DNA of 34,924 nucleotides from Kiritimatiellota bacterium (GTDB taxonomy: Bacteria > Verrucomicrobiota > Lentisphaeria > Oligosphaerales > JAADHN01), in NCBI GenBank assembly GCA_013151865.1, contig JAADHN010000106.1:1-34924 (forward strand). The letters are read 5' to 3'. This document shows, in pieces, positions 1 through 34,924 of the stretch; the first letter of the stretch is position 1, and the number at the start of each line of letters is the position of its first letter. The notes beneath the pieces are model-generated. The model was not told the DNA's origin and searched no databases. It saw only the letters and a list, made by a program, of their open reading frames with translations. Both the position numbers and the translations under genes were made by a program.

Positions 1-322
1 ACCGGTCGAGCCCGGTCCCCACGGGCGCATTGCCCGATCGATCCGTTGTGATTGTGCCATTGCGGACACCGCATCACATTGATGGATAGGAAACAAGGTG
101 CCGCACATGATAATGGTCTGTTGATCATGTCGTCGCGCGTCGGCGTGCGGAGGCAACGAAGCATGCGAAACGACGCGGTCCGCTCTGCCGAACAGCGGAG
201 CAGGTGAGGGCGGGTGGTTCCCATCCGACGACGGAGGCATGAGTCCTAACGTCAAGGATGCCCGAAACGGCACGCCGATAAGGCGCGATGCGTTCGTCCG
301 GAAAGTGTGATGGAGAAGCGCG
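1..322. other. Intergenic stretch before the first gene
   Basis: I see no convincing gene here. The final bases contain GGAG about seven bases before the ATG at 323, which serves as the ribosome binding site of the hydrolase. A GATAAT sequence at 109-114 resembles a -10 box, but no -35 box stands at a suitable distance, so I do not call a promoter. The reading frames open on the minus strand look like shadows of GC-rich codon bias. Confidence 0.5.
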
Positions 323-1486
323 ATGTCGGGTGGGATGACCAGTGGTTTCATCAGTCGAGGCGGTGTCGCGACCTTGTTGTTCCGTGTGGCGTTGCCGCTC
401 GTGGCGGCGGCCATGTCCGGACACTTCGTGTCGGGCGAACCCGCCGACTCTCCCTACAGGGTCGGGTATCGAATACTGAAGATACCGCAGCAAGCCAAAG
501 GACCTTTGGTTGTGGCCTTTTGGTACCCGACGAACGAATCGGCCACGCTCAAGAAGTATGTGCCTGCCTTGCCGTATTTGGAGGGCCGGGTCGCTTTGGG
601 GGCTGTGCCTGCTCGGGGTCCGTTTCCGCTGGTCGTTTTTTCCCATGGCGGCATTGGCGCGGGCATTTGTGCCATGTCCTGGGCCGAGGCGCTGGCCGCC
701 GCCGGCTTTGTTGTGGCGGCCCCGGACCATCACGACAAAGTGACGTTGCTTCGTTCCGACATGGAGCATCCGCCAACGAGGGCACAGACGCTCCGGGCCC
801 TCGGTTGGGCCATACGGCTCAGCCGAGGCAAGGAAAAAGGCCCCACCGCCCGGGATGAGTACGAGCACCGCCCGCGCGAGATTCGTGCCGTGATCGATGC
901 ACTGCTCGAGGCCACGGCCGACAAGAGTTCCCCATTCCACGGCTTGGTGGACCCTGACCGGATCGGATTGACGGGTGTATCGTTCGGCTCTTGGACGACC
1001 TGGGCCGTCGCCGGCGGCATCCGGATCTACCACGACCCACGCGTCAAGGCAATTGTCCCTATGGCGCCTTCGGCCGGGAGGATGGACTTGGGGCGCATCC
1101 GCGTCCCGCAAATGATTATCTTCGGAGAGAAGGAGACGATCTTGTTGTTGGACAAGCGTCCCGGGGCGCCGATGAAAGAGCAGAGGGTGATCGCGTACTA
1201 CGAGAAGGCTTTTCCGCCGAAGGTCCTCGTGGGAATCAAGGGTGCCGAACACCTTGATTTCGACCCGGACGGCATGATGACGCGAGGCTTCCTGCGCGCT
1301 GCTGCGCGTAAAGTGCGAACGACGGCGGAAGTACGACGAAACGATCCGGTCACCCGGGTAATCGTCCGGTTCCAGACGGCGTTCTGGCGCCGTTATCTGC
1401 GAGGCGACCGCAGGGCGGAGGCGCAGCTTGTCTCGCCGGCGGGAAGGGACGTCTACCTGTTCAAGGCCGAGCTTCATCCAAGATAG
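323..1486 (+). CDS. Exported alpha/beta hydrolase (dienelactone hydrolase / PAF-acetylhydrolase-like)
   Basis: A 387-residue serine hydrolase of the alpha/beta fold. Residues 15-38 form a hydrophobic, signal-like N-terminus probably cleaved near VSG-EP, so the mature enzyme would act outside the cytoplasm. Visible landmarks are the oxyanion-type HGG at 108-110, the nucleophile elbow G-V-S220-F-G, and a candidate catalytic His310 in GAEH. The acid member may be Glu269 or Glu271 but is not certain. The ATG at 323 has GGAG upstream; Met5 is an alternative start. The layout (WYPT at 67-70, then HGG, then GxSxG) resembles the PAF-acetylhydrolase and dienelactone hydrolase families. The substrate is unknown. 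In this setting, removal of acyl or ester groups from a polysaccharide is a reasonable guess, but nothing in the sequence proves it. Confidence 0.85.
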   Translation: MSGGMTSGFISRGGVATLLFRVALPLVAAAMSGHFVSGEPADSPYRVGYRILKIPQQAKGPLVVAFWYPTNESATLKKYVPALPYLEGRVALGAVPARGPFPLVVFSHGGIGAGICAMSWAEALAAAGFVVAAPDHHDKVTLLRSDMEHPPTRAQTLRALGWAIRLSRGKEKGPTARDEYEHRPREIRAVIDALLEATADKSSPFHGLVDPDRIGLTGVSFGSWTTWAVAGGIRIYHDPRVKAIVPMAPSAGRMDLGRIRVPQMIIFGEKETILLLDKRPGAPMKEQRVIAYYEKAFPPKVLVGIKGAEHLDFDPDGMMTRGFLRAAARKVRTTAEVRRNDPVTRVIVRFQTAFWRRYLRGDRRAEAQLVSPAGRDVYLFKAELHPR

Positions 1487-1552
1487 AGCCCGCTCAAAAA
1501 AGGTGGGCAAACCGCGAGAGTCGGTATTCTCTCGCTCCGCGGGCTCGCTGCC

Positions 1553-1587
1553 GCGCCGCCGGGCGGCGCCTCTTCCGCCGAGCGGGA
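1553..1587. repeat. Degenerate copy of a two-part palindromic repeat
   Basis: Two adjacent palindromes. At 1553-1569, GCGCCGCC and GGCGGCGC flank one base. At 1573-1587, arms related to TCCCGC and GCGGGA flank a three-base loop, with one arm mismatch. The second palindrome and its tail (GCGGGATTGG) closely match 11256-11273 (GCGGGATCGG). The sequence just upstream, TCGCTCCGCGGGCTCGCT, resembles the reverse complement of the block between the two copies near 11.3 kb. This suggests a dispersed intergenic element. Confidence 0.55.
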
Positions 1588-1605
1588 TTGGTCCAACAGA
1601 ACTCG

Positions 1606-1790
1606 GTAACGCTGTAGAGCAGAATGCCCTCTTTTTTTGTCACTGTCACCGCCAGTGTGGGCGACTACTTTACAGAAGATGACGCTTCCAAGCTCAAATT
1701 CGCGCGAAACTGTAACGCAGTCACCCACACCCATTCCCGGGAGTCCGTCCAAAAAAGGGAATCCAACTTTACAGACCTCCAAGCTCAATC
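1606..1790. repeat. Two degenerate tandem copies of a unit of about 100 bp
   Basis: GTAACGCTGT at 1606 is matched by GTAACGCAGT at 1712. ACTTTACAGA at 1667 is matched by the same ten bases at 1766. In both copies CCAAGCTCAA follows shortly after. The spacing of matches is 106 and 99 bp, so the copies differ by small indels. No protein or RNA family is recognised. Confidence 0.5.
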
Positions 1791-2065
1791 TACTGAGGTC
1801 TGGTCCAAACTTGTCGACCGCGGTCCGCGGTTCGCGGACAAGCCTGTTTTCCCGTGATCCAACCGCTTTGTCGGCACGGGGTCGACTTCGCCGAGCGTTG
1901 CGGTTGCCCCATGCGTTTTGGGAGCACAGACAGCGTGGCCTGCCCCGTGCGGCAATCGAGACGGGCAGACCGGCGGTCCGGGAAACGTCGACGGCCCAGT
2001 TTGCCCATGGGACAGGGGCCCGGATTTCCGACGGGGGTGAGGGCGGTAAGGAGCACGACGGAATC

Positions 2066-2971
2066 ATGCAATCTTCCATGACGACCTGGATCGACACCCA
2101 TGCCCACATCGCCCGGGAATCGCCGACGCTGTCGGACGACCTCCAGGCAGTGTTCGCGGCAGACTCGGCGGATTTGCGCTTGGTGATCAGTCCCGGAGTC
2201 GGGTTTCTGGCCGAAATGTGCGACGATCCCGAGGCCGGTCGGTCGGCGGCGGACTGCATCCAGCGTCTGGTCGCGGCATTCCCGAATCGGTTCTACGGTG
2301 CTTGTTGCGTGAACCTCAATTTCCCGGACGAGGCGTTGCGACTCATGGATCTGTGCTTGGGACAGTACGGATTCGTCATGCTCGGCGAGATGCTGGGCTA
2401 CATTCTTCGTTTTGACATGAATACCTCCGCCGGCGAGCAGGTCGTTCGGAAAGCTGTCGAATATGATGTGCCGGTCCAGATTCACCTCTCGACCTCGAAC
2501 AGTCCTCACCAGGGGCACACGTCGGGCCTGGGGCAACTCGACGACATTCTCGGCATTGCCGAACGTGTGCCCGAGGCGCGCTACATCCTGGCCCACATGA
2601 TCGGCATGGCCGACGACGATCCGCCGGTGGTGCGCGCTTATTTGGATCGTATTGACGAACGCTGCGGAAGGTGGCCGGACAATTTCTGGGCCGAAATCAT
2701 CGACTTTCACTCCCCGGGCGTCGCCGAGGCCCTGATGCGGATTCCGCACGACCGACTGTTGGTCGGAACGGATTGGTGCACGCGCATCGGTCCCCCCTAC
2801 CTGCCGTACGGCGTGGACCATTTGGTTTGGTCCGGTGGAGAATGCGCCTACGAACCGTCCGTGGCGCGCTTGGTGGAGTTCTTGACGAATTGGGGGGCGA
2901 CCGAGGACGACATCCGGTGTATCGCCTGGCGCAATGCCGTGGATTTGCTTGGGCTCGATGTTGGAGACTGA
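2066..2971 (+). CDS. Amidohydrolase-family metal-dependent hydrolase (COG2159-like)
   Basis: A 301-residue TIM-barrel hydrolase of the amidohydrolase superfamily. Metal-binding landmarks are in the expected order: His12-x-His14 (THAH), His140 at the end of VQIH, His177 in ILAH, and Asp236 in GTD. Members with this layout include decarboxylases and lactonases, so the reaction cannot be named from sequence. There is no signal peptide, so it is probably cytoplasmic. The ATG at 2066 has AAGGAG about twelve bases upstream; Met5 (2078) is an alternative. The frame stays open further upstream, but that part does not look like protein. A second, only distantly similar amidohydrolase lies at 19170-20168. 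It converges with the next gene across a hairpin. A lactonase acting on oxidised sugars would fit the neighbourhood, but this is inference. Confidence 0.85.
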   Translation: MQSSMTTWIDTHAHIARESPTLSDDLQAVFAADSADLRLVISPGVGFLAEMCDDPEAGRSAADCIQRLVAAFPNRFYGACCVNLNFPDEALRLMDLCLGQYGFVMLGEMLGYILRFDMNTSAGEQVVRKAVEYDVPVQIHLSTSNSPHQGHTSGLGQLDDILGIAERVPEARYILAHMIGMADDDPPVVRAYLDRIDERCGRWPDNFWAEIIDFHSPGVAEALMRIPHDRLLVGTDWCTRIGPPYLPYGVDHLVWSGGECAYEPSVARLVEFLTNWGATEDDIRCIAWRNAVDLLGLDVGD

Positions 2972-3036
2972 CAAAAACTTGCCCGACAAGCGCACTTGAC
3001 GCGGGGACTCGAACCGGCAGTTCCTCACCGTCCTCC

Positions 3037-3060
3037 GCGGACGGACCCCGAGGCGTCCGC
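3037..3060. terminator. GC-rich hairpin between convergent genes
   Basis: GCGGACG and CGTCCGC form a perfect 7-bp stem around a 10-base loop, midway between two converging stop codons. There is no T-tract on either strand, so a classical intrinsic terminator is not proven. It may act on both transcripts. Confidence 0.4.
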
Positions 3061-3116
3061 CGCACGCTGGGACCGCCAGTCGCGCGGCTGGATTCAGAGC
3101 CGCACACTGCGTCTGT

Positions 3117-4475
3117 CTATCGCGGGTTCAGGCGCAGGAAAATTCCATCGCCGGGGGCGAGTTCGACTCGCAAGGGGACCGCATCGGTTGGAGGCCCCGA
3201 GAGCACCCGCCAAGACAGTTTTTCTCGATCGAACACATCCACTGTACCTATCGAGCCCCAGCGTAGCCGAGGGGTGATGCGAACGCTCTCGTTCACGTTG
3301 CGGTTCACCAGGATCAGATAGCGCATCCCGTTTTCCCCCGTGAATTCCCCGGCCGTGACCAAGCCCCCTTCGACGCCGGTGATGAAGCCCTTGTCACCGA
3401 ACGGCGTGAGGTCTTCCGCCCTGCGGCCTTTGTAGCAGTAGAACGGCCGGGATTCGTAGGTTCCCACAGACCGGAGGCCGCGCAGGATCACGCCGATCGC
3501 GCCCACTTCACGGTTCAGTTTCTTGAGCCAGTAGTATTTCTGCGTCGGTCGCCAGTCTCTGCCGATCGCTGCCTCCTCGTAGGTGTCTCTTGGAGAAGTG
3601 AAGTACAGGAACCACGCGATGCCGCCGGCATTGTACGCCAGTGCGGAATACGCCTGCCAGCGCAGGCGGGCTTCGGTGATGTGACCGTAACTGCGGTGGT
3701 ACTTGACACCCTTGACCTCGTAGTCGAGATAATGGCCCGAGGACAGCATAGTGGGAATGAAACGAAGTCCGGACGCCAGGGCGGCCCTGCGGCCGCGGGC
3801 GAGGTCCACCCGGAAGTTGGCGTTGTCGAACCCCGGCGGAATACTGCCGTCCAGCGGCGCTCCGTCTTCGAAGACCGGGTAGTGGTCGTACGCGAGGAGG
3901 TCCGGGGTCACTTCGCGGGCAAAACGCAGCAGGTCGCTGCCGGGATGGAGATTGATGAACACCGGATGGTCCGGATCCACGCTTCTGATGATGGCCAGGA
4001 CTTCCTTGATCTTGGGGTACAGTTTCGTCCCGGGTTCATCGCAGAGATGGTACCCCCACAAGGCCGGGTTCTTGCGATCCACCCGGCCCAACAGGGCCCG
4101 GATCTTGTCGCGTTGCGCCTCGCTCACGGGCTTGTCCGGCGTCCACCAAAGATTGCGCATGTAAGTCCACGGCAAGGCATCCGACATACACTGCAAGCCA
4201 AAACGTTGGGCCTTGTCGAGCGGACCGCCCATCACCAAATTGAAATTGCACTGCTTGATGAGACGGTACTGCTCGTCGGAAATGATTTTTTCATACTCCG
4301 GCTTGCCCCGCCAATAGTGCATGGCCCAAAAGGTGATGGGGTATACATCCGCGGTGGGCATGGCGTCATCTCCCGTTGCCTCGCCGGCCGTCGACCGGCA
4401 AAAAGGCGAAAAGAAGCAAAGCAGACACAGCGCGGCCGCCGGCCGTCGCCAAAGTGCGTTTTCGATTGTCCGCAT
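3117..4475 (-). CDS. Secreted glycoside-hydrolase-like TIM-barrel protein (DEP motif)
   Basis: A 452-residue protein with an N-terminal signal peptide (hydrophobic residues about 13-24, preceded by Arg10-Arg11). Residues 45-320 look like a clan-A type (beta/alpha)8 barrel. WGYHLCDEP places Glu147 of DEP where the acid/base glutamate sits in related glycosidases, and AYDHYP (195-200) and GGIAWFLYF (284-292) are barrel-strand-like. I cannot point to a clear nucleophile glutamate. The C-terminal ~80 residues look like a beta-sandwich. The ATG at 4475 is preceded by GGTGGA; an in-frame ATG at 4490 is an alternative. It follows the 1071-residue gene by 155 bp on the same strand and is probably the last gene of a three-gene operon. 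The protein resembles uncharacterised PVC-type beta-galactosidase-like proteins; substrate unknown. Confidence 0.82.
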   Translation of the reverse strand: MRTIENALWRRPAAALCLLCFFSPFCRSTAGEATGDDAMPTADVYPITFWAMHYWRGKPEYEKIISDEQYRLIKQCNFNLVMGGPLDKAQRFGLQCMSDALPWTYMRNLWWTPDKPVSEAQRDKIRALLGRVDRKNPALWGYHLCDEPGTKLYPKIKEVLAIIRSVDPDHPVFINLHPGSDLLRFAREVTPDLLAYDHYPVFEDGAPLDGSIPPGFDNANFRVDLARGRRAALASGLRFIPTMLSSGHYLDYEVKGVKYHRSYGHITEARLRWQAYSALAYNAGGIAWFLYFTSPRDTYEEAAIGRDWRPTQKYYWLKKLNREVGAIGVILRGLRSVGTYESRPFYCYKGRRAEDLTPFGDKGFITGVEGGLVTAGEFTGENGMRYLILVNRNVNESVRITPRLRWGSIGTVDVFDREKLSWRVLSGPPTDAVPLRVELAPGDGIFLRLNPR

Positions 4476-4630
4476 AGTCCGTCCACCCATGTTCGGTTCA
4501 AGCCGTTCGGGGTCCGGCGAGCTTTTCCCGTGTCGTGCGCATCGTGTCCCAAGAACGGCCAGGGCTTCCGGAGTCCGTCTCCGCCTCATGGCTGCGGCGA
4601 GAACCCGTGCCGAGGCGGCGCCCGTCCGGG

Positions 4631-7600
4631 TCACTGCTCGTCGATGTCGACGCCCGAAACCGTCAGGGAAAAGGTTGTGCTCCAGCTTTTGTGGGTCTCG
4701 AGTTTCTGCTTCCGATACATCCATTCCACCGTGTACCGGCCGCTGGTGGTACCGTCCCACCAGCGGTAGAGCTGGAGAAATCGGGCCGGGTCGGTCCGAA
4801 TTTCGATGCGGGGTCCGGCAGCGGAGCCGAGCCGGAAGATCGATGCCGTCAGTTCGGGAAGGTCCGTGTCGCGCAGCAACCCCTGCTGCGCCGCCGACAG
4901 ACCGGCCAGCCGGGCCCAGATTTCCCGGGGCTGTTTTTCGCCCGCGAACAGTTTCTCCCCCGCGCTCGTCCGGAGCAACAGGCTCGGCGTACCGCCCACG
5001 TCCAGGCAGTTGTGCGACCAGTAGCTGAACTCGTGGGGCTCGGGAGATTCGTTGCGCACGGTCACGCGGACATCGAGTCGGGTCGCATCGCGGGGGATGG
5101 AGTAGGCTTTTTCCAGCACCAGTCCCCCCAGGGCCCAATGCGACAGGACGCGCCGGAACACAAGCGTGGCGCGACCGCCCTTGATTTCGCGCGCGATCAG
5201 CTCGTACTCGCCGGTCTTGTCCTCCGAGGTGCGGGCCCCTTCCGGCCACCAGAACTGATCCACACACGCTCCCCCGCCGTCAAAGCGACTGACCAGTTCC
5301 CTTCTTTCTTTGCCGACGCGCCAGCTCCACAGGTTTCCGGACGGTCCGAATCCCAATTCCTGCCCGGCGGAGGCCAGGCGGATTTCGGCGTTGCCGTCGC
5401 CGTCCATGTCGGCCCAGCCGATCTCGAGTCCGCCCTTGCTCAAGCCGCGGATGTCCCCGCTCGCCTCCGCGGCTCGACGCCGTGCCTGGTAGCGCTTGCG
5501 CACCGCCTGCTCCGACACACGTCCCCCGCCCGGAGCGGCGGGCCGCTCCGGGCCCAAAACCAGCATGCCCAAGGACCGTGGCGGCACTTCGTAGTACAGG
5601 CCGGATCGGAGTTGCTCGGCTGTCCATGCCCCGCCTGCAGACGGAGCAAGCACCTTCCCGGTGATCGGATCGTGTGCGAAAAGAGCTGAAGGGGCGGCGC
5701 GCGGCACGCGCACCTCGACCGTGGCGGGTTTGACTTCGTGCAGGTTGCACACGGCCACCAACGTCCGGCGCCCCAACTTGTAGACGAAGGAGAGGGCGTA
5801 CCGCTCCCACTGCGGGGAAATCAGGCGAACCGTTCCCCGGCCGGTTTGGATCGTTGCCTCGGCCTCGGGCAGGAGGCGCACGTCCACCCCGGTCGGATTT
5901 CGTTCCCCGTCGAAGAGGAACGATTCCACCGCACCGATGTCGCGCATGGCCCGGGCCGTTTCCCAGACGTATTCCATATCGAAACCGCGCTCGAGGTTCG
6001 GCCAGTGCGAGCAGCCCGCACACCCCAGCAACGCGCTGGTGATGAAGTCGAAATAGACGGCTCGAGGCGTCTTGGCCATGAGCCAACCGGAGTCGGCGAC
6101 CATGCCGGTGGAGGTCATGGGCATGATCCGCGCCTCGGGCAAGTACTCGCGCAACTCGCTCACGTTGCGGGCGAAAGCCATGGCGCTGCCCGTATAGATC
6201 ATGGGAATGTGCAGGAGATTCGGGATGTCCGCGTAGGCGCGGTAGTCCACGTGCCGTTCGGGCGGCATGCCCGAGCCCTGGCAAATGGCAACGGTCCAAT
6301 CGGGATCGATGTCGTGCACGTATTCGGCCCACAGACGCATGGTCTGACCGAGCTGCCAGGTGCGAAACTCGAGAAAGCGTTGCTTCAGGGGCCCGTTTCG
6401 TTGCAGGACCGGCGCCGTCAACGCTTTCGGATCGAGCCCCTCGCGCTCGGCAAAGGCGTTGACCGTGGCCGGATCGTCCCACAAGGGGTTGCGCACGGCA
6501 TTCGCCGGCTCCCAGTCCCAGAAAACTCCCGATACCTTGCCCGCCAAGGCCCGGTAGTAGCCGGCGTCCCGCGCGAAAAAGGGCTTGCCGGTTTTCACGA
6601 TCTCGGTCTCCCAACCCGTTCGCCGCATCGCCTTGGGGTAGGCGCCGGGGATGTTCGCCCAGAGCCTTCCCCCGTCCGCGGCAAAACGGTCGCGGAGGTA
6701 ACCCAGCCAATCCGAGTTCTCCGCCCGTGAAACCAGATGAATGTCCACGCCCATTTGGTTGCGGACCATGTCGTACACGCTGCCGCGAAGTCGTTTCGGA
6801 ACGTTGCCGAACAGACCCCAGCAAAAGAAGTTGTGGAAGCGTTTCGGGCGCGGCCCCACGGGCAGCGGTTGCAGGACGCGCAGCCGCACGCGTGTTTCGG
6901 CCAACACCTTCCCGGCAACGACTGGCCGGCAATACAAGGCCGCGCCGTCCTGCACGGTTTTCGGATCGAGCCAAATCGTCAGGCCGCAGTGCGAAACGGT
7001 CGCTTTCAGGCGGGCTGCGATGTCCGCACCCAGCGGAATTCGAAAACGCGTGTACGGCTGTTTTTCGCGAGTGATCGGTCCCAGACGCTCGAGCAGGCCG
7101 AATTCGCCCAGTCCCTCCGGCAGGTCCAACTGGATTTCGGCGCCGGGGCCCAGGCGTTTGCGGTCGCCCATCAGCATCACACGCATGAAGCTGGGGGCGT
7201 TGCGGACGAGCGGGACCACACCGCCTCGCCCGTATTCCGCCGGGTAAACGCGCAGGGTCAGAGCGTCCTCCACGGGCGTCAGAGACACGTCGTCGAAGTC
7301 CACATCGCCGATATCCGTCTCACGCAGCAACACGACGATCCGGCGCACGCCCGGCGACAGGTTGAGGTCGAAATCGAAGCCGGACCAGGCGGGGGCGAGG
7401 GGGAGATTGCGCGACCATTTGGAGCGCGGCGGAGTGCTGAACACACCTTTGGCCACCGGCTCGGAATAGACGAGTACCTGCAGTTGGGCCCTGGCATCCC
7501 CCGCCGTCCGGTACTGCCCGGCCAGCTTGTACAGTCCCGGTCGGACTTGGATGGGATCGCTGTAGATCAGGGAGCGCACCGCTTCGCCGCCCGCGTTCTC

Positions 7601-7846
7601 GAGTCCGGTCAGGCGGCTGGCTCGAGCGCCGCTCCGGGCGTCCGTGGACCAAGTGAAACGGCCGCGAGACGGTTTGCGCGACCAGACCACGAAGCCCCAG
7701 CCGAGCGGACGGGTGTCGCCCTGCTCGAAGCCACCGTTGGGCAGGAGATTGTCCTCCGCGGCAGCGACAGCCGCCAAAAGCAATGCGGTCAAGGATAAGC
7801 TCAGGTTTTTCAACGGCGTTGCTCCGATTGATGGACGGCGCATCAT
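4631..7846 (-). CDS. Very large secreted glycosidase-like multidomain protein (WDWEP motif)
   Basis: A 1071-residue exported protein. A signal peptide ends near Ala30. Residues 33-190 form a jelly-roll with the NLLPNGGFEQG opening typical of CBM4/9-like modules. Residues about 335-650 resemble a TIM barrel, with VFWDWEP (Glu446) as candidate catalytic site. After a short beta region, a loop DMDGDGNAE has the DxDxDG pattern of a calcium-binding loop. The final ~250 residues resemble the galactose-mutarotase-like sandwich common in glycan enzymes. I do not recognise a named glycoside hydrolase family. Start choice: ATG at 7846 (or 7843) gives a normal signal peptide. An ATG at 7933 overlaps the upstream stop as ATGA, but would add 29 residues before the signal. 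It is the middle gene of a three-gene minus-strand group. Confidence 0.8.
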   Translation of the reverse strand: MMRRPSIGATPLKNLSLSLTALLLAAVAAAEDNLLPNGGFEQGDTRPLGWGFVVWSRKPSRGRFTWSTDARSGARASRLTGLENAGGEAVRSLIYSDPIQVRPGLYKLAGQYRTAGDARAQLQVLVYSEPVAKGVFSTPPRSKWSRNLPLAPAWSGFDFDLNLSPGVRRIVVLLRETDIGDVDFDDVSLTPVEDALTLRVYPAEYGRGGVVPLVRNAPSFMRVMLMGDRKRLGPGAEIQLDLPEGLGEFGLLERLGPITREKQPYTRFRIPLGADIAARLKATVSHCGLTIWLDPKTVQDGAALYCRPVVAGKVLAETRVRLRVLQPLPVGPRPKRFHNFFCWGLFGNVPKRLRGSVYDMVRNQMGVDIHLVSRAENSDWLGYLRDRFAADGGRLWANIPGAYPKAMRRTGWETEIVKTGKPFFARDAGYYRALAGKVSGVFWDWEPANAVRNPLWDDPATVNAFAEREGLDPKALTAPVLQRNGPLKQRFLEFRTWQLGQTMRLWAEYVHDIDPDWTVAICQGSGMPPERHVDYRAYADIPNLLHIPMIYTGSAMAFARNVSELREYLPEARIMPMTSTGMVADSGWLMAKTPRAVYFDFITSALLGCAGCSHWPNLERGFDMEYVWETARAMRDIGAVESFLFDGERNPTGVDVRLLPEAEATIQTGRGTVRLISPQWERYALSFVYKLGRRTLVAVCNLHEVKPATVEVRVPRAAPSALFAHDPITGKVLAPSAGGAWTAEQLRSGLYYEVPPRSLGMLVLGPERPAAPGGGRVSEQAVRKRYQARRRAAEASGDIRGLSKGGLEIGWADMDGDGNAEIRLASAGQELGFGPSGNLWSWRVGKERRELVSRFDGGGACVDQFWWPEGARTSEDKTGEYELIAREIKGGRATLVFRRVLSHWALGGLVLEKAYSIPRDATRLDVRVTVRNESPEPHEFSYWSHNCLDVGGTPSLLLRTSAGEKLFAGEKQPREIWARLAGLSAAQQGLLRDTDLPELTASIFRLGSAAGPRIEIRTDPARFLQLYRWWDGTTSGRYTVEWMYRKQKLETHKSWSTTFSLTVSGVDIDEQ

Positions 7847-7929
7847 TCCCGATTCTGCCGGTCCGACGGCGGACCGTTGTCTCCGACCGGGCGCGCACGG
7901 CCGCAAGGCTCGTGATTCCGTTTTTTCGA

Positions 7930-10900
7930 TCATGGTTTCTTTGGGGCGCCGAGGGCCTCGAATTTCTCACGAGCCGTGTTGCTGACCCGGAACTCGTCGA
8001 CCAGGCCGCGGAAACTCAGGTCCGCGTACCAGGCGGAGTGGTCGGGCTTGTCTTTCACGTACCAGGGCCGACATCCGATCCAGAGAACGTCGTTGGTGCA
8101 CGCGTACGGCGGGCCGGTTTTCTTGCCGGCGACATCGAGACGTCCGTTTAGGTAGATGCGGATGGGCGTATTGCGACCCCACGTCACGGCCACATGCGTC
8201 CAGGTTGCATCGGGAAGTACGGTTTTCGCAACAACGGTCTCGGCGCCGTCTTTGCGGACGATGCCGGCCCTAACGCGACTGTCCGAGCCGACGTAGATGT
8301 CCAACTTGGTATTCCCGACCGAGCCGATACTCGCGACCGTGGCGTGCTTCCGTTGCGGCCCCAGCGGTTTGATCCAGCATTCGACCGTGCCGTCCGCCGG
8401 CAGTCGCACCGAGGTCCGGATACCGGTGCGCGGCTTGGCCGGTGCATTGAAAAACGCCGCCCGGTCTTGACCGTTGCGGACCGAAATCGTGCCCTCACCG
8501 TATTCCTCGTTCGCCATCCATCCGGGGACGGGCCGGTTGAAGTCCAAGAGCACCTGGGTGTGGGCGTCCCGCACCAGGGGCAGACGCAGGCGTCCCTGGG
8601 TGATGGCGCCCGGTCGCGGGGACTGCAGGCGCACGAATTTCCAGATGCCGCCGTAGGCCGAGTCGTCGTAAACGGCCACCACAATGGTATTGAGTGCATC
8701 GACCCGGACCTGCTTCGTGATGTCGATCGAGAATGCACGGTCCCAGCCTTTGCCGCCTTTGCCGAGTTTGTGCGCGCCGGCAAGTCGGCCATTGACGTAG
8801 ACCAGAGCGTCGCCGTCCACTGCGCCGAAAAAAAGGTCAATACGGCGGTTGCGAAATCCTCCGGGGATGTGAACCTGCGTGCGGTACCAGGCCCAGCCGT
8901 CGTAGCCCGGGTATCCTGCGTTCTCCCACCACACGCCAATGGGGATGGTGTTCCAGGAGGAATCGTCGAAGTCCGGTTTGAACCAGCCTTTTGCTCGCCC
9001 TTGTCCCTGCGGATCAAGGCTGAATCGCCAGCGCTGCGGGATGGCGCAGACTGTATCGCACACCGCCATGATCCGGCCGAAGTCCCGGAGTTTCCCGGCG
9101 AGGTCGGCCACATGCTGCCTCAGGTGCCCGCCGGGCTCCGAATCCAGGGAGGCAAATACGAACCGGCCTTCATCGATGCGCGCCAGCCAATCATGCAACG
9201 CTTGCGCTTCGGCGGCGGCCTCCGTGAGTTCCCCCTTTTTCATGAGCGCGGCGATCTCCCTGGCATACCGGTCGAGACCGGCTTTTCGCTCCTGCTTTCC
9301 CGGGCAGATGTCGTTCATCCATTCGAGCAACGCGCGGCCTGCGGCCAGGGCTTTCTCGAAGTCTCCCGTTTTCTCGAATCGGTCCATGCGCGCGGCACGG
9401 CCGGCAAACTCGAGGCCAAATTCCAGGCGGCGCACCCGCGCACGAATCAGCCGGGTGTCGGCTCTGCGAGCCGCTTCCTTCAGAAGTTCCCGGGCGCCGG
9501 CCATCACCGCCGGCGTAAAAACAGGCGCGATGTAGGCGCCGCCGGACATCACCGGAATGCCGGCCGCGGCCACAGCACGCTCGAGAACCAAATGGTATTG
9601 TTTGACCGCGCCGCCCGCCTTGCCGAAGAAGTTCCGGCAGTAATCGTCCAGCAGATCGTCCTCGTTCTGGGACGGGTCCCACAGCAATCGCGCGGCCAGC
9701 CAGTAATTGAAGCCCTGGCTGCCCCAGTGGCGGGGACCGAGCTGATAACACCCTTCGAGCCGCAGTTTGTGGTAGTAACGGATATTGGCTGCAATCGCCC
9801 GGCGGATGGGCATCGGGCCGAACCACTGGTAGCCGGACCAATACTCGTACGTACTCAGGTGCTTCAGGAGGCGCCGGTACCCGGTGAAAACGGCCCGGAG
9901 CCGTTGGTTTTGGGGCGATGTTCCCGTTTCGATGGGCTCGGCGTAATTCGAGTACGCGGAAGCATAGGTGCAGATGCGTCCGTGCAGGTTCGCCGGCAGC
10001 GCCTTCAGGTGCGGCGGGACTTCCGTGTAGTCACTGTAGATGTACCATCCGAGAATGGCATTCGGGGCTTTTGCCGCGACCTTTCGCGCCACTTCCGCGT
10101 TGAATGCCGTCACCCGCGGCGCCATGGACACCGTGCCGTAAGGTGTACGCAGCGCCGGGGCGTCCATGGCGCGGCAGGCATCGCATTCACACCATCCATG
10201 CCCGTCGTTGGGGCCGATCCCCAATACCTGCATTTGCGGGTTCGCCGCACAGGCGCCGAGCACGAACTCGACGAATCGGTCCGCCAGCCCCGGCGCGGAC
10301 AGGCACAGTTGTCCGTTGGGCGTGCGTTTGCCGTCGACGAGCGGGAACCATTCCGGGTGCTCCTCGAAGTACCGCTTGGGGGGCACTGCCGTGTGGTACA
10401 TGTGCGAAAACCATTCGTACCAAAGGCCGCCCCATTCTGGGCCGCCCCACGCGTTGCCGTTGTAGCGATTGCGCACGGCCCACAATCCCTGGAACCCGCC
10501 CCGGTACGGGAACGCGGGTTTGTGCCGGTAGGCCAAGTCCGCGACCGTCAGCGTCTTCTGCCGCGGCACGACCTCACCGATGGGGCTGGGGTCGTACCAG
10601 CGGACCCCGAGCATGTACAGGAACTCGTAGACCCCGTACAACGTGCCGCGGTCCCGCACCCAGAGCTTGCCTTTCCGGTCCCGGATCGGCGGCTTTCTGC
10701 CGCCCACGATCCGGAGCAGGTTCGGCGAAACCGTGCGGACTACGCACTCCTCGACATCCAGCGAGTCCAGGAGTTTCTTGGGCACGTCGCGCGTTGCGCC
10801 CACCGTGATCACTGTCCCTGCCGGGCGTGCGGAGTCCGCAATAACGGCGAACGCCGCTCCCGTGATCTTCTCGAGGTATGCTTTCAGTTCTTCGGCCGCG

Positions 10901-11064
10901 AAACGTTCGCTGGTCAACGGGTGATCGGGGATCACGATCGTCGCGTTCGCCTTCCCGGCACGGGCAAGGAGAACGGATTGCGAACGGGCAGTCGCCGGGA
11001 AGCCGGCGGCGAGAACCATGGCAGCCGTAACCAGTGCAAAAGGAAAGGCGATCAGGTTCTTCAT
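7930..11064 (-). CDS. Secreted DUF4838 protein with jelly-roll and LamG-like C-terminal domains
   Basis: A 1044-residue exported protein with a signal peptide in residues 1-29. Residues 37-175 resemble the alpha-glucuronidase N-terminal domain. Residues about 180-480 are DUF4838-like, with the signature GPNDGHGWCECDAC at 284-297 (Cys292, Cys294, Cys297). A helical region follows at 520-670. Residues 675-815 form a jelly-roll like the sugar-binding domain of GH2 enzymes (WYRTQVHIP, VYVNGRLAG). Residues 835-1035 are a LamG/concanavalin-like fold (VECWIKP, WTHVAVTW, YLNGRLD). DUF4838 is a family of unknown function found near glycan-degradation genes. The ATG at 11064 has a perfect AAGGAGG seven bases upstream, which settles the start. 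It is the first gene of the minus-strand group that continues to 3117. Confidence 0.88.
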   Translation of the reverse strand: MKNLIAFPFALVTAAMVLAAGFPATARSQSVLLARAGKANATIVIPDHPLTSERFAAEELKAYLEKITGAAFAVIADSARPAGTVITVGATRDVPKKLLDSLDVEECVVRTVSPNLLRIVGGRKPPIRDRKGKLWVRDRGTLYGVYEFLYMLGVRWYDPSPIGEVVPRQKTLTVADLAYRHKPAFPYRGGFQGLWAVRNRYNGNAWGGPEWGGLWYEWFSHMYHTAVPPKRYFEEHPEWFPLVDGKRTPNGQLCLSAPGLADRFVEFVLGACAANPQMQVLGIGPNDGHGWCECDACRAMDAPALRTPYGTVSMAPRVTAFNAEVARKVAAKAPNAILGWYIYSDYTEVPPHLKALPANLHGRICTYASAYSNYAEPIETGTSPQNQRLRAVFTGYRRLLKHLSTYEYWSGYQWFGPMPIRRAIAANIRYYHKLRLEGCYQLGPRHWGSQGFNYWLAARLLWDPSQNEDDLLDDYCRNFFGKAGGAVKQYHLVLERAVAAAGIPVMSGGAYIAPVFTPAVMAGARELLKEAARRADTRLIRARVRRLEFGLEFAGRAARMDRFEKTGDFEKALAAGRALLEWMNDICPGKQERKAGLDRYAREIAALMKKGELTEAAAEAQALHDWLARIDEGRFVFASLDSEPGGHLRQHVADLAGKLRDFGRIMAVCDTVCAIPQRWRFSLDPQGQGRAKGWFKPDFDDSSWNTIPIGVWWENAGYPGYDGWAWYRTQVHIPGGFRNRRIDLFFGAVDGDALVYVNGRLAGAHKLGKGGKGWDRAFSIDITKQVRVDALNTIVVAVYDDSAYGGIWKFVRLQSPRPGAITQGRLRLPLVRDAHTQVLLDFNRPVPGWMANEEYGEGTISVRNGQDRAAFFNAPAKPRTGIRTSVRLPADGTVECWIKPLGPQRKHATVASIGSVGNTKLDIYVGSDSRVRAGIVRKDGAETVVAKTVLPDATWTHVAVTWGRNTPIRIYLNGRLDVAGKKTGPPYACTNDVLWIGCRPWYVKDKPDHSAWYADLSFRGLVDEFRVSNTAREKFEALGAPKKP

Positions 11065-11070
11065 CGGGGG

Positions 11071-11077
11071 CCTCCTT
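11071..11077 (-). promoter_or_regulatory. Strong ribosome binding site of the DUF4838 gene
   Basis: AAGGAGG on the minus strand, six bases from the ATG at 11064. It fixes the start and excludes the long upstream extension of the frame. Confidence 0.85.
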
Positions 11078-11114
11078 GCCTGACTTTCCACAACGCGATT
11101 CCAGAAAAAAACAC

Positions 11115-11120
11115 AGTATA
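11115..11120 (-). promoter_or_regulatory. Candidate -10 box upstream of the DUF4838 gene
   Basis: TATACT on the minus strand matches five of six bases of TATAAT, about 50 bases before the start codon. A TCGACA that could be a -35 box lies 23 bases away, which is too far, so this is weak. Confidence 0.22.
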
Positions 11121-11231
11121 CGACGGGATCCGTTCCTTTCATTTGTCGAAGGCCGAGATTGAACGTGTCCGCAGAGCACAAAGGGCGTACGAGCCGCGGG
11201 AGTTGTCGCTTTTCGCCAGGGGCGAATCGCT

Positions 11232-11270
11232 GTCCGCCTGAGGCGGACCCGTCTCTCCCGCCAAGCGGGA
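11232..11270. repeat. Two-part palindromic repeat, copy 1
   Basis: A 17-bp palindrome (GTCCGCC-TGA-GGCGGAC) is followed after 7 bp by a 15-bp palindrome (TCCCGC-CAA-GCGGGA). The same two-part design with the same spacing recurs 106 bp further on. Both are potential hairpins in RNA or cruciforms in DNA. Confidence 0.8.
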
Positions 11271-11337
11271 TCGGCTGGGGGGAGCACAGGGCGGCAGAGC
11301 GAGTCCGCGAGCGACCCGGCGCAACAGGGGCTGCGGA

Positions 11338-11376
11338 GCCCGCCTGAGGCGGACGTGCCTGTCCCGCTCTGCGGGA
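11338..11376. repeat. Two-part palindromic repeat, copy 2
   Basis: GCCCGCC-TGA-GGCGGAC (one arm base changed from copy 1), 7 bp spacer, then TCCCGC-TCT-GCGGGA. The arms are conserved while the loop of the second palindrome differs (TCT against CAA). This is the pattern expected if the paired structure is what is kept. Confidence 0.8.
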
Positions 11377-11503
11377 ACGAAAGCTCACCCGAAATCGCAT
11401 TCGCGCGCGGCCACGCACCCTTTGCGACCGGGCTCGAGATTGCGATCCTGCTCTATACTCTATACGAGCGGTTCGGTGTGAAAGGACCTCTGATAAGAGA
11501 GCC

Positions 11504-11517
11504 CGTGCCCGGGCACG
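11504..11517. promoter_or_regulatory. 14-bp perfect palindrome, operator-like
   Basis: CGTGCCCGGGCACG is fully self-complementary and lies in the upstream region of the plus-strand glycosidase. It could bind a dimeric regulator, but a GC-rich genome gives such sites by chance, and no regulator gene is near. Confidence 0.25.
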
Positions 11518-11958
11518 CGTCGAGTGCGGCGACATCAACTTCTCCTATAGCCGCCACAAGCGTTGTCTGCAAGCGAGAACGTCGAAACCCGTGCAGGAAG
11601 GGACGTCCGAGAAAGTGTCTGTGCGCCCGAGTGGCGCCGACGGCTTGCGACGGCTCGGGTTGAGCGATCGCCGGGCGGATATCTTTCCCGCATACCTGGA
11701 GTGCTATATTGGCGCAAAACGGATCGGAGGCCGCCGCCATGTCCGTGGTCCGAGGCAGCGGAACGCGATGAGGCGGTTCCGACTGTTCCGGTCGGGGGAA
11801 CATGGCGGAATCGAGTCCGTCGAGCGGCGTCATGGCCGCGAGTGCCCGGGTTTCGGCACTGGAGGGCGTCCGTGCAAAGGCGCGCGCCGGAATACGACAA
11901 TGAAGGGGGCCCCCATGAGGATACTACGGCAGGCTGTGCGGACAGGGGTGTCGGCTTC

Positions 11959-11965
11959 GGAGGGG
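11959..11965 (+). promoter_or_regulatory. Ribosome binding site supporting a GTG start
   Basis: GGAGGGG stands just before the GTG at 11969; counted from GGAGG the spacer is five bases. It favours this GTG over the in-frame ATGs at 11900 and 11915. The ATG at 11915 has a weaker AAGGGGG. Confidence 0.55.
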
Positions 11966-11968
11966 ACG

Positions 11969-14900
11969 GTGGTCATCAAACGGATTTGGCTGGTTGCAGT
12001 TTGCGTCGTGGCGGGCGTTCGGGGAGAAACTGCCGTCGAACGCGAAGTGCTCTTAGACGATTGTCGCGACCCTGTTTCCTGGCGGGAGAACATGGGGCGT
12101 GAGTTTCCGGGGGCGACTGGCGAGGTAGGGCCGGGGACTGCGCCCGACGGTACGCAGTGCGTGCGTGCCCGGCTGGATTTTCGGGGGGGCGGACGGTATG
12201 CCGGTATGGAACGCATCGTGCGGATTCCGCAGACGTCAGTGCTGTCTTTCCAGGTTTGGTCGGAGGGGTTCAAGCGCGGCATGGTCCGTCTCCGGGACGT
12301 GACCAACCAGGAACACGCGGCGGGTTTTTCCGTGACGCCCGGACGCTGGAGCGATGTTCGCCTGTCGCTGACGCCCGCAGTCTTCAGCGGGCACTGGCAC
12401 GGCGCGGACGACGGCCGTTTTCACTGGCCGGTGCGCCGGATGCTCGTGGCCATGCAGCCGGGTCCGGAACGCACGGGACGGGTGTTCCTCCGGAATGTGA
12501 CTCTTCGGACAGCGGCGCCCGGCGTGCGCTGGGAGGTGCGTGTGGGGACTCTCTATCCGGGCAACGTGGCCTTCTTGGACGAATGCCCGGCGTCCGTGAC
12601 TGTTCGACTTCGGAACCGGCTTCGGGAGATGCGTAACGTCCGCGTAACCTGGGAGATCGCGGACGCGGACGGTCGTCGCGTGGTTTCGGGCGGGCGGCCG
12701 GAAGCTGTCGGGCCGTGGGGGACCGTAGAACGGAACATTCAACTCGATCCGCGGAGACCGGGGTGGTATCACGTTCAGGTGCGGGTATTGGAAGCCGGCA
12801 GGCAAGTCGGAGGGGGGGAGGGTGCGGTCGGCATCGTGGCGCGCCCGCGCAATCTGGAAAGGGACGACGATTTCTCGTTTTTCGGGATGCACCCCAGCGA
12901 CCCGGCGGCCGCGAGCCGGATCGGGGTGAAGTGGGCACGGCTGCAACGGGCGTGGTGGTGGGGGGAGAGCATCAAGGGGCGATACTATTGGCCGGACAAG
13001 GGCTTGGATTCGGCCCGGGAGCGTCATATCAAGGTGTTGCTGACCTTGCATTACGGGCCGCCGGGTTGGGCTGTGAAGGAGATCGGCAAAGATAAGGTCT
13101 GGCCGCCCCCGAAAAAGCTCTTGGACGACTGGGCCGGTTATGTCCGGGCTTGCGTGGAGCGCTACCGTGGCAAAGTCGCCTGCTACGAGATCCAGAACGA
13201 ACCCGACCTGACATGCTGGCGGCAGCCCAAGCTGTCGTTCGAGGATGGCGTCCGGTCGTACGTGGCGATTTTTCGGCGCGCCGCGGCGGTGATTCGGGAA
13301 CTCGACCCTGGCGTTCCGATTGCCGGGGTGGACGTGAGCGGCGGCGACTATCGGAGTCGGTTCCGCTACTCCAAGGCTGTTCTGGAAAAAATCGCGCCGT
13401 TGCTCGATGTTTACACTGGGCATCCGTATGCGTCGCCGCGTTATTTCGGGTCGGGCAAGCGCCCGCTGTTGCCCTTCCGGAATCGGCTGATCGAAAAACT
13501 GCGCAGTTCGCAAGTCATGCTCCGCGCCTTCGGCTGTTCCGATCGCGTTTGGGTGGGCGAAAAGGGCTGGGGGCTGGATATCCGTGAGCCACTCGACGGT
13601 CCGTACTCATTCGCCTATGCCCGTTGTGTGGCCCGAGCCTTGATCACGGGGCGTTCGGTGCCCGGCGTGGACCGTTGGTTCTGGTTTCTCCAGAACGGCT
13701 GCAACGAACGCGGCTACGAGTACGGGTTGTGGCGCGGCGACGTGGCCCAGCCGTTGCCCGCCGCTGTCGCGTATGCCGCTGCAGCACGCTTTCTGTATCA
13801 TGCCGTCCCGGCGTCCCGGGAGCCGGCGCTTCCCCAAGGGCTCCGAGGGTTCGTGTTTCGTTGCGCGGACCTGGAGCGCGCGGTCGTATCGATATGGTCG
13901 TTACAGGACGACTATCGGCTCCGGGCCGATTGGCCGGAGGGAACGGCGGCCTTCGATATGTGGGGGCGCGCGTGCAATGTCGGCGCCGGCCTGAGAATAT
14001 CGCAGGCGCCGGTTTACCTCACGGCGCCGCTCCGGGCTGCAGACCGGCTCATGCGAGTGATCGAGACAGCGCATTTCGAGCCCGGTCGCCCGGTCCGGGT
14101 CGAGTCGGTTCGTTTCCGGACAATCGACCGTCTGGCCGTGTCTCTGGTCAGTCGGGTCGACCGGGAAGTCCGCGTGGAGGTGAGAGCAGGGAAGCGGTCC
14201 GGGTCGTTTCGTCTCCCCGGGATGGTCGCGCGCACCGCGTTTCTTCCCGTGGAAAGGTTGGGGGTGGACGGAAGCGTCCGGGCCGCCGCGCCGCTTTCGG
14301 TGCGCGTCTTGGTCGATGGCGCAACGCTCTGGTCCGGCGACGTCCCGCAGCGTTTCCTGCCCTGTGTGCGGCGCCCCCCGGGCCTCGGTTCGGGAATGCG
14401 GTTTCCGGCGTCGGGTGCACCGGCGCTGCGACTCGACCGGCGCGAGTTCCTGCTGCCGCCGGACCCGAACATCGGTTGGAGCGGTCCGGCAGACCTCAGC
14501 GCGACAGCGCGATGGAGTTGGGACCGCAAAGCGTTCTATCTTGAGGTCGCAGTTCGCGATGATGTCCACGCCGCGCCCTTCACCGGCCGCGGCAACTTCT
14601 GGAAAAGCGACAGTCTGCAGGTTGCCTTCGACCCGGAAAACGATGCCGGCCCGGATACGGAGTTCGACGAGGACGACCGCGAATTCGGGTGCGTGCTGGG
14701 GAGCGACGGTGCGCGGGTGTTCCGTACGTTTCCCGCGCCGTACTCGGTGGTGAGTTTTCCCTGTCGGGTCCGCCGGGAAAAGGACGTTACGGTTTATGTG
14801 CTGGCCGTTCCCTGGAGCGCCCTCGGCATTCGTCCGAAAGCGGGTCGGGTGTTCTCGCTCGATTTCATCGTGAACGACAACGACGGGAACGGCCGCGGGT

Positions 14901-14977
14901 ATTGGCTCGGGCCCCGGCCCGGAATCGGGGAAGCCAAACGTCCGGGCCGTTTCCTGGACCTTGTCCTGAGCGAGTGA
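11969..14977 (+). CDS. Secreted clan-A glycoside hydrolase with CBM9-like C-terminal domain
   Basis: A 1002-residue protein if started at GTG 11969, which gives a compact signal peptide (KRIWLVAVCVVAGVRG). Residues 20-295 are beta-rich and include a CBM-like and an Ig-like segment. Residues 300-640 are a (beta/alpha)8 barrel: EIQNEP places the acid/base at Glu411, and VGEKGW places the nucleophile at Glu531, with HPYAS between them. This is the layout of GH5/GH39-type clan-A enzymes, but I cannot assign a family. The last ~180 residues (WSGPADLS, FYLEVAVRDD, WKSDSLQVAFDP, VPWSALG) resemble CBM9-type modules. It stands alone on the plus strand and converges with the DUF1080 gene. ATG 11915 is an alternative start that would lengthen the region before the signal. 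Confidence 0.82.
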   Translation: MVIKRIWLVAVCVVAGVRGETAVEREVLLDDCRDPVSWRENMGREFPGATGEVGPGTAPDGTQCVRARLDFRGGGRYAGMERIVRIPQTSVLSFQVWSEGFKRGMVRLRDVTNQEHAAGFSVTPGRWSDVRLSLTPAVFSGHWHGADDGRFHWPVRRMLVAMQPGPERTGRVFLRNVTLRTAAPGVRWEVRVGTLYPGNVAFLDECPASVTVRLRNRLREMRNVRVTWEIADADGRRVVSGGRPEAVGPWGTVERNIQLDPRRPGWYHVQVRVLEAGRQVGGGEGAVGIVARPRNLERDDDFSFFGMHPSDPAAASRIGVKWARLQRAWWWGESIKGRYYWPDKGLDSARERHIKVLLTLHYGPPGWAVKEIGKDKVWPPPKKLLDDWAGYVRACVERYRGKVACYEIQNEPDLTCWRQPKLSFEDGVRSYVAIFRRAAAVIRELDPGVPIAGVDVSGGDYRSRFRYSKAVLEKIAPLLDVYTGHPYASPRYFGSGKRPLLPFRNRLIEKLRSSQVMLRAFGCSDRVWVGEKGWGLDIREPLDGPYSFAYARCVARALITGRSVPGVDRWFWFLQNGCNERGYEYGLWRGDVAQPLPAAVAYAAAARFLYHAVPASREPALPQGLRGFVFRCADLERAVVSIWSLQDDYRLRADWPEGTAAFDMWGRACNVGAGLRISQAPVYLTAPLRAADRLMRVIETAHFEPGRPVRVESVRFRTIDRLAVSLVSRVDREVRVEVRAGKRSGSFRLPGMVARTAFLPVERLGVDGSVRAAAPLSVRVLVDGATLWSGDVPQRFLPCVRRPPGLGSGMRFPASGAPALRLDRREFLLPPDPNIGWSGPADLSATARWSWDRKAFYLEVAVRDDVHAAPFTGRGNFWKSDSLQVAFDPENDAGPDTEFDEDDREFGCVLGSDGARVFRTFPAPYSVVSFPCRVRREKDVTVYVLAVPWSALGIRPKAGRVFSLDFIVNDNDGNGRGYWLGPRPGIGEAKRPGRFLDLVLSE

Positions 14978-14995
14978 ACGCCGCGGGGCGGGGTT

Positions 14996-15014
14996 CGCCG
15001 GCGGCCCTCCGGCG
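14996..15014. terminator. GC-rich hairpin between convergent genes
   Basis: CGCCGG and CCGGCG form a 6-bp stem with a 7-base loop in the 61-bp gap between two converging stop codons. No T-tract is present. Confidence 0.35.
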
Positions 15015-15038
15015 CGTCGTCTGAACCTGTATGCGCGA

Positions 15039-17798
15039 CTATGGCTTCGGCTCGGGCCGACGGGGTTGCGAAGTCCGCGCAATTGGAATGAGGGTGATGT
15101 GCCGGAACTGCATGTGGGCGCCCTCGGCCTGGAGGCAGATTTTTCCCGGGGTTTCCCAGCAATCGCGGGCGACATTCTGGAGCAGGCCGTTCACTCGAAT
15201 CTCGAGGTCCTCGCCGTCGAGGGTGATGTCATATTGATTCCACTCGCCCAGGGGGCGCTCGTTGGACCGGTGCGCTTTGACCGTATGGCGTCCGCGGGTG
15301 CGTTGGGGATCGGTTTTCATGGGGAACTTGTCGATGTTCCAGATATCGCCCAGATTGCCGATGAGTCCCTGGCACTCGATGGCGCGCGGCCAGACCTTGT
15401 CCTTGCCTACCATACGAAGCAGGACGCCGCTGTTGCCGCGGGAGAGATGCCGCAATTGCACCCTGAGCACATAGTTTGTGAAGTCGCGCGCGGTCCGGAA
15501 GTATCCGGCCGGTTTGCCGGTGTCGTCGAGTACACCGTCTTTGACGGACCAGGTGTTCTTCTGATTGGGGTTTGAGTAGGTCCATCCCGACAGGTCTCGT
15601 CCGTTGAACAGATGGACGGGTGCGCCGAACTCGGCGGTGATGGGGCGGACTTGGATTTCCTTGAATTCCGCGACGGCTTTTTCGCCTGGAATCAGCTCCA
15701 ACCCGACCCGACCCGCGGTCGGTCCCCCCGAACGGAGGTCGACGAGTTCCGTCACGGTCAGTCCGTTAATTTCGATGGCCAGATGTCGGCCGCGGGCCCG
15801 GACCGCAAGCGAAGCCCACTGTCCCGGAGCGGAGTATCCTTCCTTTCGAAAAGCATCCGACGGCACGACCGCGCCGAGACGGCGCGTACTCCGCTCGCCG
15901 AGTTCGACGAATTCGCCGGCGGCCGCGAGCACGGTCCCCTCAGACGAGGAGAGGGCGCCCACACGGTCCGGACCGCCGGCGAGGAGAATGCGATACGCGG
16001 CGTCCGTCCCCGTGCGAACGGCCACCGCGGCATTGCCGCTCAACACCCGGAAGCGCAATTTGAGAAGGAAGTTCTTCATCGGAGCGCCGTTCCACGCGAG
16101 AAAAACGGGTTGCGCGACCGCCCCCTTTGTCTCTCCGTGGACGCTTGCCGCCCGGACGGACCAGACGGTGGCGTCGCCCGACCACAAACCGAGAGAGCGA
16201 CCGTCGAACATCGGAGTGAAGCCGTCTTCGACCCACAGGGAGAGCAGTTCCTCGGCGGTTGGCTCGCCTTCCACGATAAAGCCCGCGTTGGCCCAATCCG
16301 CATGATCGCACGCGTTGCCGTTGCCGCCGTCTCCGACGATCAATCGGAGGGTCTTTGTTCCCTTTGGGAGCGCGACGTCGATGGGGTAGCGTTCGTCGGC
16401 AGGCGTGAGCACCGGCGTCTTGACCAGGCGTTTGTTGTCCGCGAGTACTTCGAACGTGACGCTGCCCACGGGCGTGTCGTTTTTTTCGTCGTCGACTCCG
16501 ACCACGGCGACGAATCGCCGGTAGTTCGAGAGAACCGGAAAAACAATCTCCGAGACCGCGTGCGTCCCAATGCCTTTCTCGAACGTCTCGCCCCGGATGC
16601 GAATGGGGTTGTCTTCGATGGAAAGGTCGCGCCGCGGTGCGCCGTTCCATCCGCTGGTCCAGACCTTGGGTTTGAGATCGGCGCAGTAGACGTCGGGCCG
16701 GGGCGGCAGAGGCGGCAGCTTCGGCGTGGTCACTTTGACGGCGGCGAGTGGTTTCGGCGGTTGCGAGGTCCAGGCGACGGGGTAGACGGTGTAGACAATT
16801 TTACGACCGGGTGGAGCATGTGAATCGACGGCCGTCCCGCCGGACACCGGCAGTTCCACGCCGTCGTCCCGGCGCACGACCAGCGGTCCCCTCGTGCCGT
16901 AACATTGGATGCGGACACGGCGCGCGGAAGATGCGGCGGCTTCAACACGGACGCCGGCGGATGTCGGAGCGCGAGGTTTGCCGCGCTCGAACCGGACCCG
17001 CCACGTGGCGACACCGGCCGGTGGTTGCAGCGTCCAGGCGCGGACCCAGGGGCCGGTCTGCATAATGTCCGTTTCCGTATCAGCCGGGCCCACAATCATT
17101 TCCCTGGCAAGCCAGCGGATCGGGGCGGGCGGCGCGAAGATCCGCAGTTCCATGGGGTGCTTTGCGCCCAGCGCCGCTTTGCCGGTCAGAACGTTCCGGT
17201 CCGCCAGCCACGCCACGCCGGAGACTCTTGCTTCTCCTTGTTCGCAGCCTGAGTAGGCCAGTACGACCGGGCGGTCCAAGCGGGCCGCGACGAACACGGG
17301 GCCGTACACCCGCCGCTCAATTACGATTTCGTCGCGCAACGGGCCAAGAAACCGATTTGTGGCGGGCTCGAATCCGGCCAACGGCCCGGGCCCGAGCCCG
17401 AGGGCGGCGAGACGCACGCGCACCGGCAACGAAATCTCCGGCGGGGCCGCGGCAACCATGGCGAATACGCCGGGCAGGGCAGGGACATTGACCACGGCGA
17501 GCAACACGGCGGGGGATTGGAGCGGGGTTTTCAGGGGCAGAGGCAGGATCCGTGCCGGCGTACCGGGCAGCGCCGCGAACACTTGTCCGGGCCCGGCAAG
17601 CTTGGCTCTGTTGTTCAGTTCAAGCCGAACGACGCCTTTCGAATCGCGAGCAATGCGGAGGTCGCCCTCCCGCGCCCGGCATGTCCCGTCCGCCACGGAC
17701 ACCTCGAGCCCGAAGCCGCTCCACGAGACGCACGAGGCGTAGAGGACGGCTAACAACCATGCACGCCGGGTATTCCACAGGGTAAACAGGCGGTTCAT
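15039..17798 (-). CDS. Secreted NPCBM plus double DUF1080 (3-keto-disaccharide hydrolase family) protein
   Basis: A 919-residue exported protein with a signal peptide in residues 1-30. Residues 30-365 form a beta-rich region that I do not recognise. Residues 370-512 match NPCBM modules (KGIGTHAVSEIVF, VGVDDEKND, ADWANAGF). Two DUF1080 domains follow at about 525-720 and 725-907, each opening with the typical LFNGRDLSGW-like motif. The second keeps GNSGVLLRM and the following IECQ. In the first the matching places read GNAAVAVRT and AYRILLAG, so it looks degenerate. DUF1080 members cleave 3-keto-glycosides made by Gfo/Idh/MocA-type oxidoreductases, and such a gene lies 124 bp upstream in the same operon. 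The ATG at 17798 has GAGGAG upstream. Action outside the cytoplasm is inferred from the signal peptide. Confidence 0.87.
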   Translation of the reverse strand: MNRLFTLWNTRRAWLLAVLYASCVSWSGFGLEVSVADGTCRAREGDLRIARDSKGVVRLELNNRAKLAGPGQVFAALPGTPARILPLPLKTPLQSPAVLLAVVNVPALPGVFAMVAAAPPEISLPVRVRLAALGLGPGPLAGFEPATNRFLGPLRDEIVIERRVYGPVFVAARLDRPVVLAYSGCEQGEARVSGVAWLADRNVLTGKAALGAKHPMELRIFAPPAPIRWLAREMIVGPADTETDIMQTGPWVRAWTLQPPAGVATWRVRFERGKPRAPTSAGVRVEAAASSARRVRIQCYGTRGPLVVRRDDGVELPVSGGTAVDSHAPPGRKIVYTVYPVAWTSQPPKPLAAVKVTTPKLPPLPPRPDVYCADLKPKVWTSGWNGAPRRDLSIEDNPIRIRGETFEKGIGTHAVSEIVFPVLSNYRRFVAVVGVDDEKNDTPVGSVTFEVLADNKRLVKTPVLTPADERYPIDVALPKGTKTLRLIVGDGGNGNACDHADWANAGFIVEGEPTAEELLSLWVEDGFTPMFDGRSLGLWSGDATVWSVRAASVHGETKGAVAQPVFLAWNGAPMKNFLLKLRFRVLSGNAAVAVRTGTDAAYRILLAGGPDRVGALSSSEGTVLAAAGEFVELGERSTRRLGAVVPSDAFRKEGYSAPGQWASLAVRARGRHLAIEINGLTVTELVDLRSGGPTAGRVGLELIPGEKAVAEFKEIQVRPITAEFGAPVHLFNGRDLSGWTYSNPNQKNTWSVKDGVLDDTGKPAGYFRTARDFTNYVLRVQLRHLSRGNSGVLLRMVGKDKVWPRAIECQGLIGNLGDIWNIDKFPMKTDPQRTRGRHTVKAHRSNERPLGEWNQYDITLDGEDLEIRVNGLLQNVARDCWETPGKICLQAEGAHMQFRHITLIPIARTSQPRRPEPKP

Positions 17799-17922
17799 CG
17801 GCCGTTTCTCCTCTCTTTTGACAATCTGGAAACCCAAGTTGTCCTTCCGGCGCGCAATCGGATGCCGGGGGACATGAAACGGGGGGCGCCGCATTCCGGG
17901 ACGCCGTGCCGGGGACGGCCGT

Positions 17923-19188
17923 TCAGGAGGCGCCGGGGAGGGCGACGACGTCGTCCGGAGGCGCGACGACCGGGCCCTTCTCGAAATCGTCGGCGGTCGG
18001 TTTCAACGCGAGGCTGTACCAGCGTCCCTTTGGATTGGATATGCAGTCGGACCACCGGACCAGTTGGCCGGTATAGGCAGAAATTCGCCCCATGATCCCG
18101 GTCAGTGTGGATTCCGCGACATTTCGGGATTCATTGACGGGCTCGCCCTGTATGACGCTGCGCAGAAGCGCGCGGTGTTCTTCAACATACGGGTTGGCGT
18201 GGACTTCGATCTTGGGCGCGGCGATGTCTTTCTCAAGTGTGGGTTGGATCTTGCCGCCCCCCCACATGGTCCCCTCGGTCCCGATGAAGAACTCGCGGAC
18301 GGCGTTGTAGCAGCGGTTGATCTGCCGGCACATGCTGTGAACATGGACCCCGTCGCCGTAGTCGTAGTCGATGCTGAAGAAGTCGTATTGGTCTCCGGTC
18401 TTACGTCGGGCGCGGCCGCCGAAACCCAGTGCGGCCACCGGGGGGCGTCCGATGAACCAGTTGGCGACGTCCAGATTGTGTACATGCTGCTCAACGATGT
18501 GATCGCCGGACATCTCGGTGAAGCTGACCCAATTTCGGACCATGTACAGCGCATCCGGTTCATTGGGGAGTCGAGGTTTGTACCATAAGCGTCCTCCGCA
18601 CCAGTAGACATTGGCGGCAACGATTTCACCGATGACGCCATGAGCTGCCAGAAAAGCGTTTCGGAGATACGTGCCCTGATGGCGTCGCTGTGTCCCTGCC
18701 ACGATGCTGAGGCCCTTTTGCTTGGCCGTCTCGCCGGCTGCGATGATCCGCCGTACCCCCGGCGGGTCCACGGCCACGGGTTTTTCCATGAATACATGCT
18801 TTGCGGCGTTTACGGCGGCTTCGAGGTGGACCGGGCGGAAATTCGGGGGCGTCGCCAGCAGGACAATATCGGCTTCCGTCTCAAGGACGTTGCGATAGGC
18901 GGAGAACCCGTGAAACCAACGTTCCGGCGCGACACCGAACCGTTCGCCGGCACGCCGCGCACGGGCTTCGAACACGTCCGCCACGGCCACGACACGCACT
19001 TCCGTACCCAGCGTCTTTCCGGCCTCGAGGCAGTTGGCGGTCGCACCGGTCCCACGTCCGCCGCAACCGATCAAAGCAATCTTCAAGCGGCGCCGGGCCG
19101 CAGCTCCCATCAACGGCATCGCGGCAAAGGCCGCGCCGGCCGCCGAAGATGCCAGAAAAGTCCGTCGACTCACCTCGCGTTCATGCAT
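17923..19188 (-). CDS. Tat-exported Gfo/Idh/MocA-family oxidoreductase
   Basis: A 421-residue NAD(P)-dependent sugar oxidoreductase. The N-terminus SRRTFLASSAAGAA is a twin-arginine signal (Arg8-Arg9), so the folded protein with cofactor is expected outside the cytoplasmic membrane. The Rossmann motif GCGGRG is at 41-46, the cofactor/active-site EKP at 135-137, and the catalytic-region motif GDHIVEQHVHNLDVANW at 228-244 with His235 and His237 as candidate catalytic residues. The ATG at 19188 is preceded by GGAGGAG inside the end of the upstream amidohydrolase gene; the two genes overlap by 19 bp, which suggests coupled translation. Downstream comes the DUF1080 gene. Known relatives oxidise glycosides at C3; the electron acceptor outside the cytoplasm is unclear if NAD(P) is carried along. 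Confidence 0.92.
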   Translation of the reverse strand: MHEREVSRRTFLASSAAGAAFAAMPLMGAAARRRLKIALIGCGGRGTGATANCLEAGKTLGTEVRVVAVADVFEARARRAGERFGVAPERWFHGFSAYRNVLETEADIVLLATPPNFRPVHLEAAVNAAKHVFMEKPVAVDPPGVRRIIAAGETAKQKGLSIVAGTQRRHQGTYLRNAFLAAHGVIGEIVAANVYWCGGRLWYKPRLPNEPDALYMVRNWVSFTEMSGDHIVEQHVHNLDVANWFIGRPPVAALGFGGRARRKTGDQYDFFSIDYDYGDGVHVHSMCRQINRCYNAVREFFIGTEGTMWGGGKIQPTLEKDIAAPKIEVHANPYVEEHRALLRSVIQGEPVNESRNVAESTLTGIMGRISAYTGQLVRWSDCISNPKGRWYSLALKPTADDFEKGPVVAPPDDVVALPGAS

Positions 19189-20168
19189 GGTTTGCAATCT
19201 CCTCCCACTCGATGGCGTTCCGAATTCCGGCCTGTTTTTCCGTCGCATCCGACCGCAGTCTCACCTCGGGGCAGGGAGTCGTCTCCGAGCCCGAGATGAA
19301 ACAGTCGGTCGGCATTTCGCCAACTGATATCCTCGAAAGTTTCTGCGGAAATGTGCCCGTCGCGAAAGGAGGCGCGCAGGTACTCGGCATGACGGTGGTC
19401 GTTGCCGGGGTCGCAAATGTCGGTGCCGAAGAGAACTCGGTCGTGGAAGCGTTCCATGAACCGCCAGCCGAATTCAGGGTCGCGCGTCAGGCCGTTATAT
19501 CCGCTGCCGGCATCCCAACCGCACCACAGATTGGGATAGGTTTCCATCAGGCGCGGCACCGCACCTCCGGGGGCGACCGGCCCTTTCGGGTACGTGTTGC
19601 GGGTCGACTCGGTGACGTCGCCGCTGATCTCGGACCAAAACGGCTGGGAATGCCCAATGAAAACGAGATTCGGAAAACGTTGCAATGCGCGTTCGAGGCC
19701 CGGCAAACCCGTTTCGTCGATGAGTCCGTAATATCCATGCCGGGCTGGACCGATGTGAAAGATTACCGGCATTTCGCACTTTTCGCAATGATAAAACAGG
19801 TTTTGCACCAATGGATCGTCGAAAGGCAGGGAGGCCGTGATCTCGCCGAGGCCGCGGCAGCCGCGTTCTTTGTAGAACATCAGGTGAAACGACAAATCGG
19901 CCTCGGGCGAGTTGGATCCGGCCCGTGGATCTACGTTGCAAAAGGGGACGAATCGGCCCGGGTATTGCGCGCAAATGTCGAGAATGTCTTCCGGCGTGGA
20001 CTGTTGAAAGGAACACTCCGGACTCGCCCCCGGCAGGAGAACGCCCCTGTCCACGCCGGTGCGGTCCATCATTTCAATGAGTTCTTCCGGAGTTGCGAAG
20101 TTCGCCCCCCGGCCATTGCGGGGCAGGCTCTTTCGGCGGACCGTGTGCAAGTGTGCATCGATGAACAT
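19170..20168 (-). CDS. Amidohydrolase-family protein (COG2159-like), first gene of oxidoreductase operon
   Basis: A 332-residue TIM-barrel amidohydrolase. Metal ligands appear in order: His6-x-His8 (DAHLH), His138 (VIFH), His173 (IGHSQ) and Asp250 (FGTD). No signal peptide is present, so it should be cytoplasmic, unlike its two operon partners. The ATG at 20168 is preceded by AGGAGAG; an in-frame ATG at 20192 is less likely. Its last 19 bp overlap the start of the Gfo/Idh/MocA gene. The family includes decarboxylases and lactonases. In an operon that makes 3-keto-glycosides, a role on an oxidised sugar product is plausible, but the different compartment needs explaining. The last ~25 residues are poorly conserved-looking and rich in Gly, Arg and Lys. 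Confidence 0.87.
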   Translation of the reverse strand: MFIDAHLHTVRRKSLPRNGRGANFATPEELIEMMDRTGVDRGVLLPGASPECSFQQSTPEDILDICAQYPGRFVPFCNVDPRAGSNSPEADLSFHLMFYKERGCRGLGEITASLPFDDPLVQNLFYHCEKCEMPVIFHIGPARHGYYGLIDETGLPGLERALQRFPNLVFIGHSQPFWSEISGDVTESTRNTYPKGPVAPGGAVPRLMETYPNLWCGWDAGSGYNGLTRDPEFGWRFMERFHDRVLFGTDICDPGNDHRHAEYLRASFRDGHISAETFEDISWRNADRLFHLGLGDDSLPRGETAVGCDGKTGRNSERHRVGGDCKPCMNAR

Positions 20169-20681
20169 GGTTGAGATCCCTCTCCTACCCATGGCGTACT
20201 CGGCACGGCGTCATCCGCGGACACTCCAAAGGCTGTGCCCGGCTTCTCGGGCGCCGCAGGTTTCGCGACCAAGTCGAGCGGCCCGAAACCGGGCCTCGTG
20301 CAGCCCGGTGCTTCCCCGAATCTCGTTGAGAAATCGATCGAAGAGTCGGCTCACGGTGGGGCCCTGCAAAACCACCCAGGCAATTCCGCGACATCTCGCA
20401 GATCGATCTTGCCCGTGAGGATGCCATGGACCGTATTCGCCGATTCCCCTGGAATGGACTTACAAGGTCGGCTGAGTATTGTACACTGCATTTGCCGTTT
20501 TTGCCCCGTGCGCGGCACTGGACCGGATCGACGTCGCGTGAAGCGATTACAGGCCGGTTTCGACAGCGTTCGGACGGTTCTGAGATGCATCGTCCAGCGC
20601 CGCATTGCACGTGTGTCGCAATGGACGCGGCCCGGGAGAATGAGCGACGGGATTTCGGCGAACCGAGACTCGGAGGCTGTC
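20169..20681. other. 513-bp divergent intergenic region
   Basis: It separates the minus-strand oxidoreductase operon from the plus-strand carboxypeptidase, so promoters for both should lie here. The only -10-like patch I see is ATTGTACACT around 20478-20487. It reads TACAAT on the minus strand (20478-20483) and TACACT on the plus strand (20482-20487), the latter 16 bases after TTACAA. Neither has a good -35 box. Open frames on both strands have no protein-like composition. Confidence 0.4.
20672..20676 (+). promoter_or_regulatory. Ribosome binding site deciding the carboxypeptidase start
   Basis: GGAGG five bases before the ATG at 20682. The frame is open for about 450 bases further upstream, so this site is what fixes the start. 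Confidence 0.75.
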
Positions 20682-21806
20682 ATGGCGTTTCGGTATTTGA
20701 ACACTGGATTCGAGAACGCATCACCACTGGACTGGGAGATTGGGGACAACGGTGCGATACAGATCGCGTTGATTTACGACCATGAGCGGGAATCGCCCAA
20801 TCGCGCTGTGCTGCACTGGCATTTCATGCTCGAGGCGGACCCGGGAGATACGCTGCGCCTGGAGCTTCGGAATTTCGATAATATCTGGAACGGTCGGCCG
20901 GGCAGCCCGATCGGCGACGAGACCCCGTGTGTGGTCTCGGAGGATGGGCGCAACTGGCGGACCGCGATCGGACGCAAGGTCGAGGGGAACCGCCTGGAGC
21001 TGTTCGTCTCGTTGGTTGCGGATCACCTGTACGTCGCTCGGATCGAGCCCTACCGGATTTCGGATTTGGAGAGGTTTCTGGAACGTATACGCCGGAACGA
21101 ATTGGTTCGGATCGAACCCGTTGGGACCACGGTCGAGGGGCGGGAACTGAGCATAGTCTCCGTCGGACGGCTCGATGCGCCCCACCACGTACTGCTGCGC
21201 GGCCGTGCGCATCCGTGGGAGACCGGCGGCAACTGGGTGATCCAGGGCCTCATCGATGGCCTGCTGGCCGCCGATGCCGGGTCTGCGCTCGATGCGTACT
21301 GTCTCCACGTATTGCCCATGGCCAACAAGGACGGCGTGGCGCGGGGGATGAGCCGGTTCAATCTCCGCGGGTGCGATTTGAATCGAAACTGGGAGCGTCC
21401 GGCCGATCCCATGCTCGCGCCCGAGAATCGTGCCCTGGAAGTCTGGATCGAACGGATGATTTCGGCCGGGCAGCGTCCCGACCTGGTGATCGACCTGCAC
21501 AACGACAACGGCGGCCAACTCCACGCGAATTGCCCGGAAGAGGGCGCCGAACTCTATCAGGCCAACATGGTGCGTCTGGAAGAAGTATTGCGACGTTTCA
21601 CCTGGTTTCGGGAAGGGCGCGTGAGCCCGAACTTTCGCAACCCGGGCTCGCTGGGCGAGGGGCTCTGCGACCGATACGGCATCGATGCGTGTATCCTGGA
21701 ATTGAAGTGCCTGGCCACCGAGGGCTTGGGGCGTCCGCCTTTAGGGGCGGACTGGCATCGATTCGGGCGGGGCATGCGCCAAGCTTTGACCGCCTATTTC
21801 GCCTGA
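20682..21806 (+). CDS. M14-family zinc carboxypeptidase
   Basis: A 374-residue peptidase. Residues 1-125 form a beta-rich N-terminal domain like that of cytosolic carboxypeptidases. The catalytic domain shows the zinc ligands His177 and Glu180 (GRAHPWE) and His273 (IDLHND), the substrate-binding Arg235 in CDLNRNW, and the catalytic Glu340 in CILELK. No signal peptide is seen, so the enzyme is probably cytoplasmic. M14 enzymes remove C-terminal residues from peptides or cleave peptidoglycan-derived peptides. The sequence does not tell which. Its presence among glycosidases may mean that the substrate is a glycopeptide. The codons at 21733-21752 contain a palindrome with the same arms as an intergenic repeat and a rare-looking TTA. 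It converges with the TIM-barrel gene at 21960. Confidence 0.88.
   Translation: MAFRYLNTGFENASPLDWEIGDNGAIQIALIYDHERESPNRAVLHWHFMLEADPGDTLRLELRNFDNIWNGRPGSPIGDETPCVVSEDGRNWRTAIGRKVEGNRLELFVSLVADHLYVARIEPYRISDLERFLERIRRNELVRIEPVGTTVEGRELSIVSVGRLDAPHHVLLRGRAHPWETGGNWVIQGLIDGLLAADAGSALDAYCLHVLPMANKDGVARGMSRFNLRGCDLNRNWERPADPMLAPENRALEVWIERMISAGQRPDLVIDLHNDNGGQLHANCPEEGAELYQANMVRLEEVLRRFTWFREGRVSPNFRNPGSLGEGLCDRYGIDACILELKCLATEGLGRPPLGADWHRFGRGMRQALTAYFA
21733..21752 (+). repeat. Palindrome inside the carboxypeptidase gene
   Basis: GTCCGCC and GGCGGAC flank a six-base loop. The arms are identical to those of the intergenic palindrome at 11232-11248. The bases encode part of RPPLGADW and include a TTA leucine codon, uncommon in this GC-rich window. 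Confidence 0.6.
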
Positions 21807-21821
21807 CCCCGCCTCGCGCTT

Positions 21822-21837
21822 CGGGCGACGACGCCCG
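21822..21837. terminator. Hairpin between convergent genes
   Basis: CGGGCG and CGCCCG form a perfect 6-bp stem with the loop ACGA, sixteen bases after the carboxypeptidase stop codon. No T-tract follows on either strand. Confidence 0.38.
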
Positions 21838-21959
21838 TGCCCGCACACGCCGTGACTTTGCGCTGTGAAGTTCGCGAATGAGTGCCCGTCGCGGATTCGT
21901 CCGGCTGATTCTGCAGCGGCCGAGCATTTGCCGGCGTTCGCGCTCGGACCATCGCGTGA

Positions 21960-22769
21960 TCAGGCCAAGGCTTCCAGGATGCCGCGCACGTAACCGAGGG
22001 TAAACGCCAAGTCCCGATCGACCGCCGGGAAGTCGGTGCTCCCCACGCACTCGACGTAAAGCGGCCCGGCGAACTCGGCTTCGTGCAGGGCGCGGAGAAC
22101 GCACGGGAAGTCGACCAGGCCGTCACCGGCTGTCACTTGTACGCTGGGCTTGCCGTTCTCGACCTTGCAGTCCTTGATGATTCCAACCGCGATGTGCGGG
22201 GCGATTTTGGGCAGGTCGTCCTCGGGGTGCAGCTCGCCGGCAGTGTAGTAGAGGATGTTGCCGGGGTCGTAGCACAGCGTAAACGCTTCTTCGCCCACGG
22301 CGCGCCAGGTTTCGAGCAGACCTTCGGCGGTGAGCCCGAGACCGCCGTGCGGCTTGAGCGTGATGCGTACGCCGATCTGTTCGGCATGTTGCGCGGCCGC
22401 TTGCATTCGGCGGACATAGACCGGACGCAGGGTGTCGTTCATGCAACCGCAATCCAGGACCCACTGAGCGCCGACGCGGGCGGCATTGTCGAGCAGACGG
22501 CGGTAGCGGTCCACTGCGTCAGTGTCTTCCCCGTCCAAGGGCAGCGAGCCGATCACCAGCGAAGGCGTCAGTCCGAGGTCCTCGGCCATGCGGCGCACTC
22601 GGTCGACTGCTTCGGGCGACGTATCGGCGTCCACAGGCATTCCGCCCTGATTTCTGAACAGGGCCACATGCTTGTACCCGGCCGAGGCAATATGCTTCAG
22701 GGCATCGTCGATAGTGAGTCGGTTGCAGGGGCGGGTGGTGGCGCCGATGGCGATATGCGACTTCTGCAT
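21960..22769 (-). CDS. Xylose-isomerase-like TIM-barrel protein (sugar phosphate isomerase/epimerase family)
   Basis: A 269-residue protein of the AP-endonuclease-2-type TIM barrel. Family landmarks are PHGG (140-143), YDPGN with Asp168 (167-171), IIKD (197-200) and YVEC with Glu240. In usual members a Glu precedes PHGG as a metal ligand, and a His sits two residues before the KD. Here these are Lys139 and Ile197, so two of the four usual metal ligands appear replaced. The start at 22769 has AGGAGG seven bases upstream and is firm. No signal peptide is seen. It is the last gene of the GH78-GH2-radical SAM group, 162 bp after the radical SAM gene. Relatives isomerise or epimerise sugars, and some act as lyases on 3-keto-glycosides. 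With altered ligands the reaction here is uncertain. Confidence 0.82.
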   Translation of the reverse strand: MQKSHIAIGATTRPCNRLTIDDALKHIASAGYKHVALFRNQGGMPVDADTSPEAVDRVRRMAEDLGLTPSLVIGSLPLDGEDTDAVDRYRRLLDNAARVGAQWVLDCGCMNDTLRPVYVRRMQAAAQHAEQIGVRITLKPHGGLGLTAEGLLETWRAVGEEAFTLCYDPGNILYYTAGELHPEDDLPKIAPHIAVGIIKDCKVENGKPSVQVTAGDGLVDFPCVLRALHEAEFAGPLYVECVGSTDFPAVDRDLAFTLGYVRGILEALA

Positions 22770-22776
22770 GGTCCGT

Positions 22777-22782
22777 CCTCCT
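22777..22782 (-). promoter_or_regulatory. Ribosome binding site of the TIM-barrel gene
   Basis: AGGAGG on the minus strand, seven bases before the ATG at 22769. It excludes the upstream part of the open frame. Confidence 0.8.
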
Positions 22783-22931
22783 GGGTTGACCCGCGACTGC
22801 GCGGCAATGGTCCCGGACAGCGTCTTCGGAATAGGATACCGACAGCGGGGGCAAATACAAACCGCCCATATCGAGAGCATTCATGCGGCGCGAGACAGTC
22901 GTCTTGCCGCCGGGGGGCGCGGCCGGATCAG

Positions 22932-24584
22932 TCAGTACAGGCAGCGCCGGTACACGGTTGGGGCAGTCCCGCGGCGGTCGCTCCCGGTGGGAAAAGAAAA
23001 CCAGTATTCGGCGTCTCGACCGGTGTAATGCCAGACACGGCGTCTCCGGCTCGTCGTTCCCGCGTCGCCTTCCACGAGTGTGGCATCCGGAGGAATGCGG
23101 TCGCGCCATAGTTCGGTGAGCGCGATGCCGTGCTCCGGGCTGAACCCTCTGCACAGCCAGTGATACTCCAGGAACTCCGCGGCGGCGCCCATGCCTCGTT
23201 CCCGAGCGAACGCGTGGAGGAGTCGGAACCGGGCTTGCAGGTGCTGGGGCCGGGCCAGACGCTCGTCCCCCACGTACCCGAGGAAGGCCGGAAAGAACTC
23301 CGGGTCCGCTCCGGCCGCCGCCCGTACCCCTTCCCGCAGTCCGGGGACGTTGTAGAATCGGTCCGTCAACACCGAGAGACACCTGGCCGTGTGCAACGCC
23401 TCAACCGTTATTTGCGGTGTGCACAGTACTTCGTATGGCGGGGTTGGTGCATAGCGCAACCGTTGCCGACCGGCGATGGTCGCCAAGGGTGTTCCCGGCA
23501 GCACTTTCAAGATTTCGAGCTGTATCTCGTCCGGACCGAGTTCGCAAGTCCGGCGGACATCGGCGAAAACGTCATGGAGCGTCTGATTCGGCAGGCCGGC
23601 GAGCAAATCCACGTGTGTTTGCAGGTTGCGGAGTTCGCAGAGAGCACCGGTTGCAGCGAGGGCTGCTTCGGGTTCGCGCGTGCGACCGACGACCCCGCGT
23701 GCCGTTGGGCAAATGCTCTGCAGGCCGATTTCCAGGTGAAGTTGTCCCTCGGGGGCGACACGTAGGGCTTCGAGCAGTTCGGGTGTGAGCAGCTCCGGGC
23801 GCCATTCGAGATGGAAGCAGAGGTCGGGGAATTCATTACGGAAGAGGTTGAGGAGACGGCGTGCCCGGGGGGGATCGGCGTTGAACGTACGGTCCAGCAG
23901 GCGCACGTTGCGGACACCGTGCTTCCGGCATGTCTGCAACTCCTGTCGGACCCGGTCGACTGAGAAGTGGCGTAGAGGCCCGGTGCCGGCGCTCGTGCAA
24001 AATGTGCACCGGCAAGGGCAGCCCCGGCTCGTCTCGAGCTGCACGAACGGTTTGGACCAGTCGAAAAACCGGCTCCGGGTCGGCGCGGGCAGGGCGTCCA
24101 GTTCTCCGGAGAATCGAGCCCGACCGTTGTCGTGGCAGAGCCCGCCCGAGTCGATCCAGCACAATCCCGGGACTTCTTTCCATCGGTGCGGGGCCCGCGC
24201 AGAACGGAGCCACAGCGGGAAGCCGACTTCCCCCTCGCCGCGAAAAACGGCGTTCACTTCCGGATGCGTTCGAAGAAAATGCTCGTTGTCGCCCAGCCAT
24301 TCGGGGCCGCCGAGGACGACCAGGCACTCCGGGGCAAGTGCTTTCAGACGGCCGACGACTTCGAGAACGGCGTTTCGGTTGAACAGATAGACCGTGGCCG
24401 CCAGGATCTCCGGTGCGGTGGCCCAAACCCGGCAGGTGAGTTCTTCGGGACGGTCGTGCAATGTGCCCCGGACCACTGTCCAGTGCACCTCATTGTCGCT
24501 GTCGCACGCCGCTTCGAGGCGCGGCAGGGCCGCGGAACTGTGCGAAAAGGAGGAACAGATCGACAGCCACGTCAGCCGAAGCAT
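22932..24584 (-). CDS. B12-binding-type radical SAM protein (DUF4080-like)
   Basis: A 550-residue protein. Residues 1-130 form a Rossmann-like cobalamin-binding-type domain (LSICSSFSHSSAALP at the start, LVVLGGPEW at 88-96, FRGEGE at 114-119). The usual cobalamin-ligand motif DxHxxG is not seen. The radical SAM cluster motif is Cys189-x3-Cys193-x2-Cys196 (SRGCPCRCTFC), followed by a TIM-barrel-type core with LEIGLQS and DLLAGLPNQT. The C-terminal ~170 residues resemble DUF4080. The start at 24584 fits the domain; a longer frame exists upstream but would overlap the end of GH2. It lies 73 bp after the GH2 gene on the same strand. The substrate is unknown; methylation, methylthiolation or C-C rearrangement are possibilities. 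It is an unusual partner for glycosidases. Confidence 0.85.
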   Translation of the reverse strand: MLRLTWLSICSSFSHSSAALPRLEAACDSDNEVHWTVVRGTLHDRPEELTCRVWATAPEILAATVYLFNRNAVLEVVGRLKALAPECLVVLGGPEWLGDNEHFLRTHPEVNAVFRGEGEVGFPLWLRSARAPHRWKEVPGLCWIDSGGLCHDNGRARFSGELDALPAPTRSRFFDWSKPFVQLETSRGCPCRCTFCTSAGTGPLRHFSVDRVRQELQTCRKHGVRNVRLLDRTFNADPPRARRLLNLFRNEFPDLCFHLEWRPELLTPELLEALRVAPEGQLHLEIGLQSICPTARGVVGRTREPEAALAATGALCELRNLQTHVDLLAGLPNQTLHDVFADVRRTCELGPDEIQLEILKVLPGTPLATIAGRQRLRYAPTPPYEVLCTPQITVEALHTARCLSVLTDRFYNVPGLREGVRAAAGADPEFFPAFLGYVGDERLARPQHLQARFRLLHAFARERGMGAAAEFLEYHWLCRGFSPEHGIALTELWRDRIPPDATLVEGDAGTTSRRRRVWHYTGRDAEYWFSFPTGSDRRGTAPTVYRRCLY

Positions 24585-24657
24585 GAATGCGTTCCCCGAG
24601 GTTCTCCGGATTGGGCGGGCGGCGCCCGGACACTGCCGGGACAGCGCGGCGTCCGGC

Positions 24658-26439
24658 TCACGGCCCGGTGTCCTGCTCGATGGCCGCCGGCGCGCCAAAG
24701 GCACGGCGTAGCCGAGTGGCGTCGAACTTCAGTTTCCGGTCGAAAGTGTAGATGCCGTTTTGCTCCTGCTCGACGTCGGTCAATTGGGTGTAGCAGAAAC
24801 CACTGATATGCGGGTGCGTCGTCAGGACTTCGGTCAGTTTTTCGATGCGGCGGTAGACCTCCTCGATAGTTTGAGGCATCTCACCGTACCCCCAGCCCCC
24901 GCCGGCCTCCGCTTTCGCGCCGGCTCCGGCGCGCCACCACGTGCCCCCGTATTCGTCCACGAAAAAGGGTTGGCCGTTGTATGGGACCGACAGTTCGGCA
25001 TGGTGGCCGTGGAAGCCTTTCCGGGCGTCGGGCGCCAGTTTTTCGTAGTGTCCGCGGAACAGATCGGGGTCCTGCTCGTAATTGTGGTCCGTGTACAAGT
25101 CCGTCTCCACGTGAACGTACCCGCTCGTGTCGTTTATCGGCCGGGTCGGGTCAATGGCTCGGGTCAGGTTCACGAGTTCACGGAGGGTGCGGCGGTGGGC
25201 GGGGAGGTCGGCTCGGGCGGAGGCGTAGGTCTCGTTGGTGGGCGTCCAGGCGATGATCGACGGATGGTTCCGGTCGCGCAACACGACTTCGGTCCACTCG
25301 GATTCGAGGTTGCGTACCATGGCCGCGTCCCGAAAATCGCGACCGGCCCCCCAGTCGCAGAATTCGCCCCAGGTCAGGTACCCGAGGCGGTCGGCCCAGT
25401 AGTGGAAACGTTCCTCGAAGACTTTTTGATGTAGGCGCGCCCCGTTGAATCCCACCGCCATGGCGCGTTGGATGTCGCCCTTCAATTCCGCATCCGAGGG
25501 CGCGGTCCAGATGCCGTCCGGATAGAACCCCTGGTCGAGAACCAGGCGTTGAAACAGGGGCTGATGGTTCAACAGTACCCGATTCCCATCGATTTCAATT
25601 CGGCGCAGGCCGGCGTAACTCGTTACGCTGTCCACCGCGCGTGTCCCCTCGAGGAGTTCAAACCGCAGGTCGTAGAGAAACGGGGTTTCTGGAGACCAGG
25701 GCTGCGGGCAGGTCAGGGGCAGAACCAGGGGCAGGCCGTTGGCGGCCGACGTCGCCGCGTCCGCTACCTTCGAACCGTCTACCGACGCGACGGCGCGAAA
25801 TTTCAACCCCGCAACAGTCCCGTCGAAACGGGGAACCAGGGCGAAGCAGCCTCGGTCGAGATCGGGGACGATCTGCACCCAATCGAAAAAAATCCGCGGC
25901 TTTGCCTCGAGCCAGGCCGTTTGCCAAATTCCCGTTGTGCGCGTGTAAAGACAGCCGTGAGACGCGAATTGAGGCGACTGTTTGCCGCTCGGCTGTCTTC
26001 CGGAACGGACGTCGTCCAAGGCGCAAACCGTGATTGAATTCTTGCCCTCCCGCACCGCCCCGGTGATTTCGAAGGCAAATGAAACCGACCCCCCGATATG
26101 CCGCCCCACCTCCCGACCGTTCACCCAGGCGCGGCAGTCGTAGTCGACCGCACCAAAATGCAGAAACACCCTTTTGGCCTCCCAATTCGGCGGCAGTTCA
26201 AACGTCCGATGGTACCAGACACAGGAGACGAAATCCGTGTGTCCGATCCCCGAAAGTCGGCTTTCCGGGCAAAAGGGCACTACGATTTCGCGATCCAGGG
26301 CGCCGGGGTCTGACGCCCATCCACGTTCGAGTCCGGAAGCACCGAAGTCGAATCCGAATCTCCAAACCCCGTTCAGATTCAGCCAGTCCGGACGATAGAA
26401 CTGAGGTTTGGGATGCTCCGGTCGGGGTATATCGTTCAT
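24658..26439 (-). CDS. GH2-family beta-glycosidase
   Basis: A 593-residue enzyme with the three-part GH2 core: jelly-roll sugar-binding domain (20-180; WYHRTFELP, AWVNGREVGRH, TTGIWQTAWLE), Ig-like domain (185-275), and TIM barrel (280-585). The acid/base is Glu403 in TPTNET and the nucleophile Glu496 in VDEYGG, both at expected places. The length fits beta-glucuronidase or short beta-galactosidase types; specificity between these is not readable. No signal peptide is present, so it would act in the cytoplasm on imported oligosaccharides. AAAGG precedes the ATG at 26439. It lies 356 bp after GH78 and 73 bp before the radical SAM gene, all on the minus strand. Confidence 0.93.
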   Translation of the reverse strand: MNDIPRPEHPKPQFYRPDWLNLNGVWRFGFDFGASGLERGWASDPGALDREIVVPFCPESRLSGIGHTDFVSCVWYHRTFELPPNWEAKRVFLHFGAVDYDCRAWVNGREVGRHIGGSVSFAFEITGAVREGKNSITVCALDDVRSGRQPSGKQSPQFASHGCLYTRTTGIWQTAWLEAKPRIFFDWVQIVPDLDRGCFALVPRFDGTVAGLKFRAVASVDGSKVADAATSAANGLPLVLPLTCPQPWSPETPFLYDLRFELLEGTRAVDSVTSYAGLRRIEIDGNRVLLNHQPLFQRLVLDQGFYPDGIWTAPSDAELKGDIQRAMAVGFNGARLHQKVFEERFHYWADRLGYLTWGEFCDWGAGRDFRDAAMVRNLESEWTEVVLRDRNHPSIIAWTPTNETYASARADLPAHRRTLRELVNLTRAIDPTRPINDTSGYVHVETDLYTDHNYEQDPDLFRGHYEKLAPDARKGFHGHHAELSVPYNGQPFFVDEYGGTWWRAGAGAKAEAGGGWGYGEMPQTIEEVYRRIEKLTEVLTTHPHISGFCYTQLTDVEQEQNGIYTFDRKLKFDATRLRRAFGAPAAIEQDTGP

Positions 26440-26795
26440 GCGGAATGCCTTTCTTCTTGTTGAGGGCCTCGTCGTATTCCGGTCGTACGCCTGTCGGCGT
26501 CGGAACTGCCAACCCGTCGGGACCCGCCTGCGCGAGCCGTGCCTTTTTTTTGAACGGCGCCGGCCCCCGGGGGCGCGTGATCCGGAAAGCGGTCTCGAAA
26601 CCCGGTGCGTCGCCTGCCGGATGTGCCCATTCCATCTGCGTCCGCAGATGGATCCAGGAGCGTGGCGGAACCATCTGTTCGGTTACCGGTTTCGGAGGCC
26701 GCGACGACACCCGGGAAGATCGTCCGAGTCTGCCTGTCGTGACGTTCCGGACCGGCCTCCGACGAACGGTCTCACGTGAAGGGGGGGCATGGTCG
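26440..26795. other. 356-bp gap between GH78 and GH2 genes
   Basis: No gene is supported. It holds a strong 22-bp palindrome at 26631-26652, a CCCCCGGGGG palindrome near 26565, and a run of eight T at 26543-26550 on the plus strand. The T-run faces the wrong way to end the minus-strand GH78 transcript. GH2 may therefore have its own promoter, but I see no clear one. Confidence 0.4.
26631..26652. repeat. 22-bp palindrome between GH78 and GH2
   Basis: TCCATCTGCG and CGCAGATGGA flank two bases. In RNA this gives a 9-bp stem with a four-base loop. It lies about 145 bases after the GH78 stop on the minus strand and could be a terminator, a processing site or an operator. Confidence 0.6.
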
Positions 26796-29660
26796 CTACG
26801 CGGGTTCTTGGGCCAGGATCGTTACATCGTCGCTGACGTGTACCGTGGCGGATTCCGCCACTTTTGGATCGAGCAGCGGGATGACTTCCAGTGGGTAATT
26901 GGCGTCGATGTTCGCCTCCAACTGTCCGTCGCCGGCCAGTCGCCATTCGACCGCGATCCGCCCGTAGGGCGTGGGGACTTCGGCTTTCACCCACTCGGCC
27001 CCCGGCAGGAACGGATTGAAGTATACACGGGTGAATCCCGGCGCGACCGGGCGTACGCCCACCAGTCGGGTTGCCAGAAAGGCGTTGACCGAGGCGCCGT
27101 AGCCGTGGCAGCGGCTGATGTCCGTGTCCTCGTCCGTGTCGTTGCTCTCCGGGTCGAAAAGTTCCCACCATGTCCGGGCGCCGCGCGCCGCCATGGCGCC
27201 CCAGTACCAGCGAATCAAATCGAAGGCCCACCCGTCGCGTCCCAGGGCAAAAGCGGTTTCGAGGACGAAGAACTGGAAATACGGGTTGCTGTGCTCGGGG
27301 GTTGCCAACGGCTCCAGCGGTGCTTGTTTCCGAAAGAGTTTGTCGAAAATAACTTGGCCATGTTCAGGCCGCGCGATGCTGCCGTAGAGCGCCAGCACGT
27401 TGGTCTGCCATGAGTAGAATTCCGACATGCCGTCCCCATGCCATCCGTCCGCGAACAATCCGCGTTCGGCATCCCAGCACAGTTCGCGCATGTAATGGGC
27501 CACGCGTGCGGCGCGGCGGTGCAGCGTGTCCGCTTGCCGGGCGTCACCGAGTTGCTCGGCCAGCCAAGCCCCGGCCAGCAGGGCGCGGCAGTAGAGAGCG
27601 TTCAGGCCGGTCACGGCGCCGCGCCGGTCGATATCTCCATGATCGAGGAAACAATAGGCCCCAAAATTCCGGTCCAGGTCGGCCAGGATTTCCCGGCCGT
27701 GGACCGATATGGTCGAAAAGTACGCAAAGAGCTTGTCGAGCGCCGGCGCCATCTCCCTGAGAAAATCGATGTCGCCGGTGTAAAGGTAGTGGCGTCGGAG
27801 CCAACTGACCCACAGCAATGAATAATCCGGCATATTCAGATAAATGTCGGAGGGGGCCAGGGCCGGCATTTCTCCGGTCTCGAACTGCGAGTTTGCGAAC
27901 TCCGCAAGCCCCTTGGCGCCCAGGCTGAAAGCTCCGAAAACATGGTACGCCGCCCAGGATTGGATCAGGGCGTCGGCGAGGTACTGGGCGTTGTCTCTGC
28001 AAGGGGAATCGACGAACCGGTCGGCGGCCGTGGCTCGGAGCGTCCGGACCCCGGTCTGCCACAGTTCGTTGAATAGTGCATCTGAACTTTCGAAACGTCC
28101 CGAAGGTTCACCGGTTCGCGCGTTGGTGATGACGCCCGGATTTTCGATAATGATCGGTCCACCCACGGCGCGGCGAGCCACCAGCATGAGGTATCGAAAA
28201 CCGCGCGGGGTGCAGGCGCTCCACCGGCAAGGATGATCGCCGAGCAAGAGCGTGTCTGTGTTGTTCCGCCCGCCGGGCTGACAGGGAAGCAACTGATCGC
28301 CGACGAGCAGTTCCCCGCACACGATGTCCAGGGCCCCGTTCTCAGGGCCGGACACGGTCAACTCCGGGCAACCGGACACTGTCCGGCCCAGGTCGAGAAT
28401 GGCGTATTCATTCTGCTTCAGTTCCAACCGGGACGGCACTTCGCCCGGGCGTGTTTCGGCGCGGAACCCGTAACTCAGCAGCAGCGCGCCTTCGTTGACC
28501 GGTTCGCCCGGAATGGGGATGTACGGCGAACGTCTCAAGTCGTGCGACGAGATGGCCCCGGTCACGGCGCCGAGGGTGGCGCGGAGAGGTCCGGCGATCG
28601 TCCATCCGGGCGCGTCGTCCCGAGCCTGGGCCCGGACAAATCGCGTCGACTCCGCCTGGAGCGTGGGAAAGACGAGGGTGGCGCCGTTGCTGTCGGGTTC
28701 GTACAACTGGAAAAGGACCAATCGGTTCCATCCCTGGCGCCAAGTCATCTCCCCGTCGACTTCCGTCCTCCCGGCCTGTCCGAAACACGCGGGTCGCACC
28801 CGGTCCAGGTCCGCTCCGGCCGGCAGCGGGGCTTCGCCCTGCGACTTGACCAGGGTCCCATTTACAAAAAAACGGTACGGATCGTCGGTATGCAACTCGA
28901 AGGGAATCTGCCCCTCTTCTGCGGAGTAGACGAAGGTTTCGGCTACGTATACGCCCGGACCGGCCGAGTGGGCGCGGTCGGCGCAGGTGATGTGGGTCAC
29001 GGCGGCCACCGGACCGCAAACGCCGCGCAGCGTGAGTTGGTCGAACGGTTCTGTGTGAGTGATCGCATCCGGCAGGTTCAGGGGCCTCAATCCGCCGCGG
29101 GTTTCGGCGAGGCCCGTGCGGTCGTCGGCGTGCCGCCAATGCACAGCGTTGAAGTCTTTTTCCTGCCACCGGGCCGGATATTGGCTCAATTGAACCTCTT
29201 CGGTGAACCCGAATGCCCTGGAACGCCGCGGCCGGTTTGTGGCGTAACAGTGACCGGCGTGGACGACCCAGGTGTGATCGGTCCAGGCCACGGGCGCCCC
29301 GTCGACGTTCAACTGGCACCAGAGGCCGGGATCGCGTCGGCGTCCCCCATAGTGCGTGACGCCCACGTTGTGCGCCAGTACGGCCAGCACGTTTTGGCCG
29401 GGTGCCAACAGGTCTGCGGCCTCGAGATGCAATACGTAAAAATGGGGTCCCGTGCACGGGGGCGGGCCGTAAGCCAGGTGCCGGCCATTGATGTAGACAT
29501 GGAAAAACGTGCCGGCCGTAATCCAAAGGTCCGCTGTCTGCGGCGCAGCATCGAGCGTGATGTCTTTGCGGAAAAAAACGTAGGCGTCCAGGCGCCCGCG
29601 CGCGGAACGGCTCCATATCCATTCACCCCTGAAAGGGTCGGGAAGTGAATTGTTTGCCAT
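26796..29660 (-). CDS. GH78-family alpha-L-rhamnosidase
   Basis: A 954-residue enzyme. Two N-terminal beta-sandwich domains (20-170, with VYINGRHLAYGP, and 235-345, with FFVNGTLV) precede a linker beta-domain (385-520) and an (alpha/alpha)6 barrel (520-860), then a C-terminal beta-sandwich. The GH78 catalytic signature is visible: Asp551 (DSPCRD), Asp556 and Asp563 keep the spacing of the known acidic residues, and Glu833 in TWWELFDP sits where the general base is expected. The motif DSPCRDNAQYLAD differs from the common DCPQR(D/E)ER form at several places. No signal peptide is seen. The start at ATG 29660 has GGGAG upstream. It opens the minus-strand group that continues to 21960. Confidence 0.92.
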   Translation of the reverse strand: MANNSLPDPFRGEWIWSRSARGRLDAYVFFRKDITLDAAPQTADLWITAGTFFHVYINGRHLAYGPPPCTGPHFYVLHLEAADLLAPGQNVLAVLAHNVGVTHYGGRRRDPGLWCQLNVDGAPVAWTDHTWVVHAGHCYATNRPRRSRAFGFTEEVQLSQYPARWQEKDFNAVHWRHADDRTGLAETRGGLRPLNLPDAITHTEPFDQLTLRGVCGPVAAVTHITCADRAHSAGPGVYVAETFVYSAEEGQIPFELHTDDPYRFFVNGTLVKSQGEAPLPAGADLDRVRPACFGQAGRTEVDGEMTWRQGWNRLVLFQLYEPDSNGATLVFPTLQAESTRFVRAQARDDAPGWTIAGPLRATLGAVTGAISSHDLRRSPYIPIPGEPVNEGALLLSYGFRAETRPGEVPSRLELKQNEYAILDLGRTVSGCPELTVSGPENGALDIVCGELLVGDQLLPCQPGGRNNTDTLLLGDHPCRWSACTPRGFRYLMLVARRAVGGPIIIENPGVITNARTGEPSGRFESSDALFNELWQTGVRTLRATAADRFVDSPCRDNAQYLADALIQSWAAYHVFGAFSLGAKGLAEFANSQFETGEMPALAPSDIYLNMPDYSLLWVSWLRRHYLYTGDIDFLREMAPALDKLFAYFSTISVHGREILADLDRNFGAYCFLDHGDIDRRGAVTGLNALYCRALLAGAWLAEQLGDARQADTLHRRAARVAHYMRELCWDAERGLFADGWHGDGMSEFYSWQTNVLALYGSIARPEHGQVIFDKLFRKQAPLEPLATPEHSNPYFQFFVLETAFALGRDGWAFDLIRWYWGAMAARGARTWWELFDPESNDTDEDTDISRCHGYGASVNAFLATRLVGVRPVAPGFTRVYFNPFLPGAEWVKAEVPTPYGRIAVEWRLAGDGQLEANIDANYPLEVIPLLDPKVAESATVHVSDDVTILAQEPA

Positions 29661-30058
29661 GACCCGTTCTCCCGGTTCACGTTCGAAACAGAATGCGCCC
29701 GACCCCGGCAGCGTCCCTTCCTGCCCGCTACGGACCATACACCGGCGCGGCCCGGATTGCCAGTTTCGAGTGAGGAAAAACAGCCTCCGCAATTCGGTCC
29801 TGCAGTCTCTGCCCACGACGCTGAGAGAGGCCTGCCCCACCCGACGGTCGGTGGCCTCGAAGCGGGTCGCGACATCGGCGAACACGGCGGTCTCCCAGAT
29901 GTCTCCACGAAGGGCCGAGGCGTACCGCAATCCTGGAAAAAGCGCCGGGGCAGACTACACTTTCCGGTGTTGCCCGTCCCGGCGAGATTCCAGGCTGCAC
30001 GGGCCGGGACCTGAGGCGCATTCGTTGCCCTATCGAACGAAAACAAGGAAGATTTGTC
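29661..30058. other. 398-bp divergent region between GH78 and mtnA
   Basis: Promoters for both flanking genes should be here. A weak candidate for GH78 is CTGGCA, 18 bases, TATGGT on the minus strand (about 29734-29763). For mtnA, TACACT lies near 29957 without a good -35 box. AAGGAAG precedes the mtnA start. I see no gene. Confidence 0.35.
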
Positions 30059-31186
30059 ATGCTCGATCCTGTACGTTGGGCCTCGCATGGGGAGAATCGA
30101 TTGCCCGGGAAATTGCGTTTGATCGATCAGACGCGGCTGCCCGAGGAGCTGCAGTACATCGAAACCGACGATCTCGCCGAGATCCATGACGCCATCCGCC
30201 GCCTCGTGGTCCGCGGTGCTCCGGCCATCGGCTGCGCCGCAGCCCTCGGCCTCGCTGCTGTGATGCAGCACGCCCGGGACCGGTCCCCGCACGATTATCT
30301 GACGGAAGCACGCCGTGCCGCCGAGTTCCTGGCCGGGGCCCGTCCTACGGCCGTGAATCTGGCGTGGGCACTCGACCGGTGCATGACGCGTCTTGAGCGG
30401 GAATCGGCTGTCCGGGGCGCCGCCGGTGAGACGACCGCTGCAGTCCTCGAAGACGCACTTCTCGACGAGGCCCTTGCGATCCTCAGGGAAGACCTCGACC
30501 TGTGCCGCGGCATAGGCGAGCATGGTTTGGCGGTCTTCGAGGGTCGCTCGGGGCTCGGCGTGCTCACGCACTGCAATGCGGGCGCTCTGGCCACCAGCGA
30601 TTATGGGACGGCCCTGGCCCCCATTTACCGCGCCCACGAAATGGGAATGGGGCCTCGCGTCTTCGCAGACGAAACACGCCCCTTGCTGCAAGGATCGCGT
30701 TTGACGGTCTGGGAACTCCAGCGGGCCGGGGTGGATGTGACCTTGATCTGCGACAACATGGCGGCTCAGGTCATGCGCGAGGACCGGGTCGATCTAGTTA
30801 TTGTCGGTGCGGATCGAATCGCCGCCAACGGCGACGCGGCCAATAAAATCGGCACGTACGGCGTGGCCGTTTTGGCCCGGTCGCACGGCATTCCGTTCTA
30901 CGTCGCGGCACCGTACTCGACCATCGACCGCGCTTTGGAAACCGGCGAAAGCATCCCCATCGAACAGCGCGATCCGGATGAAGTGCGCCGGGGGTTTGGA
31001 AAACTGACCGCGCCGCCCGACTGCAAGGTGTACAACCCGGCATTCGACGTTACGCCAGCCGGTCTGATCGCCGGAATCATCACCGAGCGCGGCATCCTGC
31101 GTCCCCCCTATACGGCGGCCATCGAGGCCCTGTTCGCCTCGGTCGATGGGGAGCATGCCCGGAGAAACACCGCACCCCCAACGTGA
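30059..31186 (+). CDS. mtnA: S-methyl-5-thioribose-1-phosphate isomerase
   Basis: A 375-residue enzyme that isomerises methylthioribose 1-phosphate to methylthioribulose 1-phosphate in methionine salvage, in the cytoplasm. Conserved motifs are VVRGAPAIG (50-58), LTHCNAGALAT with catalytic-type Cys172, CDNMAA (231-236), and GADRIAANGDAANKIGTYG with Asp252. This is the MtnA rather than the eIF2B signature set, and the length fits. The ATG at 30059 is preceded by AAGGAAG. No other methionine-salvage gene is in the window; downstream, 120 bp away on the same strand, is an FAD oxidoreductase. Some MtnA relatives act on other sugar 1-phosphates, which could fit the sugar-rich setting. Confidence 0.95.
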   Translation: MLDPVRWASHGENRLPGKLRLIDQTRLPEELQYIETDDLAEIHDAIRRLVVRGAPAIGCAAALGLAAVMQHARDRSPHDYLTEARRAAEFLAGARPTAVNLAWALDRCMTRLERESAVRGAAGETTAAVLEDALLDEALAILREDLDLCRGIGEHGLAVFEGRSGLGVLTHCNAGALATSDYGTALAPIYRAHEMGMGPRVFADETRPLLQGSRLTVWELQRAGVDVTLICDNMAAQVMREDRVDLVIVGADRIAANGDAANKIGTYGVAVLARSHGIPFYVAAPYSTIDRALETGESIPIEQRDPDEVRRGFGKLTAPPDCKVYNPAFDVTPAGLIAGIITERGILRPPYTAAIEALFASVDGEHARRNTAPPT

Positions 31187-31306
31187 TCCGGGCACGCAAT
31201 CCGGCAAACCGGCGGGTCGGGCCCCGGTGGTCGGGCGGGCCCCGTCTTGCGGCGGTGCAGGCGGCGGCAGTTCCCACTTCGCAAATGCGACATGAAGGCC
31301 ATGTCA

Positions 31307-32674
31307 ATGAATCCATCTCCAAATGTTTTGCGTCGGGAGGAGTCCCCGCACCGGATTCGGGTCGATTCTTCGCGGACTCATGTGGCCGAAGCGCCTCGCC
31401 GTACTCCGGTGGCGGCCGATGCGGACGTGCTGGTTGTCGGCGGCGGCCCGTCCGGTGTCGCGGCCGCGCTGAGCGCCGCACGGGGAGGGGCGCGGACGGT
31501 GCTGATCGAGCGCCACGGTCTTCTCGGGGGCATGTGGACGGCCGGGCTCGTCAATCCAATCTTCGATTTCCGCAAGAAAGGCTGGATTGTCGCGGAACTC
31601 ATCGACCGACTGGAGAGTTCCGGGGCCTGGCGCCCCCATCCGCGCCGCGCGACTTTCAACGTGGAAGCGATGGTGCGCCTCCTCGAGGCGATGATGATCG
31701 AGGCCGGGGTCAGCTTCCAATATCACGTCCCCGGAGTGGATGCGATCGTCGAATCCGGTGTCGTCCGCGGCGTGATCGCCGAAAGCAAGGCAGGCCGGGA
31801 AGCATTCTTGGCAAAAGTGGTGATCGATTGCACCGGTGACGGCGATGTGGCGGCCCGCGCCGGAGCGCCGTACGAGTTGGGACGGCCTCAGGATGGTCTC
31901 ATGCAACCCATGACGCTGATGTTCGAAATCGAGGGAGTCGGGGACTACGAGCAGCAGAAAACGGCTGACACCTATGACCAATTGATCGAGATCATCCGCC
32001 GGCAGCAGCTCGATATCGAATTGCCGTTCGGTCGCGTCAATTACGCTCCCGCGATCATTCTCATGCCCCAGCCCGGGCGCGCCGCCGTGCAGGCGACCCA
32101 TGTGTATCGGTTGAACGGAATCGACCCTCGGGCCGTGACCCGGGGCATGGTCGAGGCCAGAAAGCAAGTTGCGGATCTCATGCGGCTGCTGCCGCATATC
32201 CCGGGTCTGGAAAACGTCCGCCTTTCCCGGACGGCCGCCGCCCTGGGCGTACGCGAGACGCGTCGGATCTGCGGGCGTTATCGGCTCACGCTCGAAGACC
32301 TGAAGGTCGGCCGTCGGTTCGACGATGCCGTCACGTTCTGCACATTCGGCGTGGACATCCATGAACCGGCCCCGGGGGCGGGTGTCCCGACCGGGCACGG
32401 CGCTCGAATTCGGCCGTACGAGATACCTTACCGGTGTCTTCTCCCCACTGGACTGGGGGGAATCCTGGTGGCAGGTCGCTGTATTTCGGGCAGTCACGAA
32501 GCGCACGCTTCCTATCGGGTCACCGGGACTTGCATGGGGATGGGGCAGGCCGCCGGGTTCGCGGCGGCCTGGGCCGTTTCGGAGAATGCAACCCCTTCGG
32601 AACTTCCGGGGCCCGAACTGCGGCAGCGGCTCGCGGAGCGGGGAGTGGGTTTCTTGGGGGAGAACCGCCCGTGA
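31307..32674 (+). CDS. FAD-dependent oxidoreductase (FAD_oxidored family)
   Basis: A 455-residue flavoprotein. After a ~38-residue N-terminal tail, ADVLVVGGGPSG (39-50) is the dinucleotide-binding motif, with Glu68 at the end of the second strand for the FAD ribose. CTGDGDVAARAG (175-186) is the second FAD motif, and LVAGRCISGSHEAHASYRVTG near the C-terminus is typical of the PF12831 group. The substrate is unknown; family members occur near sugar genes in PVC bacteria. No signal peptide is evident. The start is uncertain: ATG 31307 has GAAGG eight bases upstream, while ATGs at 31292 and 31301 lack a well-placed site. Probably co-transcribed with mtnA. It converges with the GH39-like gene across a hairpin just after its stop. 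Confidence 0.88.
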   Translation: MNPSPNVLRREESPHRIRVDSSRTHVAEAPRRTPVAADADVLVVGGGPSGVAAALSAARGGARTVLIERHGLLGGMWTAGLVNPIFDFRKKGWIVAELIDRLESSGAWRPHPRRATFNVEAMVRLLEAMMIEAGVSFQYHVPGVDAIVESGVVRGVIAESKAGREAFLAKVVIDCTGDGDVAARAGAPYELGRPQDGLMQPMTLMFEIEGVGDYEQQKTADTYDQLIEIIRRQQLDIELPFGRVNYAPAIILMPQPGRAAVQATHVYRLNGIDPRAVTRGMVEARKQVADLMRLLPHIPGLENVRLSRTAAALGVRETRRICGRYRLTLEDLKVGRRFDDAVTFCTFGVDIHEPAPGAGVPTGHGARIRPYEIPYRCLLPTGLGGILVAGRCISGSHEAHASYRVTGTCMGMGQAAGFAAAWAVSENATPSELPGPELRQRLAERGVGFLGENRP

Positions 32675-32677
32675 ATG

Positions 32678-32703
32678 CCCGGCTTTGCCTTCCAAGGGCC
32701 GGG
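32678..32703. terminator. Hairpin directly after the FAD oxidoreductase gene
   Basis: CCCGGC pairs with GCCGGG, and inside it CCTT pairs with AAGG, with a four-base bulge on one side. It begins four bases after the stop codon, in the 176-bp gap between converging genes. No T-tract follows. Confidence 0.42.
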
Positions 32704-32850
32704 GCTCGGTCCCCATTCGGTTCTTGATTGGAACGCACGGCGGAAACAAGGCGACGCGTGTGGCGCTTATCGGCTGCGGTTCAGCCTGACCCGCGAGCGG
32801 ACGGGCCCTCTGAAACAGCCCCCCGGAGTCCGTCGTGCGCCCCCCGGACG

Positions 32851-34896
32851 TCAGTGCGCCTGCACTTCCGCGCTTCCGCGGGAGAACTCCAGGAACAGCA
32901 CGGAAAAACCGGGCATTGCCGCTTCCACCACGCCATTTGTCACGGGGAGGGAAACGGGCGCCGGAAGCTTGCTCGCTCGCAGGAGCCTCCGGTGTTGCTC
33001 CGGTGTCAGTTTCTCGGGCGCTCCCATTTTTTCCCATATCGGCTTCGGGTCGCACGAGCCGGGTGCGATGGACACGGCCCGGCATCGCCAGGGACCACGC
33101 GGCAAGTCCTTGAGGCGAAGCTGCAGTTGCGTCGTGTAGGCAGGGCGACGATAGTTTTCGACCAAGTTGTAAACCATCACCCACGTTCGGCGCTTGTCTG
33201 GGGAAACGCAAGCGAGGGCGCCCACGGCGGTGCTGGAACTTTCGGTTCGGATGCGGACGCCCCGCATTCGGTGCAAAAGCTGAAAGGCCCGGAAAGTGGG
33301 TTTCGGGATCGTCGTTTTCGTGAACATGGCCAGGCTGCCCTGGAAACCCTCGTGCGCATGGGGCGGTCCCGCACCGAGCGCAAACGGGAGGGCGAGCGCC
33401 ACGTCGTAATCCAGAAAGCGTTGAACCGCCATCATGCGAAAAGCGGCATCGTAGGGACGGTCGTGCATGGGGAAGGGGCTCGATGCACACCCCCATTCCG
33501 TTACGATGGTGGGAAGGTCGCGATACGGGGGCAGCGATCCCAGAAGGCTCTTCACTGTGTCGAGACTGGCGGTGAGGTTGGCGAATACCGGTATTCCGGT
33601 GCCGACGGTGTAAATGTGCCAAGAGAGAAAATCGATTCGGCACCCGCGTGCGCCGGTCGCGGCATTGCGCCCGGACCGGCAGTGTTCGAGAAAGGGGCGC
33701 AACCATCCGGTTCCCGCCCCGCCCGGCCCGCCGATCCGAATCCCGGGGTCGGCGGCCGTGGCGCCGGCCACGGCGTGGTCGTAGATATCCAGATACTGTT
33801 CGAGTGTGCCTTTGAAGTAGCCTTTCGAGTCGGGTTCGTTCCACACTTCAAAATACCAGTCGTGGATCGCGTCTCCCCACCGGGCTCGGCAATGGGATAC
33901 GACCTCCCGGATCAGTTCTTGCCACTTGCGGAGAGCGGCGGCGTCCCGGGCCGGATAGCGATTGGTCCATTTCAGGCCGTCGTTCCCCGTCGCAAGTTCC
34001 GGCGGCATGGTTTCCAGGACGATGACCGGACGCATACCGTTTTCAACGACCGTTTGGATCCGCTCGTCGAACGTGGCGAAGTCATAGTGAGGGCGCCCCG
34101 CGGCGTCCTCCGAGTAAATGTGCGGGTTGTGGATGCAATCGTGCATGCGCAAGTAGCGAAAGCCGAATCGATGTGCAAACCGCATGGCGTTGATCTGGGT
34201 GGACGAGACCACACGATCCATGTAGCCCACATCGCTGCCGATCCATAGATGCCGGAAGTTTCCGAGAGTATCGGCGAAGTCCACGGTCACGTTCGCACTC
34301 CGGACGTCGGGTGGCGCGTCCGAGTATTGCGGTGCGTCGAGAAACGCCAGAGACAAGTCGTCGAGCCACGCCTCGCCCCGGGTCTCTTTTCCCCAGAGAT
34401 GCCAGTGTACACTGATGAAAGCGACGGCATTGGACAGCCGGACCGTCCTTTGGTAGTGGGTCCAGTCTTGCGTGCCGTCCACGAGGGCGACGTCGAAGTG
34501 ACCGATCGCTTTCCCGTTCCGGTCGAGGCTGATGATCTGGAGTGCGGCTTTGTGCCAGGGGCGATTGCCGCGGACCACGTTGCGGGTCTTGATCCAGCCG
34601 GAGACGCGGACCTTTTGCCCGGCGTACGGAACGCGCGCCGAGGCAATCCCCCCCCATCCGGTGAGTTTCCAGGCGACGCGCCCGCCGTGCGCCACTGCGT
34701 CGGGCGCTCCCGGGCTCCCCCACGAGAGGGGTCCCCAGCCGGGGCAGTTTCCGCCCTGGACTCTTTCAAAACCGGGATTGGTCAGCAATTCCGTCCCCGC
34801 AACGGCCGCGCCGGCGAGGATCGTCAGGCGCGATACGGCGACCAGGCTCGCGAACCCGAGTCTGGTTATCTTTGGTGGAGTTGGTGTCGAACGCAT
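32851..34896 (-). CDS. Secreted GH39-like glycoside hydrolase
   Basis: A 681-residue exported enzyme with a signal peptide ending near Ala33. Residues 35-190 form a jelly-roll carbohydrate-binding-type domain (LLTNPGFERVQGG, GEAWLDDLSL). Residues 200-545 are a (beta/alpha)8 barrel of clan A: YFEVWNEPDSKGY places the acid/base at Glu354, SWHIYT follows, and VTEWGC places the nucleophile at Glu467. This order resembles GH39 (beta-xylosidase, alpha-L-iduronidase). The last ~110 residues are beta-sandwich-like. The ATG at 34896 is preceded by TTGGAG; a TTG at 34911 is an unlikely alternative. The upstream region lies outside the window, so operon partners are unknown. Exact substrate not readable. 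Confidence 0.88.
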   Translation of the reverse strand: MRSTPTPPKITRLGFASLVAVSRLTILAGAAVAGTELLTNPGFERVQGGNCPGWGPLSWGSPGAPDAVAHGGRVAWKLTGWGGIASARVPYAGQKVRVSGWIKTRNVVRGNRPWHKAALQIISLDRNGKAIGHFDVALVDGTQDWTHYQRTVRLSNAVAFISVHWHLWGKETRGEAWLDDLSLAFLDAPQYSDAPPDVRSANVTVDFADTLGNFRHLWIGSDVGYMDRVVSSTQINAMRFAHRFGFRYLRMHDCIHNPHIYSEDAAGRPHYDFATFDERIQTVVENGMRPVIVLETMPPELATGNDGLKWTNRYPARDAAALRKWQELIREVVSHCRARWGDAIHDWYFEVWNEPDSKGYFKGTLEQYLDIYDHAVAGATAADPGIRIGGPGGAGTGWLRPFLEHCRSGRNAATGARGCRIDFLSWHIYTVGTGIPVFANLTASLDTVKSLLGSLPPYRDLPTIVTEWGCASSPFPMHDRPYDAAFRMMAVQRFLDYDVALALPFALGAGPPHAHEGFQGSLAMFTKTTIPKPTFRAFQLLHRMRGVRIRTESSSTAVGALACVSPDKRRTWVMVYNLVENYRRPAYTTQLQLRLKDLPRGPWRCRAVSIAPGSCDPKPIWEKMGAPEKLTPEQHRRLLRASKLPAPVSLPVTNGVVEAAMPGFSVLFLEFSRGSAEVQAH

Positions 34897-34924
34897 CGGG
34901 GTTTTCTCCAAACTGTTTGTCGGA

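Follow-up and report, generated by a model that had tools for sequence, protein, structure and literature searches.

The closest described systems couple the oxidation of a glycoside to the cleavage of its 3-keto product. PMC11300592 describes BT2158 as a periplasmic glycoside 3-dehydrogenase, and PMC9007349 describes BT2157 of Bacteroides thetaiotaomicron as a 3-ketotrehalose hydrolase of the DUF1080 family. In Caulobacter crescentus, the DUF1080 protein CCNA_01705 is the proposed periplasmic 3'-ketolactose hydrolase, and oxidation by the membrane-bound LacABC complex and DUF1080-dependent cleavage are both proposed to occur outside the cytoplasm (PMC9007349). AtOGE and LgdB1, which belong to the isomerase/epimerase family, act as beta-eliminases on 3-keto sugars (PMC10628242, PMC7676230) and are encoded next to oxidoreductases (GlycDH/AtOGE in Agrobacterium, LgdA/LgdB1 in Bacillus smithii).

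The window, i.e., the whole stretch of 34,924 nucleotides that was analysed, is an entire contig (C20) of a 6.2 Mb genome. Open reading frames and Pfam matches confirm that its minus strand encodes the three genes described in the earlier note, with the same families and in the same order:

20168-19170, minus strand: amidohydrolase (PF04909), predicted to be cytoplasmic; ATG at 20168 with a Shine-Dalgarno sequence
19188-17923, minus strand: Gfo/Idh/MocA oxidoreductase (PF01408 and PF22725) with a Tat-type signal; frame readable from 19248
17798-15039, minus strand: predicted secreted protein with NPCBM and two PF06439 domains; longest open reading frame extends to 17894
16278..16694, minus strand: NPCBM domain (residues 401-539 of the longest open reading frame, E 1.6e-40)
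15645..16223, minus strand: first DUF1080 domain, fast-evolving, without GYQAEV
15090..15617, minus strand: second DUF1080 domain, conserved, with an IECQ...GDIW core, of the same subtype as other oxidoreductase-linked domains
21960..22880, minus strand: AP_endonuc_2 protein, a sugar isomerase/epimerase-like TIM barrel

The likely starts of the three genes (20168, 19188, and 17798) were assigned by Shine-Dalgarno sequences and homology. The amidohydrolase and oxidoreductase genes overlap by 19 bp, and 124 bp separate the stop of the oxidoreductase from the start of the DUF1080 protein. A promoter scan gave no more hits than shuffled sequences, and a terminator scan gave only slightly more. A divergent gene for an M14-type zinc carboxypeptidase (20235-21806) lies between the amidohydrolase and the AP_endonuc_2 gene, and a B12-binding radical SAM protein (22932-24704) is encoded amid glycan-degradation genes (GH2, rhamnosidase, GH39, DUF4838).

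Like BT2157/BT2158, the pair in the window combines an exported Gfo/Idh/MocA oxidoreductase that has an RR-type signal with a DUF1080 partner, but the oxidoreductase falls far below the BT2158 family cut-off and carries PF22725 instead of PF19051 at its C-terminus, the hydrolase possesses an NPCBM and two DUF1080 domains, and an amidohydrolase adjoins the pair. The locus resembles the Caulobacter system in the proposed site of oxidation and cleavage, whereas its dehydrogenase is a soluble Tat-type protein. As in Agrobacterium and B. smithii, homologs of the oxidoreductase often adjoin a protein of the isomerase/epimerase family, whereas the adjacent partner in the clade of the window is a DUF1080 protein. 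The location of both enzymes outside the cytoplasm, to which the earlier note had pointed, does not make the pair a variant of the 3-keto-glycoside route, since a periplasmic site has already been described for BT2158 and proposed for CCNA_01705; the pair belongs to an already known kind of system.

The oxidoreductase matches PF01408 at 2.3e-13 and shows the Rossmann fold and E-K-P motif that define membership in the Gfo/Idh/MocA family. E135-K136-P137 are invariant in 11 homologs, and both the EKP and the DHxxEQHxHNxD (HNLD) motifs are conserved. A GGAGG-type Shine-Dalgarno sequence is located just 5' of the ATG at 19188, where the Tat-type n-region SRRTFLASSAAGAAFAAMPLMGA begins. With the Pfam TAT model, the score is 21.7 bits, slightly short of the cut-off of 22.7; TIGR01409 is above its cut-off in the orthologs from two relatives (G022 and G001) and is not reported among the NCBIfam-type profile matches of the window protein itself. 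Read from the N-termini, the oxidoreductase has a Tat-type signal, the DUF1080 protein has a Sec-type signal, and the amidohydrolase has neither. Among the NCBIfam models, inositol 2-dehydrogenase gives the best match to the oxidoreductase (64 bits vs. a cut-off of 355). The model of BT_2158-type glycoside 3-dehydrogenases (NF058561) reaches 30.4 bits over residues 27-213 only, compared with a cut-off of 750 over the full length, and PF19051 is present in BT_2158-like paralogs on contigs C15 and C6 of the same genome. Because of the 30-bit score and the presence of PF22725 instead of PF19051, family membership does not prove oxidation at C3, which we infer from the DUF1080 partner only. A single-sequence AlphaFold model of the oxidoreductase was set aside (mean pLDDT 34).

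The partner protein matches NPCBM at 1.6e-40 and PF06439 twice at 1.7e-45, with 155.8 bits against a cut-off of 26.8. GAGAGGAG lies upstream of position 17798, and a Sec-type signal follows from that start; because of the Shine-Dalgarno sequence and this signal, 17798 is probably the true start. The N-terminal third (approximately residues 65-400 of the longest open reading frame) has no Pfam match and is conserved in three relatives (G022, G001, and G009). The first DUF1080 domain of the window protein has lost the GYQAEV motif that is kept in the G022 ortholog. The second is 69% identical to that of G022 over 177 columns and shares its E-x-Q core with other linked domains. Since the first domain evolves fast and lacks GYQAEV, whereas the second keeps the E-x-Q core, any catalysis would reside in the second domain.

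Among the 60 nearest genomes, close homologs of the oxidoreductase occur in G022, G001, and G009; all genome sets searched are from outside the genus and family of the window genome. The oxidoreductases of these three genomes are 63-70% identical to that of the window; compared as a pair, the two genes give 65-70% and 47-49%. In each case, an NPCBM and DUF1080 gene lies directly downstream and in the same direction, as in the window, so that, with the window included, every genome of the order with this oxidoreductase (four in total) also has the pair. G022 and G001 share the window's architecture of NPCBM and two PF06439 domains, and the gene of G009 is cut by the contig end. Proteins of the type of the window's DUF1080 region also occur unlinked in relatives. 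The export signals predicted on both enzymes and their joint encoding in relatives are what would be expected of a module.

The pairing recurs beyond the order. Homologs of the oxidoreductase at E 1e-75 or better are present in 56 of the 388 genomes of the phylum, and the neighborhoods of 40 of these were fetched and scanned, together with those from the class, for four genes on each side where the contig allows. A DUF1080 gene lies directly downstream of the oxidoreductase in G048, G348, and G303 and directly upstream in G250, which adds four loci from other families. At 18 other loci, the oxidoreductase has an AP_endonuc_2-family protein nearby; most of these proteins are encoded directly beside it, and many bear a Tat or Sec-type signal. 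For about 20 homologs, no neighbor of either kind (DUF1080 or isomerase-like) lies within four genes. On a quick maximum-likelihood tree of the oxidoreductase, calculated without bootstraps, the DUF1080-linked label requires four changes, at least three of them forced by starred branches; the pairing is therefore not explained by a single inherited arrangement. When DUF1080 domains were placed on a tree, each of the seven linked loci tested (the window with its second domain, G022, G001, G048, G348, G303, and G250) contributed one domain to a single clade (99*), which excludes all sampled DUF1080 domains from elsewhere in the window genome, a small sample of unlinked domains. The pairing of oxidoreductase and DUF1080 protein is thus more than chance.

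The clade of the window adjoins isomerase-linked relatives (L147-L150) on the oxidoreductase tree, and the survey suggests that the cleaving partner of this subfamily is exchangeable. It is tempting to speculate, albeit with less than even odds, that this exported oxidoreductase subfamily serves to activate bonds in general and that evolution has swapped the protein that cleaves them: most lineages would pair it with an eliminase of the isomerase family, and others, among them the clade of the window, with a particular DUF1080 hydrolase subtype. If so, the neighbor would decide whether elimination or hydrolysis cuts the same oxidized intermediate. The AP_endonuc_2 gene at 21960..22880 is a possible downstream enzyme of the pair.

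The conserved pair, its recurrent and subtype-specific association, and the alternative AP_endonuc_2 partners are best explained if the second and third genes form an exported oxidise-then-cleave glycoside module, to which we assign a probability of about two in three; this part of the earlier proposal gains support. The functional unit would be the oxidoreductase and the NPCBM/DUF1080 protein, both predicted from their signals to be exported. The oxidoreductase would probably fold with NAD(P) before Tat export and oxidize a hydroxyl group of the glycoside, most likely at C3. The NPCBM domain would hold the secreted DUF1080 protein on the carbohydrate, and the latter would act outside the cytoplasm, where it would cleave, mainly through its second DUF1080 domain, the glycosidic bond thus activated. 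In this scheme, we infer the C3 regiochemistry, the substrate, the handling of the cofactor, and the hydrolysis. The amidohydrolase would be a metabolic enzyme and only a neighbor. With this module, glycan cleavage of the exported 3-keto type would extend to a subfamily of oxidoreductases that is uncharacterised and occurs across the phylum.

The same genes might instead encode an exported dehydrogenase of the polyol or inositol type, together with an ordinary secreted NPCBM/DUF1080 protein that binds or hydrolyses polysaccharides, which would serve one polysaccharide without acting in sequence. The inositol 2-dehydrogenase match is consistent with such a locus, as are the GH2, GH78-type, GH39, and DUF4838 genes in the window and a DUF1080 protein that is called an endo-xanthanase/lichenase in work cited in PMC9007349. 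Nevertheless, we consider it unlikely, because the recurrent subtype-specific pairing in differing gene orders and the AP_endonuc_2 alternative argue for sequential chemistry; a natural fusion of Gfo/Idh/MocA and DUF1080 domains in the same genome also speaks against it. A non-catalytic DUF1080 protein, whose NPCBM and two lectin-like jelly rolls would tether the oxidoreductase to the polysaccharide, is the least probable of all readings: the fast evolution of the first domain and its motif loss would fit, as would the overlap of CBM66 and DUF1080 annotations in planctomycete proteins (PMC5673643), but the strong conservation of the second domain and its E-x-Q core argues against a mere tether.

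The earlier note had also proposed an additional lactonase- or decarboxylase-like step, i.e., a dedicated three-gene pathway in which the cytoplasmic amidohydrolase would open or decarboxylate the imported product of the exported pair. In favor of this step are the common strand, the overlap with the oxidoreductase, the conserved metal-site residues of the amidohydrolase (H6, H8, E109, H138, H173, and D250), and fold matches (TM about 0.5) that include decarboxylases and lactonases as well as hydratases. The three kinds are represented about equally, however, which does not favor a lactonase or decarboxylase in particular. The protein matches Amidohydro_2 at 6.9e-14. A single-sequence search of the PDB returned no match at E 0.01, and a profile search returned only the uncharacterised 3irs. 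However, orthologs of the amidohydrolase (70% identity in G006, 68% in G022, 65% in the record of Lentisphaerae bacterium GWF2_44_16, and 54% in G009) are located away from any oxidoreductase-DUF1080 pair. They adjoin sulfatase and PEP-CTERM genes in G006, TrkH/TrkA, URO-D, and sulfatase genes in G022, and an AP_endonuc_2 gene in G009; no consistent partner emerged in a search for recurrent neighbors of the amidohydrolase loci. G006 has no close oxidoreductase. In G022, the genes 5' of the pair encode a lysylphosphatidylglycerol-synthase-type membrane protein and an epimerase instead of the amidohydrolase; because the contig of G009 does not cover the upstream side of the pair, the evidence on this gene within the order comes from G022 and G001. 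Within four genes on each side, where the contig allows, an amidohydrolase lies beside none of 44 other oxidoreductase homologs. The translational overlap noted earlier is real, but its 19 bp fall into a C-terminal tail of approximately 33 residues that is absent from all 13 homologs, modelled below pLDDT 50, and predicted to be disordered. Because orthologs are encoded elsewhere, linkage to other homologs is lacking (0/44), and the tail is neither conserved nor confidently structured, we take the order of the three genes to be local, with the amidohydrolase adjoining the pair in this lineage only. Gene order in relatives, chosen beforehand as the refuting test, is thus conserved for the second and third genes and not for the first. 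The three-gene pathway is very improbable, and the amidohydrolase is removed from the proposed route.

The amidohydrolase family is multi-copy in the order, with five matches in the genome of the window. A second PF04909 amidohydrolase in the window (1637-2971; residues 152-440 of the open reading frame) is absent among the close homologs of the one at 19170-20168.

Several proteins encoded elsewhere in the same genome (G000) combine related domains. The fusion on contig C8 (L112:4977-6587, minus strand) is a protein of 537 amino acids with a Gfo/Idh/MocA part (residues 9-318) and a DUF1080 domain (355-531). A protein of 1336 amino acids on C117 (L107:7849-11859), encoded downstream of a Gfo/Idh/MocA gene, joins HEAT repeats, an AP_endonuc_2 barrel, and a DUF1080 domain. 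On C15 (L105:4516-9934), an oxidoreductase nearer to BT_2158 than that of the window is followed by a protein with HEAT, F5/8C, and two DUF1080 domains, and C6 (L106:1877-4708) encodes tandem oxidoreductases that are likewise nearer to BT_2158; a C6 paralog scores 489.9 bits to BT_2158_fam.
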